The notes beneath the pieces were generated by a model, which was not told where the DNA came from, did not search any database, and saw only the letters and a list, made by a program, of their open reading frames with translations. Shown here piece after piece: positions 1 to 64,000 of a stretch of DNA of 64,000 nt. The position numbers and the translations under genes are program-made. Every line of letters begins with the position of its first letter. The first letter of the stretch is position 1. The stretch lies in assembly GCF_025457605.1 (NCBI RefSeq), contig NZ_JAMZFY010000001.1, positions 868,001 through 932,000 of the forward strand. Reading direction: 5' to 3'. This DNA is from Haloarcula laminariae (GTDB lineage Archaea; Halobacteriota; Halobacteria; Halobacteriales; Haloarculaceae).

Positions 1-7
1 GCGGCGT

Positions 8-391
8 ATGGTCTCCCGCGATAGCAAGGTCCAAGTCGGCGTCGTCGTCGCCACGATGGCGCTCGCGACGCTCTGGGTACGCTTCGGAACGACGGGCACA
101 GTCACGTCGGGGCTCTTCGTCGCCGCCTGCTACGTCTTCCTCTTTGCCGGCTCCCACGCGTATCTGGCCACGCGAGGCGACGGCGAGGACGTCCCAGTCG
201 CCGCCCGGTGGCGGTTCGTCGCGGTAGTCAGTTTCGCCGTCGCTGCCGTAGTGGTCGGCAACAGTTACAGCGGCGTCGAGCTGGGCAACTGGCAATTCTC
301 GACAGCCGTCTGGGCGCTCGTAGCGGTCGTCTTCGGCGCCTACGTCGCCTACGAGGCCCGCGACGGCTATCGGGCGAGCCGCGGGCCGTAG
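8..391 (+). CDS. Four-helix membrane protein, function unknown
   Basis: This 127-residue protein has four hydrophobic stretches at about residues 8-27, 30-52, 68-90 and 95-117, joined by short polar loops, so it is probably a small integral membrane protein. No catalytic motif, metal-binding cluster or recognised domain is visible. The ATG at position 8 gives a short charged N-terminus directly before the first helix, which makes it a sensible start. The reading frame stays open to the left edge of the window, so a longer N-terminus cannot be excluded. The stop codon abuts the stop of the convergent dehydrogenase gene. I do not recognise a family. Confidence 0.7.
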   Translation: MVSRDSKVQVGVVVATMALATLWVRFGTTGTVTSGLFVAACYVFLFAGSHAYLATRGDGEDVPVAARWRFVAVVSFAVAAVVVGNSYSGVELGNWQFSTAVWALVAVVFGAYVAYEARDGYRASRGP

Positions 392-1345
392 CTACAGGTC
401 GACCTGATTCCGCAGCCCGTCCCACGACCCCGTCTCCTCGGCCCGGCGGACGTTCTCCGCGACGATGTCGGCCAGTCGCTCGTAGTACTCCGGGGTGTGG
501 CCGGCGTTGTGTGGCGTGAGCAGGACGTTCTCGAAGTCCCACAGCGGGTGCTCGCCCGGGAGCGGTTCGGGGTCGGTCACGTCCAGGACGGCGCCGCCGA
601 CGTGGTTCCGGCGGAGAGCGCCGACCAGCGCGTCGGTGTCGACGACCGGGCCGCGGGCGACGTTCACGAGGACCGCGTCGGGATGCATCGTCCGGAGCAG
701 CGACCCGTCGACGAGCCCGCGGGTCTCGTCCGTGAGTGGGCAGGCCAGCGCGACGTACCGCGCGTCGGCGACCGCCTCGTGGATGTCATCGTAGCCGTAC
801 ACCTCGTCCGCGGTCGTCTCCTTCTCCGGGGAGTGGCGCACGGCGACTGTCTCCACGCCGAAGCCGTCCAGTCGGTCGAGGACGGCCGCCCCAATCGCGC
901 CAATCCCGACGACACAGACGCGGCTGCCGGCGAAGTCGCTGGCCCGGAAGGCCTGCCAGACCCGGTCGCGCTGCTGGCGCCGAGCCCGCAGGAACCCCCG
1001 GGCCATCGACAGCCACGCGCCGACGACGTACTCCGCGATGTTCGGGCCGTGAACGCCCGAGGCGGTCGTCAGCGCGACGCCGCGCTCGGCCAGCGCGGAG
1101 AGGGGCAGGTGGTCGTAGCCGGCGTAGGTGCTGGCGAACAGCCGCAACTCCTCGGCCCGCTCCAGCAGCGACTCGTCGATTGCACCGCCCGTGACGACCG
1201 TCGCGTCGGCCACCAGGTCGCGCTCGGCGGCCGGCGTCCGCGCGACCGTGACCTCGCGGTCGGGGAGCCGCTCGCGCAGGGCCGACGCGTACTCCGCGGG
1301 GGCCATTCCGTGGACGCTGTGACGGCGGACGACGATATCGGGCAT
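392..1345 (-). CDS. D-2-hydroxyacid dehydrogenase (NAD-dependent)
   Basis: The 317-residue product belongs to the D-isomer-specific 2-hydroxyacid dehydrogenases, which interconvert 2-oxoacids and D-2-hydroxyacids with NAD(P)H in the cytoplasm. The nucleotide-binding motif GIGAIG lies at residues 147-152. The three catalytic residues of the family can be placed: Arg231 in NVARGPVVD, Glu260 in DVTDPEPLP and His279 in LLTPHNAGHTP. The length matches the family. The substrate (glycerate, phosphoglycerate, glyoxylate or another 2-oxoacid) cannot be decided; there is no ACT domain, so it is not a complete SerA. It is divergent from the HalX regulator, with a shared 150-bp promoter region. Confidence 0.9.
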   Translation of the reverse strand: MPDIVVRRHSVHGMAPAEYASALRERLPDREVTVARTPAAERDLVADATVVTGGAIDESLLERAEELRLFASTYAGYDHLPLSALAERGVALTTASGVHGPNIAEYVVGAWLSMARGFLRARRQQRDRVWQAFRASDFAGSRVCVVGIGAIGAAVLDRLDGFGVETVAVRHSPEKETTADEVYGYDDIHEAVADARYVALACPLTDETRGLVDGSLLRTMHPDAVLVNVARGPVVDTDALVGALRRNHVGGAVLDVTDPEPLPGEHPLWDFENVLLTPHNAGHTPEYYERLADIVAENVRRAEETGSWDGLRNQVDL

Positions 1346-1434
1346 GGCAGTGACGTGGGCCGGCAGCGCAAAAAACGGTGGCGGCGGTCTCGGGCTTGTG
1401 CGCTCCCGCTCAAGACCCGCCCGGTGGCCGATTG

Positions 1435-1473
1435 AACGGTCGTGAACGGTCTAAACGGTAGCCGGTGTATATG
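1435..1473 (+). promoter_or_regulatory. Tandem AACGGT repeats followed by a TATA box
   Basis: The hexamer AACGGT occurs three times at 1435-1440, 1445-1450 and 1454-1459, spaced 10 and 9 bp apart, close to one helical turn. It is followed by a TATA-like TGTATATG at 1466-1473, about 28 bp before the HalX start codon. The arrangement suggests an activator site just upstream of the core promoter; this is an inference from pattern only. Confidence 0.45.
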
Positions 1474-1497
1474 AGACAGTCGGCCGAGGACTCCGGT

Positions 1498-2085
1498 ATG
1501 ACAGAGACCGCCGGGACGGTGCTGGTCGCCGACGACGACAGCGACATGCGCTCGCTGTACCGTTGCTGGCTGGCCCCGTCCTACGAGGTGCGGGTCGCGC
1601 CGGACGGCGACGAAGCGCTCGCCGCAGTCGACGACACAGTCGACATCGTCGTGCTCGACCGGGAGATGCCCGGGCGGGACGGCGTGGCCGTCGCACACGA
1701 ACTGGCGCGGCGGGACGTCGACCCCGCGGTCCTGATGATAAGCGCCGTGACGCCGGACGTCGACCTCCTCGACATCCCGGTCGACGACTACCTCCAGAAA
1801 CCGGCAGCCCACGAGACGGTCCGCGAGCGAATCGACCGCGCCGCCGCCGTCGCGGAGTGTTCGGACCGGGAGCGCCGCCTCATCGCGCTCGACAGGCGCC
1901 GGCGGATAGTCGAGACCCTCGTGGCCCCGTCCCGGCTCGCCGAGGACCCGCGGTACCGGCGCACTGCCGACTTGCTCGACGGTGACGGTCCGGAACTCGA
2001 ACGGGCCCGGGACGCGGTCCCGACCGCTGTGAACGCGGAGCGGTCGTCGGCGGCGGTCGGCACCACGTCGCGGGAGTCGCCATAG
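1498..2085 (+). CDS. HalX-domain response regulator
   Basis: This 195-residue protein has a receiver domain at residues 1-115 and a C-terminal HalX helical region (about 120-180), the usual haloarchaeal pairing. The receiver contains the acidic pocket in VADDDSDMR, the phospho-acceptor Asp54 in VVLDREMPG, a switch Ser in MISAV and the conserved Lys in YLQKPA. There is no DNA-binding domain, so output probably runs through protein interactions or HalX itself. The start at 1498 is chosen because it begins directly at the receiver fold and sits about 28 bp after a TATA box; an in-frame ATG 11 codons upstream falls inside the promoter. No partner kinase is adjacent; a histidine kinase lies 26 kb away. 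Confidence 0.88.
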   Translation: MTETAGTVLVADDDSDMRSLYRCWLAPSYEVRVAPDGDEALAAVDDTVDIVVLDREMPGRDGVAVAHELARRDVDPAVLMISAVTPDVDLLDIPVDDYLQKPAAHETVRERIDRAAAVAECSDRERRLIALDRRRRIVETLVAPSRLAEDPRYRRTADLLDGDGPELERARDAVPTAVNAERSSAAVGTTSRESP

Positions 2086-2133
2086 CGCGACCGAGACAAT
2101 AGGTTTTAGCCGCCGGGGGGCACCGTAGCGCGT

Positions 2134-3489
2134 ATGGAAGACGCAGACGTGGCCATCGTCGGCGGCGGTCCGGCGGGCTCGTCGGCCGCCGAAGCGGCCG
2201 CCGCCCGTGGCGCCGATACTGTCGTTCTGGAGAAGGGCGTCCCCCGGGCCGACCGCGCGGGCCGCGGACCGGACTCGACGGACGCCGCCGGGTTGCTCGA
2301 CTACTGGCTCGACATCATGGGCTATGCGCCCGACGAGATTCCCGACGACATCGTCCTCAGCGAACTGGAGGGCGCGAAGTTCTACGGCCCCGACTCGGAA
2401 CTGGCGCTGACCGAGACCGGCATCGACGCCGAGTACGACGGCTTCGGCTTCACGTTCCACCGCGCGAAGTTCGACGACTGGCTCCGGGGCCGGGCCGAAG
2501 ACGCCGGCGCCGACTACCGGGTCGGCGTCTCGGTCACGGGCGTCGACACGGACCTCGCCGCCTCGCCCCGGCACACCGTTGAACTGGCCGACGGCGAGGA
2601 CATCCGGACCGACTACGTCGTCCTGGCCGACGGCCCACAGCGGACGATAACCGGCCCCACCCTGGACCAGTTCCTGCTCGACCGGACGATGGGCGAGATA
2701 ATGCCCTCGAACGAGGCCAACCACATCGCCTACCAGGAACACCGCCGGATGCCGGAGGAGCTGTTCGACCCCGACTTCATCGAGTTCTGGTGGGGGATGA
2801 TGCCCGGCCACACCGCCTACCCGTGGATATTCCCGAACGACGACCACGTGGCCCGAATCGGCCTGACGATGCCGATCGGCCTGGACATCGACGACTACGA
2901 GAAAGGCGAGTGGGCGCTCCTGCGCGAGGACGACGAGGGGATTCCCCGCGGCGCCCAGTACATCGAGCGCCTGCTCGAACAGCAGTTCCCGGGCTACGAC
3001 CTCGCGGACTTCCCAATCGTCGAGGAGCGGGGGAAGGCAAAGGGGACCGAGACCTACCCCATCTCCTCGACGCGGCCCATCGAGTCGCCCGCCGGAGCCG
3101 GCATCGCCGTCGTCGGCGGGGCGATGGGCTCGACCTCCGCGTTCCACGAGGGCGGCGACCACGTCGCGGTCCGCACCGGCACGATAGCCGGCCGACTCGC
3201 CGCCGAGGAGTCCCTGGAGCGGTACAACCGCGAGTGGCACGCCGCCATCGGCGACGAGGTGCTCAGAAACGTCACCTTCGCCGACCTGGTCCGTGACTGG
3301 CGGCCACGCGACTGGGACCGCGCGTTCAGGACCGCCAACGACCTGATGGACGCCCGCGGCATCAAGGCCGACGCGGCGCTTCGCGGCGGCCTGCACGGGC
3401 TCCAGCTCGTCGCCCAGTACAAGTGGGGGAAGTTCGGCTACCGCGACGGCCGCTACGTCCAGCTCCGGGAAGCCGACTACGCCATCTGA
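2134..3489 (+). CDS. FAD-dependent oxidoreductase of the geranylgeranyl reductase family
   Basis: The 451-residue product begins with a dinucleotide-binding motif (VAIVGGGPAGSSAA, residues 7-20) and an acidic strand end (VVLEKG), as in the geranylgeranyl reductase and FixC-like flavoproteins. The stretch HRAKFDDWLRGRAEDAGA matches the second conserved block of that family. In archaea relatives saturate the isoprenoid chains of membrane lipids, menaquinone or dolichol. Which of these applies here is not decidable, because haloarchaea carry several paralogues. No transmembrane segment is evident. It follows the HalX gene by 48 bp and may share its transcript. Confidence 0.8.
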   Translation: MEDADVAIVGGGPAGSSAAEAAAARGADTVVLEKGVPRADRAGRGPDSTDAAGLLDYWLDIMGYAPDEIPDDIVLSELEGAKFYGPDSELALTETGIDAEYDGFGFTFHRAKFDDWLRGRAEDAGADYRVGVSVTGVDTDLAASPRHTVELADGEDIRTDYVVLADGPQRTITGPTLDQFLLDRTMGEIMPSNEANHIAYQEHRRMPEELFDPDFIEFWWGMMPGHTAYPWIFPNDDHVARIGLTMPIGLDIDDYEKGEWALLREDDEGIPRGAQYIERLLEQQFPGYDLADFPIVEERGKAKGTETYPISSTRPIESPAGAGIAVVGGAMGSTSAFHEGGDHVAVRTGTIAGRLAAEESLERYNREWHAAIGDEVLRNVTFADLVRDWRPRDWDRAFRTANDLMDARGIKADAALRGGLHGLQLVAQYKWGKFGYRDGRYVQLREADYAI

Positions 3490-4032
3490 ACCCCCCGCAC
3501 CGGCCGAGCGCCACCCTTAGATACCGGCGGCGTCTAGCGCCGGTGCGTGCCTTTAATCCCCGGCCGAGGCCCCCCTCGGGGGACGATGAGAGACCGGAGA
3601 ACCCGGGCGCGGTACATCCGGTGGCTTCGCCACCGTGGAGTGGCGGCCACAAACCGCCCGAGTAGCGGCCGAACCCCGCTCGTCTGACGCCCGATACGCG
3701 TCGCCCGCCGCGGCGGCTGACGCCGTCCCGGCACCGAACCGGTTGCTGCCGGTTCGGCAGCTAGCGACGACTGCATCGTCGCTCGCCCGGCACGAGGGTT
3801 TGCCGGCTGACGTGGCACACCGCCGAGGATGATGCCGGACGTTAGTGTTCCGGGCGACATTTCACTCACAGCAGTGGAACAGCGGTGCATCCGGCCGAGT
3901 TCCACCGACGACTCCCGCCCCTGGCGCTTCGAAAACACGCGCCGATTTCACCATCCCTTGAGTAGTAGGGACGCGGCTGAAGGGCGTGGATATCAGTTAC
4001 TGGGTAGCGACTGTCCCCAGGTCGCAGGTTCC
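3490..4032. other. 543-bp gap with hairpins and one possible small ORF
   Basis: No conventional gene is evident here. The stretch holds a strong hairpin near 3523-3543 (ACCGGC paired with GCCGGT), a GC-rich palindrome at 3568-3582, a seven-pair hairpin around a TTC loop near 3619-3635, and a 33-codon arginine-rich frame listed separately. A structured RNA is possible, but I could not match any known archaeal RNA such as RNase P RNA, 7S RNA or a clean C/D box. Confidence 0.5.
3586..3687 (+). CDS. Possible 33-residue arginine-rich peptide
   Basis: A short frame starts at 3586 and encodes a very basic peptide of 33 residues (MRDRRTRARYIRWL at its N-terminus). A TATA-like CTTTAAT at about 3551-3557 lies some 31 bp upstream of the ATG, the spacing expected of a leaderless haloarchaeal transcript. 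Against it, strongly basic proteins are unusual in haloarchaea, the frame overlaps a strong hairpin and there is no ribosome binding site. The region could instead encode a structured RNA. Confidence 0.25.
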   Translation: MRDRRTRARYIRWLRHRGVAATNRPSSGRTPLV

Positions 4033-4359
4033 ATGACACAAGGTAATCCTCCGCAGTCCGAGACCGAGCCACAGTCCGGGCACGACCGACAGACCCGTGC
4101 GGCCGCCCAGCCCACCGCAGACGGCGAGTCTATCTGCTATCGCGTGCTCACGGCCGTCGCCGAGGCGACCGGAACCGCGCCGACAGACCTGGCCCCGCTT
4201 TCCGAGACGGTCGAGCCGGATGCGCTCGAACAACTGTTCACACCGACCGGCACGGAGACCTCTCAGTCTGCAGCGGGGTCCGTGGTGTTCCGGTACGAAG
4301 GCTGTATCGTAACAGTGTACGCGGACGGCCGCGTCACCGTCGAACACGCCGAGTCGTAG
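4033..4359 (+). CDS. HalOD1 output-domain protein
   Basis: The 108-residue protein has a disordered Gln/Glu-rich N-terminus (about 1-32) followed by a compact HalOD1-type domain (about 33-108) ending in strands such as GSVVFRYEGCIVTVYADGRVTV. HalOD1 is a haloarchaeal domain presumed to be a signalling output module, usually free-standing as here. The start at 4033 is preferred; frames opening further upstream run through low-quality sequence. It converges on a Bat-type HTH regulator with only 10 bp between the two stop codons, so the two genes may antagonise each other or be part of one signalling unit. Confidence 0.75.
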   Translation: MTQGNPPQSETEPQSGHDRQTRAAAQPTADGESICYRVLTAVAEATGTAPTDLAPLSETVEPDALEQLFTPTGTETSQSAAGSVVFRYEGCIVTVYADGRVTVEHAES

Positions 4360-4369
4360 CGTCTCCCGT

Positions 4370-5083
4370 TCACACGTCGCCCGGCTCCCGCAGCTGCCTG
4401 TTGAACAGCGCACCGAAGAGGTTCCGCTCGGCGGCCTTGATGTGTTCCGAGAACGTCGCCGACGTGATGCCGAGTTCCACGGCGACGTCCGAGCCCGTGC
4501 ATTCCCGGGGCCACTCGTAGTACCCCATCTCGAAGGCGGTTTGCAGCACTTCCCGCTGTCGTTCGGTCAGGTGCCGGTGGAGCAGCTGCCGGAACGCCGA
4601 CTGCGGAAAGCGCGGGTCGAGGGCCTCTTTCTCCCGTTTGGTGACGAGGTCGGCATCCGGATACTCGTCGGAGAACACCTCGATGATCGCCGATGCGTCC
4701 CGCTGGGGCGGAATCTCGGCGACGATACGACCGGTGCCGTCTTTCCCGATCACTGAGCGGGTGAGTGCGCCGAGTTCGGCGAGCTTGACGGCCGGACACC
4801 TATCAGAGACGAGAAACTCGAAGAAGCCACTGCGTTCGCCTTCCCTGAGGAGCGTTACGTCCAGGGACTCGTGCTCGCTGGCGCGGGCGGCGACCCGTAT
4901 CGGATCGGCGTCCGTGACGGTGAAGAACTCGGCGTGTCCGTCCGGCCGCGGGAACATCTCCGCGAGTTTGAGCAGACACTGTTCGTCCTCGGACACCCTG
5001 ACGAACGGATACCGTGAATCCTGCACGCTGAACTCGACCTCGCACACGGAACGGGGGCGCTCACGCTCGGGGGTGTCGGACAT
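4370..5083 (-). CDS. Bat-type helix-turn-helix transcriptional regulator
   Basis: This 237-residue protein ends in an HTH_10 (bacterio-opsin activator type) domain at about residues 175-232. The conserved core is LTERQREVLQTAFEMGYYEWPR, followed by a helix pair in VAVELGITSATFSEHIKAAERN. The N-terminal 170 residues form the small sensor-like fold common in free-standing Bat-HTH proteins, with no GAF or PAS domain. Such proteins regulate transcription in haloarchaea, but the ligand and targets are unknown. The ATG at 5083 is preferred over an ATG 59 codons upstream, because the upstream extension is Pro/Arg-rich and non-conserved in character. A TATA-like ATATCTC precedes it. Confidence 0.85.
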   Translation of the reverse strand: MSDTPERERPRSVCEVEFSVQDSRYPFVRVSEDEQCLLKLAEMFPRPDGHAEFFTVTDADPIRVAARASEHESLDVTLLREGERSGFFEFLVSDRCPAVKLAELGALTRSVIGKDGTGRIVAEIPPQRDASAIIEVFSDEYPDADLVTKREKEALDPRFPQSAFRQLLHRHLTERQREVLQTAFEMGYYEWPRECTGSDVAVELGITSATFSEHIKAAERNLFGALFNRQLREPGDV

Positions 5084-5281
5084 GCCGATTCGCTTCAAGT
5101 ACTCCCGGATGAGATATGAACCTTCTGGCGACGGAAAAGCCCCGCGGCAGAGGGGTATCGTTTCTGTGAGCGGACAGCGTGACAATCGGTCAGCGTGTGG
5201 CGCGGGTGGGTTCTCGCCCGCCCCGTCCCGGGCGACGTGTCCCGACTGAGCGCCGACCACTGCGCCCGGCCAGGACCATTC

Positions 5282-6451
5282 TCAAGGCCGCAGGACCACC
5301 TTGATACAGTCGTCCTCCTTGTCGTTGAACGTCTCGTAGAGCTCCGGTCCCCGCTCTAGGGGTTCGTCGTGGGTGACGACGAACGACGGGTCGATGTTGC
5401 CCGACTCTATCTGGTCCAGCAGCGGCCCGAGATACCGCTGGACGTGGGTCTGTCCGGTCTTGACCGTGATGCCCTTGTTCATCAGCGGCCCCACCGGGAA
5501 GTTGTCCGCGCGGCCGACGTAGACCCCGGGGACCGAGAGCGTCCCGCCCTTGCGACAGCACCGAATCGCCTCGCGCAGCACGGTCGGGCGGTCGTCCTCC
5601 AGGAGCAACCGCTGTTTCACCCGGTCGGAGGTCGCCACGACCCCGGTCCCGTGGGCGTCCGTCCCGACGGCGTCGATGCAGCTGTCCGGACCGCGCCCCC
5701 CGGTCAGGTCCATCAGTCGGTCGTAGACGTCCTCGTCCTCGTAGTCGATGGTCACCGCGTCGCCGTGTTCGCGGGCCATCTCCAGCCGCTCGGGGACCCG
5801 GTCGATGGCGACGACGCGGTCGGCGCCGAGCAGGTCGGCGCTCTGGATGGCGAACTGGCCGACCGGGCCACACCCCCAGACGGCGACGGTGTCGTTCTCG
5901 TCGATGTCGGCGTTCTCGGCGGCCATGTGGCCCGTCGGGAAGATGTCCGAGAGGAACAGGACCTGCTCGTCGGTGAGGTCCGACTCGATTTTCACCGGCC
6001 CCACGTCGGCGTAGGGCACCCGGAGGTACTCGGCCTGCCCGCCGGCGTAGCCCCCCAGCATGTGGGAGTAGCCAAAGAGGCCGGCCGGCGAGTGGCCCAT
6101 CGTCTCGCGTGCGAGCTCGGCGTTCGGGTTCGAGTTGTCACAGAGCGAGTACAGGTCGTGTTCGCAGAACCAGCAGGCGCCACAGCTGATGGTGAAGGGG
6201 ACGACGACCCGGTCCCCCTCTTCGAGGGTCTCGACGTCTTCGCCGACCTCGACGACCCGGCCCATCGGTTCGTGGCCCAGCACGTCGCCCTCACGCATCG
6301 ACGGCACTCTGCCGTGGTAAAGGTGGAGGTCGGAGCCACAGATGGCGGTGGCCGTCACCTCGATGACGGCGTCGGTCGGGTTGACGACCTCCGGGCGGGG
6401 GACCTCCTCGACGCGGACGTCCTGTTTCCCGTGCCACGTGAGCGCTCTCAT
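5282..6451 (-). CDS. Zinc-dependent alcohol dehydrogenase
   Basis: The 389-residue product is a medium-chain zinc dehydrogenase. Catalytic zinc ligands Cys38 (ICGSDLHLY) and His60-Glu61 (GHEPMG) are present, as is the structural zinc loop with Cys90, Cys93, Cys96 and Cys104. The Rossmann motif GCGPVG is at 193-198. The long loop after the structural zinc and the block [11 protein letters not shown] resemble the glutathione-independent formaldehyde dehydrogenase branch; the true substrate is unknown. Its start overlaps the stop of the upstream SRPBCC gene by 4 bp (ATGA), so the two are translated as a pair. Confidence 0.88.
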
Positions 6452-7212
6452 ACGGTATCACCCGACCCGCGGCCCGAGGGGTTCCGGTCCAGCGTCGGGA
6501 CCTCGCCGCTCTCGACGAGGCTCTTGAAGCGGTCCAAGGCGACGCCCACGAGCTTCTTCGGCACGATGTCGAACTGCTCCAGGGCGGCGCTGCCGAGCGT
6601 CCCTCCCGGGGGCTCGAAGGCGACAGAGAGCGTGACGACCGTCCCCCGGTCCCCGGGGGCCTCCTCGAAACGGACCGCCCCCTCGTTGGGTAACACGGCG
6701 TCCGTCGGCGTCTCCCAGCGGCATATCTCGCCGGGCTCGTCGACCACGACGCTGGTCTCCCAGCCGATGTCCCGGCCGTACGGCCCGTGTACCGTCCACC
6801 GGAATCGGCCCTCGTCGACCGGCGTTACCTCGGCGAAGTGGCCCATTATCTCCGCGAAGGTCTCGGGGTCCCGCCACTGCTCGTACAGTGACTCGGGCGT
6901 CCCGTCGACCGTTATCGAGCGGCGGACCGCCGTCTCGCGGCGTTCCGGCTCCGTCGCTCGCTCGCTGTCGGTTCGGTCGGTGAGCGCACGCTTGACCCGG
7001 GACATCCCGCCCAGGGCGCTGAAGATGAGGGCACCGCCGCCGACCGTCGCGGCCGTCCCGCGGCTGGACCGCTGTCTGCGGCCGTAGTCGACCAGCGCGG
7101 TCCCGACTACCAGTTGCCCGCCCCGTATCAGTGTCCCCGGGAGCCGTCCCGTTTCCGAACTCGTCCCGTCTCGATGTCGCTCCGCCTCGTTCTGTGGTTC
7201 TAGTGTCGCCAT
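6448..7212 (-). CDS. SRPBCC (START-like) family protein with N-terminal membrane-associated region
   Basis: The C-terminal part (about residues 95-235) has the SRPBCC lipid or hydrophobic ligand-binding fold, recognisable from [19 protein letters not shown] at its start, which is the cyclase/dehydrase signature. Residues 25-75 contain glycine-rich hydrophobic stretches ([19 protein letters not shown] and [17 protein letters not shown]) that resemble the DUF2892-like membrane segment often fused to such domains. It is translationally coupled to the downstream zinc dehydrogenase by an ATGA overlap. This pairing suggests it binds or presents a hydrophobic substrate at the membrane; that role is inferred. 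Confidence 0.75.
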
Positions 7213-7402
7213 TGGTGAGTCTCCCGTCGACTGTCGGCGATTGACGGTCCGCCGACCGCCGGCACTGTTCGGACGGCCACACGCGTGGCCCCGGAGTGGG
7301 AAAGGGCGGAGTCGGGATTAGCGGTGGTGCCGGCGAATCAAGGCCGTTTATACGCGCCGCGCGGACACCGCTTTTTTGCCCGTCTCACGCGACTCTCTCC
7401 GC

Positions 7403-7693
7403 ATGACCGACGACCCCGAATCGAACCTCGAACAGTGGAAGGAGACGATGCAGGCCGAACACGACGAGGCGATTCACAACCCCGACCCCGACGAGGACCA
7501 CCGCATCGAAGGCGTCGCGCAGGTCAGCTACCGCGTCTCCTTCGAGTACAACCCCGACACCGGGTCGCTGGAGCGGGCCGACCGGGAGCAGGTCGACGAA
7601 CTCGCGGACCCCGAGCTGCTCTCCTGTGCCTGTGGCGTCCGCGGGATGACCCCCGAGGAGGCGACGGCTCACGTGGCGGCCGTCCGCGAGTAG
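7403..7693 (+). CDS. Small acidic haloarchaeal protein, function unknown
   Basis: This 96-residue acidic protein contains a strand-rich middle (VAQVSYRVSFEYNPDTG) and a small Cys pair in LLSCACGVRGMTPEEATAHV. I do not recognise the family. The start at 7403 lies about 50 bp after a good TATA box (CCGTTTATACG near 7345-7355), giving a leader of roughly 25 nt; a start nine codons upstream would precede the expected transcription start. It converges with the CPBP protease, with only 6 bp between the stops. Confidence 0.7.
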   Translation: MTDDPESNLEQWKETMQAEHDEAIHNPDPDEDHRIEGVAQVSYRVSFEYNPDTGSLERADREQVDELADPELLSCACGVRGMTPEEATAHVAAVRE

Positions 7694-7699
7694 CCTCGG

Positions 7700-8554
7700 T
7701 CACCCGGCCAGCCCGAGCAGGGCCTGGCCCTGCTGGAGCTCCTCGCCCAGCGTCAGGCTGACATAGAGGATGGTAAACAGCGTCGCGTTGTACAGCCCGT
7801 GTATCAGCGACGGGACGACGATGTTGTCGGCGAACTCGTAGGCGACGCCGAACACCGTGGCGGTGCCAAAGAGGATGCTCACGACGACCAGATTGCCCAG
7901 CAGCGAGCCGCCGACGAGGGCGAGGATGTGCAGCGCCGCGAAGAAGAGCGAAGCGATAGCGATGCCCGGCACGCGACCGAACCGCTCCCGGATGCGCCCC
8001 TGGACGACGCCGCGGAACAGCAGCTCCTCGCCCGGGCCGATGAGCAGGACCGACGCCGGAATCAACAGCAAGAGCAGCTCCGGGTTCGTCTGACCGAGCT
8101 CAGCGGCGGCGTTGTTCCCGGTCTGTATCGACTCGCCCCGGACGTTCTGGATGACCGTCAGCACGACGCCCGAGACCATTACCCAGACCATGGCCCCCGC
8201 GTAGCCGGCGAGAACTATCCCGACCTGGCGCAGCGACGGGACCGCGACGGGAATCCTGAACGCCGCGCCGTCCCCGCCAATGTTCAGGGCGTCCCGCACG
8301 CGCGGGGCGACGACCGGTCTGAGCTTGTAGTAGCTCAGGGCGACGCCGCCACAGCCGATGCCCTGGACGAAGACGAGGCTGAGGACGAGGAAGGCAAAGC
8401 CGGACAGCTCCGCCCCGGTGACGAGCCCGATACCGACGACCGTCAGGACGAGCAGTGCGAACCCGAGCGCGAGCCCACCGGCCCCGAGACTCAACGCGGA
8501 GACCAGCGCGATAGCCGATTGGAGGCGCGGACGCTCGCGCGACGCGGTTGACAT
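7700..8554 (-). CDS. CPBP family intramembrane metalloprotease
   Basis: The 284-residue protein has about eight hydrophobic segments and the CPBP/Abi (CAAX-protease-like) signature. The EExxxR motif appears in GPGEELLFRGVVQGR, followed by a FFAALH segment carrying the second metal-binding His and a later Asn/His helix (LIHGLYNATLF). Members are membrane glutamic or metallo-proteases; some cleave prenylated proteins and others act in bacteriocin immunity, and the substrate here is unknown. The ATG at 8554 is chosen over one nine codons upstream because it fits the transcription start better and begins MSTASRER. Confidence 0.85.
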   Translation of the reverse strand: MSTASRERPRLQSAIALVSALSLGAGGLALGFALLVLTVVGIGLVTGAELSGFAFLVLSLVFVQGIGCGGVALSYYKLRPVVAPRVRDALNIGGDGAAFRIPVAVPSLRQVGIVLAGYAGAMVWVMVSGVVLTVIQNVRGESIQTGNNAAAELGQTNPELLLLLIPASVLLIGPGEELLFRGVVQGRIRERFGRVPGIAIASLFFAALHILALVGGSLLGNLVVVSILFGTATVFGVAYEFADNIVVPSLIHGLYNATLFTILYVSLTLGEELQQGQALLGLAG

Positions 8555-8606
8555 ACCTATCCGTAGCAACGACGGCCCCAAAAGCCGTTCCCTCCGTCAC
8601 CCGTTT

Positions 8607-9146
8607 TCACGCCGTCCGCTCGCCGGCCTCGACCGCCACGTCCAGCCAGTTCGCCTCGGGCGGGAGTGGACAGGAGAACGTGTCGCTGTAGGCGCAAAAC
8701 GGCGCGTACGCGAGATTGAAGTCCAGTGTCACGGTGTCGCCGTCCGCGATCTCCCCCTCGTGTTCCAGCTCCATGTACCGCCCCTTCCCGTAGGTTTGCT
8801 GGCCCGTGGTCTTGTCCCGGAACGGGACGAACAGCTGTCCGGGGTCGTCGCCGGCCTGGCGATACCCCTGGAGCGTCGCGGCCTCGCCGCCGATATCGAA
8901 CTCGAAGGTGACGACGTGGAGGTAGCGGACGACGCGCCCGTCGGTCGTCTCCATCTCAACGGGGTCGGGGTCGTCGTGGCGGGTCACCGACGCCTCGACG
9001 CGGTAGGCCGGGTCGGGGTCGAAGTACGACAGCCCGTCGAAGTCGCCCCGCTCCTCGGGCGGTATCGGGGACTGCGGGTGGTCGGCAAAGAAGTCGTCCT
9101 TCTCGACGCGGTTCCGGCGGAGCCGCTCGGCGTAGTCGTCGGTCAT
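8607..9146 (-). CDS. DUF1684 family protein
   Basis: The 179-residue protein matches DUF1684 in length and in its conserved blocks: an N-terminal helix with R..K..FF, the Tyr-Gly-x-Gly-Arg-Tyr block (YGKGRYMELE) and the terminal DFNLAYAPFCAYSDTFSCPLPP with PPEANWL. Biochemical function is not established. It is a soluble, acidic protein without a signal peptide. The gene lies between the CPBP protease and the acyl-CoA synthetase, all on the minus strand, but the spacing of 52 and 103 bp does not prove an operon. Confidence 0.85.
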   Translation of the reverse strand: MTDDYAERLRRNRVEKDDFFADHPQSPIPPEERGDFDGLSYFDPDPAYRVEASVTRHDDPDPVEMETTDGRVVRYLHVVTFEFDIGGEAATLQGYRQAGDDPGQLFVPFRDKTTGQQTYGKGRYMELEHEGEIADGDTVTLDFNLAYAPFCAYSDTFSCPLPPEANWLDVAVEAGERTA

Positions 9147-9249
9147 GCTCGCCCTATCCGGCCGAGCCGTTTCAGTGCGGCGGTGCTGTGTCCCGCTCGG
9201 GCCAACTGCCCGTTCGGCGCCCGGTCCCGGCCGGCGGGCGCCCCTGCCC

Positions 9250-11208
9250 TTACTCCTCGTAGATGGCGTCGACTGCGGCCTCGAACTCCCGGTGGATGTT
9301 GCGTCGCTTCTTCTTCATCGAGGGGGTCAGCAGGTCGTTGCGCGTGGTCCACTCCTCGGGGACCAGCTCGAAGGCCTTGATGCGTTCGGTGCGTTCGAGG
9401 TCGGCGTTGACCTCGTCGACGGCCGCCTGCACCCACCCGCGGACGGCTTCGTGGTCACACTGTGTGGCCGGGTCGGCGGGCAGGTCGACTCCCTCTTTGG
9501 CTGCGAGGCGTTCTATCTCCTCGAAGTCGGGAACGACCAGCGCCCCGACGAACTTCCGGTCGTCGCCGACGACCAGTATCTGGTCGACCACGTCGACCGT
9601 CGCGAACCGGTCCTCGATGGGCTGGGGCGCGACGTTCTTCCCGGTCGAGAGGACGAGCAGCTGTTTGATGCGGTCGTGATACACCAGGAAGCCGTCCCCG
9701 GTCCGCTCGACGACGTCGCCGGTCCGGAACCAGCGCCGGCCGTCCCGTTCGGTGAAGCCGCGGGTCGTCCCGCCGGCGTCGTTCCAGTACCCGTCGGTGA
9801 CGTTCGGGCCGTCGACGAGCAGTTCGCCCAGGCGACCGCTGACCTCGTCGAACTCTGCGGCGTCGACGACGCCCTCGTCCAGCCGGACGTCCAGTTCGGT
9901 GACGGGGTAGCCAAGCGTTCCCGGACGGAGGTCCTCCGGCGGGTTGATGGCGACGACCGGCGCCGTCTCGGTGAGGCCGTACCCCTCGACGATGTCGACG
10001 CCCATCCCGATGAACGTCTCACACAGCGACTTCGAGAGGCTCCCGCCGCCGCTGACCATGAACTCCACCTCCCCGCCCAGCCCCTCGCGGACGGTGCTGT
10101 AGACGAGACGGTCGGCCAGGTGGTGCTGGAGCGACAGCGCGGCGCCGGGCTCGTCGGTCCGGGCGTACGCCCGCGCGACGCCGACCGCCCACTCGAAGAT
10201 GCGCTCCTTGACCGGCGACGCGCTGGCCTGCGTGCGCATCCGCCGGAAGATGCGCTCGTAGACGCGGGGGACGCTGGCGCCCATGTGCGGGCGCACCTGC
10301 CGGAGGTCGTCGGCCAGCGTGTCCGGGCTCTCCGCGTAGCAGACCGTGACGCCCGAGGCGTACATGAAGAAGTGGCCCGCCAGCCGCTCGAAGACGTGGG
10401 CCAGCGGGAGGAAGGCGATAGAGCGCTTTCCGGCCGCCACCGTCGGGAGGTCGGGGTCCTTGTCCGGACGGGGCCCCAGCCGCCGCCTGGTCTGGTTGAC
10501 GTTCGCTCGGAAGTTCCGGTGGGTCAGCCGCACCCCTTTCGGCCGCCCGGTGGTCCCGGAGGTGTAGATGATGCTCGCGAGGTCGTCGACCGACCGGTCG
10601 GCGAGCCACGACTCGTAGGCGCTCGCCTCGAAGGTCGCTTCGCCCCGGTCGTAGACCTCCCCGAGCGTCAGCACGTCCTCGCGGTCGGGCGCACAGTCGT
10701 CCATCGTGACGACGGCGTCGAGGTCGAGGTCGTCCTCGACAGCCAACACGCGCTCCAACTGGTCTTCGGTGCCCACGACCGCCACTTCGGCGTCCGGATC
10801 GTCGAGCAGATACTGCACCTGCTGTTCGGAGGAGTCGGTGTACACCGTCGTCACGACACCGCCGGCCGAAAGCACCGCGAAGTCAGAGAGCGCCCACTCC
10901 ATTCGCGTCGACGCGAACAGACCCACGCGGGTGTCCGCGGTCACGCCCAGGTCTCGGAAGCCGGCGGCGAGATATCGCACCAGCTCGCTCATCCGCTCGT
11001 AGCTGACGGCGCCGTACTCGCCGTCGGGCGGTCCCGGCAGGACCTCGCCGGTCAGCGAGCGGTCGTACACGCCGCCCTTGTACCGCTGGGCGTCCCGGTC
11101 GGCGTTGCGGGCCGCCGTCGCCGCCAGCAGTTCGCCGAGCGTATCCATCCGGGTCACCTCATCGTCGTAGGCGGCTTCCGCCTCATACCAGCCGGGTGTG
11201 GCGCCCAT
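9250..11208 (-). CDS. Long-chain acyl-CoA synthetase (AMP-forming)
   Basis: This 652-residue enzyme of the ANL superfamily activates fatty acids to acyl-CoA with ATP, releasing AMP. The phosphate-binding motif IIYTSGTTGRPKGV is at about residues 213-226, an adenine-binding GYGLTET motif lies near the middle, and the hinge region WFRTGDVVERTGDGFLVYHD with a following DRIKQLLVLSTGK supplies the linker and Lys. The length and domain order fit the FadD15/long-chain branch, which is abundant in haloarchaea using fatty acids or branched acids. A 25-bp inverted-repeat region lies just upstream and may be its operator. Confidence 0.92.
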   Translation of the reverse strand: MGATPGWYEAEAAYDDEVTRMDTLGELLAATAARNADRDAQRYKGGVYDRSLTGEVLPGPPDGEYGAVSYERMSELVRYLAAGFRDLGVTADTRVGLFASTRMEWALSDFAVLSAGGVVTTVYTDSSEQQVQYLLDDPDAEVAVVGTEDQLERVLAVEDDLDLDAVVTMDDCAPDREDVLTLGEVYDRGEATFEASAYESWLADRSVDDLASIIYTSGTTGRPKGVRLTHRNFRANVNQTRRRLGPRPDKDPDLPTVAAGKRSIAFLPLAHVFERLAGHFFMYASGVTVCYAESPDTLADDLRQVRPHMGASVPRVYERIFRRMRTQASASPVKERIFEWAVGVARAYARTDEPGAALSLQHHLADRLVYSTVREGLGGEVEFMVSGGGSLSKSLCETFIGMGVDIVEGYGLTETAPVVAINPPEDLRPGTLGYPVTELDVRLDEGVVDAAEFDEVSGRLGELLVDGPNVTDGYWNDAGGTTRGFTERDGRRWFRTGDVVERTGDGFLVYHDRIKQLLVLSTGKNVAPQPIEDRFATVDVVDQILVVGDDRKFVGALVVPDFEEIERLAAKEGVDLPADPATQCDHEAVRGWVQAAVDEVNADLERTERIKAFELVPEEWTTRNDLLTPSMKKKRRNIHREFEAAVDAIYEE

Positions 11209-11235
11209 TTCGTCGTAGTTCGCCGAGGACGGACA

Positions 11236-11260
11236 AGTATGTAATGGATGTTAACATACT
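11236..11260 (-). promoter_or_regulatory. Inverted repeat upstream of the acyl-CoA synthetase gene
   Basis: AGTATGT at 11236-11242 is matched by its complement ACATACT at 11254-11260. Inside the right arm is a 10-bp palindrome ATGTTAACAT at 11248-11257. It lies 28-52 bp upstream of the start codon, in the position of a core promoter or operator. Its AT content contrasts with the GC-rich surroundings. A repressor of fatty-acid degradation genes is a reasonable guess. Confidence 0.5.
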
Positions 11261-11321
11261 ACACGTTGGAAACCGTTTCAAAACCGGCTAGCAACCGTCG
11301 GGCCCGATAGCAGCCCGGCGC

Positions 11322-11771
11322 TCACTCGATGTGGATGTCCGTGCCCGCGTCTTCGGGCGGTGCCAGTACGCACTGGACCTCCAATACCCCATTGTGGTAG
11401 CTCGCGGTCACGTCCGCCGCGTCGACGTGGCCCGGGAGCGAGATACGCTCGTCGACCCGCCGGCTTCGGTAGCTCATCCCGTCCCCGACCTCGTGTTCGC
11501 CGTGGAGGTGGAGGTAGTCGTCGTGGAGGCGAATCGAGAGTTCGTCCCGGTCGAAGCCCGGGAGGTCGGCGAGGACCACGAAGCCGTCGTCGGTCTCCTC
11601 GACGGAGACGCCGGCGTCCCAGCCGCCCGCGTCGGCACTGTCGATAGCCCGACCCTCGCTCCGGCCGTCACCGAGCTGTCGGTCCCGGGGACCCAGGCCG
11701 CCGAACATCTCGCGGCGCATCTGGTCGAAGAGTCGGTCCATGCCGTCGAAGGGGGTTCGTTGTTCTCTCAT
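11322..11771 (-). CDS. Hsp20/alpha-crystallin family small heat-shock protein
   Basis: The 149-residue protein contains an alpha-crystallin domain from about residue 55 to the C-terminus, beginning with DAGVSVEETDDGFVVLADLPG and ending in strands HNGVLEVQCVLAPPE. A short Gln/Arg-Met-rich N-terminus (MRREMFGGLG) precedes it. Small heat-shock proteins form oligomers that hold unfolding proteins in the cytoplasm. The start at 11771 is supported by a consensus TATA box (CTTTATATCC, 11797-11806 on this strand) about 30 bp upstream. The final strand lacks a clear I-x-I tail beyond DIHIE. Confidence 0.92.
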   Translation of the reverse strand: MREQRTPFDGMDRLFDQMRREMFGGLGPRDRQLGDGRSEGRAIDSADAGGWDAGVSVEETDDGFVVLADLPGFDRDELSIRLHDDYLHLHGEHEVGDGMSYRSRRVDERISLPGHVDAADVTASYHNGVLEVQCVLAPPEDAGTDIHIE

Positions 11772-11796
11772 AACGACCTTATATTGGTGGGCAGTG

Positions 11797-11806
11797 GATA
11801 TAAAGA
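11797..11806 (-). promoter_or_regulatory. TATA box of the Hsp20 gene
   Basis: Read on the minus strand, CTTTATATCC matches the haloarchaeal TATA consensus and is preceded by a purine-poor AT stretch. It lies about 30 bp before the Hsp20 ATG, consistent with a leaderless or very short-leader mRNA. Confidence 0.6.
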
Positions 11807-11901
11807 GATATGGACGCGTGATAGCAGGGCGCCGTCCGGCGTTTCCCGCCCGCGGCTCACCAACCGCGGGGCTTTTTCGCGTCGGGGACACACCGGGGAG
11901 T

Positions 11902-12747
11902 ATGACAGACGGGTGGTTCGCCGGGCTGGACCCCGACGACACGACAGCGGCGGCCGAGCGCATCGCGGGCGGGCGGGCCGAGTCCCCGGAGGACTGGCCC
12001 GCCGAGGCCGTCGACGCGGGGTTCGCCGAAGACGCCGACGACTACTACGACCGGCTCCACGCGGCGACGACGGCGGCCACCGAGGCGGCCGTCACCGAGC
12101 GCGAGCGGGCCGACGACCAGCAGCTCGTCCACGCGGTGCGGGCGATGGCCGACTGCGAGCGGACCGGAAACGAGCTGGCCGAGCGGGTCGCCGAGTGGGG
12201 CTCCAGCCGCTACGGCGAGGCCGGCAGCGGGGTGGGCTACGCCCGACGCATCGCCGACGGCGAGGTCGGAGCGGACGACGACCACAGCGACCGGGCGCTC
12301 CGCTCGCTGGCCGAGCAGGTCGTCGACGTGGCCGAGGAGACCGATGACCTCCGGGCCTACATCGAGCGCACCGCGCCCGCCGTCGCGCCGAACCTCTCGG
12401 CGCTGGCCGGGCCGGTGCTTGCGGCCCGTCTCATCTCCCTGGCGGGCGGGCTCGAATCGCTCGCGAAACAGCCAAGCGGGACCGTGCAGGTCCTGGGCGC
12501 CGAGGACGCCCTCTTCGCGCACCTCCGCGGCGGGGCGCCCTCCCCGAAGCACGGCATCATCTTCACCCACGAGTACGTCAGCGGCACCCGCCGCGAGGAG
12601 CGCGGGTCGGCCGCCCGCGCGCTGGCGGGCAAGCTCTCCATCGCCGCCCGCATCGACCACTACAGCGGCGACCGCCGGCCCGACCTGGAGCGGGAGCTGG
12701 ACGAGCGCATCGAGCGCATCCGCTCGCGCGGGGGTGACGACGCGTGA
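11902..12747 (+). CDS. NOP5/NOP56-type C/D box RNP scaffold protein
   Basis: The 281-residue protein is the archaeal NOP5 core of the box C/D guide-RNA particle, bridging L7Ae-bound guide RNA and fibrillarin. The Nop domain is at about residues 140-270, with the block APNLSALAGPVLAARLISLAGGL and the RNA-binding signature LGAEDALFAHLRGGAPSPKHGIIF (split around residue 215). The N-terminal 130 residues form the fibrillarin-binding and coiled-coil part. It lacks the Lys-rich eukaryal tail. ATG at 11902 fits the acidic N-terminus MTDGWFAGLDP. It overlaps the fibrillarin gene by 4 bp. Confidence 0.93.
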   Translation: MTDGWFAGLDPDDTTAAAERIAGGRAESPEDWPAEAVDAGFAEDADDYYDRLHAATTAATEAAVTERERADDQQLVHAVRAMADCERTGNELAERVAEWGSSRYGEAGSGVGYARRIADGEVGADDDHSDRALRSLAEQVVDVAEETDDLRAYIERTAPAVAPNLSALAGPVLAARLISLAGGLESLAKQPSGTVQVLGAEDALFAHLRGGAPSPKHGIIFTHEYVSGTRREERGSAARALAGKLSIAARIDHYSGDRRPDLERELDERIERIRSRGGDDA

Positions 12748-13379
12748 CGCCGTCGCTGCCGGAGGGCGTTTCCCGCCGCGACTTCGACGGGACCACCGGC
12801 CTCGCCACGCGGGGTCACCCGGAGTACGGCGAGGCGACCGACGGCGAGTACCGGCGCTGGGACCCCCACCGCTCGAAGCTCGGTGCGATGCTGTCTCTGG
12901 GAATGGAGACTGGACTCGAAGCCGACCAGAAGACGCTGTATCTCGGCGCCGCCGCCGGGACGACGGTGAGCCACGTCGCGGACTTCGGCGGGCCGACCTA
13001 CGCGGTCGAGTTCGCCCCCCGGCCCGTCCGGGAACTGTTGGAGGTGGCCGACCACCGGCCGAACCTCTTTCCGCTGCTCAAGGACGCCCGCAAGCCCGAA
13101 ACGTACGCCCACGTCGTCGAGCCCGTCGACGTCATCGTCCAGGACGTGGCCACCCGCGGCCAGGCCCGCGTCGCGGCGCTGAACCGCCGGTTTCTCGACG
13201 GCGACGGCCGCCTGCTCGCCGCGGTCAAGGCCCGAAGCGAGGACGTGACCGCCGAGCCGGAAGACGTTTTCCGGAACGTGGTGGCCGAACTGGAGGAACG
13301 CTACGAGATACTCGAAACCCGGCCCCTCGACCCCTACCACGAGGACCACCTCGGCGTCGTGGCGCGGCCGCTGGAGTAG
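12744..13379 (+). CDS. flpA: Fibrillarin-like rRNA/tRNA 2'-O-methyltransferase
   Basis: This 211-residue SAM-dependent methyltransferase is the catalytic subunit of box C/D RNPs and adds 2'-O-methyl groups to rRNA and tRNA. The hallmark SAM-binding motif is LYLGAAAGTTVSHVAD (about residues 67-82), followed by VYAVEF-like TYAVEFAPRP, an acidic VDVIVQDVA strand and the Lys in AVKARS. The start codon (GTG, in the overlap GTGA with the upstream stop) couples it to NOP5. Length agrees with archaeal fibrillarins that lack the Gly/Arg-rich domain. Confidence 0.95.
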   Translation: MTPSLPEGVSRRDFDGTTGLATRGHPEYGEATDGEYRRWDPHRSKLGAMLSLGMETGLEADQKTLYLGAAAGTTVSHVADFGGPTYAVEFAPRPVRELLEVADHRPNLFPLLKDARKPETYAHVVEPVDVIVQDVATRGQARVAALNRRFLDGDGRLLAAVKARSEDVTAEPEDVFRNVVAELEERYEILETRPLDPYHEDHLGVVARPLE

Positions 13380-13574
13380 CGCAACCGGCGGTCCGGGGGG
13401 CGTGTAGCCGGGTAGCCAACCGCCATCGGCGGGGCTGAACGGGCGGGGGACTCCCGGTCGTGCCGGGCTCGACAAGGGAGTCACAGGTCCCGGAACACAA
13501 CGGTTTCAGATTTTCCGACGTTTCCTGGCCTGGGGACGCAAGGCTTTAGCGGGTCGATTGCGACGTTTTGGTCA

Positions 13575-14657
13575 ATGGACGAGACGGGGTCTCCCGAGAA
13601 CTTCACCCGGATGGGTACACTCGGTATCGAAGAGGAGTTCTACGTCGTCGACGAGTACGGTCGCCCCACGTCGGGGACGGACGAACTCGTCTACGAGGGC
13701 GAACCGCCGGCGCTACTCGAGGAGCGGCTCGACCACGAGCTGTTCAAGTGCGTCATCGAGACGCAGACGCCGCTCATCGAGACGCCGGGCGACGCCCGCG
13801 AGCAGCTCCTCTCCGTTCGGGAGGCGCTGGTCGAGTACGCCGACAGCGAGGGCTTTGGCATCGCCGCGGCCGGGCTCCACCCGCTGGCGAAGTGGCGGGA
13901 GCTCGAACACGCCGAGAAGCCACGGTATCGGGCACAGCTGGACCGGATTCAGTACCCCCAGCACCGCAACACGACGGCGGGACTGCACGTCCACGTCGGC
14001 GTGGACGACCCCGACAAGGCGGTGTGGGTGGCCAACGAGATGCGCTGGCACGTCCCGGTCATGCTGGCGCTGTCGGCGAACTCGCCGTACTGGAACGGCT
14101 TCGACACCGGGCTCCAGTCAGCCCGGGCGAAGATATTCGAGGGGCTGCCAAACACCGGTATTCCGACGGTCTTCGATGACTACGCGGCCTTCGAGGCCTA
14201 CGAGCGCCGGATGGTCGAACACGGGAGCATCGACGACCGCGGCGAGCTGTGGTTCGACGTGCGGCCCCACTCGGGCCACGGCACCGTCGAGGTTCGGGCT
14301 CCGGACGGCCAGGCCGACCCCGACCGCGTACTCGCCTTCGTGGAGTACGTCCACGCGCTCGTCGAGGACCTCGCGGCCCGCTACGAGGACGGCGAGTCGG
14401 GGACGGACCTTCGCCGAGAGCTACTCGACGAGAACAAGTGGCGCGCGATTCGAAACGGCCAGTCCGCGTCGCTGCTGACCAGGGACGGCGACGGGACGCT
14501 GTCGCTGGGGGAGATAGTCGAGGCCGAGTGCGACCGCCTGGGTATCGACGGCATCGCGCGGCTGTTCGAGGCCGAGAGCGGCGCGGACAAACAGCGGCGG
14601 CTCCGGGCCGACGCGGGCGCACCGGCGCTCGCGGCGGCGCTCGAACTCCAGTACTGA
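13575..14657 (+). CDS. gshA: Glutamate--cysteine ligase, haloarchaeal GCS2 type
   Basis: The 360-residue enzyme joins glutamate and cysteine with ATP to form gamma-glutamylcysteine, which serves haloarchaea as the main low-molecular-weight thiol in place of glutathione. The GCS2 signature [16 protein letters not shown] is at residues 15-30, and the conserved block [20 protein letters not shown] and a late [17 protein letters not shown] are both present. No GshB follows, consistent with gamma-glutamylcysteine as the end product. The start at 13575 gives [10 protein letters not shown] directly before the catalytic domain. The gene stands alone. Confidence 0.9.
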
Positions 14658-14897
14658 CGGGCCGCCGCGCCGACTGCGGTGACGAAAGCTCTGGGTACCA
14701 CTACCGCCCCTCCCATTGTGCGGTGTCCCCGTTCGTCTGTCGCGGACCGACACGGCACCGTCCCCAAGCGGTAGCCACGTCGGATAGCACGCGGGCAGCA
14801 CACAGTTGCGCCAGACGACGGTTACCGGTAGTTCGCGTGTCAATAAAATACCAGAGGGTCGCTCTCACAGCCGATAGCAGTCCCCGGATTTCGGCCT

Positions 14898-14910
14898 AAT
14901 TTAAATATAT
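14898..14910 (+). promoter_or_regulatory. Strong TATA box with no ORF directly downstream
   Basis: The run AATTTAAATATAT is one of the best TATA matches in the window. Transcription would begin near 14930-14938. The next ORF starts at 15043, so the transcript would have a leader of about 110 nt, unusual in haloarchaea, or would be a separate short RNA. Confidence 0.6.
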
Positions 14911-14929
14911 CGTCGCGGAGTCGAGCCGG

Positions 14930-15006
14930 ACGCGTGTTCGGTGGGCCCGGCTGACAGCCGTCGACGGCCCACCAGTGTCCCCGCTGCCGCTTGAGCCAAG
15001 TTTTTT
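14930..15006 (+). ncRNA. Candidate small structured RNA with T-run end
   Basis: Downstream of the 14898 promoter, GGTGGGCC (14940-14947) pairs perfectly with GGCCCACC (14966-14973). Inside it, CGGC (14948-14951) pairs with GCCG (14957-14960) around the loop TGACA. The sequence then runs to six T residues at 15001-15006, which could act as an archaeal U-rich terminator. The T run could alternatively be part of the TATA region of the 15043 gene. No known RNA family was recognised. Confidence 0.35.
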
Positions 15007-15042
15007 ATCCGACTATCGCTTTCGTCCCCACAGAGACAACAC

Positions 15043-15537
15043 ATGTCTGGAGACGAGCCGGAGGACGAGGCTGACTCCCTCGAGGACGCCGAGGACGTAC
15101 GGAACCGCCTGGAACAGGAGGCCGACCGCGCCGTCGACCAGTTCGACGAGGGCATCGTGGACATGCTCGCGTGGGTGCTCGACACGGAGACGCGCGCGCG
15201 AATCTACGTGGCCCTCCGACAGCATCCGGGGAGCACGAGCGACGAACTCGCCGACCTGACAGGGCTGTACCCCAGCACGGTCCGGGAGGCCCTGGCCGAA
15301 CTGCACGAGGAACGCAAGGTGACCCGGGAGAAACGCGAGAGCGACGGCGCCGGCAACAACCCCTACGAGTACAGCGCCATCGCGCCGAGCGAACTCGTCG
15401 AGACCATCGTCGGCGACGTGCAGGCGGAGCTAAACACCGTGTTCAACCTCGACGCACACCTCGGCGGCGTCGGGCCGACCGACGACGCGGAGGACCCGGT
15501 CACTATCTCGGTCGAAGACGCCACCGACGAGGAGTGA
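15043..15537 (+). CDS. Winged-helix transcriptional regulator
   Basis: The 164-residue protein has an acidic N-terminal helix region (about 1-45), then a winged helix at about 48-115: VLDTETRARIYVALRQHPG opens it, DELADLTGLYPSTVREAL is the recognition helix pair, and the wing carries VTREKRES. The C-terminus (about 120-164) contains an amphipathic helix for dimerisation. This is the ArsR/MarR/TrmB-like type common in haloarchaea; its target and effector are unknown. It may autoregulate: a structured region and a T-rich possible TATA (15001-15009) lie upstream. Confidence 0.85.
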   Translation: MSGDEPEDEADSLEDAEDVRNRLEQEADRAVDQFDEGIVDMLAWVLDTETRARIYVALRQHPGSTSDELADLTGLYPSTVREALAELHEERKVTREKRESDGAGNNPYEYSAIAPSELVETIVGDVQAELNTVFNLDAHLGGVGPTDDAEDPVTISVEDATDEE

Positions 15538-15700
15538 CGCGGCCGGCGGACTCCCACCGTGAGACGCGTTCGCGGCGGTTGTTGCGGACGGCGCCAGTAA
15601 TCCGTCCCCGTCTGCCCGGCACCGTCGGCGACTCGTTGCGACAGCGGGAGTCGTACCCTGCACCGCAGAAGCTAAACCGGGGCCCGCCATTAGCGCGGGT

Positions 15701-16189
15701 ATGAATGTGGCGCTGGGGGGGACTTTCGACCCCGTCCACGACGGACACCGGGCGCTGTTCGAGCGCGCGTTCGAACTCGGCGACGTGACCGTGGGGCTCA
15801 CCAGCGACGACCTCGCACCGAACACCCGACAGGACGAGCGCCATATCCGCTCGTTCGACGAGCGCCACGCCGACCTCGCGGCCGAGCTAGAGCACCTGGC
15901 CAAGACACACGGCCGCGAGTGGACCGTCCGGGAGCTGTCAGAACCGACCGGCATCGCGACCGAACCGCAGTTCGACGTGCTCGTCGTCTCCCCCGAGACC
16001 GAGACCGGCGGCAAGCGCATCAACGAGATGCGCCGCGAGCGCGGGCTCGACCCGCTGGAGCTGGAGGTCGTCCCGCACGTCCGGGCCGACGACGGCGGCA
16101 TCATCTCCTCGACGCGCATCGTCAACGGGGAGATAGACGAACACGGCAACCTCACCCCCGAGCGCGACGGGCGCGAGCAGCCGACGTAG
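15701..16189 (+). CDS. coaD: Phosphopantetheine adenylyltransferase, archaeal type
   Basis: The 162-residue nucleotidyltransferase transfers AMP to 4'-phosphopantetheine, the penultimate step of coenzyme A synthesis. The HxGH signature is at residues 13-16 in GGTFDPVHDGHRALF, and the ISSTRI block near residue 130 supplies the second nucleotide-binding motif. Length fits the archaeal branch. The ATG at 15701 starts exactly on strand 1. Its stop codon abuts the stop of the convergent TFB-like gene. Confidence 0.93.
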   Translation: MNVALGGTFDPVHDGHRALFERAFELGDVTVGLTSDDLAPNTRQDERHIRSFDERHADLAAELEHLAKTHGREWTVRELSEPTGIATEPQFDVLVVSPETETGGKRINEMRRERGLDPLELEVVPHVRADDGGIISSTRIVNGEIDEHGNLTPERDGREQPT

Positions 16190-16498
16190 CTACCAGTCCG
16201 GCGCGTCCAGGCCGACCCGCTCGATGAGTTCCTTCCACCGCTGCTGGATGGTCAGCCGAGAGACGTCGGCGGCGTCGGCGACCGCGGTCTGTGAGCGTTC
16301 CTCGCCCGCCACCAGCGCGCCGACGTAGATGCTCGCCGCCATCGAGGCCCGCTTCGAGCGCTGTTCGTCGGGGAGCGTCGAGAGGAACAGGTCGACCGCG
16401 TGCGAGCGAGCCTCCGTACCGAGGTCCAGCGCCTCTGCCGTAGCCTCTATCTCGCCCAGCCACTCGTCGTTCTCGATTCGGTCGCTCGCGCGGTACAT
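16190..16498 (-). CDS. Single-cyclin TFB-like protein (truncated TFIIB family)
   Basis: This 102-residue protein aligns in pattern to one cyclin repeat of archaeal TFB. Recognisable blocks are RSKRASMAASIYVGALVAGEE and SQTAVADAADVSRLTIQQRWKEL, the latter containing the HTH-like helix that contacts the BRE. The zinc ribbon and B-finger and the other cyclin repeat are missing, since full TFB is about 300 residues. It may therefore modulate promoter choice or have lost the classic initiation role. Haloarchaea encode many TFB paralogues. The ATG at 16498 is preferred over one 14 codons upstream, which lies next to the tRNA region. Confidence 0.82.
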   Translation of the reverse strand: MYRASDRIENDEWLGEIEATAEALDLGTEARSHAVDLFLSTLPDEQRSKRASMAASIYVGALVAGEERSQTAVADAADVSRLTIQQRWKELIERVGLDAPDW

Positions 16499-16580
16499 AC
16501 CCGTCGATGGGGCCCGGGGACCGTAAACACTCGCCCGCAAGCGACGGGTTTTTAGACGACTCCCCGATACGGTGGAGTGC

Positions 16581-16665
16581 GCGCGGGTTGCCGAGCCAGG
16601 CCAAAGGCGTAGCGCTTAGGACGCTATCCCGTAGGGGTCCGCCGGTTCGAATCCGGTCCCGCGCA
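16581..16665 (+). tRNA. tRNA-Leu (anticodon UAG)
   Basis: The gene folds as a class II tRNA. The acceptor GCGCGGG (16581-16587) pairs with CCCGCGC (16658-16664) and the discriminator is A. The D stem is GCC/GGC. The anticodon stem TAGCG/CGCTA holds the loop CTTAGGA, giving anticodon TAG. A long variable arm TCCCGTAGGGG is typical of leucine, and the T arm contains GGTTCGAATCC. CCA is not encoded. There is no intron. Confidence 0.96.
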
Positions 16666-16699
16666 TTGCTGCTGCGAGCAACCCCGCGAGCAGCAGCAA
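16666..16699 (+). repeat. 10-bp inverted repeat just after the tRNA
   Basis: TTGCTGCTGC (16666-16675) is perfectly complementary to GCAGCAGCAA (16690-16699), with a 14-nt loop. It lies between the tRNA and its 3' duplicate, and could be a terminator, a processing hairpin or part of an integration junction. Confidence 0.6.
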
Positions 16700-16819
16700 T
16701 CGAACGGAGCAGATTCTGAACCCTGGAAGTCGCAGCGGCCGAGCGGTGCGAGGCGCGACGACAGGCGCGCCTCGAAAGCGAGCGGTGGAACCGCGAGCAG
16801 CGGGGCCGACCGTCTCCCT

Positions 16820-16843
16820 CCGGTTCGAATCCGGTCCCGCGCA
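16820..16843 (+). repeat. Exact duplicate of the tRNA-Leu 3' end (att-like)
   Basis: The 24 bp at 16820-16843 are identical to tRNA positions 16642-16665 (T arm plus acceptor 3' strand and discriminator). The rest of a tRNA is absent upstream of the copy, so this is not a second tRNA. A 3'-tRNA duplication is the usual trace of tyrosine-recombinase integration. Only 154 bp separate the copies and no integrase gene remains, so the element, if any, has excised or decayed. Confidence 0.75.
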
Positions 16844-16881
16844 CTGATCGAGTTTTTCGAGCGAAGCGACTGGTTAGAGAC

Positions 16882-17106
16882 CTATCGGTGCGTGAAGATG
16901 ACGACGCGGTCGTCGTGGATGGCCGTACACAGGTCCATCTCGAAGTCCAGATTCAGCGACGTCGGCGGGTCCTTGCAGACGACCATGTCGTCGAACGGCT
17001 GCTCACAGGCCGGGCAGGCGACGGCCGTCGTGTTCTGGTAGGACTTGATGGCCTCGTTGTCCTCGCGGGGGGTCAGCGAGGAGACTATCTCGTCGAAGTC
17101 TTCCAT
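16882..17106 (-). CDS. Small haloarchaeal protein with Cys pair (DUF7385-like)
   Basis: The 74-residue protein begins MEDFDEIVSSLTP and contains VACPACEQPFDDMVVC, a zinc-finger-like pair of Cys residues, then a strand-rich C-terminus ending VVIFTHR. Proteins of this kind are common in haloarchaea and were often labelled flagella cluster protein; no function is proven. It may use the Cys residues to bind zinc. It stands alone between the tRNA scar and the cobamide genes, reading away from the latter. Confidence 0.7.
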   Translation of the reverse strand: MEDFDEIVSSLTPREDNEAIKSYQNTTAVACPACEQPFDDMVVCKDPPTSLNLDFEMDLCTAIHDDRVVIFTHR

Positions 17107-17225
17107 ACCGACTCTCCTTGTCGGCGTCGCTTAAACTCTGGGTCCCAGCCGCGTTCGACGCGACCGGAACGACCGAACACGGCCGACCGGAGCGTTAAAG
17201 TCCGGTTGCAGTAACCCAAGCTAGT

Positions 17226-18281
17226 ATGACACGGTCCCCGGAGGCGACACGATTCGTTCTGGTCGCGGGCACGACGGAGACGGCGCGGCGGGAGGGCATA
17301 AGCGCCGCCGGCGCGGACCCGGACCTGCTCTCGACGACGCCCGCCGCCGACGCGGAGCTACTCACCTACGGCCGTCCGGTCCGGACCGGGACGGTGCCGG
17401 TGAGCCCGAGCGGGTGTCCGACGCCGGCGCTGGTGACCCGGGCGGTGCGGGAACTGCTCGGCTTCGAGCTGACCGTCGTCGACGGGGGGCTGGCCGAACC
17501 CACGGCCGCGCCGACGGTGTCGGTCGGCGCCGGCGTGGGCCGGGACATCGGCGAGCAGGACCCGGTGCCGACGGCCTACGGCGCCTTCGAGGCGGCCCGG
17601 CAGTTCGGCCACAAGCTGCCGACCGACGAGCTGTGGCTGGCAGAGACCGTCCCCGGCGGGACGACGACGGCGCTTGGCGTGTTGCGGGCGCTGGGCGAGG
17701 ACGGGATGGTCTCCTCGTCGCTGCCGGAGAACCCAGTCGAGCAGAAGGAGCGGGCCGTCAGCGAGGGGCTCTCGGCGAGTTCGATGAGCGCGGGCGACGC
17801 GGCCGGCGAGCCAAAGCGGGCGGTCCGGCGGCTGGGCGACCCCGTCCTCGCGACGCTCGCCGGGCTCACCGCCGGCGCCGTCGAGACCGACACCGCGGTG
17901 ACGCTGGCGGGCGGGACACAGGGGCTCGCTGTCGCGGCGCTCGTGCGCCACGGCGGGTACGAGGGGCGACTCGGGCTGGCCACGACCAGCTACGTCGCCG
18001 ACGACGACAGCGCAGACCTCCGGGCCGGCGCCGCCGCCCTCGACCTGGACCTCACCGTCACCGACCCGGGCTTCGACGCGAGCGACCACGTCGGGATGGA
18101 ACGGTTCGTCGCCGGCGAGGCCAAGGAGGGAGTCGGGATGGGCGGGGCCCTGGCGATGGCAGACCGGGCCGGCGTCGGGATGGATGCTGTCCGCGAGCGG
18201 GTCGGTGCGGTGTACGACGACCTGCTCGGCGACCGCACGAGCGACGGTACGGCGCCCGACTCCGGCGCCGGGTCGCGATGA
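17226..18281 (+). CDS. cobT: Archaeal CobT-like phosphoribosyltransferase
   Basis: The 351-residue protein belongs to the CobT family, which transfers phosphoribose from nicotinate mononucleotide to a lower-ligand base for cobamides. Recognisable blocks are [20 protein letters not shown] near residue 60, [25 protein letters not shown] (about 140) and [20 protein letters not shown]. Archaeal members are shorter and more divergent than bacterial CobT, and their exact lower-ligand substrate is less certain. The stop overlaps the cobB start by 4 bp, so the two are coupled. Confidence 0.87.
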
Positions 18282-19564
18282 AGGGCGTCGTCCTCGGGGG
18301 AACGGCCTCGGGCGTCGGCAAGACCGTGGCGGCGCTGGCGACCATGCGGGCGCTCGACGCGGCGGGCTACGAGCCCCAGCCGGCCAAGGCCGGCCCGGAC
18401 TTCATCGACCCGAGCCACCACGAGGCCGTCGTCGGCAAGCCCTCGCGGTCGCTGGACCCGTGGCTCGCCGGCGAGGAGGGCACCCTGCGGACCTACCACC
18501 GCGGCGAGGGCGACGTCTGCGTCGTCGAGGGGATGATGGGACTCTACGACGGGACGAAGGTCTCGACCGCCCGCGTGGCCGAGGTGCTCGACCTCCCCGT
18601 GGTCCTCGTCGTCGACGCCAAAGCCGGGATGCAAAGCGTCGGCGCGACGGCGCTGGGGTTCAAGCAGTACGCCGACCACGTCGGCGTCGACATCGACGTC
18701 GCCGGCGTCCTCGCCCAGCGGGCCCACGGCGGGCGCCACGCCGACGGCATCCGCGAGGCGCTGCCCGACGACATCGCCTATCTCGGACGGGTCCCGCCGA
18801 CGCCGGACCTGGAGATTCCCGACCGGCATCTGGGACTGGAGATGGGGACCGAGTCGCCCGTCGACGCCGACGCGCTCGACGCGGCCGCCGAAGCTATCGA
18901 CGCCGAGGCCATCGCCGACATCGCCCGCGAGCCGCCGGCGGCCACGCCCGAACGACCGCCGGAGTCCGACCGGACGCTCGCCGTCGCCAGCGACGCGGCC
19001 TTCTGCTTTCGCTACCCGAGCCTCCGCGACCGGTTCGCGGACCGCATCGCGCCGTTCTCGCCGCTCGCCGGGGACCCGGTGCCCGACGCCGACGCCGTCT
19101 ACCTCCCCGGCGGCTACCCGGAACTGCACGCCGAGACGCTCGCCGGCTCCGCGACGCTCGACGACATCGCGGCCAGGGCGGCCGACGGCCTGCCCGTCTA
19201 CGGCGAGTGCGGGGGGCTGATGGCCCTCTCGGAGTCGCTGACCACCGCCGAGGGCGACCGCTACGAGATGGCCGGCGTCCTCCCGGCGGCCGTCGAGATG
19301 CAGGACCGATACCAGGCGCTGGACCACGTGGAACTGACCGCCAGCCGGGACTCGTCGGTCGCGACCGCGGGGAGTCGACGACGGGGCCACGAGTTCCACT
19401 ACTCCTCGGCGACCGTCGACGGGGACGCGACCTTCGCCTTCGACGTCGAGCGGGGCGACGGTATCGACGGCGACCACGACGGGCTGACCGAGTACGCCAC
19501 CGTGGGCACGTACTGTCACGTCCACCCGGCGAGTGGCGCCTTCGATTATCTGCTGTCCGGCTGA
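18278..19564 (+). CDS. cobB: Cobyrinic acid a,c-diamide synthase
   Basis: The 428-residue enzyme amidates the a and c side chains of cobyrinate with glutamine and ATP. An N-terminal dethiobiotin-synthetase-like ATPase domain starts with [14 protein letters not shown] (residues 6-19). The C-terminal glutamine amidotransferase domain has the nucleophile region [15 protein letters not shown], with the Cys at about residue 307, and a terminal His in GTYCHVHP. The start overlaps the CobT-like gene. Together the pair supports cobamide synthesis or salvage; no other cob/cbi genes are within the window. Confidence 0.93.
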
Positions 19565-19567
19565 ACG

Positions 19568-19621
19568 GCCGTCAGACGGCGACGGCGTCAGACGAGCGGC
19601 TGACTGCCCAGAAGGTTTTTT
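19568..19621 (+). terminator. Hairpin and T6 after cobB
   Basis: GCCGT (19568-19572) pairs with ACGGC (19576-19580) over a 3-nt loop right after the cobB stop, and six T residues occur at 19616-19621. The T run also lies 26 bp before the dacZ ATG, so it might serve as its TATA region instead. Confidence 0.35.
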
Positions 19622-19646
19622 CCTGTCTGCCGTCGTGATACGAACA

Positions 19647-20456
19647 ATGAACGAGTTGCGCGACCTGTTCGAGGGGCTGGTCGCAGATGTCGATGCCGTC
19701 TTCCTCTTCTCGCCGAGCATGAGCGACTTCGAGGCGCTCGACGAGGCCGACGGCACCGTGGTCGTGGTCGGGCCGGAGAACACCGTCGACGCCGACGACT
19801 TCGTCCAGTTACCCATCGACTTCACCGACCTGGAGGGGCGCATCCGCTTTGGCATCGAGGGCGCGCTGGAACAGGAACTCGTCGAGGAGGGCGACGAGGT
19901 GGCCTGCGTGAGCGACTTCATGACCGGAACGGCCAACGCGGTGGCCCGCATCCAGACCAACGAGTTCTCCCCCTCGGGCGTCTACGACCTCTTTGTCAAC
20001 TCCCGGGCCGAACCCGGCGTCGTCCGGGACGTCTTCGAGGTGGCCATCGAACTGGGCAAGAAGGGCCAGAAGGGCAAGCCCGTCGGCGCCCTCTTCGTCG
20101 TGGGCGACGCCGGCAAGGTGATGAACAAGTCCCGGCCCCTGTCGTACAACCCCTTCGAAAAGTCCCACGTCCACGTCGGCGACCCCATCGTCAACGTGAT
20201 GCTGAAGGAGTTCTCGCGGCTCGACGGCGCCTTCGTCATCTCCGACGCCGGGAAAATCGTCTCCGCGTACCGCTATCTCGAACCCTCCGCCGAGGGCGTG
20301 GACATCCCGAAGGGGCTGGGCGCCCGCCACATGGCCGGCGGAGCGATCACGCGGGACACGAACGCGACGACTATCGTCCTCTCCGAGAGCGACGGGCTGG
20401 TCCGCGCCTTCAAGGGCGGGGAACTCGTCCTCGAAATCGACCCCGAGGAGTACTAA
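19647..20456 (+). CDS. dacZ: Diadenylate cyclase DacZ (c-di-AMP synthase)
   Basis: This 269-residue protein makes cyclic di-AMP from two ATP. The C-terminal DAC domain (about 120-245) contains the DGA motif at residues 193-195 (RLDGAFVISDAGK) and the RHR-type motif as RHM at 227-229 (GARHMAGGA). The N-terminal 110 residues are the DacZ-specific pyruvate-kinase-like domain found in archaea. In Haloferax volcanii DacZ is essential and levels of c-di-AMP influence osmotic behaviour. Two bp separate it from the MscS channel gene, so they share an operon. Confidence 0.93.
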   Translation: MNELRDLFEGLVADVDAVFLFSPSMSDFEALDEADGTVVVVGPENTVDADDFVQLPIDFTDLEGRIRFGIEGALEQELVEEGDEVACVSDFMTGTANAVARIQTNEFSPSGVYDLFVNSRAEPGVVRDVFEVAIELGKKGQKGKPVGALFVVGDAGKVMNKSRPLSYNPFEKSHVHVGDPIVNVMLKEFSRLDGAFVISDAGKIVSAYRYLEPSAEGVDIPKGLGARHMAGGAITRDTNATTIVLSESDGLVRAFKGGELVLEIDPEEY

Positions 20457-20458
20457 CG

Positions 20459-21253
20459 ATGCAGTCCGTATCCGACTGGCCCGACGCCGTCCGGACGCTG
20501 TTCTCGCCCCAGGGGACGTTCGTCGTCTCGCTCGTGGTCCTGGGCATCGGCCTGCTCGCGGGCTTTCTCGTCTGGCGGGCCGCCCGGAAGTTCATGCAGG
20601 AGATGGGCGTCCCCGAGACCGTCGAGGGCACGCCCTTCGAGCGGACCGCCCGCAGCCTGGGGACCTCGACGGTCGGTATCGTCTCGAACCTGGCCGCGCT
20701 GTTCGTCTACGTCATCGCCATCACCGTCGCGCTCAACATCGCCCAGCTCGTCCAGCCCGAGGCGTACTGGACCCGGTTTACCGCCTTCCTCCCGAACCTC
20801 TTCATCGCCGTCTTCGCCATCATCATCGGGCTCATCGCCGGCGACAAGGCAAAGCTGGTCGTCTCCGAACGGCTGCGAAGCGTCAAGCTGCCCGAGGCGA
20901 CGATTGTGCCCGAGGTAGTCAAGTACAGCATCTTCTATCTCGCGGTCCTCATCGCGCTGGGCCAGCTCGGCGTCGCGACGCTGGCCCTGCTCATCCTGCT
21001 TGCGGCGTATGCCTTCGGTCTCGTCTTCCTCACCGGCCTGGCGCTGAAAGACCTGCTCGCGGCCGCCGCCGCCGGGCTCTACCTGTTGCTCACCGAGCCC
21101 TACAGCATCGGTGACGAGGTCGTCATCGGCGACCAGCGGGGCATCGTCCAGGAAGTGGACATGTTCGTCACCCACGTCGAGAGCGACGGGCGAGAGCACA
21201 TCATCCCGAACCAGCAGGTGATGCAATGCGGTATCGTCCGCGTGCGGGACTAG
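20459..21253 (+). CDS. MscS-type mechanosensitive channel, short form
   Basis: The 264-residue membrane protein has about four hydrophobic segments (near residues 18-40, 65-85, 102-122 and 155-195), then the MscS beta domain: LLTEPYSIGDEVVIGDQRGIV and HIIPNQQVMQCGIV. It ends right after the beta domain and lacks the C-terminal cage of full MscS. Such channels release solutes or ions when membrane tension rises. The tight pairing with dacZ suggests osmotic control by c-di-AMP. Its TAG stop lies inside a CTAG that also carries the stop of the opposite-strand acyltransferase. Confidence 0.88.
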   Translation: MQSVSDWPDAVRTLFSPQGTFVVSLVVLGIGLLAGFLVWRAARKFMQEMGVPETVEGTPFERTARSLGTSTVGIVSNLAALFVYVIAITVALNIAQLVQPEAYWTRFTAFLPNLFIAVFAIIIGLIAGDKAKLVVSERLRSVKLPEATIVPEVVKYSIFYLAVLIALGQLGVATLALLILLAAYAFGLVFLTGLALKDLLAAAAAGLYLLLTEPYSIGDEVVIGDQRGIVQEVDMFVTHVESDGREHIIPNQQVMQCGIVRVRD

Positions 21254-21792
21254 TCCGCGCCGCCGACCGGTTCCGCCGGCACCCCGGCGACCGTGGTCCC
21301 GGGCGGGACGTCCTCGACGACCAGCGAGTTCGCCGCGACCTGGGCGTCAGCGCCGATTTCGACGCCGGGCAGGACGATAGCGCCCGCGCCGACCATCGCC
21401 CGCTCGCCGACCACCACCTCGCCGGTGCGGTACTCGTCCTGGAGGAACTCGTGACAGAGCAGCGTCGCGTCGTAGCCGACGATGGCGTCGGCCTCGACCG
21501 TGATGTGTTCGGGCCAGAACACGTCCGGCGTCGATTCGAGCCCCCAGGCGACGCCCTCGCCGACGGTGACGCCGAGGCGGCGCAGGAGCCAGTTCTTGAG
21601 CCGGAGGCTCGGCGAGATACGGCAGACGAGGATGACGACGTAGTTCACCATCACGCGCAGCCGCCCTTTCCCCGCCGGCCACGGGAACAGCGAGTTGCGC
21701 GGGCCGGGCGTCGCGGTACGCTCCAGCCGGTCGTGTCGCCGCTCCGCGTCCGTCGGGGCCGACTCGCCGTCCGGCTCTGTCGCGTCGCTCAC
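21250..21792 (-). CDS. Left-handed beta-helix acyltransferase (maltose/galactoside acetyltransferase-like)
   Basis: The 180-residue protein ends in hexapeptide-repeat sequence (VTVEADAIVGYDATLL, VVVGERAMVGAGAIVLPGVEIGADAQVAANSLVV), the left-handed beta-helix of trimeric acyltransferases, with a closing GTTVAGVPAEPV. A hydrophobic segment near residue 60 (RVMVNYVVILVC) may hold it to the membrane. The GTG at 21792 is preferred, because an ATG at 21852 would lie upstream of the transcription start expected from the TATA-like GGTAAATACC near 21864-21873. The acyl acceptor is unknown. Confidence 0.8.
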   Translation of the reverse strand: MSDATEPDGESAPTDAERRHDRLERTATPGPRNSLFPWPAGKGRLRVMVNYVVILVCRISPSLRLKNWLLRRLGVTVGEGVAWGLESTPDVFWPEHITVEADAIVGYDATLLCHEFLQDEYRTGEVVVGERAMVGAGAIVLPGVEIGADAQVAANSLVVEDVPPGTTVAGVPAEPVGGAD

Positions 21793-21899
21793 GCCGGGCG
21801 CTACGACGGCGACTGTCTTGAACGCCCCGCTCGTGTTGGACGCGCCCTGCAAAGGCAGGCGTGGTATTTACCCTCACTACATGCGGACCCCTAGACGTA

Positions 21900-22256
21900 A
21901 TGTCACTTGGAGAGACAGTCGAGAAAATCGAGAGCCTGAGCGACGAGCAACGCGAGTGCATCGAGAACTGCAACGAAGCCACAGAGGTGTGTGAGTGGTG
22001 TGCCGACGAGTGTCTCGGCGATTCCGACATGGAAGAGTGCGCCCGCCTCTGTCGGGACGTCGCCGACCTCGCGTCGCTGCACGCCCGGTTCATGGCCCGC
22101 GGTTCGGCGTACAGCGCCACCCTCGCAGATGCCTGTGCGGAGGCCTGCGAGGCCTGCGCTGACGAGTGTCGCGACCACGACGCCGACCACTGTCAGGTCT
22201 GTGCCGACGTGCTACAGGAGTGTGCGGAAAGCTGCCGGCAGATGGCGAACGCGTAG
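21900..22256 (+). CDS. Four-helix-bundle copper-binding (Csp-like) protein
   Basis: The 118-residue protein has 15 Cys residues spaced along helices (ECIENCNEATEVCEWCADEC, ACAEACEACADECRDHDADHC and CADVLQECAESC), the pattern of DUF326/Csp four-helix bundles that store or sequester Cu(I) inside the helical core. There is no signal peptide, so it is a cytosolic form like Csp3. The ATG at 21900 lies about 30 bp after a palindromic TATA region (GGTATTTACC) that is shared with the divergent acyltransferase. No metal-responsive regulator is adjacent. Confidence 0.88.
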   Translation: MSLGETVEKIESLSDEQRECIENCNEATEVCEWCADECLGDSDMEECARLCRDVADLASLHARFMARGSAYSATLADACAEACEACADECRDHDADHCQVCADVLQECAESCRQMANA

Positions 22257-22288
22257 ACGACAGCGGACCGGAGCGCACCGTCGTCGGC

Positions 22289-23581
22289 TTACGACTCTCG
22301 GATCTCGTTCATGTGGTCGATGCGCTGCTGGACGAGGTCCGGCTTGCCGATGTCGTGGCGCACGCGCAGGCCCTCGGTCCCGGCCCGCTCCAGGGCGCCC
22401 TCGGCGATAGCCTCGGCCTCGGTGATGGTGTCGGCGATGCCGACCACGGCGTACGAGCGGGAGGTCGTGGTGTAGACGCCGTCCTCGCGGTCGTCGACGG
22501 AGGCGTAGAACAGCAGGGCGTCGCCGGCGTTGGTGGCGTCGATGGTGACCTCGGCGCCGGCCTCGGGGTCGGTCGGGTAGCCGTCGGGGACGGCGTACTT
22601 ACAGACTGTCGCCTTGGGCTGGAAGGAGAGCTGCGGAATCGAGCGCTCCTCCCGGGCGGCGACAAGCACGTCGAGGAGGTCCGTGTTGAGCACCGGGAGG
22701 GTGTTCATCGCCTCGGGGTCGCCAAAGCGGGCGTTGAACTCCACGACACGGGGGCCAGTCTCGGTCAGCATGAACTGGCCGTACAGCACGCCCTTGTAGC
22801 CCTCGAGGGCGTCGACGGTCGCGCGGAGCACGTCGACGGCGGCGTCGTAGTCGTCCTCGGTCATGAACGGGAGTTCGAGGCTGGCGTCGGAGTAGCTCCC
22901 CATCCCGCCGGTGTTGGGCCCCTCGTCGCCCTCGTAGGCGCGCTTGTGGTCCTGCACCGCGGGGGTGACCCGGAGCTGGCCGTTGGCGACGAGGGCCTGG
23001 ACGGTGAACTCCTCGCCGACGAGGCGCTCTTCGAGGACGACGCGGTCGTAGTCCGAATCGCGGAGGTACTCCTTTGCCTCCTCGGCAGTGCACTGGTCGC
23101 CGATGACCCGGACGCCCTTGCCGCCGGTGAGCCCGGCGGGCTTGACGGCCAGGTCGCCGTCGTACTCGTCGATGTAGTCGCAGGCGGCCTCCATGTCGTC
23201 GAACGTCTCGAAGTCCGGACACCCCGGAATGTCGTGTTCGGCCATGAACCGCCGCTGGAACGCCTTGTCCGTCTCGATGCGGGCCTCCGATTCCTGCGGC
23301 CCGAAGGCGTAGATACCGGCCTCGTCGAGCGCGTCGGCGACGCCGGCCGCGAGCGGGGCCTCCGGGCCGACGACGGCGAGCGTGGCCTCGACATCCTCAG
23401 CGTACTCGGTGACGGCCTGGGGGTTGGTCGTCTCTAGCGTCTCGAACCCCTCGGCGAGGTCGACGATGCCCGGATTGCGGTTGCCGGCACAGGCGTAGAG
23501 GTCGGCGTCCGAATCGGCGAGCGCACGCGCGACGGCGTGTTCGCGGCCGCCGCCGCCCACGAGCAGCACTGTCTCTGTCAT
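22289..23581 (-). CDS. purD: Phosphoribosylamine--glycine ligase
   Basis: The 430-residue ATP-grasp enzyme couples glycine to phosphoribosylamine, the second step of purine synthesis. The N-terminal motif VGGGGREHAVARAL (residues 7-20) and the ATP-grasp core KPAGLTGGKGVRVIGDQ and RVVLEERLVGEEFTVQALV are clear. A late VVEFNARFGDPEAMNTLPVL confirms the Mg-binding strand. Full length for the family and not fused to other pur domains. It has its own promoter region in the 68 bp before it. Confidence 0.95.
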   Translation of the reverse strand: MTETVLLVGGGGREHAVARALADSDADLYACAGNRNPGIVDLAEGFETLETTNPQAVTEYAEDVEATLAVVGPEAPLAAGVADALDEAGIYAFGPQESEARIETDKAFQRRFMAEHDIPGCPDFETFDDMEAACDYIDEYDGDLAVKPAGLTGGKGVRVIGDQCTAEEAKEYLRDSDYDRVVLEERLVGEEFTVQALVANGQLRVTPAVQDHKRAYEGDEGPNTGGMGSYSDASLELPFMTEDDYDAAVDVLRATVDALEGYKGVLYGQFMLTETGPRVVEFNARFGDPEAMNTLPVLNTDLLDVLVAAREERSIPQLSFQPKATVCKYAVPDGYPTDPEAGAEVTIDATNAGDALLFYASVDDREDGVYTTTSRSYAVVGIADTITEAEAIAEGALERAGTEGLRVRHDIGKPDLVQQRIDHMNEIRES

Positions 23582-23649
23582 ACCTCAAGGCCTGATTGGC
23601 TCGGACGTAAGTATTGTCTTTCCGTGGCTCAGTGACTGTCGTCGGACGG

Positions 23650-24783
23650 CTACTCCAGCAGCGCCAGCCGGACGGCGTCGGACAGGCCGGCGACCCGGGC
23701 CGCGTGCTCCCACGACTCCTCCCGGATGCCGTTGGTAACGTATGCGAACCCGACGTTCAGTTCCGGGTCGCCCCAGCCGAAGATGCTGCCGAGGCCGGCG
23801 TGGCCGAACATCCGCTCGCGGCTGAGCGAGCCGAACATGTCGTTGGCAAGCCCGCCGGTCCAGAAGCCCAGCCCGTAGCGGGCCGGTCGGGAGAGGGCCC
23901 CGTCCGACTCCGTCTCGGCGTGGGTCGTCGTCGCCAGGTCGACCGTCGCTTCGTCGAGGAGTCTCGTCCCGTCGAGCTCGCCGCCGTTTGCCATACAGGC
24001 GTAGAACCGCGCCATGTCGCCGGCGGTCCCGATGCCGTTGGCGGCCGGGATGACGGCCCGGCGGATGGCCTCGTTGTTGAACGCCGCCGCGGATTCCGAC
24101 GCGGGGTCCCCGAGCCCCTCGCCCGGGTCGCGACAGCGGTCGAACACCTCGAACCCGGAGAGGGTGGCCACGTCGTCGTCCTCGTCGGGCCCGAGCCCGA
24201 TAGACGTCCGGTCCATCCCCAGGGGCTCGAAGACGTTCTCGGCGACGTACTCGTCGACGTGCTGGCCGCTCAGTCGACGGACGAGCTCGCCGACGAGCCA
24301 GCCGTAGTTGACCGAGTGATACGCCGGCTGCTCGCCGGGCTCGAAGACCGGCTCGATGTCTTCCATCGCCCGGACCACGGCGTCCCAGTCGCCCCACTGC
24401 TCGGCCTGGTCGTCGAACTCGCCGTAGGGGATGCCGGCGGTGTGGCTGAGTACGTGTCGGATGGTGATGTCGGCCTTCTGTGTGCCCTCCTCGGCGAACT
24501 CGGGCCAGTGGTCGACGACCGGGTCGTCGTAGTCGGCCTCGCCGTCCTCGATGAGCTGGTGGAGCCCGACGCCGGCGTACGGTTTCGTACACGAGAAGAC
24601 GACGTGACGCGTGTCCGTTGTGGTCTCGCCGCCGTCCGGGCCGGTCGTGCCGCCCGCGAAGTCGACGACGGGGTCGCCGTCGACGTAGACGGCCAGCTGG
24701 GCGCCGTGGTGGAGACCGGCGTCCAGCTGCCGGTCGAACGCCTCACGGAGCCGCTGTCGGTCGCTGTCGGTGATTCGTGGCAT
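23650..24783 (-). CDS. Serine hydrolase, beta-lactamase/EstB family
   Basis: The 377-residue protein belongs to the class C beta-lactamase/penicillin-binding-like hydrolases. The catalytic SxxK is SCTK at residues 64-67. A tyrosine block YHSVNYG lies at 155-161. A GHAGLGS block near residue 340 replaces the KTG triad strand, as in esterase-like members. The protein has no signal peptide, so a cytoplasmic esterase or peptidase role is more likely than cell-wall action. ATG at 24783 is chosen because an upstream ATG falls inside the promoter; the operator-like dyad GACGAAC/GTTCGTC and an AT-rich TATA precede it. Confidence 0.87.
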   Translation of the reverse strand: MPRITDSDRQRLREAFDRQLDAGLHHGAQLAVYVDGDPVVDFAGGTTGPDGGETTTDTRHVVFSCTKPYAGVGLHQLIEDGEADYDDPVVDHWPEFAEEGTQKADITIRHVLSHTAGIPYGEFDDQAEQWGDWDAVVRAMEDIEPVFEPGEQPAYHSVNYGWLVGELVRRLSGQHVDEYVAENVFEPLGMDRTSIGLGPDEDDDVATLSGFEVFDRCRDPGEGLGDPASESAAAFNNEAIRRAVIPAANGIGTAGDMARFYACMANGGELDGTRLLDEATVDLATTTHAETESDGALSRPARYGLGFWTGGLANDMFGSLSRERMFGHAGLGSIFGWGDPELNVGFAYVTNGIREESWEHAARVAGLSDAVRLALLE

Positions 24784-24791
24784 ACGTCGGA

Positions 24792-24820
24792 GACGAACGA
24801 ACGTTCGTCGTATATAATTT
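24792..24820 (-). promoter_or_regulatory. Dyad operator and TATA box of the serine hydrolase gene
   Basis: GACGAAC (24792-24798) and GTTCGTC (24803-24809) form a perfect 7-bp dyad with a 4-bp spacer, embedding the palindrome ACGAACGTTCGT. On the minus strand the TATA AAATTATATA (24811-24820) is directly upstream, with the ATG 9 bp downstream of the dyad. This is where a TetR-like repressor would block transcription. Confidence 0.55.
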
Positions 24821-24958
24821 ATCATGCACCATTTAAACATAGCTCCGGCCCCGTGCGCCGCGTTCCGCGCGGCGGACCCGCCGCGGCTCGACCGGCGCTG
24901 TCGGCGCGTCCGACGGTTCGTCCGGGGCCTTTTCAGGCCGGCCCACCGAGAGGCCGGT

Positions 24959-27100
24959 ATGAGCGACCCTACCGCCCGGAACCGACTCGACGAGGCCGAG
25001 AGCCCCTATCTCCGCCAGCACGCGGACAACCCCGTCAACTGGCAACCGTGGGACGAGCGGGCCCTCGAAGCCGCGAAGGAGCGGGACGTGCCCATCTTTC
25101 TCTCTATCGGCTACGCCGCCTGTCACTGGTGTCACGTCATGGAGGAGGAGAGCTTCCAGGACGAGGCCGTCGCCGAGCAACTGAACGAGAACTTCGTCCC
25201 CATCAAGGTCGACCGGGAGGAACGGCCTGACCTCGACAGCATCTACATGAGCATCTGCCAGCAGGTGACCGGCGGCGGCGGGTGGCCCCTCTCGGCGTGG
25301 CTCACGCCCGAGGGGGAGCCCTTCTACGTCGGGACGTACTTCCCGCCCGAGGAGAAGCGCGGCCAGCCCGGCTTTTCGGAACTGCTCGACCGCCTCTCTC
25401 ACTCCTGGTCGGACCCCGAGCAACGCGAGGAGATGGAGAACCGCGCCCGGCAGTGGACCGACGCCATCGAGAGCGACCTCGAAGACGTTGGCGAACCCGG
25501 CGACCCCGCCGAGGACCTCATACAGACGGCGGCGACCGTCGCCCACCGGGGCGCCGACCGGGACCACGGCGGCTGGGGGTCGGGCGGGCCGAAGTTCCCA
25601 CAGACCGGGCGGATTCACGCGCTCCTCCGGGCGCACGGGGACGGCGGGGCTCCCAGCGGCGGACCCGACGACGACTACCTGGCCGTCGTCGAGGAGACGC
25701 TGAACGCGATGGCCGACCGCGGGCTCTACGACCACGTCGGCGGCGGCTTCCACCGCTACTCGACGGACATGCAGTGGGCGGTACCCCACTTCGAGAAGAT
25801 GCTGTACGACAACGCCGAGATACCCCGCGCCTTCCTCGCCGGCTACCAGGCCACCGGCAACGAACGCTACGCAGCGGTCGTCCGCGAGACGTTCGACTTC
25901 GTCCAGCGGGAGCTCCAGCACGACGAGGGGGGCTTTTTCAGCACGCTGGACGCCGTCAGCCGACCGCCCGGGAGCGACGAAAGCGCCGACACCGAGGAGG
26001 GCGCCTTCTACGTCTGGACGCCCGAACAGGTCCACGACGCCGTGGACGACGAAACGGCGGCAGACATCGTCTGTGAGTACTTCGGCGTCACCGGGAGCGG
26101 GAACTTCGAGGGGGCGACGGTGCTCGGCGTCCGCAAGCCCGTCGGGGTACTCGCCGAGGAGTACGACCTGAGCGAGACGGCGCTGACCGAAAAGCTACAG
26201 ACGGCCCTGAACGAGGCCTTCGAGGCCCGCGAGTCCCGACCGCGCCCCGCCCGCGACGAGAAGATTCTGGCCGGCTGGAACGGGCTGATGATATCGGCCC
26301 TCGCGGAGGGCGCTCTCGTCCTCGACGACGGCTACGCCGACGTGGCCGCCGACGCGCTCTCGTTCGTCCGCGAGCACCTCTGGGACGAGTCCGAAAACCG
26401 CCTCTCGCGTCGCTTCAAGGACGGCGACGTGGCTATCGACGGCTACCTGGAGGACTACGCCTTCCTCGGGCGGGGCGCGTTCGACCTCTATCAGGCCACC
26501 GGCGACGTCGAGTACCTGGACTTCGCGCTGGACCTGGCTGACGCCGTCGTCGAGGCCTTCTGGGACAGCGAGGCGGAGACGCTGTATTTCACCCCGACCG
26601 GCGGCGAGTCGCTGGTCGCCCGGCCACAGGAGCTTGGCGACCAGTCCACTCCCTCCAGTACGGGCGTCGCGGTGTCGCTGTTGCTGGAACTGGCCCACTT
26701 CAGCGACGGCGACCGGTTCGCCGACGTGGCCGAGCGGGTCGTCCGGAGCCACGCCGACCGCGTCTCCGCGAACCCGCTGCAACACGCCTCGCTCACGCTC
26801 GCGACGGACACCTACGAGCAGGGGTCGCTCGAACTCACGCTCGTCTGTGACCCGACCGACCCGCCGGCCGAGTGGACCGAGACTCTCGCCGACCGCTACG
26901 TCCCCCGGCGCCTGCTGGCCTGGCGGCCCGACGAGGGCCTGGAATCGTGGCTCGATACGCTCGACCTGGCCGAGACCCCGCCCATCTGGGCCGGGCGCGA
27001 CCGCGTCGACGGCGAGCCGACGGTGTACGCCTGTCGGAACTTCGCCTGCTCGCCGCCCCGACACGACCTCCGCGAGGCCCTCGACTGGGGACAGGATTGA
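24959..27100 (+). CDS. YyaL/SPATA20-type thioredoxin-domain protein (DUF255)
   Basis: The 713-residue protein has an N-terminal thioredoxin-like domain (about 1-165) with NPVNWQPW and a CHWCH active site at residues 55-59. A long all-alpha (alpha/alpha)6-barrel-like region follows (about 190-650), with GGGFHRYSTDMQWAVPHFEKM and an AGWNGLMISALAEGA block. This architecture matches YyaL and human SPATA20; the enzymatic role is unproven, though barrel relatives act on sugars. The ATG at 24959 is preferred, as 45 upstream codons are Arg/Pro-rich and lie in the divergent promoter region. Confidence 0.9.
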   Translation: MSDPTARNRLDEAESPYLRQHADNPVNWQPWDERALEAAKERDVPIFLSIGYAACHWCHVMEEESFQDEAVAEQLNENFVPIKVDREERPDLDSIYMSICQQVTGGGGWPLSAWLTPEGEPFYVGTYFPPEEKRGQPGFSELLDRLSHSWSDPEQREEMENRARQWTDAIESDLEDVGEPGDPAEDLIQTAATVAHRGADRDHGGWGSGGPKFPQTGRIHALLRAHGDGGAPSGGPDDDYLAVVEETLNAMADRGLYDHVGGGFHRYSTDMQWAVPHFEKMLYDNAEIPRAFLAGYQATGNERYAAVVRETFDFVQRELQHDEGGFFSTLDAVSRPPGSDESADTEEGAFYVWTPEQVHDAVDDETAADIVCEYFGVTGSGNFEGATVLGVRKPVGVLAEEYDLSETALTEKLQTALNEAFEARESRPRPARDEKILAGWNGLMISALAEGALVLDDGYADVAADALSFVREHLWDESENRLSRRFKDGDVAIDGYLEDYAFLGRGAFDLYQATGDVEYLDFALDLADAVVEAFWDSEAETLYFTPTGGESLVARPQELGDQSTPSSTGVAVSLLLELAHFSDGDRFADVAERVVRSHADRVSANPLQHASLTLATDTYEQGSLELTLVCDPTDPPAEWTETLADRYVPRRLLAWRPDEGLESWLDTLDLAETPPIWAGRDRVDGEPTVYACRNFACSPPRHDLREALDWGQD

Positions 27101-27159
27101 CCGCTGGGGTCGCTCCCACCGCCGTGGTCCATCGACACGGTCCCTTCCAGACTGCGGTG

Positions 27160-27888
27160 TCAGTAGTGTTTGAACAGCAACCCTCTGACGTCGTCCTTGG
27201 TCCGGACGGTCTCCGTCGTCCCGTCAGGTAAGTCGACCTCGTAGGGCTCGTCTCCCCCGCCCTCCCGCCACTTGTCGTCGTGGTCGGTGAGCAGCTGGTT
27301 GGCCGCCGAGAGAATCGCGCCCGGCCCGTCGGTGCTCGGTGTCGGCCCGGAGCCGCTCTCGTCGCTCGCGGTCTCGTCGTCGCCAGCCGCGTCGTCGGCC
27401 GACAGCCCATCAGTGTCCTCCGCCGCGTCGTCGCCTTCGCCGTCGGTAGCGCTGCTCTGTTCGCCCTCGGTGTCGCCGTCGGCAGCGCCGCTCTGTGCGT
27501 CGTCGACCTCGTCGTCCCCAGCGCTGGCCTCCGAACCGCCGGCATTGCTCTCCGTGTCCGCGCCGTCGACGGCCGCGAGGCGGGCCGCGAACTCCTCGAC
27601 GCCCAGCGTCGAGAGGAGCTTTCCCCGCATGGTCTCCGCGTCAATTCCGCTGCCGGGGACTCCTTCCACGCCGGTCGCGACCGCCTGGAGGTCCTGGAAC
27701 TCGGCCGTGGCGATTCGCTCGTGGCTGACGTCGCCCCGCTGCTCGGGGGGCGTGTACGTATCGAGGAGATACTGCACCACGTCTGTCGTCCGTATGTGGC
27801 CGTAGGTGTCGATGTACGCCGCCGACAGCTCGTCCTGGATGGTCGCCAGCCGCTCACGCTGTGAGTCGCTGACCGTGATTTCGGGCAT
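27160..27888 (-). CDS. Haloarchaeal protein with folded ends and a low-complexity acidic middle
   Basis: The 242-residue product begins with a helical region (about 1-100) that contains VVQYLLDTYTPPEQRG, then a long Asp/Glu/Ser/Ala tract (about 110-190) without order, and a C-terminal small domain (about 195-242) ending in EVDLPDGTTETVRTKDDVRGLLFKHY (written here as its two halves EVDLPDGTTETV and KDDVRGLLFKHY). I do not recognise the family. The two conserved-looking ends joined by an acidic linker suggest an adaptor or partner-binding protein. It lies between the YyaL gene and the histidine kinase, with 58 and 89 bp spacing. Confidence 0.65.
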   Translation of the reverse strand: MPEITVSDSQRERLATIQDELSAAYIDTYGHIRTTDVVQYLLDTYTPPEQRGDVSHERIATAEFQDLQAVATGVEGVPGSGIDAETMRGKLLSTLGVEEFAARLAAVDGADTESNAGGSEASAGDDEVDDAQSGAADGDTEGEQSSATDGEGDDAAEDTDGLSADDAAGDDETASDESGSGPTPSTDGPGAILSAANQLLTDHDDKWREGGGDEPYEVDLPDGTTETVRTKDDVRGLLFKHY

Positions 27889-27977
27889 TAGTAGCCAAGA
27901 TTCTATTCCCCAGCATGGTGTACTTTACCCCCGGCTGTGAACCGACGCGCCGTCTCGGCTGTGTGGTCCACGGGCTC

Positions 27978-29810
27978 TCAGCCGTCGGCGAACTCGACAC
28001 CGGTAATCTCGAACCGGGCGCCCCCCTCGGCGCTCTCGGTCACGTCGACGTCCCAGCCGTGCGTCTCGGCGGCCTCTTTGACGATGTTCAACCCGAACCC
28101 GGTGCCTCGGTCACTCGTCGAATAGCCGACCCGGAAGACGCGCTCGCGCTCGCTCTCGGGGATGCCCGGCCCGTCGTCTGCGACATAGAAGCCGCCGTCA
28201 AGGGGCCCGACGGTGAGCGAGACCCCGTCGCCGTCGCTGATGGCGCCCGCGGACTGCGATTGCCGGTCCGTCGAGCTGTGTTCGACAGCGTTCGAAAAGA
28301 GATTCTCGAGCAGGTGTCTGAGCTGCGATTCGTCGGCGGCGATGGTCGCGTCCGTCGTCACCGAGAGAGCCCCCTCCGAGAGGCCGGTCGTCCGGGCACA
28401 CGCCGTCGCGAGCCCGGCGAGTTCGACCGGCACCGGCTCCGACTCCGTCTCGCCGTGCCGGGCCAGGTCGACCAGGTCGTCTATCAGTTGCTCCATCCGC
28501 TCGACGGTACGGTGACACCGTTCGAGGGACTCCTCGTCGTCGGTCTCGATGAGGGCGAGCGACGCGGAGAGCGTCCGCAGCGGGTTCCGGAGGTCGTGAC
28601 TGACCACCGTGACGAACTCGTCGAGGCGCTCGTTCTGGCGCTTGAGTTCCCGCTCGCGCTCCTTGCGGGCCGTGATGTCGCGGAAGTACCCCTGGTTGTA
28701 GTGCTGTCCGCCGATTTCGACGGTCTGGGAGCTGATCTCCACGGGGATTCGCTCGCCCGCCGAATCGACGACGTAGAGCTCCTCGTGCCCGTCGAGCGAG
28801 TCGGCCCGGCCGCCGCCGGCGCCGACGTGCCGGTCGAACAGCGACGCGTACGCTTCCCCCTCCTCGGGCGGGTGCAGCGCCGTCTGGTCGAGTCCGACTA
28901 TCTCATCGCGGGGCCGGTCGAGCAGTTGGGCCCCCGCCCGGTTCGTCTCGCATATCTCGCCCGACTCGGTGTCGGCGACGAAGGCCGCGTCCGGGGCGCC
29001 GTCGAGCAGGGTCTGGTACCACTGCTTGGTCTCGACGAGACGCTCCTCCCGTTCCCGGCGGTCCGTGATGTCCCGAACCGTCCCGCGGACGTGCTGACAG
29101 GCACCGTCCTCGAACTGGGGGTCGGCCCGCGTCCGAACCCATTTGTCGGTGCCGTCGGCGGCGGTGACCCGGACCTCGATATCGTACGGCTCGCCGTCCG
29201 CCAGGGCCCCCTCGACGGCGTCCCGGACCGTATCGCAGTCCTCGGGGTGGTAGAACCGCTGGATGTCACCCATCGGCGACAGGTCGCGGTCCCGGTCGAC
29301 CTCGTATATCTCGTACACCTGGTCGGTGACGTACGCCTCCCCCTGTTCCGGGTCGTACTCCCAGGCCCCGGCGTCGGCGATGTCCTGGGTCTTCTCCAGC
29401 AGCTCGGTTTTCCGCTCCAGTTCCCGCTCCGCGCGGAACTGCCCCACCGCCCGGCTGACCCGGTTCGCGAGCAGTTCGTACTGGTCGGTGCCGGACGCTT
29501 TCTGGAGATAGTCCGTCGCGCCGAGCGTCAGGGCCTCGCTGGCGACCGCTTCGCTCCCCTTCCCGGTAAAGAGGATAAACGGGAGGTCGGGGTAGGACTC
29601 GCGGACGGCTTCGAGGAACTCCAGGCCGTTCATCCCGGGCATGTCGTAGTCGGAGACGACACAGTCGACCGCCGACGTGAGCTGTTCCAGCCCGTCGGCC
29701 CCGCCGGGCGCGGTCTCGACTGTGAAACGGCCGTCGCGTTCGAGGAACTGGGCCGTTACCTCGGCGAAATCCGGCTCGTCGTCGACGTGAAGAACGCGGA
29801 TGTCGTCCAT
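27978..29810 (-). CDS. Hybrid sensor histidine kinase: REC-PAS-PAS-HisKA-HATPase
   Basis: The 610-residue cytoplasmic kinase has an N-terminal receiver (1-120, phospho-acceptor Asp54 in VVSDYDMPG, Lys in YLQKAS), two PAS domains (about 135-260 and 265-395, each closing with RDITDR or RDITAR), and a HisKA core with the phospho-acceptor in VVSHDLRNPLRTLSAS. The ATPase domain has the N box LFSNAVEHS, G1 box DDGPGIPE and G2 box GTGFGLNIV. No membrane segment is present, so it probably senses an intracellular signal. REC at the N-terminus is typical of haloarchaeal kinases. A separate response regulator is not adjacent. Confidence 0.92.
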   Translation of the reverse strand: MDDIRVLHVDDEPDFAEVTAQFLERDGRFTVETAPGGADGLEQLTSAVDCVVSDYDMPGMNGLEFLEAVRESYPDLPFILFTGKGSEAVASEALTLGATDYLQKASGTDQYELLANRVSRAVGQFRAERELERKTELLEKTQDIADAGAWEYDPEQGEAYVTDQVYEIYEVDRDRDLSPMGDIQRFYHPEDCDTVRDAVEGALADGEPYDIEVRVTAADGTDKWVRTRADPQFEDGACQHVRGTVRDITDRREREERLVETKQWYQTLLDGAPDAAFVADTESGEICETNRAGAQLLDRPRDEIVGLDQTALHPPEEGEAYASLFDRHVGAGGGRADSLDGHEELYVVDSAGERIPVEISSQTVEIGGQHYNQGYFRDITARKERERELKRQNERLDEFVTVVSHDLRNPLRTLSASLALIETDDEESLERCHRTVERMEQLIDDLVDLARHGETESEPVPVELAGLATACARTTGLSEGALSVTTDATIAADESQLRHLLENLFSNAVEHSSTDRQSQSAGAISDGDGVSLTVGPLDGGFYVADDGPGIPESERERVFRVGYSTSDRGTGFGLNIVKEAAETHGWDVDVTESAEGGARFEITGVEFADG

Positions 29811-29936
29811 ATGACCGGTATTGACCCACCCTCGTATAATAGCGTTCGTACCGGCGCGCGTGTCTACCGGCCGCTGTGCGGCACCAGCCGCCGCTTCGGG
29901 GAGATACTACCCGGCGGACAGTCCGTCGCTCCGGAA

Positions 29937-30329
29937 TCAGAGCGCCGACTCTATCTCGTCGGCGAGACAGACGGCGATGGGGACCCGTTCCTCCTCGACG
30001 AAGCGGGCGATCTCCTCGCCGTCGTGTTCGACGACGACCGTCGGGATGTACTCGATGTCGTACTCCTCGACGCCGGGGCCGGTCTTCGAGCCGTCCTCCT
30101 CCTTCTCGGTCGGGTAGTGGTGAATCCGCGAGGCGGGGACCTCCGCGGCTTTCAGCGCCGCGCCGAAGTCGGGAAGCTGTGCGCGACAGTCCTTGCACCA
30201 GTCGCCGCCCCAGACGTGGTAGTGCAGTTCGGTCCGGTGGCTGGCGAGGAGATCGACCGTGTCGGCGTAGGCGTCCTCGACCCAGACCGGGTTCGGCTCC
30301 ATCGTTTCGAGGCGTCCGGTTTCGCTCAT
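29937..30329 (-). CDS. Thioredoxin-family protein
   Basis: This 130-residue protein has a thioredoxin fold with the redox motif CKDC at residues 45-48 in VWGGDWCKDCRAQLPDF and the cis-proline in YIPTVVV. The N-terminal segment (1-33) is longer than in plain thioredoxin and Glu-rich. The WCKDC context resembles thioredoxins that reduce specific partners rather than the main one. The neighbour is a DUF488 protein, 40 bp upstream on the same strand, so they may be cotranscribed. Confidence 0.88.
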   Translation of the reverse strand: MSETGRLETMEPNPVWVEDAYADTVDLLASHRTELHYHVWGGDWCKDCRAQLPDFGAALKAAEVPASRIHHYPTEKEEDGSKTGPGVEEYDIEYIPTVVVEHDGEEIARFVEEERVPIAVCLADEIESAL

Positions 30330-30369
30330 GGGTACCAGTAGCGGTGCAACTGGCTTCAACCCTCGCCTC

Positions 30370-30804
30370 TCACACCGCGTCGGTCCGCTCGCGGAGTCGG
30401 TCCCGGAGGAGGTGGCGATGACACCGTTTGTTGTCGTCCTCGAAGCAGACGAGAACGACCGTCTCGCCGTTCCGGACCCGCGACGCCAGCCCGTCGAGCG
30501 CCCGCCGAGCACCGTCGTCATCGTCGAGATGTGAGCGGTACCGGGACTCGAAGTCAGTCTCGTCCCAGGCGGCGTTGTGCGCGCCCGTCTCACAGAGCCC
30601 CTGCATCCGCAGGTCCTCGGCGCGCTGTTTGGTCTCCCCGAGCAGCTCCGACGGCGGCCCCAGTTCCGGGCGGTTCTCGTCGACCGCGGCGTGGAACCAG
30701 CCCGTCGGCTCGCGGACCACACCGACGAGCGTCTCGTCCCCAGTGAGGTCGGCCAAGTCGTGCTGTACCGCCGCCACGTACGTCTCCCGTACCGCTCCGC
30801 TCAT
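30370..30804 (-). CDS. DUF488 family protein
   Basis: The 144-residue protein ends in the DUF488 signature VVLVCFEDDNKRCHRHLL, with Cys and His residues (C..D...CHR) at about 118-130 that resemble a nucleotide- or metal-binding site. The middle has LRMQGLCETGAHNAAWDETDF. The enzymatic role of DUF488 is not established. The start at 30804 gives MSGAVRET and sits in a good position before the gene; an ATG 38 codons upstream overlaps the divergent cysteine-synthase promoter. Paired with the thioredoxin gene. Confidence 0.8.
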   Translation of the reverse strand: MSGAVRETYVAAVQHDLADLTGDETLVGVVREPTGWFHAAVDENRPELGPPSELLGETKQRAEDLRMQGLCETGAHNAAWDETDFESRYRSHLDDDDGARRALDGLASRVRNGETVVLVCFEDDNKRCHRHLLRDRLRERTDAV

Positions 30805-30912
30805 ACCGGAACGTGGCCCTCGCGGCGGAAAGAACTGCCGGCACCCGCGACTCCCCCTCGGCCTTGGCGGTTCCACGGGGGGTTTTAACCGGCGACGGCG
30901 TACCCCCGGCCA

Positions 30913-31836
30913 ATGCACGAGTCACTCAACGACTCCATCGTCGAGACCATCGGCTCGCCGCTGGTGTCGGTCGCCGCCCCGGAGGGGACGACCGTGGCCG
31001 CGAAGGTCGAGTCGTTCAACCCGGGCGGCTCCGCGAAGGACCGCCCGGCGCGGTTCATGATAGAACGGGCCGAGCGCGAGGGGGTCATCACCCCCGGCGA
31101 CACGCTGGTCGAACCGACCAGCGGCAACACCGGTATCGGGATGGCGATGGTCGGCGCCGCGAAGGGGTACGACGTGGTGCTGGTGATGCCCGGCTCGAAG
31201 TCGCCCGAGCGCCGCCAGGTAATGGGTGCCTACGGCGCCGAAATCGAACGGGTCGACGGCGACATCTCGGCCGCCAAGGAGCGGGCCGACGAACTCACCG
31301 ACCGCGACGGCTACATCCAGCTGCGGCAGTTCGAGAACCCGGCGAACCCGGAGGCTCACTACGAGACCACGGGCCCCGAGATACTCGAACAGGTCGGCGA
31401 CCGGACCGTCGACGCCCTGGTCGCGGGCGTCGGGACCGGCGGCACCATCACGGGCATCGGCCGCCGCCTCCGGGAGGCGTTCCCCGACGTGGACATCGTC
31501 GCCGTCGAGCCGGCCGACAACGCCGTCCTCTCGGGGATGGAGCCCGGTACCGGCGAGGACAGCTTCCAGGGGATGGGGCCCGGGTTCGTCAGCGACAACC
31601 TCGACGTGGACCTGCTGGACGACGTCAAGACCGTCGAACTCGACGACGCCGAGGCCGAATGTCGCCGCCTCGCCCGCGAGGAGGGCATCCTCGTCGGGCA
31701 GTCCTCGGGCGCGTCGAATCTCGCGGCCCGGGAGGTGGCCGAGGAACTGAGAGCGGAGGGGGTCACGGACCCGTTCGTCGTCACGGTCTACTGGGACAGC
31801 GGCGAGCGGTACATGTCGACCGGGATGTTCGACTAG
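30913..31836 (+). CDS. Cysteine synthase (PLP-dependent)
   Basis: The 307-residue enzyme makes L-cysteine from O-acetylserine (or a related activated serine) and sulfide. The PLP lysine is Lys42 in NPGGSAKDRPA, the asparagine loop TSGNTG is at residues 69-74, and the phosphate-binding VGTGGTITG is at about 177-185. The terminal block ILVGQSSGASN is also conserved. The length is that of CysK. A cystathionine beta-synthase-like activity cannot be excluded by sequence. The stop shares a CTAG with the converging FilR1-type regulator. Confidence 0.92.
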   Translation: MHESLNDSIVETIGSPLVSVAAPEGTTVAAKVESFNPGGSAKDRPARFMIERAEREGVITPGDTLVEPTSGNTGIGMAMVGAAKGYDVVLVMPGSKSPERRQVMGAYGAEIERVDGDISAAKERADELTDRDGYIQLRQFENPANPEAHYETTGPEILEQVGDRTVDALVAGVGTGGTITGIGRRLREAFPDVDIVAVEPADNAVLSGMEPGTGEDSFQGMGPGFVSDNLDVDLLDDVKTVELDDAEAECRRLAREEGILVGQSSGASNLAAREVAEELRAEGVTDPFVVTVYWDSGERYMSTGMFD

Positions 31837-32594
31837 TCGACCCGGTCGGCGTCCCGTTTGAACGCCTCGTATTTCGCCCGCGTCCACTCGTTCATGGCTT
31901 CGGTGTCGCTGTGGACGGCGCCGCGGACGCCCTCGTCCGTGTGGACGATGAAGCCGCTGACGGTTCCCCCGGGTTTCTCGGCTATCCAGACCGCGTACGG
32001 CATCGTCTCGTCGGTCACGTAGAGCGCCACGTTGTCGGCCGACGAGAAGCGCGCGAACGCGTCCTCGTACGCCGAGGACAGCGCGTCGAACACGTCCGCA
32101 GTCAACACCAGTTCCGTGTCGTCGCCGTCGTCGACGAGTTCGGCGACTTCGCCGATGTACGTTGGCGTCACCGATGGTCCGGTGGCCCGCAGTTTCGTCG
32201 CGCCGTCGCCCAGCGCAGTCGCCGCCTCGATGGGGGCCTGTGGCGTCGCTATCGTCGACTCCACGACGGTCGCGTCGCGGAGAACGGCGGGGTCGATATC
32301 GACGTCGGGGGGCAGCGCGTCGAGGACCGGCTGGGCGCGTGTGAGCGCGTCGAGCCGGTCGAGAAAACCCTCGTAGGCCGAGAGCGCCTGTCGGCCGGCG
32401 TAGGTCGCCTCGTAGCTGCTGCCCTCCCTGGCGACCAGTGACGCCGAGCGCAGCTCCTCGATGGCTCTGTCGACCGTCGAGCGGGAGATAGAGAGCCGCT
32501 GTACCAGTTCGGGCTTGGTCAGTGGCTCCGACAGCGCCTGCAACACCTCACGCCGCCGGGCGACGACGTCCGCAGTGTCTACCACCGGGGGCAT
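31833..32594 (-). CDS. Winged-helix regulator with FilR1-type sensor domain
   Basis: The 253-residue protein has an N-terminal winged helix (about 10-75) with LVQRLSISRSTVDRAIEEL as the recognition helix and a wing REGSSYEAT. The C-terminal 150 residues match the FilR1/DUF1724 middle domain often fused to HTH domains in archaea, with VSGFIVHTDEGVRGAV near its end. Such regulators are thought to bind small ligands. A TATA-like GGGATATAAGTC lies about 30 bp upstream near 32610-32624, on the other strand orientation. Confidence 0.85.
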   Translation of the reverse strand: MPPVVDTADVVARRREVLQALSEPLTKPELVQRLSISRSTVDRAIEELRSASLVAREGSSYEATYAGRQALSAYEGFLDRLDALTRAQPVLDALPPDVDIDPAVLRDATVVESTIATPQAPIEAATALGDGATKLRATGPSVTPTYIGEVAELVDDGDDTELVLTADVFDALSSAYEDAFARFSSADNVALYVTDETMPYAVWIAEKPGGTVSGFIVHTDEGVRGAVHSDTEAMNEWTRAKYEAFKRDADRVD

Positions 32595-32764
32595 ATACTC
32601 TCACACAGTGACGCGGGGATATAAGTCGTTCTCAGGGCGCGTCAGTTGTCGGGAGAACGTTCACCAGGTGGGAACTTTCCCGCCCGTTCGGTATATGTCA
32701 CTCACCGCTCAATTGAAAGTGCAGGCTCGCTGTAGCGAGGTGGGAGATTCACGGTGGCACCCAT

Positions 32765-32807
32765 CGGCCGCGACGGCCACGCCTCTGACAGCCGGCCGTC
32801 GCGGCCG
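32765..32807 (-). repeat. 14-bp perfect stem-loop
   Basis: The arms 32765-32778 (CGGCCGCGACGGCC) and 32794-32807 (GGCCGTCGCGGCCG) are perfectly complementary with a 15-nt loop. It lies 78-120 bp past the stop of the DUF5804 gene and may act as a terminator or a processing element; no T run follows on either strand. Confidence 0.6.
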
Positions 32808-32884
32808 TTACTGCCTCACGATTCCTCGGCGAGTCTCTCCTGTGGCTACCGACTGTCCGGCACACGCCGTCTCGGTGTCGCCGT

Positions 32885-33382
32885 TCAGGCTCCGAACTCC
32901 GATTCGGTGACGCGCACGACCAGCGTGTCGTCGACCTCGCGGAGGTCGTAGTCGGGAATCGTCTCGCCGGTCCGAGTGAGCAACATCGGCTCGACGAGCG
33001 CCGGCGGCCGGTCCTGTGACGCCGACTCCTCGCCCTCGGCCGGCGGCTCCTCGACGATACCGTACACCGTCAGGAACCGCCCCGTCTCCTCGGGCGCTAT
33101 CTCGTCGTCCCTGATAGCGGTCGCCAGTTCCCGCGAGAGCCACTCGCTCTCGCTGATGGAGGGGACCTTCACGAACGCGGCGTCGGTAAAGCGGACGAGA
33201 TACCAGTTCAGGTCGTTGAGCAGGGCGACCGCCGCGCCCAGGCTCACCGTCTCGACCTGGAGGGTGTTCTCGAAGGGCTCCCGCAGGTCGTAGGTGACCA
33301 GGGCGTTCCGGGCGGTCTCACGGGAGAGCAGTTCGTACCGGAGGTTCACGTCCTCGCTCCCGACGAGACACACCTGGGCCAT
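32885..33382 (-). CDS. DUF5804 family protein
   Basis: The 165-residue haloarchaeal protein matches DUF5804: an N-terminal AQVCLVGSEDVNLRYELLS, a middle SLGAAVALLNDLNWYLVRF and a downstream SESEWLSRELATAIRDD. A C-terminal extension with an acidic linker (EEPPAEGEESAS) and a small beta region follows. Function is unknown. The ATG at 33382 is preferred over one 4 codons earlier because alignable sequence begins there. It ends 27 bp from the thiI stop side, in the same transcriptional direction as thiI. Confidence 0.8.
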   Translation of the reverse strand: MAQVCLVGSEDVNLRYELLSRETARNALVTYDLREPFENTLQVETVSLGAAVALLNDLNWYLVRFTDAAFVKVPSISESEWLSRELATAIRDDEIAPEETGRFLTVYGIVEEPPAEGEESASQDRPPALVEPMLLTRTGETIPDYDLREVDDTLVVRVTESEFGA

Positions 33383-33409
33383 ACGCCGACTCACTGGCGC
33401 CCCGGAGAT

Positions 33410-34597
33410 TTACCTTTCGATGGGGACGACCGTACGGGCCGTCGCACAGGCCCGCGCCCGCTCGAACAGGTCGTCGGGCTCGGCCGCCCGGACGGCGTCG
33501 AGGTCGGCGTTCGTCTCGGGCAGTTCCGGGGCGACCCGGTTGCAGCCGGTGTCGACCGTGGCGTCCTCGAAGGTGCCGATATCGCGGGCGCGCTGGGTTA
33601 TCTCCGACTTGTCCGTCGCCACCAGCGGGCGGTGGACCGGCAGGTCCGTGGCCGCGTCGGTCACCGCGACGTTCGCGCTGGTCTGGCTCGACTTCTGGCC
33701 GATGGCCTCCCCCGTCACGACGCCGACGGCCCCCTCGGACTCGGCGACGGCCTCGGCCGCCGCGAGCATGAACCGCCGCACGGAGAGCATCCGCAGCGCG
33801 TCCATCTCGCTCTCCAGGTCGGCCACGACGGCGCCGGCGTCGACGACGTGCATCGCCATCGCCTCCCCGGGCGCGTAGTCGGCCAATTGCTCGACGGTCG
33901 CCCGGGCCCGCGCCCGGTGGTCCGGGCCGCCGTAGTCGCCCAGGTCGACGTACACCGGTATCACCGGACAGCCGCGGGCCATCAGCTTCCAGGCGGCGAC
34001 CGGCGAGTCGATGCCGCCGCTGACGAGGGCGACGACCGGCCGCTGGGTCCCAAGCGGGAGCCCGCCCGGCCCCGCTCGCTTCTCCAGAAAGACGTACGCC
34101 TCCTCGCGGCGACACTCGACAAAGAGGGTGAAATCGGGGTCGTCGAGGTCGACCACGGGCTCGACGCCCTGTGATTCGATAGCCGACCACACCGCCGCGC
34201 CGCCCTCCGATTCGATGTCGGTGCTGGCGAAGGGGTGGGCGTCGCCGGGGCCGGCGCGGGTCGCGTCGACGGCGAAACTCCCCCCGGCGTAGTTCGCGTC
34301 GGTCGCCGCCGCCAGCGCCGCCTCGATGGCTTCTAGGGTCGGCTCGACGGTGCGGGCCGGCGAGGCCGAGACGACGCCGAACGTGTCGGCGGCCGCGTCG
34401 GCGACGGCGTCCGGCTCGTCGGTGTGGACGAACAGGCGGTTGCGACGGCGCTCGATGTCGCCCGCGAGCCCGCGGGCGTCGAGCATCGCCCGCAGGTTCT
34501 CGGCCAGCCGGCCCTCCATCTTCCGGCGGACCTGCTCGCTCTTGACGCCGAGCTCGCCGTGGCGGACGAGGACGACGTCGGCCTCGGGCGGGTGCAT
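33410..34597 (-). CDS. thiI: tRNA 4-thiouridine synthase ThiI-type
   Basis: The 395-residue enzyme thiolates uridine 8 of tRNA, and in some organisms supplies sulfur for thiamine. An N-terminal ferredoxin-like and THUMP region (about 1-175) precedes the PP-loop ATPase motif LVSGGIDSPVAAW at 191-203. The conserved TGEAIGQKSSQTS block and the RPLVATDKSEI block follow. There is no C-terminal rhodanese domain, as in other archaeal ThiI proteins, so sulfur must come from elsewhere. The start at 34597 gives MHPPEADVVLVRHGELGVKS, the expected N-terminal strand. Confidence 0.93.
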   Translation of the reverse strand: MHPPEADVVLVRHGELGVKSEQVRRKMEGRLAENLRAMLDARGLAGDIERRRNRLFVHTDEPDAVADAAADTFGVVSASPARTVEPTLEAIEAALAAATDANYAGGSFAVDATRAGPGDAHPFASTDIESEGGAAVWSAIESQGVEPVVDLDDPDFTLFVECRREEAYVFLEKRAGPGGLPLGTQRPVVALVSGGIDSPVAAWKLMARGCPVIPVYVDLGDYGGPDHRARARATVEQLADYAPGEAMAMHVVDAGAVVADLESEMDALRMLSVRRFMLAAAEAVAESEGAVGVVTGEAIGQKSSQTSANVAVTDAATDLPVHRPLVATDKSEITQRARDIGTFEDATVDTGCNRVAPELPETNADLDAVRAAEPDDLFERARACATARTVVPIER

Positions 34598-34700
34598 ACC
34601 AGCAGTTACCCGAAAGCGAATAAAGGGGTGTCGTTCGCCGGCACACTGCGGCTGTCCGCACGCGCGGGTCTCGCACCGCACGGCGGGACGGCCAGCGGTG

Positions 34701-35903
34701 TCAGAACGTCGTGAGCTCGCCCGCGATGACCTTGCGGGTAATCTCGGTCACGTCGGCCAGCTCCGCGTCGATAGTGGCCTCGACCTCGTCCTCGATGTCC
34801 CCGATCGCGACGCCGTCCTCGGTGACGACCATGGCGTCGGCGACGTGTGGCTGGTCGATGGGCGAGCCGATCTGTGAGAGCAGCCGAATCTGCACCTGAC
34901 GGATGCCCGAGACCTCGGCGGCGACGGACTGGGCGATTTCCGTCGAGAGGAGGTTGTAAATCTTCCCGATGTGGTTGACGGGGTTCTTCCCGGAGGTGGC
35001 CTCCATACTCATCGGCCGGTTCGGCGTGATGAGGCCGTTGGCGCGGTTGCCACGGCCGACGGAGCCGTCGTCGCCCTGCTCGGCGCTGGTCCCGGTGACG
35101 GTGAGGTAGATTGACTCCTCGTCGTAGTCGTCGGCGGTGTTGACGTGGACGGTCACCTCGCGGTCCGTCTTCTCGACGGCGAGTTCCTCCACGTACGAGC
35201 GGACGTTCTCGACGGCGTCCTTGTAGTCCTCCAGGTCGGCGACGTATTCGTCGACCATCGCGACCGCGACGGTCACGTCGATGTGGTCGCCCTCGCGCTT
35301 GCCCATCACCTTCACGTCCTGGCCGACGACGGGGTTGTCGGCGGCGTACTCGCCGGTGAGCTTGCGTTCGGTGTCGGCGACGATGCGTTCGACCTCGGAG
35401 AAGGGCGCGTGGCCGACCCCGTAGCTCGTGTCGTTGGCGTTCGGGACGACCTCCTCCTCGCCGAAAACGGTCTGGAGGTCGCCTGACCCCTCGCCGAACT
35501 CCACGTCGACGACGATGTCGGTGCCCAGGTCAAGATGCGGGAAGTTCTCGCCCAGGTACTCGCGGGCGGCCCGCAGCGCGATGGTCTCGGCGGGGATGCG
35601 CTCGCCGTCGTAGGTCTTGGTCGCGCGGCCGACCACGAGCAGGTAGATGGGTTCGAGCACCTCGCCGCCCCCGTAGGCCGGCGCCGCTGTGCCGGCCACC
35701 AGCTGCGTCTCGTCGGTGTTGTAGTGCAGCACTTTGCCGAAGCGGTCGATGTAGGTCTGTGCGAGCGCGCGGGAGACGCTCTCGGCGACCCCGTCACAGA
35801 TGGAGTCGGGGTGGCCGATGCCCTTCCGCTCGACGATTTCGACGTTCTGTTCCTCGATCGGGAGTCCGCTCTCGGGGGCGACGTGGATGTTCCGCTCGGT
35901 CAT
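34701..35903 (-). CDS. mat: S-adenosylmethionine synthetase, archaeal type
   Basis: The 400-residue enzyme forms SAM from methionine and ATP. It belongs to the archaeal MAT branch, very divergent from bacterial MetK. Signature stretches are [18 protein letters not shown] (residues 21-38), [12 protein letters not shown] and [15 protein letters not shown]. The start at 35903 yields [13 protein letters not shown]; an ATG 18 codons upstream lies in the promoter. Same-strand neighbours thiI and a CYTH gene suggest a loose cluster. Confidence 0.95.
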
Positions 35904-35962
35904 TGGTCGCCCTAAACTGCGGCCGCTTCTATAACTTACGGGAACCGCTCGGCGCACAAAGA

Positions 35963-36508
35963 TTACTGCGAGGTATTTTCGAGGAGCATACCGAGGTACG
36001 ACGTTCGGGTCTGCTCGTCGGGGTCCAGTCCCAGGTCACGCAGGACCTCGTAGGCTCCGTCTCGGGCGGCCTCGACCCCGTCCTCCTCGGTCTCGGTCTC
36101 GACCTCGACGAACTCGCCGACGCCCTCGACCGCGTCCAGCGTCACGGTGTAGCCGTCGTAACGGTAGAACCGCCTGTCCTTCTCGACGGTGGCGGCCGCA
36201 TCGAACCCCAGTTGCTCGAAGATGGCGTCGGCGGTCCCGCCGTCGTTGACGCCGGTCTCGAACTCCTCGCGGGTCTTGGATTCCGCTTCGACCAGCGGCC
36301 CCTTGTAGGTGATGCGGGCCTCGGTGTCGCCCTCGCGGCTCTCCCGTCGCACCCGCAGGGCCTCGTCCGTCTCGGCGAAGTCCCGGTGGGGCGCGTCGTA
36401 GTAGGTGTCCACCTGAACGACGTCGCCCGTCCGTGTGGCCCCCAGTTCGTCGAGGCGCTCGGCGACCGCGGTCAGGTCGGCGGCGACTTTCACTTCGACT
36501 TCGTACAT
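35963..36508 (-). CDS. CYTH-domain phosphohydrolase / class IV cyclase-like (CyaB)
   Basis: The 181-residue protein is a CYTH triphosphate tunnel metalloenzyme. It opens with the EVEVK motif (YEVEVKV, residues 2-8), which binds triphosphate, then has VDTYYDAPHRDFAETDEALRVRR and TYKGP. Family members act as adenylate cyclases, thiamine triphosphatases or inorganic triphosphatases; the activity here is undecided. ATG at 36508 is preferred because it places EVEVK at the N-terminus, as in known homologues. It ends 59 bp upstream of mat. Confidence 0.87.
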   Translation of the reverse strand: MYEVEVKVAADLTAVAERLDELGATRTGDVVQVDTYYDAPHRDFAETDEALRVRRESREGDTEARITYKGPLVEAESKTREEFETGVNDGGTADAIFEQLGFDAAATVEKDRRFYRYDGYTVTLDAVEGVGEFVEVETETEEDGVEAARDGAYEVLRDLGLDPDEQTRTSYLGMLLENTSQ

Positions 36509-36776
36509 GCCTCCGGCCTGGAGTCGAACGGTAAAAAACGGTGGTATCGCGGGGCGGACCGTTCGATTTGCGACAGCCGCTGGCGACGTTCTCGGTACAG
36601 CGTGCCCCGTGTCCTCCGGTCCCATGTGGCCGGGCCGACAGAGCCGGCCTCGGAGGCCTTCACAGAGACTGCAGGCGACAGGTCCGCTGACCTGTGTCTG
36701 CGCTCTCACGGCGACCCGAGCGAGCGACCGCGGGGAGACCGCGAGTTTTACTGTCCGTGCCCACCGGGGTTGGGGT

Positions 36777-37808
36777 ATGGACGGTCGCTACGAACCGGTC
36801 GAGTCGCCAGACGAGACGACCGTCTTTCCGTATCACGACCTGACGCCGCCGACGACGGCCGACGCCGCTCGCGCCCGGAAAACCGTCTCCCGGCATCTCC
36901 CCGAGACGCCGCTGGTCCGCAGCGAACACCTCTCGGCGGTCACCGGCGCCGACGTCTATCTCAAGCGCGAGGACACGCTGCCGACGGGCGCGTTCAAGGT
37001 CCGGGGCGGGGTCAATCTGCTCGCCACGCTCGACGAGGAGTTCCGCGAGCGGGGCGTCCTCGCGGCCAGCTCCGGGAACCACGGCCTCTCCATCGCGTGG
37101 GCGGGCCGGGAGTTCGGCGTGCCCGTCACCATCGGCGTGCCCGCGCACGCCAACGCCGGGAAGGTCGCGGCCATGGAGCGACTGGGCGCCGAGGTCATCA
37201 GACACGGCCCGGACTTCGACGCCGCCCGCGAGCACGTCGAGGAGCTCGCCGTCGAGACAGGCAAGCGCTACGTCCACTCGGGCAACGAACCGAAGCTGCT
37301 CGCGGGCGTCGCCACCGCCGGGTTGGAGGTCGTCGAGGAACTTCCCGAGGTCGACCGGCTCTACTGTCCCGTCGGTGGGGGCACTGCCGCCGTCGGCTAC
37401 TGCCTCACCGTCGGCGCCGTGACCGACGCCGACGTCGTGGGGGTCCAGTCGGCCGCCGCGCCGGCGATGTACCGGGCCTACCACGAGGACACGCTCGCGC
37501 CCCACGACCGGATGGAGACGGGCGCCGAGGGCGTCGCCACGCGGGTCCCGTTCGCGCTCCCGATGGGCGTCCTCCGGGACGGGCTGGCCGATTTCACGCT
37601 CGTCCCCGAGGACGCCATCGGCGACGCCGTCGCCCGGCTGTTCGCCGAGGAGCGAATCGTCATGGAAGGGGCCTGCGGAACCGGCGTCGCGGCCGCGCTC
37701 GGCGCGGACGACATCGCCGGCGAGACCGTCGTCGTCCCGGTCTCTGGCCGGAACATCGACCGCGCGAAGCTCGACGCCGCCCTCGCCGAGTACGACGGCG
37801 AGGGGTGA
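36777..37808 (+). CDS. Threonine/serine dehydratase (PLP-dependent)
   Basis: The 343-residue enzyme is a fold-type II PLP lyase that deaminates threonine or serine to a 2-oxoacid. The PLP lysine is Lys74 in PTGAFKVRGG, and the SSGNHG loop is at 98-103; GGGTAAVGY is the phosphate-binding glycine loop. No ACT regulatory domain is present, so it resembles catabolic TdcB or serine racemase rather than biosynthetic IlvA. The start at 36777 is supported by MDGRYEPVES and by a leader length of a few nt. Confidence 0.88.
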   Translation: MDGRYEPVESPDETTVFPYHDLTPPTTADAARARKTVSRHLPETPLVRSEHLSAVTGADVYLKREDTLPTGAFKVRGGVNLLATLDEEFRERGVLAASSGNHGLSIAWAGREFGVPVTIGVPAHANAGKVAAMERLGAEVIRHGPDFDAAREHVEELAVETGKRYVHSGNEPKLLAGVATAGLEVVEELPEVDRLYCPVGGGTAAVGYCLTVGAVTDADVVGVQSAAAPAMYRAYHEDTLAPHDRMETGAEGVATRVPFALPMGVLRDGLADFTLVPEDAIGDAVARLFAEERIVMEGACGTGVAAALGADDIAGETVVVPVSGRNIDRAKLDAALAEYDGEG

Positions 37809-37867
37809 GTGCGTGAGCGCCGACCCGAAACGTTGTTCTTAAGAGTGCCACGGCAGTCCTTCGGGGT

Positions 37868-38803
37868 ATGAGCAACGACTCCGAGGCCGAGGAGACAGAG
37901 CCAGTCGAGGAAGACGCGGCCGACGAAGAGCCCGAGAGCGGATTCCAGTCCGGCGACGTCGTCAAACTCGCCTACACGGCGCGAACTGTCGACGAAGGAC
38001 AGCTCGTCGATACGACCGACGAGGACGTCGCCGACGAGGAAGGCATCGACACCGACCAGCAGGACTGGGGCCCGCGCACCATCGTGCTGGGGGAAGGCCA
38101 CATCTTCCCGGACGTCGAGGAGGACATCTACGGCAAGGAAGTCGGTGACGAGGGGACCGTCACCGTCTCCGCCGAGGACGCCTTCGGCGAGTACGACGAG
38201 ACCGAGGTCCGCACGGTCTCGAAGGACAAGATCGAGGAGGACGACCGCTACCCCGGCGCCCAGGTCCAGATCGACGGCGAGCAGGGCCGCCTCGAAACCA
38301 TCATCGGCGGCCGCGCCCGAGTCGACTTCAACCACCCGCTCGCCGGCGAGGCCGTCGAGTACGAGTACGAAATCGTCGCCGAGGTCACCGACCGCGAGGA
38401 GAAGGCCCAGGGCATCCTCTCGCTGATGCTCGACATGGAGCTCGACGTCTGGTTCGAGGACGAGACCGTCGAGGAAGAGCAGCTCGTCGAGTCCGACGAC
38501 GAGGACGAGGAGAGCGAGCCCGAGTACGAGACCGTCGAGGTCGAGAAGGACACCCTCTACATCGAGGCCACCCCGCAGCTGACGATGAACCAGCAGTGGA
38601 TGATGGGCAAACAGCAGATCGCCCAGCAGCTGACCCAGCTGCTCGGCGTCGACCGCATCATCGTCCAGGAGGAAATCGGCGGTGGCGGCATGGGCATGCC
38701 CGGCATGATGGGCGGCGGCATGGGCGGCCTCGAAGAGCAGCTCGAGGACGCCGACGTCGACGCCGAGGAAATCGCCGAAGAACTCGAAAACGCCGGCGAG
38801 TAA
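37868..38803 (+). CDS. FKBP-type peptidyl-prolyl isomerase, long archaeal form
   Basis: The 311-residue chaperone has a highly acidic N-terminus (1-30), an FKBP domain with inserted IF (SlyD-like) domain at about 35-180 (GDVVKLAYTARTVDEGQLV, LGEGHIFPDVEEDIYGKE, FNHPLAGEAVEYE), an additional archaeal domain and a C-terminal Met/Gly-rich tail (GGGMGMPGMMGGGMGG) that ends acidic. It catalyses prolyl cis-trans isomerisation and folds proteins. A long form like this is common in haloarchaea. A T5 run lies 15 bp after the stop. Confidence 0.93.
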   Translation: MSNDSEAEETEPVEEDAADEEPESGFQSGDVVKLAYTARTVDEGQLVDTTDEDVADEEGIDTDQQDWGPRTIVLGEGHIFPDVEEDIYGKEVGDEGTVTVSAEDAFGEYDETEVRTVSKDKIEEDDRYPGAQVQIDGEQGRLETIIGGRARVDFNHPLAGEAVEYEYEIVAEVTDREEKAQGILSLMLDMELDVWFEDETVEEEQLVESDDEDEESEPEYETVEVEKDTLYIEATPQLTMNQQWMMGKQQIAQQLTQLLGVDRIIVQEEIGGGGMGMPGMMGGGMGGLEEQLEDADVDAEEIAEELENAGE

Positions 38804-38817
38804 CGACGAACTCGCTC

Positions 38818-38822
38818 TTTTT
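38818..38822 (+). terminator. T5 run after the FKBP gene
   Basis: Five T residues at 38818-38822 follow the FKBP stop by 15 bp, a plausible archaeal U-rich terminator. A stable hairpin with arms GCGCG/CGCGC and CCGGG/CCCGG at 38888-38916 follows, in the convergent gap to the RecA-like gene. Confidence 0.4.
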
Positions 38823-39048
38823 CGCTGTTCGGAGACCCCGAGCGGCCGCGCCGCGTTCCGTTCGTCTACCGCGATTGCACTCGGCGGCCGGGAGCGCGCT
38901 CTGTCGCGCGACCCGGGCAACGGCAGGCCCACGAGGGAGCTACTGCAAGCGACGCTCGCTCGAACCACGAAGATTCGGGCGGTTCCCCTTACAGGAGTCC
39001 GCAGCGAGCGCCAGCTCGTGAGGACCCTGCGCTGTGAGAAACCGGGGG

Positions 39049-39678
39049 TTACGCGATATCCCGGCTCGTGTCGATGCTGACCTGTTCGACCAGGTCGAGC
39101 TTGATGATGTCGTTGGGCGCGCGGCCGCCCCGGAACTTCGGAATCGCCAGGCGGTTCTCCACCTCGTCGCCCCGCGTGTGTGTCTTGAGCTGGAAGACCA
39201 CGTCGGCGAAGTGTTCGGTGGTGTCCCGAAGCGGCGGGACCGAGCGGCCGTCGAGGCAGTGCAGGATGGCCATACTCCCCGTGTTGACGATGTGGTTCTG
39301 GAGGTCGTTCATGAACGCCCGGAACCGGGAGTGGGGCTCCTGGGCCTCCAGCACGTCAAGCGGATCGACGATGAGGTTCGAGGTCTCGGGCAGCGCCGAG
39401 ACGAGTTTGCCCGCGTTGTCCAGCGGGGCCTCCCCGGAGATGTGTCGGACCGTCGGGTCGCCGGTGTTGGCCGGGGTCTGTTCGATGCTGGCGACGACCG
39501 ACTCCGCGGTGCGGTCGAGCGAGAGCCACAGCGTCCCGCGTGTCGCCGTCAGTTCGTAGAGAAACAGCTCCGCCTGGCTCGCCGGCTGGGCCGTCAGCGC
39601 GACGATGCTCCCCGCTGGGATGCCGCCGTCGAGCTTCCGGTCGAGGACGTCGATGCCCGTACGGAGCCGGTTGACCAT
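39049..39678 (-). CDS. RecA/RAD55-like protein with degenerate P-loop
   Basis: The 209-residue protein has the overall pattern of KaiC/RAD55-like RecA folds: TGIDVLDRKLDGGIPAGSIVAL leads into the position of the Walker A motif, but that reads QPASQAEL (residues 31-38) with no Gly-Lys-Thr/Ser. Later strands look preserved (NLIVDPLDVL as Walker B-like, SMAILHCLDG). It probably does not hydrolyse ATP by the normal route and may act as a regulatory partner. It lies 29 bp downstream of a MinD-like ATPase on the same strand, so the two are likely co-expressed. Confidence 0.8.
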   Translation of the reverse strand: MVNRLRTGIDVLDRKLDGGIPAGSIVALTAQPASQAELFLYELTATRGTLWLSLDRTAESVVASIEQTPANTGDPTVRHISGEAPLDNAGKLVSALPETSNLIVDPLDVLEAQEPHSRFRAFMNDLQNHIVNTGSMAILHCLDGRSVPPLRDTTEHFADVVFQLKTHTRGDEVENRLAIPKFRGGRAPNDIIKLDLVEQVSIDTSRDIA

Positions 39679-39707
39679 ACTATACCGAACCTACCCGGCC
39701 CACCTGA

Positions 39708-40340
39708 TTAAATATTCCGCTTGGGTAGCGATTTGGCACACTGACGGTGTCTCGCGGCCGATTCCTCCGTTTCGAGTGGAGGTTCCGATAGCTCCGGGAC
39801 GTGGACGACGGCGTCACAGCCCAGCAACTCGCCGGGGTCGACCCGTCCGTCGCTGCGGACCAGTACCACCGCGGCCGGCGGCGCGCCGAGTTCGCGGGCC
39901 ATCGCCGCCGTCTTGGCCGCGTCGCGCAGACTCCGCTCCCGGGGCGTCGAGACAAGCACGGTTCGGTCGGCCGCCCGTAGCGGCGCCGCGGCGTCGGGGC
40001 TCGCGCCGGCCGGACAGTCCAGCAGGACGGGACCCTCGTCGCCGTCCGCGAGGCGCTCGAACAGCGCCGCGGCGGTCGCCGTGTCCGCTCCGTCACACGG
40101 CAACACGTCTATCCCCGGGAAGCGACGGGCCGGCTGCGCCACGACGCGTGGGTCCCCACGCGCTACGGCCTCGTCGATACCCGGCTGCCGGTCGACATCG
40201 GTCCGGTGGTGGAGGTCCGGCATGTCGAGGTCAGCGTCGACCACCAGCGGCCGCGTTCCCGGCGTGGCGAGGGCACGCGCGAGACCCACTGCCGTCGTCG
40301 TCTTCCCGCACCCTCCCTTCCCCCCGGCGATTGCGAGCAT
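39708..40340 (-). CDS. MinD/ParA-type deviant Walker ATPase
   Basis: The 210-residue protein is a P-loop ATPase with the deviant Walker A motif GGKGGCGKT (residues 6-14), signature lysine Lys8 and catalytic-site Lys13. Walker A' VVDADLDMPDLH and a switch LLDCPAG follow. It lacks an obvious C-terminal amphipathic membrane helix, so membrane targeting as in MinD is unclear. Such proteins position complexes or plasmids. The start at 40340 places the P-loop at the N-terminus; an ATG 26 codons upstream is inside the promoter. Paired with the degenerate RecA-like gene. Confidence 0.87.
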   Translation of the reverse strand: MLAIAGGKGGCGKTTTAVGLARALATPGTRPLVVDADLDMPDLHHRTDVDRQPGIDEAVARGDPRVVAQPARRFPGIDVLPCDGADTATAAALFERLADGDEGPVLLDCPAGASPDAAAPLRAADRTVLVSTPRERSLRDAAKTAAMARELGAPPAAVVLVRSDGRVDPGELLGCDAVVHVPELSEPPLETEESAARHRQCAKSLPKRNI

Positions 40341-40690
40341 AGGGTGGGTGTGTTCGGTATGTGATTTGAATGCTTGGCTAGCGATCACAGGCGTAGCTGT
40401 GTCCGTGGAACTGAACACGAACAGCCAGAAAGCCCACCCAGCACAGACTGGTCAACCGGCTACGGGCGGGACTGAAAGGGGCCGACTGCTCGGGGAAGCA
40501 CGACGACGTAAGCACGTGAGCGTAGCGAACGCGCGCAGCGAGGCGCACGACCCGAGCGGGAGGGGGCTTTCTGGCGGTCTGTATTCTCGTCGTCTAGCGT
40601 CCATCGTACACCCAGCACCCAACAGTCCATCAACCGTAACTAGGGCGTGTCGGGAGATTCAAGAGCGTCGGGGGCGGGAGTGGGAGTAAG
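40341..40690. other. 350-bp gap holding an inverted-repeat element
   Basis: No ORF is present. Its main content is the 152-bp element at 40424-40575. The MinD-side 83 bp contain the divergent promoter (TATA-like GTATGTGATTTGAATG near 40361-40376 for the minus strand). The 115 bp before pyrB are unremarkable and contain no clear TATA box. Confidence 0.6.
40424..40575. repeat. 152-bp element with 12-bp terminal inverted repeats
   Basis: GCCAGAAAGCCC (40424-40435) and GGGCTTTCTGGC (40564-40575) are exact reverse complements. The interior contains GGGACTGAAAGGGGCC near 40467-40482 and a GC-rich tail. The look is that of a haloarchaeal intergenic repeat or MITE-like unit, or a large structured RNA with a closing stem; no transposase is present. 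Confidence 0.6.
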
Positions 40691-41605
40691 ATGCGGCACG
40701 ATCACATTATCAGCGCCAAACAGCTGTCGCGGGCCGACATCGAGGCGGTACTCGACCACGCGGCCGACATCGCGGCGGACCCGTCGGCCTACGCCGACCG
40801 GCACGCAGACACGCTGTTGGGCTTGCTCTTTTTCGAACCCAGTACGCGAACCAAGATGAGCTTCACGGCGGCGATGAAGCGCCTGGGTGGGGACATCGTC
40901 GACATGGGGTCGGTGGAGTCGTCCAGCGTCAAGAAGGGGGAGTCCCTGGCCGATACGGTCCGGGTCGTCGAGGGGTACGCCGACGCCCTGGTGCTTCGCC
41001 ACCCCATGGAGGGGTCGGCGAAGATGGCCAGCGAGTTCGTCGACGTGCCGCTGGTCAACGCCGGCGACGGCGCCGGCCAACACCCCACCCAGACCCTGCT
41101 CGACCTCTACACCATCCGCGAGAACGCCGGCTTCGACGACCTGACCATCGGTATCATGGGCGACCTGAAGTACGGTCGCACCGTCCACTCGCTGGCCCAC
41201 GCGCTCACGAACGTCGACGCCCGCCAGCACTTCATCAGCCCCGAGTCCCTCCAACTGCCCCGCTCGGTGCGGTACGACCTCCATCAGGAGGGCGCCGAGG
41301 TCCGGGAACACACTGAACTGGAGACGGTGCTTCCCGAACTCGACGTGCTCTATGTCACCCGCATCCAGCGTGAGCGGTTCCCCGACGAGAGCGAGTACCG
41401 CGAGGTCGCCGGTCAGTACCAGATAGACAGCGAAACGCTCGACGCGGCGAAGGACGACCTCACCGTGATGCACCCGCTCCCTCGGGTCGACGAAATCGCC
41501 CACGACGTCGACGACACCGAGTACGCGACCTACTTCGAACAGGCCCACAACGGCGTTCCGGTCAGGATGGCGCTGCTCGACCTGCTTCTGGAGGCAAACC
41601 GATGA
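40691..41605 (+). CDS. pyrB: Aspartate carbamoyltransferase catalytic chain
   Basis: The 304-residue enzyme joins carbamoyl phosphate and aspartate in pyrimidine synthesis. The carbamoyl phosphate loop [12 protein letters not shown] is at residues 48-59, and [19 protein letters not shown] and HPLPRVDEI are conserved. Full length, with Thr-Lys in the STRTR position (STRTK). The regulatory subunit gene follows with a 4-bp overlap, so a PyrBI holoenzyme, allosterically controlled by nucleotides, is expected. Confidence 0.97.
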
Positions 41606-42069
41606 GCGACGACGACCAGCAACTCCGCGTCGCGAAGATTCGAAACGGCACCGTCATCGACCACATCACCGGCGGCCAGGCGCTGAACGTGCTGGCCATC
41701 CTGGGCATCGACGGCACCGGCGGCGACTCCGTCTCGGTCGCGATGAACATGCCCTCCGACCGGCTGGGCAAGAAAGACATCGTGAAAGTCGAGGGCAAGG
41801 AGCTCTCGCAGAACGAGGTCGACGTGCTGTCGCTTATCGCCCCCGCCGCGACCATCAACATCGTCCGGGACTTCGAGGTCATCGAGAAGGCCCGCGTCGA
41901 GCGGCCGTCGGCGGTGGAGGGCATCCTGGAGTGTCCGAACCACAACTGCATCTCGACCGTCGACGAACCGGTCGAGTCCCGCTTCGCCGTCGTCGACGAC
42001 GGCGTCCGCTGTGAGTACTGTGACACCATCATCCGGGACGACTTGCCGGCCCACATCCTCGCGGACTAG
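41602..42069 (+). CDS. pyrI: Aspartate carbamoyltransferase regulatory chain
   Basis: The 155-residue subunit binds nucleotides in its N-terminal domain ([21 protein letters not shown]) and carries a C-terminal zinc domain with Cys residues in ECPNHNCI and CEYCDTI, which bind one zinc and contact PyrB. It gives CTP/ATP feedback to the catalytic chain. Normal archaeal length. Coupled to pyrB by ATGA. Confidence 0.96.
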
Positions 42070-42138
42070 GCCCGCCGGCGCAGCCCCGCTGGGCCCTTGA
42101 CCCCCGTGCTTTAGGACGGTCACGTCGCTACGACCCGT

Positions 42139-42645
42139 ATGAGCGACAGCCACGACCGCCATCACAGCCACGATGCGGACGCGGTCTCGATTGCCGTCAT
42201 CACGGTCTCGTCCTCCCGGTCACTCGATGACGACCCCGCCGGCGACGCCGCCGAAGCGGCGCTCGTCGACGCCGGCCACGAGGTGGTCGACCGCACTCTC
42301 GTCACCGACGACCCGGTCGCCATCGCCGACGCGGTGACGGGCGCTCTCGAAGCGGGCGCAGACGTGGTGGTGACGACCGGCGGCACCGGCCTGACGCCCG
42401 ACGACGTGACAGTCGACGCCCTCCGCCCGCTGTTCGACCGCGAGATTCCGGGCTTCGGCGAGCTGTTCCGGTACGTCTCCTTCGAGGCTGTCGGGCCGAT
42501 GGCGATGGCGTCCAGAGCCACCGCGGGCGTCGTCGCCGACCGGCTGGTCTTCTGTCTGCCCGGCAGCGAAGACGCCGCGCGGACCGGCAGCGAGGAACTC
42601 GTCGCGCCGGCCCTAGGTCACCTGCTCGGGCTGGTCCGTCACTGA
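42139..42645 (+). CDS. moaB: MoaB/Mog-type molybdopterin biosynthesis protein
   Basis: The 168-residue protein belongs to the MoaB/MogA fold that adenylates molybdopterin before metal insertion. The MPT-binding loop VVTTGGTGLTPDDVT is at about residues 75-89, with DREIPGFGELFR and the serine-glycine-rich LPGSEDAARTG following. The N-terminus is His-rich (HDRHHSHD), unusual and possibly metal-binding. It lies 41 bp before moaC in the same direction, starting the cofactor cluster. Confidence 0.9.
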   Translation: MSDSHDRHHSHDADAVSIAVITVSSSRSLDDDPAGDAAEAALVDAGHEVVDRTLVTDDPVAIADAVTGALEAGADVVVTTGGTGLTPDDVTVDALRPLFDREIPGFGELFRYVSFEAVGPMAMASRATAGVVADRLVFCLPGSEDAARTGSEELVAPALGHLLGLVRH

Positions 42646-42686
42646 ACATCCCCATCGTTTTCCCTCCGGTCGCGGTAATGCGGCCC

Positions 42687-43169
42687 ATGACAGAGGAGTT
42701 CACACACGTCGACGCCGAGGGCGACGCGCAGATGGTCGACGTCGGGGGGAAAGCCGACAGCCGGCGCCGGGCGGTCGCTCGCGGGGAGATTCGGCTTTCG
42801 GCGGCCACACTCGACGCTGTCGCCGCCGACGACATCGGTAAGGGCGACGTGCTGACCACGGCCCGCATCGGCGCCGTCCAGGCCGTCAAGCACACCTGGG
42901 AGACCATCCCGATGTGCCACCAGATTCCCATCACGAACGTCGACGTCGACTTCGAACTCGGCGGGGACGCAATCGAGTGTACCGTCGCTGTCGAGACGGT
43001 CGGCAAGACGGGCTGTGAGATGGAAGCTCTGGAGGGGGTGACGACCGGACTCAACGTCGTCTGGGACATGGTGAAAGCAAGCGAGAAAGACGACGACGGA
43101 GGGTACCCGACCGCGGCTATCGATGACGTGCGCGTCGTCGAGAAATCGAAAACGGTGCCCGATTCGTAA
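42687..43169 (+). CDS. moaC: Cyclic pyranopterin monophosphate synthase
   Basis: The 160-residue enzyme converts the GTP-derived intermediate to cyclic pyranopterin monophosphate in molybdenum cofactor synthesis. Conserved features are VDVGGKADSRR, TWETIPMCHQIPITNV with the active-site Cys-His, and GKTGCEMEALEGVTTGLNVVWDMVKASEKD. An alternative ATG three codons upstream (MRPM) exists; MTEEFTHVD is the better match to family N-termini. It is preceded by moaB. Confidence 0.94.
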   Translation: MTEEFTHVDAEGDAQMVDVGGKADSRRRAVARGEIRLSAATLDAVAADDIGKGDVLTTARIGAVQAVKHTWETIPMCHQIPITNVDVDFELGGDAIECTVAVETVGKTGCEMEALEGVTTGLNVVWDMVKASEKDDDGGYPTAAIDDVRVVEKSKTVPDS

Positions 43170-43190
43170 CCCGCCGGTCCGGGCCGCGGA

Positions 43191-43898
43191 TTAGTTCTGC
43201 TCGGCCGACACCGAAGCGTTGACCGAGGCACCGGCTTCGACGCTGTCGGTCTCGGTTTCGCTCGCGTCCTCGGCGGTGTACTCCGCGTCGCCGTACAGCA
43301 CTGTCGTCCCGGACGCCACCGGCTGGATGATGTAGCCGTTGGGGCCGCGCTTGACCGGCGTGAAGTCGGCGACGAAGTGGGTCCGTTCCTCGGCCCGAAT
43401 CTCGAACTCGGCGTTGAACTTCAGTGGTGCGTTGCCGGGCGTGTCCACCGAAGCCTCGCCCCCGCCGTCGAGGGTCCCCTCGACGCCGGTGACGTCGAGC
43501 TGGAGGTACTGGTAGGTGCCCGTTTCGAGTTCCGTCTCCCCGAGCGACTGGGTGTTGCTCCCCTGTAGTTGGACGAGGTCGGCCGTCTGTGGCTCCTCGA
43601 ACTCGATGTAGCGACGGCCGCCGTCTTCGGTGCCGGTTTCGGCTTCGGACGCTTCCTCCGTCTCGGTTTCTGTCCCGCCGCTTTCGGTCCCGTCGCTCTC
43701 GGCCGGCTTGACCCAGAGGCCCGCCATCGTCACGACACAGCTCTCGAAGTCGCTGATGTCGCCCGGCATGTCGGTGACGCTCGTCGCGAGCGTGCCGTAC
43801 GTCGGTGTTCCGTCCCCGTCGGTCGAGCCGCTACAGCCGGCGACCAGTCCGGCGGCGGCTGCGACCCCGGTCGTCTTGAGATACGTTCGTCGGTTCAC
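43191..43898 (-). CDS. DUF4382 lipoprotein, Tat-exported
   Basis: The 235-residue protein starts with NRRTYLK, a Tat signal, and a lipobox ending at Cys22 (AGLVAGC), so it is exported folded and lipid-anchored outside the membrane. The body contains a DUF4382 domain (SVTDMPGDISDFESCVVTMAGL; VQLQGSNTQSLGETELETGTYQYLQLDV) with an acidic Ser/Glu/Thr linker (about 70-95) inserted early. DUF4382 function is unknown. It is on the strand opposite to its molybdenum-cofactor neighbours. Confidence 0.88.
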   Translation of the reverse strand: MNRRTYLKTTGVAAAAGLVAGCSGSTDGDGTPTYGTLATSVTDMPGDISDFESCVVTMAGLWVKPAESDGTESGGTETETEEASEAETGTEDGGRRYIEFEEPQTADLVQLQGSNTQSLGETELETGTYQYLQLDVTGVEGTLDGGGEASVDTPGNAPLKFNAEFEIRAEERTHFVADFTPVKRGPNGYIIQPVASGTTVLYGDAEYTAEDASETETDSVEAGASVNASVSAEQN

Positions 43899-43984
43899 AT
43901 CCGATACATCGGGGACGGTGGCAAGTGCTTGGTGGCCGATTCAGCCGGGAAACACTGACGTACCGGCCGCCAGAAGGCCGTGAT

Positions 43985-44818
43985 ATGCAGGTCCTGGGTA
44001 TCGCGGGCGCGCCCGACAGCGGGCAGACGAGGCTGGCCGAGCGGCTGATAGAACGCTGCGGGGCCGACGCTCGCATCGCCACGGTCACGCACGGCCCCCG
44101 CTCGTCCGACGTGACCGAACCGGGGGACGATATCGCTCGCCATCGGGCCGCGGGCGCGGCCGAGACCGTCTCCCTGACCGACGACGGCGAGTGGGTCGCC
44201 GCCGGTTCCTCCCGGACTCTCACCGACACGCTCGACGCGCTGGCGCCCGACTACGACTACGCCTTCGTCGAGGGACACGGCGACGCGGCGATTCCGAAAG
44301 TCGTCCTGGGTGACCGCGAGGCCGCCGACCCCGTCCTCGCCCGATTCGACGACGGCGAGAACGCGGACCTCGACGCTATTCTGGCGGCCCTCGACGAGCG
44401 GGACCCCTACGTCACCCTCGAAACGCTCGTCGAGGCGGTCAAACGCGACCCCGACGAGCACCGCGCCGGCGCTATCGCCACGTTCACCGGTCGCGTCCGG
44501 GCGAAGGACGGGCCGGAGGACCCGCGGACCGAGTTCCTGGAGTTCGAGCGCTACGACGGCGTCGCACAGGAGCGGATGGCGGACCTGCGGGCGACCCTCG
44601 AAGCCCGCGACGGCGTCCACGCGGTCCGGCTCCACCACAAGACCGGGGTCGTCGAGGCCGGCGAGGACATCGTCTTCGTGGTGGTCCTGGCGGGCCATCG
44701 CACGGAGGCGTTCAGCGCGGTGGAGGACGGTATCGACCGCCTGAAAGCGGAGGTCCCGCTGTTCAAGAAGGAGGTCACCGTCGACGGGGAGTTCTGGGCC
44801 CACGAGCGGGACGGCTAA
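43985..44818 (+). CDS. moaE: MobB-MoaE fusion (molybdopterin synthase large subunit)
   Basis: The 277-residue protein fuses an N-terminal MobB-like GTPase-type domain (about 1-130) to a C-terminal MoaE domain (about 140-277), which transfers sulfur to cPMP with MoaD. MoaE features are ATFTGRVRAKDGPED and LKAEVPLFKKEVT, carrying the two catalytic lysines. The MobB P-loop GAPDSGQT (residues 8-15) has Gln in place of the Walker A Lys, so nucleotide binding may be altered or lost. The fusion links cofactor synthesis to nucleotide attachment. No MoaD is adjacent. Confidence 0.88.
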   Translation: MQVLGIAGAPDSGQTRLAERLIERCGADARIATVTHGPRSSDVTEPGDDIARHRAAGAAETVSLTDDGEWVAAGSSRTLTDTLDALAPDYDYAFVEGHGDAAIPKVVLGDREAADPVLARFDDGENADLDAILAALDERDPYVTLETLVEAVKRDPDEHRAGAIATFTGRVRAKDGPEDPRTEFLEFERYDGVAQERMADLRATLEARDGVHAVRLHHKTGVVEAGEDIVFVVVLAGHRTEAFSAVEDGIDRLKAEVPLFKKEVTVDGEFWAHERDG

Positions 44819-44911
44819 ACCGGAGAACGCGGCACGAATCGCCGCTAGAGGCGACCGGGCAGTTTGCTCGCGCCGATAGTTCTTTAAGAATAGCTGTCAT
44901 ACCTCGAAACG

Positions 44912-44983
44912 ATGTCAAAGAAGGTACTCCTCCTGTTCGCTGTCGTCGCTGCGGTCGGCGCGGCGTACGTCGTCAAGAAATAA
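44912..44983 (+). CDS. 23-residue single-helix membrane peptide
   Basis: The frame MSKKVLLLFAVVAAVGAAYVVKK is 23 residues: two Lys, a 17-residue hydrophobic helix, then two Lys at the C-terminus. The TATA-like TCTTTAAGAAT at 44880-44890 lies about 28 bp upstream of the ATG, which fits a leaderless mRNA. The Lys pairs on both ends are compatible with a membrane-spanning micropeptide. Its role is unknown, and without transcript data it is a candidate only. Confidence 0.5.
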   Translation: MSKKVLLLFAVVAAVGAAYVVKK

Positions 44984-45059
44984 CCCGGTCCCCGCTGTCG
45001 TATCGTTTCCGACCACCCTTTTCAGAACGCTTACCCGCCGTACCCTCCTAGCCGGCCCC

Positions 45060-45884
45060 ATGTACGGCGTCGTCACGCGAAACGAGGAGGAGACCGACTG
45101 GTCGGAGTTCGACCGGGCGTTCTACGAGGTCAAGGACGTCACGGGCCGGGCGACCGAGCCGGTCGAGGGGGCGGTGAACATGGTGTCGTGCTTCGGGGAC
45201 AACGCCGTCGAAGGCGAGGAGGACCTCCTCTGTTTCGACGACGAGGGGACCGCGGCGACCCGGAACGAACCATACTTCGACTGGACGTACGTCTGTCCGA
45301 CCCACGACCGCTACCGGGAGGGGCTGCTCGACATCATCGAGGAGGCCGCCGAGGTAAACGGCGACGTGCGCCTGGACGACGTGGGCTTTCCGCGTGAGGG
45401 GTACTGCCACTGCGACCGCTGTGAGCGCCGCTTCGCGGACAGCGACTTCGACGACTGGGAGCGGTGGCGCGCGAGCGTCATCACCGACTTCGTCGCGGCG
45501 GCCCGCGAGCGCGTCCCCGGCGACCTCTATCTGACGCTGTACCCCGACCCCTACCCGGGCCACCTCGAAGCCCGGTCCGGCGTCGCCGTCGACGACATCG
45601 AGACGTACGTCGACGAGTTCGTCGTCCCCATCTACGACATGGCCTACTCGACGACCTACTGGCTGGAGATACTCGCGAAGGGCTTCGTCGACAGGCTCTC
45701 GACGCCGTTCAGCATCGAGCTGTACGCCGTCGACGTCGACATCGACGACCTCGCGGACGCCGCCGAGGTGGCCGCCGAGTACAGCCGCTCGGTCCTCTTC
45801 GGGTACGACGCCAGCAACGCCCGGGCGACGGTCCGGCGGATGGGCGCGGACGCCCGCGAGGGCCAGTCCTTCGGCCCCGAGTGA
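45060..45884 (+). CDS. Barrel-like protein resembling glycoside-hydrolase-type hypothetical family
   Basis: The 274-residue acidic protein has the alternating helix and strand pattern of a TIM barrel, and a Cys cluster in EGYCHCDRCERRFADSDF (about residues 115-132) typical of uncharacterised glycosidase-like proteins where it binds zinc. CPTHDRYREGLLDIIEEA and LYLTLYPDPYPGH are further marks. No signal peptide is present. A glycan substrate is only a guess. It stands alone. Confidence 0.6.
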   Translation: MYGVVTRNEEETDWSEFDRAFYEVKDVTGRATEPVEGAVNMVSCFGDNAVEGEEDLLCFDDEGTAATRNEPYFDWTYVCPTHDRYREGLLDIIEEAAEVNGDVRLDDVGFPREGYCHCDRCERRFADSDFDDWERWRASVITDFVAAARERVPGDLYLTLYPDPYPGHLEARSGVAVDDIETYVDEFVVPIYDMAYSTTYWLEILAKGFVDRLSTPFSIELYAVDVDIDDLADAAEVAAEYSRSVLFGYDASNARATVRRMGADAREGQSFGPE

Positions 45885-45936
45885 CGGCCCGGCAGCCGCC
45901 GCGTTCTTTTTAGGTCTGTACGCCGAAAGTAATGGC

Positions 45937-46173
45937 ATGCGAAAACGCATCAACCGCGCACTCAGTCGTGCCAAATACGCAGCCACCGGCGGCGCCGTCG
46001 GCGGGGCCATCGGCGGGCTGCTCAGTCCGAAAGCCGCCAGTACGGCCGCCGGTATCGGGGCACTGGTCGGCGCGATGGTCGGCGAGAAGTGGGCCGACGC
46101 CGAGCCGGTGGTCGAGCGGGCAAAGGAGTCCGCGAAGGCCACGGCCGGCGACCGGCTGGGTTCGGCCGAGTAA
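45937..46173 (+). CDS. Glycine-zipper small membrane protein
   Basis: The 78-residue protein has a basic N-terminus (MRKRINRALSRAKYA), a Gly/Ala-rich membrane region with small-residue spacing (GGAVGGAIGGLL and AAGIGALVGAMVG, about 18-50), and an acidic amphipathic tail. The glycine-zipper pattern suggests helix packing or oligomerisation in the membrane. It ends 8 bp before the convergent NUDIX stop. No specific role is known. Confidence 0.7.
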   Translation: MRKRINRALSRAKYAATGGAVGGAIGGLLSPKAASTAAGIGALVGAMVGEKWADAEPVVERAKESAKATAGDRLGSAE

Positions 46174-46181
46174 CGCCCGCT

Positions 46182-46748
46182 CTACTCGGGGCCGAAGCGG
46201 CGCTCTCGCCAGCACAGTATCTCGTCGCGGTCCCGGGTGTCCGCCGGCAGCTCCTCGAACCAGCGGGCCTCGCTTATCTCGCCGTCCGGGTCCTGAACGT
46301 CGATGTCGGTGGTCTCGGCGCGGGCCTCGAAGACGGGGAGTATCCCCCAGGTGTTGTTGTCCTCGCAGTAGAACTCCACCCGGCCGAGCATCCCCAGCCC
46401 CTCGATTCGGGCCTCGATGCCGCTCTCCTCGCGGAGTTCCCGCAGGGCCGCGTCCCTGAACGACTCCTCGCCGTCGAGTTCGCCGCCCGGCAGGACCCAC
46501 CGACCGACGCCGTCGTGGCGCACCAGCAGGAGCTCGCCGGAGGGCCGGTAGGGGAGCGTGTGGGCGCCGAAGGGGGCGCCGTGGTCGCGGGCGTCCTCGG
46601 CGACGGTCCGAAAGCGGCGGCGCTTGACCCGCCGGTGGCGAGTGAACTCGACGAACTCGTCGTGGTCGTCGGCGAGTTCGTGGTAGGTCTGTTCGGCCTG
46701 CTGACTGGCCACGTCGGCGAGATACCACAGGTCGTCGACGGTGGTCAT
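46182..46748 (-). CDS. NUDIX hydrolase
   Basis: The 188-residue protein has a haloarchaea-type N-terminal helical extension (about 1-60, VDDLWYLADVASQQAEQTYHE without its ends) before a NUDIX domain. The NUDIX box spans residues 89-111, with the pattern G-x5-E-x7-R-E-x2-E-E-x-G-I, including Arg103, Glu104, Glu107 and Glu108. It hydrolyses nucleoside diphosphates linked to other groups; the substrate is unknown. The start lies at 46748, before a 200-bp divergent spacer. Confidence 0.88.
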   Translation of the reverse strand: MTTVDDLWYLADVASQQAEQTYHELADDHDEFVEFTRHRRVKRRRFRTVAEDARDHGAPFGAHTLPYRPSGELLLVRHDGVGRWVLPGGELDGEESFRDAALRELREESGIEARIEGLGMLGRVEFYCEDNNTWGILPVFEARAETTDIDVQDPDGEISEARWFEELPADTRDRDEILCWRERRFGPE

Positions 46749-46954
46749 CTGTCTCCGGGAGCTGTGACGTAGCTAGCGCGCGCGGACGGCGAGAGGCGAG
46801 ACGGACCAATCATGCAGCGGAGTACGCAGGAGAATCACTATAAGCCTTCGACACACCCGAGACCGTTCGAGAGACCGGGACCGCCGCGACCGCGGCGCTC
46901 CGGCCGTCCCGCTGAATCAGTCCCTTTTTGAGCAGCCACCGAGTACCGGTGGGT

Positions 46955-47134
46955 ATGGCATTCGACGAAGACGACGAGGTTATTCTCCACGACGAGCACA
47001 GCGACTACGACGGCGAGACCGGGACCGTCACCCAGGTCGTCGAGACGATGTTCGGCGACGCGAACTACACGGTCTCCTTCGAGGACGGCCAGGAGCAGGG
47101 CGTCCCCGAGGACAACCTCGAAGCCAGCGAGTAA
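46955..47134 (+). CDS. Small beta-barrel-like protein (KOW/DUF1918-like)
   Basis: This 59-residue acidic protein has alternating strands (EDDEVILHDEHSDYDGETG and ANYTVSFEDGQEQGVPEDNL) typical of an SH3/KOW-like small barrel that could bind RNA or DNA. The start at 46955 gives MAFDEDDEV; an ATG nine codons earlier seems part of the leader. It lies 3 bp before the COG1325 RNA-binding gene, so it starts the RNA-processing operon. Family assignment is tentative. Confidence 0.7.
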   Translation: MAFDEDDEVILHDEHSDYDGETGTVTQVVETMFGDANYTVSFEDGQEQGVPEDNLEASE

Positions 47135-47137
47135 GAC

Positions 47138-47563
47138 GTGCCGTCGGTTCCGTTCCACTACGTCGACCTCCGCGCGTTCTGTTATGCCACCGAGGACGAG
47201 AAACGCGTCGAGAGCGCACTTCGGACCTACCTCCCCGAGGAGTACCCAATCGAGCGAGCCGAGAGCGAGGGCCACTACGGCGACCGCATCGTCGTTCTCT
47301 CGGCTCGCGTCGAGAACGCCGACGAGGTCCGCCACGTCCTCTCGCAGGTGGCGACCCTCTCGGACATCGACGACGTGCGGGCGGAGCTGGACGACCGCGT
47401 CGACGACAACTGCTCGTTTTTCCTCACGCTCGATAAGCAGGCCGCCGTCAGCGGGGCCGTCGAACGCGGTGACGGCATCACGCTCCGTGCGAAGGTCGAG
47501 GCCTACCCGGCCAAGCGCGAGAACGCCGTCGAGAACGCCCGGGACCTGCTGGCCGAGCTGTGA
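47138..47563 (+). CDS. RNA-binding protein of the exosome neighbourhood (COG1325)
   Basis: The 141-residue protein starts at a GTG at 47138, 3 bp after the preceding gene. It resembles COG1325, a predicted RNA-binding protein found beside exosome and RNase P genes. Visible blocks are VDLRAFCYATEDEKRVESAL and DNCSFFLTLDKQAAVSGAV. It overlaps the rnp3 start by 1 bp (TGATG), which indicates translational coupling. Direct evidence for RNA binding is lacking. Confidence 0.82.
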   Translation: MPSVPFHYVDLRAFCYATEDEKRVESALRTYLPEEYPIERAESEGHYGDRIVVLSARVENADEVRHVLSQVATLSDIDDVRAELDDRVDDNCSFFLTLDKQAAVSGAVERGDGITLRAKVEAYPAKRENAVENARDLLAEL

Positions 47564-48255
47564 TGTACGAGGCCGTCCACGCCCGGCCCGACGGGCCAAG
47601 CACCGTCGCCAGACAGGCCCGAACCGCCGCCGACTACGGCTTCGACGGCGTGGTCGTCCGGAACCACGGTGACGAGGGGACTCCAGACCGCATCGCCGGG
47701 CTCGCGGACGACCTCGACGTCGACGTCGTCGACGGCATCGAGGTCCGGGCCGCGGACCCGTCACAGGCCAGCGGCCTCGTGGGTAACTACCGCTCGAAGC
47801 GGACCGTGGTCGTCGTCCACGGCGGGGACAGCGAGATAAACCGCTTCGCCGTCGAGAACCCGGCCGTCGACGTACTCGCTCACCCGATGGCGGGCGACGG
47901 GGACTTCAACCACGTGCTGGCGAAGGCGGCCGCCGACAACGGCGTCCGCGTCGAGTTCTCCTTCCACCCGGTCATCCACGGGGAGGGAGGCAGCCGCGTC
48001 CGTCGCCTGCGCGGCCTCCGGAAGCTCCGGGAGCTGGTGGACGACGCCGACGCGCCCTACGTCGTCAGCGCCGACCCGCGGAGCCACCTGGAGCTGCGGG
48101 CGCCCCGGGAGCTGGTGGCGCTGGGCGAGACCGTCGGCTTCGACGCCGACGCGATTCGGAACGGGCTGGCCGAGTGGGGCCGCCTGGCCGCGCGGAACCG
48201 CGACCGACAGGGCGACGCCTTCGTCGAACCCGGCGTTCGACGCGAGGATTCGTGA
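47563..48255 (+). CDS. rnp3: RNase P protein subunit p30 (Rpp30/Rnp3)
   Basis: The 230-residue TIM-barrel-like subunit of archaeal RNase P pairs with Pop5 and helps the RNA subunit cleave tRNA 5' leaders. Recognisable blocks: ADYGFDGVVVRNHGD, VVDGIEVRAADPS, DVLAHPMAGDG and VEFSFHPVIHG. The ATG at 47563 overlaps the preceding stop by 1 bp; a GTG directly in front is also possible. Unlike in many archaea, the Pop5 gene is separated here by a membrane-protein gene. Confidence 0.9.
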   Translation: MYEAVHARPDGPSTVARQARTAADYGFDGVVVRNHGDEGTPDRIAGLADDLDVDVVDGIEVRAADPSQASGLVGNYRSKRTVVVVHGGDSEINRFAVENPAVDVLAHPMAGDGDFNHVLAKAAADNGVRVEFSFHPVIHGEGGSRVRRLRGLRKLRELVDDADAPYVVSADPRSHLELRAPRELVALGETVGFDADAIRNGLAEWGRLAARNRDRQGDAFVEPGVRREDS

Positions 48256-48309
48256 CAGCTCCCGGACGTGTGGTACCTTTATTTGCGATGACGGCCACGA
48301 GAGTATTAT

Positions 48310-48729
48310 ATGGCAGACACGAGCCCGAGGTTCGGTGGTCTCGTGGTCGCCTCGCTCGCGGGCGTGGTGGGTGCGAAGTACCTCCTGGGGGGAGCGCTGG
48401 CCGCGGTGGGTGCGTCGGTGGTGGATTCGGTCCTGGTGACAGACCGCATCGCCGTGACGCTCGCGGTGGGAGTGGTGCTGGCGCTGGTCGCCGGCGCGCT
48501 GGCCGGGGCGTTCGTCCTCGCCCGGGCCATGGCTATCGCCGCGTTCCTGGCGGTCATCGCGCTCAGCTACCCGGCGCTGCGCGCGTTCGACCCCGTCACC
48601 GTCGTCGAGAGCGTCGGCATGGCGCTGTCGGTGCTCTACCTGTCGGTTCGGAGCCCGATAGTGCGGACGGAGCCGTCCCACATCGACGAGTCCGACAGCG
48701 CGACCCGCCACGGCTCGACGCTCCGGTGA
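48310..48729 (+). CDS. Multi-helix membrane protein between RNase P genes
   Basis: The 139-residue protein has four to five hydrophobic segments (about 9-30, 44-70, 72-90, 98-115), rich in Gly/Ala/Val, and a short polar tail with TEPSHIDESDS. There is no recognised domain. It lies between rnp3 and rnp2 in the same direction with 54 and 76 bp spacing. A TATA-like ATTATATGG right before the ATG (near 48302-48311) suggests its own leaderless promoter. Why a membrane protein is here is unknown. Confidence 0.72.
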   Translation: MADTSPRFGGLVVASLAGVVGAKYLLGGALAAVGASVVDSVLVTDRIAVTLAVGVVLALVAGALAGAFVLARAMAIAAFLAVIALSYPALRAFDPVTVVESVGMALSVLYLSVRSPIVRTEPSHIDESDSATRHGSTLR

Positions 48730-48805
48730 CGGCGTCGATGGCATCCGTTTTCACGCCGGCCCGTCAACGGAGCCGTATGAACGCAGCTAGCGGGGGTCGG
48801 CCCCG

Positions 48806-49282
48806 GTGAAACACCTGCCCAAACACCTCCAGCCGCGCTGGCGGTATCTCGCCGTGGCCATCGAGACGTGGCCCGACGCCGAGTTGGACCGGCGGTCGCT
48901 CCAGCGCGAGGTGTGGTACGCCACGCAGAACTTGCTCGGCGACACCGGCAGCGCCGAGGCCGACATGACGGTCCTCCGGTTCGAACACGGCGACGGCGTC
49001 GGGCACGCTATCGTCCGCGTGCGCCGGGGCCAGACCGACGCCGCACGGGCGGCGCTCGCCTGTCTCGACAGCGTTGACGGCGCCCCCGTGGGCCTGCGGG
49101 TCACCGGCACCAGCGGCACCGTTCGCGCGTGTGAGGAAAAATATATACGCGGCCCGGCAAAAGGCCCGGAACAGAGACAGGTCGTGTTCGAGACCCGGGA
49201 CCGGCGTGCGCTCGCCCGCGACGGGCGGGTGGACGTACGGACCGACGACGGGTTCGCCGGCGCGACAGACCTCGACATCTAA
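48806..49282 (+). CDS. rnp2: RNase P protein subunit Pop5/Rpp14 (Rnp2)
   Basis: The 158-residue ferredoxin-like RNase P subunit begins at GTG 48806 (MKHLPKHLQPRWRYLAVAIE), a good match to Pop5. It contains LGDTGSAEADMTVLRFEHGDG and GTSGTVRACEEKYIRG. The C-terminal 35 residues are an extra acidic/basic extension. It partners Rpp30 in activating the RNase P RNA. The psmA start follows after 4 bp, so they are in one transcription unit. Confidence 0.9.
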   Translation: MKHLPKHLQPRWRYLAVAIETWPDAELDRRSLQREVWYATQNLLGDTGSAEADMTVLRFEHGDGVGHAIVRVRRGQTDAARAALACLDSVDGAPVGLRVTGTSGTVRACEEKYIRGPAKGPEQRQVVFETRDRRALARDGRVDVRTDDGFAGATDLDI

Positions 49283-49286
49283 CACT

Positions 49287-50066
49287 ATGCAGGGACAAAA
49301 CCAACAGCAGGCGTACGACCGCGGAATCACTATCTTCTCCCCGGACGGGCGACTCTACCAGGTCGAATACGCCCGTGAGGCGGTCAAGCGCGGCACGGCC
49401 AGTATCGGTATCCGGACCAGCGACGGCGTCGTGCTGGCGGTCGACAAGCGCATCCGCTCGCCGCTGATGGAGCGGTCCTCCGTCGAGAAGATACACAAGG
49501 CCGACGACCACATCGGTATCGCGAGCGCCGGCCACGTCGCCGACGCCCGCCAGCTCATCGACTTTGCCCGGCGACAGGCACAGGTCAACCACCTGCGCTA
49601 CGGCGAACCGGTCGGCGTCGAGACGCTCACCAAGGAGATAACCGACTACATCCAGCAGTACACGCAGGTCGGCGGCGCACGGCCGTTCGGCGTCGCGCTC
49701 ATCATCGCCGGCATCGCCAACGGCGAGCCCCGCCTCTACGAGACGGACCCCTCGGGGACGCCCTACGAGTGGAAGGCCCTCGCCGTCGGCGCGGACCGGA
49801 GCGACATCCGGGACTACCTCGAAGCGAACTACGACGAGTCGATGGCGCTCGACGAGGGCGTCGACCTCGCGCTCGAAGCGCTCGCGTCGGTCACCGAGGG
49901 CGGCCTCTCCCCGGAGGGAATCGGCATCGCGACCATCGACGTCGAGACGGAGACGTTCGGCGAGCTCTCCGACGACGAGAAACGGGAGCATCTGGCGGCC
50001 GCCGACCTGCTGGCGGACCCCGACGCCGAGGAGTCCGACGCCGACGACGAAGACGACGAGGAGTAG
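49287..50066 (+). CDS. psmA: Proteasome subunit alpha
   Basis: The 259-residue subunit forms the outer rings of the 20S proteasome. The N-terminal alpha signature YDRGITIFSPDGRLYQVEYA and the gate region are intact, and GTASIGIRTSDGVVLAVDKR is conserved. The C-terminus has a long acidic tail (about 235-259, Asp/Glu-rich) common in haloarchaea. The ATG at 49287 is 4 bp after the rnp2 stop. Confidence 0.96.
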   Translation: MQGQNQQQAYDRGITIFSPDGRLYQVEYAREAVKRGTASIGIRTSDGVVLAVDKRIRSPLMERSSVEKIHKADDHIGIASAGHVADARQLIDFARRQAQVNHLRYGEPVGVETLTKEITDYIQQYTQVGGARPFGVALIIAGIANGEPRLYETDPSGTPYEWKALAVGADRSDIRDYLEANYDESMALDEGVDLALEALASVTEGGLSPEGIGIATIDVETETFGELSDDEKREHLAAADLLADPDAEESDADDEDDEE

Positions 50067-50126
50067 GCGGTTTCGTTTTCGCGAGCCGACCATAGAATTA
50101 AGCCCTGGAGCGGCAAAGCCCCATGT

Positions 50127-50522
50127 ATGGAGTGTCCACGGTGTGGGGGGACGGTCACGCGCTACCGGCTCGGCGAGCGGGAGGCGATCGGCTGCCAGGA
50201 GTGTGCCTACGTCGGGGTGTCGGTCGACCACACGGCAAAGCGCGGGCCCCCAGAGTCGTGGGACGACGCCATCGACCGGTTTCAGGACCGGGGACAGACG
50301 GTCACGGTCGTGACCCGGGACGACCTCTCCGCAGCGGTCCCCGACGGGGAGTTACCGGCCGAGGAGGAACTGGTCAACGGGGTCGGTAGCGAGGAGAGAG
50401 ACGACGGGGACCTGGTGGTACCCGTTTTCGACGCTGTGGACGATGGGACAGCGGACCGCCGCGATGACGGTGAATCGGCCGACGAGACCCGACGAACGGA
50501 GTCGGCCGACGCGGGCGACTGA
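50127..50522 (+). CDS. Zinc-ribbon protein with acidic tail
   Basis: The 131-residue protein opens with a zinc ribbon, CPRCGG at residues 3-8 and CQEC at about 23-26 (AIGCQECAYVG), followed by a helix and a long acidic, likely disordered tail (about 75-131). It may bind nucleic acid or protein; the function is unknown. It follows psmA by 60 bp in the same direction and converges with the salactin-like gene with 31 bp between stops. Confidence 0.72.
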   Translation: MECPRCGGTVTRYRLGEREAIGCQECAYVGVSVDHTAKRGPPESWDDAIDRFQDRGQTVTVVTRDDLSAAVPDGELPAEEELVNGVGSEERDDGDLVVPVFDAVDDGTADRRDDGESADETRRTESADAGD

Positions 50523-50553
50523 CCAGGTCACCCGGCAGTTCGGGCCGGAAAAC

Positions 50554-51582
50554 TCAGTCGTCGGCTTCGACTTCCTCTTCCTCGTCGCCGCCGTGACCCC
50601 GCTCTTCCTCTTCGGAGCGAGCGGCGACGAGCGCACCGCGCGCGACGCTGTACATCGGCTCGTCGGCGTGTTGCACGTCGCTGATGGAGAACGGGATCGA
50701 CGCGTCTTCGAGGTGTTGCTCGAACAGCTTCTTGAACCCTTTCGGCGAGGAGGTGCCGCCGGTGACGACGACCGGGACGTCGAGCCCCTCCTCGATGTCC
50801 TCCTCGTCGACCTCCTCCTGGATTTTGCCGATGACGTAGTCGAGCAGGTTCTCGTAGTAGATGGAGAGGGCTCCCTCGACGCCGCCGACGTCGGTCTCGA
50901 AGTCGAGCTCGAAGTCGTCCTCCTTGATGGACGTGATCTTGTCGACCGGCTTGCCGGTCGCCTGGGAGGCCTGCTCGTCGATCCAGTCCCCCCCGCGGGC
51001 GACGGAGAACTTCATCACCGGCACCGCGTAGTAGGACAGACAGACGTTGGTCATCCCGGCGCCGAAGCTGATGCCCAGGCCGGTGAAGTCCCTGTCGGCG
51101 AGGTCGGAGTAGATGACGGCCATCCCCTCGTTGATGGGCTCGGCGTCATACCCCATGTCGTTGAGGAACGACTGGATGGTCTTCTGGTGATACAGCGTGG
51201 AGAGGTCCGAATCGATGGGGTCTGCCGGCGAGGAGAAGTACAGCTTCTCGTTCGGGTGGTCCGGGGAGCCGACGACCTGCTCGATGATGAGTTTCATCAT
51301 CGGAATCGCGGACTGCTCGTCCGAGGAGAGAATCCCCTGGGACATCGGCCGCCGTGTCTCCTGATTGAAGATGTTCGCGAAGTTTAGGGCGTCGTCACCC
51401 AGCACGTACACGTCGTCGTCCTTCCGGATGTGGAGTACGTCCGACCGGGACAGCATCCGCTCGGCCATGTCGCTGTACTCTATCTCTACGAAGGAGTTCC
51501 GCTGCTGAACGAACACGGTGTCCGACCCGTCCTGCTGTGCCGAGATGAGGTTCATCGTCCCAACGTCGAGTCCTTTTGCCAT
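50554..51582 (-). CDS. Salactin-like actin homologue
   Basis: The 342-residue protein has an actin/MreB-type ATPase core. Phosphate-1 [12 protein letters not shown] (residues 4-15), phosphate-2 [15 protein letters not shown] (168-182) and the adenosine motif [13 protein letters not shown] (271-283) are in order. It most resembles salactin, the dynamically unstable haloarchaeal actin described in Halobacterium salinarum. The extreme C-terminus is disordered, acidic. The ATG at 51582 is preferred over one 11 codons upstream because the phosphate-1 loop then lies near the start and because a TATA (TACATTTATG, 51615-51624) is 35 bp before it. It is opposite in direction to psmA and SBDS. Confidence 0.85.
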
Positions 51583-51614
51583 GAGTAGCTCACTAATATT
51601 TCCCGGATAGACCA

Positions 51615-51624
51615 CATAAATGTA
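51615..51624 (-). promoter_or_regulatory. TATA box of the salactin-like gene
   Basis: TACATTTATG on the minus strand lies about 35 bp before the ATG at 51582, which fits a very short 5' leader. Confidence 0.5.
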
Positions 51625-51739
51625 CGTATCTGACCGATTCGTTATTGTTTTTAGCTGATGCTTCGAGGGCGAAGAGAACCCTGATTGGTCAGGCGTCAGA
51701 TGGCGCGAATCAGCCGAAAAGCGCCGCTATCGCGCGTTT

Positions 51740-52645
51740 TCACTTCCGACCGAGCAACGCCGCCACGCGGTCGAGCAGACTGCCCAGAACCGTCTCCTCC
51801 TCCTTGCTCGCTTCTTCCTCGCGCTTGCGCTCGCGGAGCTCCGCCAGCTTGTTCGTCTGGTCGTCGACCGTCGACTCCGACCGGTCGGTCGTCTTCTGGC
51901 CGCCCTTGACCATCGCCAGCCCCTGGACCTGTTCGTCGACGCCGCTGCGGGTGACCCGCTCGGCCTCGACGTCCATCCCCTGTACGTCCATGTCGAGCTC
52001 GCTCTCGCTGGGAGTGATTTTCAGGTCGCTCCCCTCGTCGCGCTCGACGCCGCCCCAGGTGAGGTCGACGCCCTCCATCGCCGACTCGATGTCTTCCTCG
52101 ATCTGTTCGTCGGTGATCTCGTCGCCCGCGTCATCGTCCACAGCGGCGACGTCGCCGGGCCGCGGCCCCGTGCGGTCGATGTGGTAGGCGACCAGGGCCC
52201 CGCCGGTCGCCGCCAGCAAGGCGGCCAGACCGACGCCGTAGACGAACAGGACCTGGACGCTGTAGGTCGGGCCGGGCCCGACCGCCCAGTTGTAGGGGTA
52301 CGCCCAGACGAAAAGCCCCAGCCCGACGAGCGACACCGCCGAGCCGGCGGCCGCGCCGTACACCGCACGCCTGCTCACCGGCAGGAGCACGACGACGCTC
52401 GACAGCGTCGCCGGCAGCGCGAGCATCCCCACCGCGATGGCCGCCTCGCGGTAGACGAAGTCCGCCGACTGGCCGCCGGCCCCGGTCAGCTGACCGATGG
52501 CGCCGATGACGAACGCGGCGATACCGAACCCGATTCCGGCAAAGAACAGCGCGAACCCGAGATAGACATCGACCTCCCGGTCCGGCTCGCCAATGTACGT
52601 CCGATACCACTCGAAGAGTCGTCCGTCATCGGTCCCGTCTGTCAT
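51740..52645 (-). CDS. Four-helix membrane protein with long linker, CdpA-like (DUF7139)
   Basis: The 301-residue protein has four membrane helices (about 27-50, 63-86, 90-112, 128-150), then a long polar, charged, probably disordered linker (about 155-270) and a short conserved amphipathic C-terminus (ETVLGSLLDRVAALLGRK). This layout matches what I recall of CdpA, a Haloferax division-ring membrane protein linking to FtsZ1, so a role at the cell-division or cytoskeletal site is likely but not shown. It lies directly upstream of salactin, same direction, separated by 157 bp. Confidence 0.6.
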   Translation of the reverse strand: MTDGTDDGRLFEWYRTYIGEPDREVDVYLGFALFFAGIGFGIAAFVIGAIGQLTGAGGQSADFVYREAAIAVGMLALPATLSSVVVLLPVSRRAVYGAAAGSAVSLVGLGLFVWAYPYNWAVGPGPTYSVQVLFVYGVGLAALLAATGGALVAYHIDRTGPRPGDVAAVDDDAGDEITDEQIEEDIESAMEGVDLTWGGVERDEGSDLKITPSESELDMDVQGMDVEAERVTRSGVDEQVQGLAMVKGGQKTTDRSESTVDDQTNKLAELRERKREEEASKEEETVLGSLLDRVAALLGRK

Positions 52646-52750
52646 AGTTTTCTCTCGGCCACGTTAGTAGGTTCATTATCCGACGGCTGTGTAATCAGTC
52701 TTTCCCGAACCGCAGTAAGGACTTTACCTGCCCCACCGTTACCGGCTGGT

Positions 52751-53476
52751 ATGATATCGCTCGACGAGGCGGTCACGGCGCGCCTCGAATCCCACGGACA
52801 GCGGTTCGAGGTACTGGTCGACCCCGACGCGGCACTATCCATCAAACGCGGGGAGTTCGACGGCGAGCTGGAGGACGTTATCGCCGCCGAGGACATCTTC
52901 GAGAACGCCGACCGCGGCGACCGACCGCCCGAGAACATGCTCGAGGAGGTGTTCGAGACGACGGACCCGATGGAGATAATCCCGGAGGTCATCACACGCG
53001 GGGAGATACAGATTACGGCCGACCAGCGCCGCGAGATGCAGGAACAGAAGCACAAACAGCTGGTCCAGCGCATCACGCGCAACGCGGTCAACCCCCAGAT
53101 GGACGACGCGCCCCACCCGCCCGAGCGCATCGAGTCGGCCCTGGAGGAGACGGACTTCCGCATCGACCCGATGGAGCCCGTCGAGACGCAGGTCGACGAC
53201 GCCCTCGACGCCCTGCGGCCCGTGATTCCGATTCGCTTCGACGAGATAACCGTCGCCGTCCAGGTCCCAGCCGACTACGCGGGCAGCGCACAGGCCAAGA
53301 TTCGGACCTTCGGCGAACTCGAACGCGAGGAGTGGCAGGCCGACGGCTCCTGGGTCGGCGTGCTCACCTTCCCCGCTGGGATGCAAAACGACTTCTACGA
53401 CGTGGTCAACGAACACACGAGCGGCGAGGCCGAGACTCGCATCATCAAAGACGAAGACGAGATCGGCACCCGCTAG
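52751..53476 (+). CDS. Ribosome maturation protein SBDS
   Basis: The 241-residue protein is the archaeal SBDS homologue, which removes the anti-association factor aIF6 from nascent large subunits together with EF-2. Three domains are visible: the N-terminal FYSH region with LVDPDAALSIKRGEFDGELE, a helical domain with RREMQEQKHKQLVQRITRNAV, and a C-terminal ferredoxin-like domain (IRFDEITVAVQVPADYAG). In most archaea it follows psmA and precedes exosome genes; here it follows psmA only after the salactin/CdpA insertion and no exosome genes follow. The stop directly abuts the FUN14 gene stop. Confidence 0.93.
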   Translation: MISLDEAVTARLESHGQRFEVLVDPDAALSIKRGEFDGELEDVIAAEDIFENADRGDRPPENMLEEVFETTDPMEIIPEVITRGEIQITADQRREMQEQKHKQLVQRITRNAVNPQMDDAPHPPERIESALEETDFRIDPMEPVETQVDDALDALRPVIPIRFDEITVAVQVPADYAGSAQAKIRTFGELEREEWQADGSWVGVLTFPAGMQNDFYDVVNEHTSGEAETRIIKDEDEIGTR

Positions 53477-53818
53477 TTACCCCTGCTTGAAGCCGACCAG
53501 GAACCCGCCCGAGAAGCCGGCGCTGACCGGCAGGGCCGAGAGCAGCGACATGATCCAGCCCGGGGGCTGATTGGCGGCCGCCCCGGCGCTGCTGGTGGTG
53601 TTCTGTGCGGCCCCGCTGATGGCGTCCCAGTTCACTTGGAGGATGCCCCGCGTCTCCAGGAACTTGAAGAGCGCAAGCTCGAGGCCGACGATGACGGCGA
53701 TGAGCTTCGCGATTTTCTTCGCTGCGAAGCCGATGATGCCGCCGATGACGGCACCGGTGCCCAGTTCGAGACCGATCTGCTGGAGGCTGAAGTCCATCTG
53801 TAACGCTAGCCCTGCCAT
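53477..53818 (-). CDS. FUN14 family membrane protein
   Basis: The 113-residue protein belongs to FUN14, with an N-terminal GTGAVIGGIIGFAAKKIAKL, a middle membrane helix VIVGLELALFKFLE and a C-terminal LPVSAGFSGGFLVGFKQG. In eukaryotes FUN14 proteins lie in the mitochondrial outer membrane; the archaeal role is unknown. About two to three hydrophobic segments are present. The ATG at 53818 is preferred over one four codons upstream. Confidence 0.85.
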   Translation of the reverse strand: MAGLALQMDFSLQQIGLELGTGAVIGGIIGFAAKKIAKLIAVIVGLELALFKFLETRGILQVNWDAISGAAQNTTSSAGAAANQPPGWIMSLLSALPVSAGFSGGFLVGFKQG

Positions 53819-53893
53819 ACTGGATACCAACTCGTGACAGTGTATATCCTTTGTGGGCTGGCGCGGTCCGGGGGTTTCGGCCCGACCCCGTAG

Positions 53894-53901
53894 ATTAAAT
53901 A
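53894..53901 (+). promoter_or_regulatory. TATA box of hflX
   Basis: ATTAAATA at 53894-53901 lies 19-26 bp before the GTG start at 53920, so the transcript is probably leaderless. This favours the first GTG over the second GTG at 53926. Confidence 0.55.
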
Positions 53902-53919
53902 ACCGGACGGCCTACGTTC

Positions 53920-55236
53920 GTGCGAGTGACGGCGACACACACCACAGACCGGGCGGTCCTAGTCAAACGCGTCGATAGGGGCGAGGCCGACACGGAGGAG
54001 ATACGCGACCTCGCGCGGGCGGCCGGGTACGACGTGGTCGGCGAGATAACGCAGACCCGCACCGAGGACCCGGCCTACCATCTGGGAGAGGGGAAGGTGA
54101 CGCGGCTCGCCAACACGGTCGCCCGCGAGGGTGCGACGACGGTCATCTTCGACAACCAACTGGGGCCGTACCAGACCTACAACATCGGCAACGAGCTCCC
54201 GAAGGGCGTGACCGTGCTCGACCGGTTCCGCCTCATCCTCGAAATCTTCGGCCAGCGGGCCCGGACGCGGAAGGCCCAGCTGCAGGTCGAACTCGCCCAG
54301 TTGCGCTACGAGCTCCCTCGGGCCGAGGCCAAGGCCAGCCTCGCGAAACGCGACGAGCGCCCCGGCTTCATGGGGCTCGGTGAGTACGACGAGTCCCGCG
54401 AAGAGGACATCAAAAAGCAGATCGCCAACATCCGCGACGAGCTGGAATCCATCGAGGAGACCGAGCAACACCGCCGCAACCAGCGCCGGGAGTCGGGCTT
54501 CGACCTCGTGGCGCTTGCGGGCTACACCAACGCCGGGAAGTCGACCCTCCTGCGACAGCTGGCCGAGGACCTTGACGTGGACCAGAACGAGGACCTCCAT
54601 CCGGACCTCGACACCACGGCCGAGAGCGAGGACCGGCTGTTCACGACCCTCGGGACGACCACCCGTCGCGCGTCGGTGGGCAAGCGGGATGTACTCGTCA
54701 CCGACACGGTGGGGTTCATCCAGGACCTCCCCCACTGGCTCGTCGAGTCCTTCAAGTCCACGCTCGACTCGGTGTACCGGGCCGACCTCGTCCTGCTGGT
54801 CGTCGACATCTCCGAGTCGGTCGAGGAGATACGCGAGAAGCTGGTGACGAGCCACGACACCCTCTACGAGCGCAACGAGGCCCCCATCGTGACGGTGCTG
54901 AACAAGACCGACAAGGTCGACGACGCGGAGATTCAGCGCAAGCGCGAGGCCCTGTCGGCGCTTGCCCCCAACCCCGTCGCCGTGAGCGCCGCCGAGGGGC
55001 TGAACATCGATACGTTGGCCGAGCGCATCGACGCGGACCTCCCGGACTACGAGCGCGAGCGGCTCGTCCTCCCGATGACCGACGAGACGATGAGCGTCGT
55101 CTCCTGGATTCACGACCACGCCCACGTGGAGACGGTCGACTACGGCGACGAGGTCGTAATCGAGTTCGAGGCCCGCCCCGCCATCGTCGAGCAGTCCCGG
55201 TCGAAGGCGGGGGACCTCGTGGGCGCGTCGGCCTGA
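53920..55236 (+). CDS. hflX: GTPase HflX
   Basis: The 438-residue ribosome-associated GTPase has an N-terminal glycine-rich HflX domain (YHLGEGKVTRLANTV; DNQLGPYQTYNIG), a coiled-coil linker (about 160-190), and a G domain starting with GYTNAGKST (201-209), DTVGFIQDLP and NKTDK. It splits or rescues stalled ribosomes in bacteria; the archaeal role is similar by inference. It starts with GTG. The C-terminal region after the G domain (about 370-438) is present. Confidence 0.92.
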   Translation: MRVTATHTTDRAVLVKRVDRGEADTEEIRDLARAAGYDVVGEITQTRTEDPAYHLGEGKVTRLANTVAREGATTVIFDNQLGPYQTYNIGNELPKGVTVLDRFRLILEIFGQRARTRKAQLQVELAQLRYELPRAEAKASLAKRDERPGFMGLGEYDESREEDIKKQIANIRDELESIEETEQHRRNQRRESGFDLVALAGYTNAGKSTLLRQLAEDLDVDQNEDLHPDLDTTAESEDRLFTTLGTTTRRASVGKRDVLVTDTVGFIQDLPHWLVESFKSTLDSVYRADLVLLVVDISESVEEIREKLVTSHDTLYERNEAPIVTVLNKTDKVDDAEIQRKREALSALAPNPVAVSAAEGLNIDTLAERIDADLPDYERERLVLPMTDETMSVVSWIHDHAHVETVDYGDEVVIEFEARPAIVEQSRSKAGDLVGASA

Positions 55237-55371
55237 GATTGTCTCTCCTGTCTGCTCGTAGCCGCTCCCCGACTTCTCGAACGTCGCCGGACGCTACCCG
55301 CGGGACGGGGACAGATGCTGTCCGGTGTACGGCTCCCGTCCCTCGACTGTGCGAACCCATACGCAGTGATA

Positions 55372-56136
55372 TCACTTCGTCAGGTCGACCTGTATCGATT
55401 TCGCTGTGCTGATAACCTGGCCAGTGATGTCCTCCTTGAGGTAGCGGCCGGACAGCCTATCCTGTGGGCCACAGACACCGATTGCGGCGGCTGGGCCGCG
55501 CTCATCGAGGCCGAACGACGTCGCGACGCCGACGATACCGTCGAACTGTTCTTCTCTGGAAAACGCGACGCCGTTGTCCTGAACCGTTTGCAGTTCGGTG
55601 TGGAGGGTCTGTTTGTCCGTGATGCTCTGGTCCGTGGCGGCGGAGAGCCCGTGTTCCGCGACGATTTCATCGACTCGTTCCGCCGGAAGCGTCGCGAGAA
55701 TCGCCTTTCCGGCGGCGGTGACGTGCAGCGGGACCCGCCCGCCACAGATGTAGTCGGGCGACCAGGAGTCGGGGTCTGCGGCCATATACGCACAGATTCC
55801 GAGCCCGTCCTCCTCGATGAACAGCGTCGTGACCTCGCCGGTCGTCTGGGCGAGATTGTCGACGTGATTCCGTGCGGCGCGGTACATCTCGTCCCTGTTG
55901 CGCGTCCGCGCGCCCAGCGAGAGCAACTGGAGCGACGGGCGGTACTTCCCGTCCGATTTTTGCACGTAGCCGAGTTCCGAGAGCGTCCCGAGGTGGTTGT
56001 AGACGACGCCCTTCGAGAGGCCGACCGAGTCGGCCAGTTCCGTGACGCCGAGGGGGTCCGTGGCGGCCACGAGCGTTTCCAGAATCTCGAAGGAGTTCGC
56101 TGTGGCTTCGACTGTTTTTGGGCCTCGTGGAGACAT
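55372..56136 (-). CDS. IclR-family transcriptional regulator
   Basis: The 254-residue protein has an N-terminal winged helix (about 12-75: GVTELADSVGLSKGVVYNHLGTL has been shortened here to SVGLSKGVVYNHL) and a C-terminal effector-binding domain (about 85-254) with HVTAAGKAILATLP. IclR proteins sense small metabolites and regulate catabolic genes; haloarchaeal members act on sugar pathways. It is divergent to a sugar-oxidation and ABC operon, so it probably controls that operon. The 276-bp intergenic region contains matching operator-like repeats. Confidence 0.9.
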   Translation of the reverse strand: MSPRGPKTVEATANSFEILETLVAATDPLGVTELADSVGLSKGVVYNHLGTLSELGYVQKSDGKYRPSLQLLSLGARTRNRDEMYRAARNHVDNLAQTTGEVTTLFIEEDGLGICAYMAADPDSWSPDYICGGRVPLHVTAAGKAILATLPAERVDEIVAEHGLSAATDQSITDKQTLHTELQTVQDNGVAFSREEQFDGIVGVATSFGLDERGPAAAIGVCGPQDRLSGRYLKEDITGQVISTAKSIQVDLTK

Positions 56137-56170
56137 CGCTGTGTCACTGGATACCCGCCCGGAGGGATAA

Positions 56171-56300
56171 CTCTGTTTGTCAGAGAAAAACGACGGTGGC
56201 CGCCGCTAGTTATTGTCTTTGTTTTACCGTGCACATTTCCGCGCACAATGTATATTATTTTAATAATGTATTATAGCGGATTATATTACGTTTTTCTCTG
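56171..56300. promoter_or_regulatory. Paired inverted repeats in the IclR/dehydrogenase intergenic region
   Basis: CAGAGAAAAACG (56181-56192) and its exact reverse complement CGTTTTTCTCTG (56289-56300) are 96 bp apart. The left copy overlaps a small dyad CTCTG/CAGAG (56171-56185). Between them is an unusually AT-rich patch including ATTATTTTAATAAT. This looks like a two-site operator that could loop the DNA between the divergent genes. Confidence 0.5.
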
Positions 56301-56413
56301 CCGAACGAGAGTGAAGTGCCTGAATCGCCATCATCAGGCCGTCATTAGTGAATTTTCATATCCTCCCGGAACGTTTATGTACAACTTTTCGATTCTGCCC
56401 AAACGGTTACACG

Positions 56414-57439
56414 ATGAAGTCAGCTACACTGCACGGCCCGAACTCGGTCGAGGTCAGCGAACGGGAACGACCGGAGCCGTCGAGTGACGAACTGCTCGTC
56501 GAGATAAACGCCTGTGGCGTCTGTACGACGGACCTGCACATGTACAGCGGCGGGCTCACCGTCGACTACCCGATGACTCCCGGTCACGAGAGCGCCGGCG
56601 AGGTCGTCGCAGTCGGGAGCGACGTAGGCGGCTACGAGGCGGGTGACCGGGTCGCCATCAACCCCTCGATTCCGTGCTACGAGTGTCCGGCCTGTAAGTC
56701 GGGTCGGGAGAACCTCTGTACGGACCTCACCTCGCTTGGCGGCGCGGCCACCCACATCATCGAGGGCGCGTTCGCGGAGTACGTCACCGTCCCCGCCGGC
56801 AACGTCGAAGACATCGGCGACCTCGACTACAGCACGGCCGCCTTCGCGGAGCCGCTCGGGTGCTGTATCAACGGCGTCGACCAGGTCGACCTCACCAGCG
56901 GCGAGACGGTTGTCGTCATCGGCGCCGGTGCCATCGGGCTCCTGCTCACGCAGCTCCTCGAAACCAGCGGTGCGGGGACCGTGGTCGTCTCCGAACCCGT
57001 CGACGAACGCCGCGAGATGGCCCTCGAAGTCGGGGCGGACCACGTCGTCGACCCCATCGAGGACGACGTGGCGACGGCCATCCCCGACTCGGCGGGGGAC
57101 GTCGACGTGGCCATCGAGGCCGTCGGACTGCCCGACACCATCGAGCAGGCTCACGAGCTCACCGGGCCCGGCGGTCGAACCCTCGTGTTCGGCGTCCCGC
57201 CGGAGGACGCCACCATCGAGATTTCGCCGTTCGACGTGTTCTACGAGCAGCGCGAACTCCTCGGGACCTACTCTCTGACGCCAGATACGTTCGCCCGAGC
57301 GGTGACGCTCCTCCAGAACGGCCGCATAGACACGGAGACGCTCATCACCGACGAGTTCGGGATAGAGGGGCTGGAGCAGGCCTTCGAGCAGATGGAGGCC
57401 CGCGACGGGCTGAAGAAGATGGTCTATCCGAACCAGTAG
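56414..57439 (+). CDS. Zinc-dependent sugar or polyol dehydrogenase
   Basis: The 341-residue medium-chain dehydrogenase has catalytic zinc ligands Cys37 (ACGVCTTDLH) and His58-Glu59 (PGHESAGEV), the structural zinc Cys residues 88, 91, 94 and 102, and the Rossmann motif GAGAIG at 170-175. It resembles sorbitol, idonate or threonine dehydrogenases. As first gene of an ABC uptake operon with a sugar-acid dehydratase, it likely oxidises the imported sugar or polyol with NAD(P). The substrate is not decidable. The ATG at 56414 follows a TATA (ACGTTTATG near 56371-56379). Confidence 0.87.
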   Translation: MKSATLHGPNSVEVSERERPEPSSDELLVEINACGVCTTDLHMYSGGLTVDYPMTPGHESAGEVVAVGSDVGGYEAGDRVAINPSIPCYECPACKSGRENLCTDLTSLGGAATHIIEGAFAEYVTVPAGNVEDIGDLDYSTAAFAEPLGCCINGVDQVDLTSGETVVVIGAGAIGLLLTQLLETSGAGTVVVSEPVDERREMALEVGADHVVDPIEDDVATAIPDSAGDVDVAIEAVGLPDTIEQAHELTGPGGRTLVFGVPPEDATIEISPFDVFYEQRELLGTYSLTPDTFARAVTLLQNGRIDTETLITDEFGIEGLEQAFEQMEARDGLKKMVYPNQ

Positions 57440-57475
57440 ACTCCGCGGAAAACACACACCATACAATTCAAAAAA

Positions 57476-58864
57476 ATGACACCGAATACCGAGACATACG
57501 ACCGACGAACGGTTCTGAAAGCTACCAGTGCCGGCCTGCTCGCCGGCCTCGCAGGCTGTACGCGCGGCGGGGACGAAGCGAGCGAGAGCACCCCGGCCGA
57601 AATCGACCTCAGTAAGTACGAAGACGCCGACATCGACTGGTCCCAGTTCGATGGCGCGTCTATCAACATCGGTGCCGTCCAACATCCCTGGGTCGACGCC
57701 ATCAAGCCGGCCGTGCCGGTGTTCGAGGAACTGACCGGTATCTCCGTGAACTGGAACGTGCTCCCGGAAAACCAGTTCCGGACCAGGCGACAGACCGACG
57801 TGAGCACCGGTGCCGGGCAGTTCGACGTGTTCTTCATGGACCAGGTCGTCAACCAGTACAACCACGAGGGGTGGCTGCAACCGCTCGACCCGTACTTCGA
57901 CGACGGCAGCCTGTACGACGAGAACTGGTACCAGCCGGACGACCTTTTCGAAGCGTCCCGATGGCAGGCCCAGGGCGGTCCCTACGCCGACGGGTGGACC
58001 GGGCTCCCGATAACCGTCGAGGTCCAGACCCAGTTCTACCGGACCGACCTCTACGAGAAGCACGGACTGGAGGTCGCCGAGACCCTAGAACAGTTCCGTG
58101 AGAACGCCCGAACGATACACGAGAACGAATCCGATATCGTCGGGACGGTCGGTCGCGGCCAGAAGGGCTACGGCATGAATATCTTCGTTCTGAACGCGTT
58201 CCTCCGACAGAACGGGGAGTCGCTGTGGACCAGCTTCTCGGACGACTCCGGGCTCGACACGCAGGGGACGATCAACGCTGTAGAGTGGTACGCCAGCCTG
58301 CTACAGGACTACGGTCCCCAGGGCGCGTCCTCGCAGAGCTGGTCCGACGCGCTCACCACGATGCAGGAGGGGCGGGCCGGCCACATCGTCTCGGACGCCA
58401 ACCTGTTCTGGCCCGGGTTGACCGGCGAGGATTCCTCGATAGCCGACAACGTCGGTATCGCGAAGATACCGCGACCGGCTGACGGCGAGTTCGCGCCCAA
58501 CGCGTACAACTGGCAGCTCTCGACGTCCAAGAACGCGTCCAACTCCAAGGCGGGCTTCCTGTTCATGCTGTTTGCGACGTCGGAGCCCACCAACACCTGG
58601 ATGCATCTCAACAGCGACGCGGCGTTCTCCGTCCGCCAGTCCGTCTGGGAGAACGACGAGTTCCGCTCGCGCGTCGGCGAGGAGTTCGCGCAGGTCTCGC
58701 TCGAATCCCTCCAGGCGGCAAAGCCCGACCCGTTCGACCGGAAGTACCCCGAGTGGGGCCAGCGGTACTCTGAGGAACTCCAGCGGGCTATCGCCGGCCA
58801 GAAATCCGCCGAGGACGCGATGAACCAGGCCGCGGCTACCGCTGAGGACGCGTACAGCCAATGA
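57476..58864 (+). CDS. ABC transporter solute-binding lipoprotein (sugar)
   Basis: The 462-residue extracellular substrate-binding protein belongs to family 1 (sugar). A Tat signal with Arg-Arg at 10-11 (DRRTVLKA) and a lipobox ending at Cys28 (LLAGLAGC) predict folded export and lipid anchoring, as in most haloarchaeal binding proteins. The mature body has VNWNVLPENQFRTRRQTDVST and other type 1 SBP features. It delivers the substrate to the adjacent permeases. The sequence is 36 bp after the dehydrogenase. Confidence 0.9.
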   Translation: MTPNTETYDRRTVLKATSAGLLAGLAGCTRGGDEASESTPAEIDLSKYEDADIDWSQFDGASINIGAVQHPWVDAIKPAVPVFEELTGISVNWNVLPENQFRTRRQTDVSTGAGQFDVFFMDQVVNQYNHEGWLQPLDPYFDDGSLYDENWYQPDDLFEASRWQAQGGPYADGWTGLPITVEVQTQFYRTDLYEKHGLEVAETLEQFRENARTIHENESDIVGTVGRGQKGYGMNIFVLNAFLRQNGESLWTSFSDDSGLDTQGTINAVEWYASLLQDYGPQGASSQSWSDALTTMQEGRAGHIVSDANLFWPGLTGEDSSIADNVGIAKIPRPADGEFAPNAYNWQLSTSKNASNSKAGFLFMLFATSEPTNTWMHLNSDAAFSVRQSVWENDEFRSRVGEEFAQVSLESLQAAKPDPFDRKYPEWGQRYSEELQRAIAGQKSAEDAMNQAAATAEDAYSQ

Positions 58865-58895
58865 ACGCGCAGTTCGGTGACCTCTCCGAAGAGAC

Positions 58896-59831
58896 ATGAG
58901 CACTCCATCCCAAACGAAGTCGGAAACCGCAGACAGCGGGCTCGCCAGAGTCCGGGACCTGTGGAACGACTATCTCCCGTACTGGTTCATGGCACCGATG
59001 GTGCTGGTGATGATGACGATCACCTTCTTCCCCGGCGCCTACGACCTCTATCTCAGTCTGATATCGGAGCCGACGATGAACGTGTTCGCGGCCGACTTCG
59101 TCGGGCTACAACACTACGAGACGGCGTTCACCAGCGGTGGCGCGGCGCATTCGTTCGTCATCACGATAACCGTCGTCGCCAGTGCGCTGCTCCTAGAGAC
59201 TGTCCTCGGGTTCGGTCTGGCGGCGCTGGTGGCCGGCGTCGACGCCGGTCGGATGAAGTCGTTCTACCGGGTCCTGTTCATCCTCCCGATGGCCGTCGCG
59301 CCGGTCTCGCTCGCGACGATCGGACGGATCATGCTGAACAGCCAGATCGGCGTCATCCCGTACGTGATAGAGACCTGGACGCCGCTCGCGTCCCCGGGGT
59401 TCCTCTCGGAGGTGCCGTTGCTGACGGTCATCCTCCTGGACACGTGGAACTGGACCCCGTTCATGTTCATCATCTTCTACGCGGGCCTGTCGTCGGTTCC
59501 CGACACGCTGGTTGAAGCGTCCCGCGTCGACGGCGCGCCGCTGTGGCGACGCTACGTCCACGTCATCATCCCGTACATGAAACCGGTGGTGTTCGTCGCG
59601 ACGCTCATCCGGCTCATCGACCTGTTCCGGACGTTCGGGGTCGTCTACGGGCTGACCCAGGGCGGGCCCGGAACGGCCACCCAGCTGGTGAGTATCAACA
59701 TCTACGAGCAGATGTTCATCAACAACCAGACCGGCGTCGCCGCTGCCATCGCCATCGTCTACCTCGTCATGGTCATCGCGCTGGCGAACATCGTCATCGC
59801 GAAAGTCGGCTTCGAGGGGGTGTGGGACTGA
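58896..59831 (+). CDS. Sugar ABC transporter permease (MalF-like)
   Basis: The 311-residue permease has six hydrophobic segments and the EAA cytoplasmic loop EASRVDGAPLWRRYVHVIIP that docks to the ATPase. It is the MalF-type, with an extra N-terminal helix after DLWNDYLPYWFMAPMVLVMM (first and last residues trimmed). It pairs with the next permease, overlapping it by 1 bp (TGATG). Confidence 0.92.
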   Translation: MSTPSQTKSETADSGLARVRDLWNDYLPYWFMAPMVLVMMTITFFPGAYDLYLSLISEPTMNVFAADFVGLQHYETAFTSGGAAHSFVITITVVASALLLETVLGFGLAALVAGVDAGRMKSFYRVLFILPMAVAPVSLATIGRIMLNSQIGVIPYVIETWTPLASPGFLSEVPLLTVILLDTWNWTPFMFIIFYAGLSSVPDTLVEASRVDGAPLWRRYVHVIIPYMKPVVFVATLIRLIDLFRTFGVVYGLTQGGPGTATQLVSINIYEQMFINNQTGVAAAIAIVYLVMVIALANIVIAKVGFEGVWD

Positions 59832-60706
59832 TGGCGACGCCCGACGTCGAGCCTGGTGCGTCCCAGCGCCTCGACAAGGAGACGCGCGAACGGCTCGTCA
59901 CAGTGGTCCGACACACTATCCTGCTGGCGTGGTCGTTCGTCGTACTCTTCCCCCTGTACTGGCTGGCCTCGATGTCGCTGAAACCGCCCGGGACAGCGAA
60001 CTCGCTCCCGCCGGACTGGGTCTTCCTGCCGACGTTCTACAACTACATCCAGCTCGTCCAGAGCTCGGAGTTCGTCACGGCCTTCGCCAACAGCTTGCTG
60101 ATGGTCGGCGTCTCGGTCGTGCTCGTCTTGCTCATCGGCGTGCCGGCGGCGTACGTCCTCTCGCGGTACGACATCCCCATGGAGCGGGACGTACTGGTGT
60201 GGATTCTCTCCTCGCGGATGCTCCCGCCGATAGCCGTCGTGCTCCCGTTTTTCCTCATCTTCCGGGCGCTCAACCTCTTCGACAGCCGGATCGGGATGGT
60301 GCTGATGTACGTCAGCATCAACCTCTCACTTGTGGTGTGGGTGATGAAGGCGTTCTTCGACGGCATCCCGGAGACGCTGGAGGAGGCGGCGCGCGTCGAC
60401 GGCGCGACCCGATTCCAGGGTTTCCGGAAGGTCGTCTTGCCGGCGGCCAAGCCCGGCATCTTCTCGGTCGCGATTATCAGCTTCATCTTCGCGTGGATCG
60501 AACTGCTGTTCGGGCTCGTGTTGACGAGCTTCAAGGCGGTGCCCGTGACGCTGTTCGTCTACTCGTTCATCGGCTCGCGGTCGATAGAGTGGGGGATGCT
60601 CGCGGCCGCCTCGACGGCGATGATTCTCCCTATCGCGATATTCCTGATTGCTGTCAACAAGTACCTCGCGGCCGGACTCAGCTTCGGCGTGGTGATCAAA
60701 GAATGA
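59831..60706 (+). CDS. Sugar ABC transporter permease (MalG-like)
   Basis: The 291-residue permease has six hydrophobic segments, the first LLAWSFVVLFPLYWLASMSL, and the EAA loop EEAARVDGATRFQGFRKVVLP (shown here in part). It forms a heterodimer with the MalF-like protein. The start at 59831 overlaps the preceding stop by 1 bp. The stop at 60704-60706 overlaps the start of a 29-codon frame. Confidence 0.92.
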   Translation: MATPDVEPGASQRLDKETRERLVTVVRHTILLAWSFVVLFPLYWLASMSLKPPGTANSLPPDWVFLPTFYNYIQLVQSSEFVTAFANSLLMVGVSVVLVLLIGVPAAYVLSRYDIPMERDVLVWILSSRMLPPIAVVLPFFLIFRALNLFDSRIGMVLMYVSINLSLVVWVMKAFFDGIPETLEEAARVDGATRFQGFRKVVLPAAKPGIFSVAIISFIFAWIELLFGLVLTSFKAVPVTLFVYSFIGSRSIEWGMLAAASTAMILPIAIFLIAVNKYLAAGLSFGVVIKE

Positions 60707-60792
60707 ACGCGACTTCCCACGGACGACAGGCATCGATAGCAACCGACCCCTGCGCAGCGGGGACAGACAGCTGCACGACGGAGGACGACTAA
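60703..60792 (+). CDS. 29-residue ORF coupled on both sides inside the ABC operon
   Basis: The frame encodes MNATSHGRQASIATDPCAAG followed by nine further residues ending in EDD, 29 in total. Its ATG overlaps the permease stop by ATGA, and its TAA overlaps the ATPase start as TAATG. The peptide is polar, with two Cys, and not membrane-spanning. It may be a coupling leader that keeps ribosomes moving from permease to ATPase, a real small protein, or a remnant of an earlier gene end. Confidence 0.45.
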   Translation: MNATSHGRQASIATDPCAAGTDSCTTEDD

Positions 60793-61964
60793 TGGCGGAG
60801 ATAACGATAAACGACGTTACGAAGGAGTTCGGCGACGGAACAGAGTCAGTCACCGCGGTCGACGACGTCTCCCTCGACATCGCGGACGGGGAGTTCGTCG
60901 TCTTCGTCGGCCCGTCCGGGAGCGGGAAGTCCACCCTTATGCGAATCGTCGCGGGGCTCGAGACACAGACCGAGGGCGACATCGAAATCGGCGACACCGT
61001 CGTCAACCAGCTCGGGCCGCGTGCACGGGACATCGCGATGGTGTTCCAGAACTACGCGCTGTACCCGAACATGACCGTCGAGGAGAACATGAGCTTCGGG
61101 CTCAAGATGTCGACGGACATGTCCGCGGACGATATCGAAACCAGCGTCACGTCCACGGCCGAGATGATGGGTATCGAGAGCTTACTCGACAACAAGCCGG
61201 GTGAGCTCTCCGGCGGGCAACAACAGCGCGTCGCGCTCGGCCGGGCCATCGTCCGGGACCCGAACGTCTTCCTGATGGACGAGCCGCTGAGCAATCTGGA
61301 CGCCAAGCTCCGGGCGGAGATGCGGACCGAGATAAACCGCCTCCAGAACGACCTCGGCGTCACCACGCTCTATGTCACCCACGACCAGACCGAAGCGATG
61401 ACGATGGGCGATAGACTGGTCGTCCTCGACCACGGGGAACTCCAGCAGGTCGGGACGCCGCTGGAGTGTTTCTACCGGCCCGCGAACCGGTTCGTCGCCA
61501 GCTTCATCGGGTCGCCGTCGATGAACTTCTTCGACGGCACTGCCAGAGGCGGCAGTCTCCAGTGTGGCGGCTTCGAGTACACCCTCTCGGACCGGATGCA
61601 GGGGAACGTCGGGAGCCACGGCGACCTGGCCCTCGGTATACGCCCCGAAGACGTGGAACTGCACAAGGAGGCCGTCGATGCGAACAGCTTCGAGGTTACC
61701 GTCGACGTGGTCGAACCCATGGGGAGCATCTCCTACGTCTACTGTAAGGTCGTGGGCCAGGAGAGCGACGAGACGTTCGTCGTCGAGGTCGACGGCCAGC
61801 AGCCGGTCACCGAGGGCGACGAACGCTACGCACACGTGCCCGTCACGGAGGCCCACCTCTTCGACGGTGCTACCGGTGAGACGCTCCACCAGCGGAAACT
61901 CGACGGCGACACCCTCGACTCGCTCACCCAACAGTCCCAGGACACGAGTGCGAGCGCGGACTAG
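60792..61964 (+). CDS. Sugar ABC transporter ATP-binding protein (MalK/UgpC-like)
   Basis: The 390-residue ATPase energises sugar uptake. Walker A GPSGSGKST is at residues 40-48, the signature LSGGQQQRVALGRAIV, Walker B VFLMDEPLSNLDAK and the H-loop VTHDQTEAMTMGDR follow. The C-terminal third (about 240-370) is the TOBE regulatory domain of the MalK/UgpC family. Its start overlaps the TAA of the preceding 29-codon frame. Confidence 0.94.
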   Translation: MAEITINDVTKEFGDGTESVTAVDDVSLDIADGEFVVFVGPSGSGKSTLMRIVAGLETQTEGDIEIGDTVVNQLGPRARDIAMVFQNYALYPNMTVEENMSFGLKMSTDMSADDIETSVTSTAEMMGIESLLDNKPGELSGGQQQRVALGRAIVRDPNVFLMDEPLSNLDAKLRAEMRTEINRLQNDLGVTTLYVTHDQTEAMTMGDRLVVLDHGELQQVGTPLECFYRPANRFVASFIGSPSMNFFDGTARGGSLQCGGFEYTLSDRMQGNVGSHGDLALGIRPEDVELHKEAVDANSFEVTVDVVEPMGSISYVYCKVVGQESDETFVVEVDGQQPVTEGDERYAHVPVTEAHLFDGATGETLHQRKLDGDTLDSLTQQSQDTSASAD

Positions 61965-62036
61965 CTGTGCCTCGATACGGCCGCCGGAACAGCGCGTGGC
62001 CCGGCTATTCAAGTAGTCGTTGGGGCCATATAGTCC

Positions 62037-63188
62037 ATGCGCGTCACTGACTACGAACTGTTTGCCGTCCCGCCGCGGTGGCTCCTGCTCAAACTGGAGA
62101 CGAGCGACGGTCTCGTCGGGTGGGGCGAACCCATCGTCCAGGGGCGCCTCCAGACCGTCAAGGCCGCCGTCGACGAGCTCGTCGGGGGATATCTCCTCGG
62201 CAAAGACCCGCTGGCCATCGACCGTCACTGGCGGACGATGTACCAGGGCGGCTACTACCGCGGCGGGCCGATTCTCATGAGTGCGTTGGCCGGTATCGAC
62301 CACGCCCTCTGGGATATCAAGGGGAAACACTACGGGGCGCCGGTCCACGAACTGCTGGGCAGTCACGTCCGCGACAAAGTGCTCGTCCACCAGTGGGTCG
62401 GCGGCGAGGACAGAGAGGAGATAGCGAAGGAGGCCATCGACCGCCGCAACCAGGGGTACAAGGCCATCAAGCTGAACGCGACGGTCGAGTTCCGGGCCCT
62501 GGAACCGCCGGACGCGGTCGAACGGGCGCGCCGTCGGGTCGCCACTGTCCGGGACGCCATCGGCGACGAGCTCTACCTCGGCGTCGACTTCCACGGTCGC
62601 GTTTCGCGACCGATGACCCGCCGTCTCGTCGAGGCCATCGAACCGTACGACCTGATGTTCGTCGACCAGCCGCTACTGCCGGAACACTCCGAGTTCCTCT
62701 CGACGCTCACCGCACAGACGACGGTTCCCATCGCGACCGGCGAGCGGTTCTACTCGCGGTACGACTTCAAACGGCTCCTCGCCGACGGTGCGGTGACGGT
62801 CATCCAGCCCGACGTGACACACGTCGGTGGGATAACGGAACTGCGGAAGATAGCGACCATGGCCGAGGCGTTCGACGTGACGATGATACCCCACTGCCCG
62901 CTGAGCCCCGTCGCCTTCGCGGCGAACCTGCAGGTCGTCTTCTGTTCGCACAACGCTCTGATGCAGGAACAGGACCTGTCGCTCCACGACCCGGACGAGA
63001 GCGTCGGCCTCCAGTATCTCGAAGACCCTTCCACGTTCGAGTTCGACGACGGCTACGTCCGGCGCCCGACTGAGCCGGGACTGGGCATCGACGTCGACGA
63101 GGAGTACGTTCGCAAGCAGTCACGCGCAGACGTCGGGTGGTACAATCCGGTCTGGCACCACGAAGACGGTGGCATCGCGGAGTGGTGA
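62037..63188 (+). CDS. Enolase-superfamily sugar-acid dehydratase (galactonate dehydratase-like)
   Basis: The 383-residue enzyme belongs to the mandelate racemase/muconate lactonising group. Metal-binding and general acid/base positions resemble D-galactonate dehydratase: GVDFHGRVSRP has the Asp and His, FVDQPLLPEH the Glu/Asp region, ATGERFYSRYDF a later acidic residue, and IPHCPLSPVA the terminal catalytic His. It would dehydrate an aldonate to a 2-keto-3-deoxy sugar acid. It follows the ABC ATPase by 72 bp and ends the operon. No KDG/KDGal aldolase or kinase is in the window. Confidence 0.85.
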   Translation: MRVTDYELFAVPPRWLLLKLETSDGLVGWGEPIVQGRLQTVKAAVDELVGGYLLGKDPLAIDRHWRTMYQGGYYRGGPILMSALAGIDHALWDIKGKHYGAPVHELLGSHVRDKVLVHQWVGGEDREEIAKEAIDRRNQGYKAIKLNATVEFRALEPPDAVERARRRVATVRDAIGDELYLGVDFHGRVSRPMTRRLVEAIEPYDLMFVDQPLLPEHSEFLSTLTAQTTVPIATGERFYSRYDFKRLLADGAVTVIQPDVTHVGGITELRKIATMAEAFDVTMIPHCPLSPVAFAANLQVVFCSHNALMQEQDLSLHDPDESVGLQYLEDPSTFEFDDGYVRRPTEPGLGIDVDEEYVRKQSRADVGWYNPVWHHEDGGIAEW

Positions 63189-63258
63189 GTCCCGGAGGAA
63201 CAATCGAGCACCTGTCTCGGGCGCGCACGGAAGCCCCCTGTAGCGCTCCCGACACTCA

Positions 63259-64000
63259 TCATCGGTCCCACAGCACGCCCGGAACCGCCTCCAGCAAATC
63301 GGTCGCGACCAGCCCGGACCCGTACTCCTCGACGACGGCGTCGCCAGCGGCGCCGTTGGCGTAGGCCCCGAGAGCGGCGGCGTGACGGGGGTCGAGCACG
63401 CAGGCCAGCGCCCCGGTGACGCCGGCGAGCACGTCGCCGGTCCCGCCGACTGTCATCCCAGCGTTGCCCGTCCGGCTGATTCTGGTCCGCTCGCCGTCGG
63501 ATATCACGTCGTCGGCGCCCTTGACCAGGAGCGTGTGGCCGATGTCGGCCGCGAACTCCGCTACGAGTTCGGCCCGCTCGCGCCAGTCGTCGCTGGTCTC
63601 CCCGCCCATCCCGACGAGTTCGCCCTGGTGGGGCGTACAGACCAGCTCTGCGTCGGTCTCGATGCCGGGGACGACCTGGAGGGCGTCGGCGTCGACCACG
63701 GCGGCCCCCTCGAACCCAGAGAGCAGGGACTCGACGGCCGAGAGCGTCCGGTCGGCGCTCCCCAGCCCCGGCCCCAGAACGACGGTGTCGTGGTCCGCGG
63801 CGAGGTCGGCCACCCAGTCGACGTGGCTCGGCCCGAGCCGGTCGCCGTCGTACCCGCGGACGATGAGGTTCTCGCTGTACCCCTGTATCTCCCGGGCGAC
63901 GGATTCGGGAGCGGCAACCCGGACGAGGTCGGCGCCCGCTCGCAGTGCGGCCTGTCCGGCCAGGGCCGGCGCGCCGGTGTAGGGGCCCCCGCCGACGACC
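63259..64000 (-). CDS. nnrD: NAD(P)HX dehydratase (NnrD), truncated by the window edge
   Basis: The visible 247 residues are the C-terminal part of ADP-dependent NAD(P)H-hydrate dehydratase, which repairs hydrated NAD(P)H. The N-terminal edge has VVGGGPYTGAPALAGQAALRAG, then VVLGPGLGS and TPHQGELVGMG, and the terminal GMTVGGTGDVLAGVTGAL with the catalytic GTGD. The reading frame is open to position 64000, so the gene continues past the window and probably includes the NnrE epimerase domain as a fusion. It converges with the sugar operon. Confidence 0.9.
   Translation of the reverse strand, partial: VVGGGPYTGAPALAGQAALRAGADLVRVAAPESVAREIQGYSENLIVRGYDGDRLGPSHVDWVADLAADHDTVVLGPGLGSADRTLSAVESLLSGFEGAAVVDADALQVVPGIETDAELVCTPHQGELVGMGGETSDDWRERAELVAEFAADIGHTLLVKGADDVISDGERTRISRTGNAGMTVGGTGDVLAGVTGALACVLDPRHAAALGAYANGAAGDAVVEEYGSGLVATDLLEAVPGVLWDR

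Follow-up and report, generated by a model that had tools for sequence, protein, structure and literature searches.

An actin homologue and a four-helix membrane protein are encoded next to each other on the minus strand of the window (the whole 64,000-nucleotide stretch of Haloarcula laminariae DNA analyzed here). According to the gene order read in the window, this leftward pair is flanked by rightward genes, psmA and a zinc-ribbon gene on the left and SBDS on the right. The locus raises the question of whether the two proteins work together and, if so, in what way. A preliminary description of this DNA had listed the same arrangement, and all five genes are present where it had put them. 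The features are as follows.

49287-50066, plus strand: psmA, proteasome alpha subunit, left flank (TIGR03633, 354 bits)
50127-50522, plus strand: zinc-ribbon gene, the third gene of the block, convergent to volactin
50554-51582, minus strand: volactin (actin homologue), 342 aa, start ATG at 51582 (PF25216, 449.3 bits)
51615-51620, minus strand: TATA-like TTTATG, about 33-38 bp 5' of the volactin ATG, likely volactin promoter
51740-52645, minus strand: volactin partner, DUF7139 four-helix membrane protein, 301 aa (PF23600, 137.4 bits)
51797-52132, minus strand: conserved tail of the partner, residues 172-283, from alignments; cytoplasmic by inferred topology
52169-52576, minus strand: membrane domain of the partner, residues 24-159, four helices predicted in an AlphaFold2 model
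52751-53476, plus strand: SBDS ribosome assembly factor, right flank (TIGR00291, 267 bits)

The actin homologue is a volactin

The actin had been described as salactin-type, a reading that the profile scores rule out. Its match to the volactin family PF25216 covers profile positions 1-321 of 321 (curated cut-off, 35 bits), whereas its scores against the salactin models PF25229 (12.8 bits; cut-off, 27.1) and NCBIfam NF053533 (18.3 bits; cut-off, 400) fall below the respective cut-offs. The genome encodes a true salactin elsewhere (G000:C1:1988592-1989599, 619 bits), and the window volactin is its sole volactin. No DUF7139 neighbor was present at the salactin loci read. The window protein shares its Pfam family, at full length, with volactin HVO_2015 of Haloferax volcanii. 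The salactin of Halobacterium salinarum is likewise a haloarchaeal actin homologue and forms dynamically unstable filaments (PMC10746226), but it belongs to the other family.

The volactin start was set at ATG 51582 in place of the mechanical GTG start at 51615, because the N-terminus (11 residues) is conserved in relatives and invariant in the alignment. None of the volactins scanned has a predicted membrane segment. A PDB sequence search with volactin gave weak matches alone, to Actin-like ATPase chains (best E, 6e-4) and FtsA. A structure prediction for volactin reached a mean pLDDT of 46.9 and was set aside. TTTAT-type elements placed similarly to the TTTATG of the window were seen by eye, without a shuffle test, in most of 13 intergenic regions, which suggests that in haloarchaea volactin is likely driven by a promoter of its own as well.

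The available sections of PMC10869688, which concern Haloferax volcanii only, describe volactin filaments as dynamic, with tips that contact the membrane and a role in disk formation, and propose unknown volactin-binding factors.

The membrane protein is a paralogue of CdpA-type proteins

The membrane protein matches DUF7139 over positions 2-148 of the 150 in the profile, well above the cut-off of 30 bits, as the preliminary description had anticipated. The predicted model bears out the four helices (residues 24-53, 59-87, 92-115, and 129-159), with 10-residue mean pLDDT values mostly between 84 and 96 in the membrane domain and 70 to 75 at the turns. The tail that follows is mostly predicted to be disordered, with short helices at residues 179-190, 261-283, and 287-298, and the alignments show three conserved stretches in it, DIExAM..V(D/E)LSWGGVE, RSxGVDxQVxGLxxLKGGE, and STVDDQTAxLxELR. 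A fold search of the PDB returned nothing under an E value of 0.001, and a sequence search of the PDB returned no relative. DUF7139 was the sole Pfam match, with no RodZ or ParR family among the hits. Some bacterial actins are linked to the membrane, for example, MreB with RodZ, and others act in segregation, for example, ParM with ParR. The window pair resembles these systems in that an actin filament has a protein partner dedicated to it. It differs from them in that the partner is polytopic in the membrane and bears a disordered tail, which would represent another solution.

The layout of the protein had been likened to that of CdpA, and this likeness holds for the DUF7139 four-helix domain but not for the identity of the protein. 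Besides the partner, the window genome encodes three DUF7139 proteins. One is a CdpA-type paralogue (L003, C1:744770-745219), located about 7 kb from a CetZ gene; the other two are L004 (G000:C2:350899) and L006 (C2:329165), one of which adjoins an Hjc resolvase gene. The partner and the CdpA-type paralogue share the four-helix domain (hhalign E, 1.6e-24), and their alignment ends with it. The CdpA-type tail ends in a Cys-rich segment, YCGNC...PYC...ACEEW, that is absent from the window partner, which has the volactin-linked tail instead; by alignment and profile comparison, that tail is in turn absent from CdpA-type paralogues. In the tree the two groups form separate clades joined by a branch of 3.05, with the partner outside the CdpA-type clade, and the partner gene does not lie at ftsZ1/cetZ2. 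We take HVO_0739 to be CdpA, the haloarchaeal division membrane protein, and HVO_0717 to be ftsZ1. CetZ2 is HVO_0745 (PMC10927574). In genus g32, taken as Haloferax from gene order, ftsZ1 and a CetZ gene flank a DUF7139 gene, which was classed as CdpA-type because this is the expected place of HVO_0739. Given the different tails and the long branch between the groups, the window protein and the CdpA-type proteins are paralogues; that the window protein is CdpA itself is ruled out by tail, clade, and locus.

Volactin and its partner are usually adjacent across the phylum

The preliminary proposal had staked itself on a DUF7139 match of the membrane protein and on homologues of the two genes being neighbors in other genomes, and the second point is borne out as well as the first. 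In 100 of the 105 haloarchaeal volactin loci whose upstream sequence is long enough, the partner gene is directly upstream of volactin on the same strand. The exceptions are L015, in which the partner is downstream of volactin; L068, with no partner within 8 kb; G006 and G013 of genus g18, with none within about 8 kb (in G013 the partner is 79 kb from volactin); and L185, in which the tail is carried by a beta-propeller protein 1.6 kb from volactin. The latter (L185:10059-11435) is a PQQ-type beta-propeller without the membrane domain, ending in the volactin-linked tail. The separated genes of G006 and G013 indicate that cotranscription of the pair is not strictly needed.

The arrangement extends to three other families of the phylum (f13, f15, and f16), where the gene directly upstream of volactin encodes a protein of three or four predicted membrane helices in 11 of 11 loci. 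By open reading frame coordinates, the gaps are 1 to 3 bp in L212, L215, L218, and L220, the genes overlap by 8 bp in L216 and L221, and the gaps are wider in L213 (23 bp), L219 (29 bp), L217 (57 bp), L214 (101 bp), and L222 (168 bp). All three of the upstream proteins scanned against Pfam exceeded the DUF7139 cut-off. When a profile of these proteins was compared with the window family, the alignment ran through both the membrane domain and the tail (E, 1.8e-19); a comparison restricted to the tail was weak (E, 1e-4; probability, 57).

The genus g32 locus L148:4838-8652 has the order CetZ, zinc ribbon, volactin, DUF7139, with a tubulin-like gene beside an actin-like gene. If g32 is Haloferax, this order fits HVO_2013 (CetZ5), 2014, 2015 (volactin), and 2016 of Haloferax volcanii, and HVO_2016 would thus be the candidate counterpart of the partner by gene order.

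Volactin and the tail occur together and move together

Among 341 Halobacteria genomes, volactin and the tail were each found in 208 and both were found in 207. Of 209 genomes with either, 207 therefore have the two together and 2 have one alone, with neither in the remaining 132; the tail count omits one marginal match (G041; E, 8e-4). The two exceptions are G060, whose volactin is what an in-frame deletion left behind when it fused the first part of the partner with the end of volactin (the scar is at L197:6187-6627), and G187, whose assembly is fragmented. The Fisher test gives a P value of 5.7e-94, which treats genomes as independent although they are not. A test within the window's genus is less exposed to kinship among genomes, and among its 32 genomes the partner is present in 22 of 22 with volactin and 0 of 10 others. 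The family distances of partner and volactin are correlated (Mantel r, 0.71), with none of 2,000 permutations as high.

The volactin block lies between psmA and SBDS in the window genome and 10 others, i.e., 11 of the 32 genomes of the genus. In the remaining 21 genomes, psmA directly adjoins SBDS, with no zinc-ribbon gene at this site. The position of the leftward block, with psmA on one side and SBDS on the other, is thus not a matter of chance. The block had been described as inserted in the psmA/SBDS operon; the pattern of presence and absence fits this, but the direction could be either way, the site having been filled or emptied. The other 11 volactin genomes of the genus have a divergent pair on other contigs (volactin, about 79% identical; partner, 34 to 38%). 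In Haloarcula marismortui, the divergent pair is on plasmid pNG700. In the volactin tree as well as in the partner tree, a wide distance separates the plasmid pair from the chromosomal one; this split and the correlated distances imply that the two genes move and vanish jointly. One genome of the genus, G106, contains three copies of the pair (L189-L191), one with a broken volactin.

The zinc-ribbon gene accompanies plasmid copies of the pair, and of 103 evaluable loci, 66 have a convergent zinc-ribbon gene no more than 1.5 kb downstream of volactin. A strict three-gene operon was rejected as a general rule, given the convergent orientation of this gene and its presence nearby in just these 66 loci.

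Giant and viral relatives of volactin

Seven genomes of family f3, along with G136 and G033, contain an additional volactin-like gene; the encoded protein has a long C-terminal extension with membrane segments at its end. The giant proteins recorded are 711 to 1,257 aa long (L223-L229, from G025, G028, G045, G046, G071, G047, and G032, together with L186 and L187). Coiled-coil matches were found in both of the giant volactins scanned, L223 and L186, and no DUF7139 neighbor was found in the stretches read around these genes. The giant proteins are possibly self-anchored actins.

Volactin-type actins also occur in large viral genomes or contigs, in records of up to 595 kb: L181 (LR745208.1), L182 (LR756511.1), and L232-L261. 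They are about 35% identical to volactin, and the two tested both exceed the Pfam cut-off. No partner was found at the viral loci in the stretches read.

Proposed function of the pair

Comparison of the genomes shows, at the level of sequence, that volactin and its partner form a conserved unit and that the tail is specific to this unit. The earlier suggestion that the two may work together is now strongly supported by adjacency, co-occurrence, and joint relocation, and its further suggestion that the membrane protein anchors a dynamic actin filament has become the best explanation, with the anchoring itself deduced. We consider it probable that the partner is a dedicated membrane tether and/or nucleator of volactin filament tips and grips them through its tail. 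The partner would sit in the membrane by its four helices with both ends in the cytoplasm, the short helices in the disordered region of the tail would bind volactin, most likely at a filament end, and the membrane would be the place where filaments are nucleated and/or are held by their tips. This reading draws on the family identities of the two proteins, their adjacency and co-occurrence, the genus test, and the joint relocation to secondary replicons, as well as on the tail being kept on a beta-propeller near volactin in one genome, the fusion of giant paralogues to a coiled coil and membrane segments, and the lack of a predicted membrane segment in the volactins scanned. It also draws on the tip-membrane contacts and the unknown binding factors put forward in the available sections of PMC10869688. 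Against a tether may be set the lack of adjacency in G006 and G013, the apparent promoter of volactin, the viral actins that seem to have no partner, and the mostly predicted disorder of the tail; in addition, the co-occurrence counts lack phylogenetic independence.

Short conserved helices in a disordered tail would suit a regulator as well as a tether, and the partner might instead be a sensor whose tail controls volactin polymerization (capping, nucleotide exchange, or disassembly for cytokinesis) according to cell shape or mechanical state. The available sections of PMC10869688 report that filaments depolymerize shortly ahead of cytokinesis and that volactin levels vary with cell shape, and levels also change under compression (PMC7617734). 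However, the giant paralogues bear membrane segments of their own, which hints that attachment is needed, and we regard regulation in place of attachment as rather unlikely; the two roles are not mutually exclusive. It seems improbable that the partner is a CdpA-like divisome adaptor coupling volactin to the FtsZ ring. Its membrane domain is homologous to that of the CdpA-type paralogue, an FtsZ gene is directly upstream of the pair in two f16 genomes (L217:2548-3735 and L222:2517-3689), and a CetZ gene is beside the pair in genus g32, but the partner is without the CdpA-type tail. Moreover, CdpA-type DUF7139 proteins also occur in genomes that have no volactin (e.g., G019 and G147), and the partner tail is missing there, which argues that this tail is not a general division part.

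That volactin and its partner are neighbors with no common mechanism, for instance, as passengers on one mobile block, is already largely excluded and appears very improbable. The pair is sometimes on plasmids and appears to be gained or lost as a unit, as such a block would be, but the co-occurrence holds at a separation of 79 kb in G013, the adjacency extends over many families of the phylum, and in the loci read the tail is found only with volactin, even when it is on a beta-propeller.

Returning to the tether, an actin held by a dedicated polytopic membrane protein may be older than the haloarchaea and common to several families of the phylum, and CdpA may be a copy of this tether whose exchanged tail shifted it from the actin to the tubulin (FtsZ) system. 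We hold this scenario to be doubtful; if it is true, the clustering of FtsZ, DUF7139, and volactin genes in family f16 would be a relic of the connection between CdpA and the tether.

Implications

Volactin is already published and DUF7139 is already a Pfam family, but no description of the pair was found among published open-access papers. The available sections of PMC10869688 flag the region hvo_2013-2020 as shape-related and describe no membrane partner there. For the attachment of volactin to the archaeal membrane, those sections refer to unknown binding factors, and the partner is the best candidate for the factor that fastens volactin filaments to the membrane. This provides one candidate gene with a defined tail in a genetically tractable model (HVO_2016 of Haloferax volcanii, by gene order). 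Another suggestion from the pair is that two cytoskeletal systems use the DUF7139 membrane domain, each with a tail of its own. Volactin matters for cell-shape change and tissue-like multicellularity in haloarchaea.
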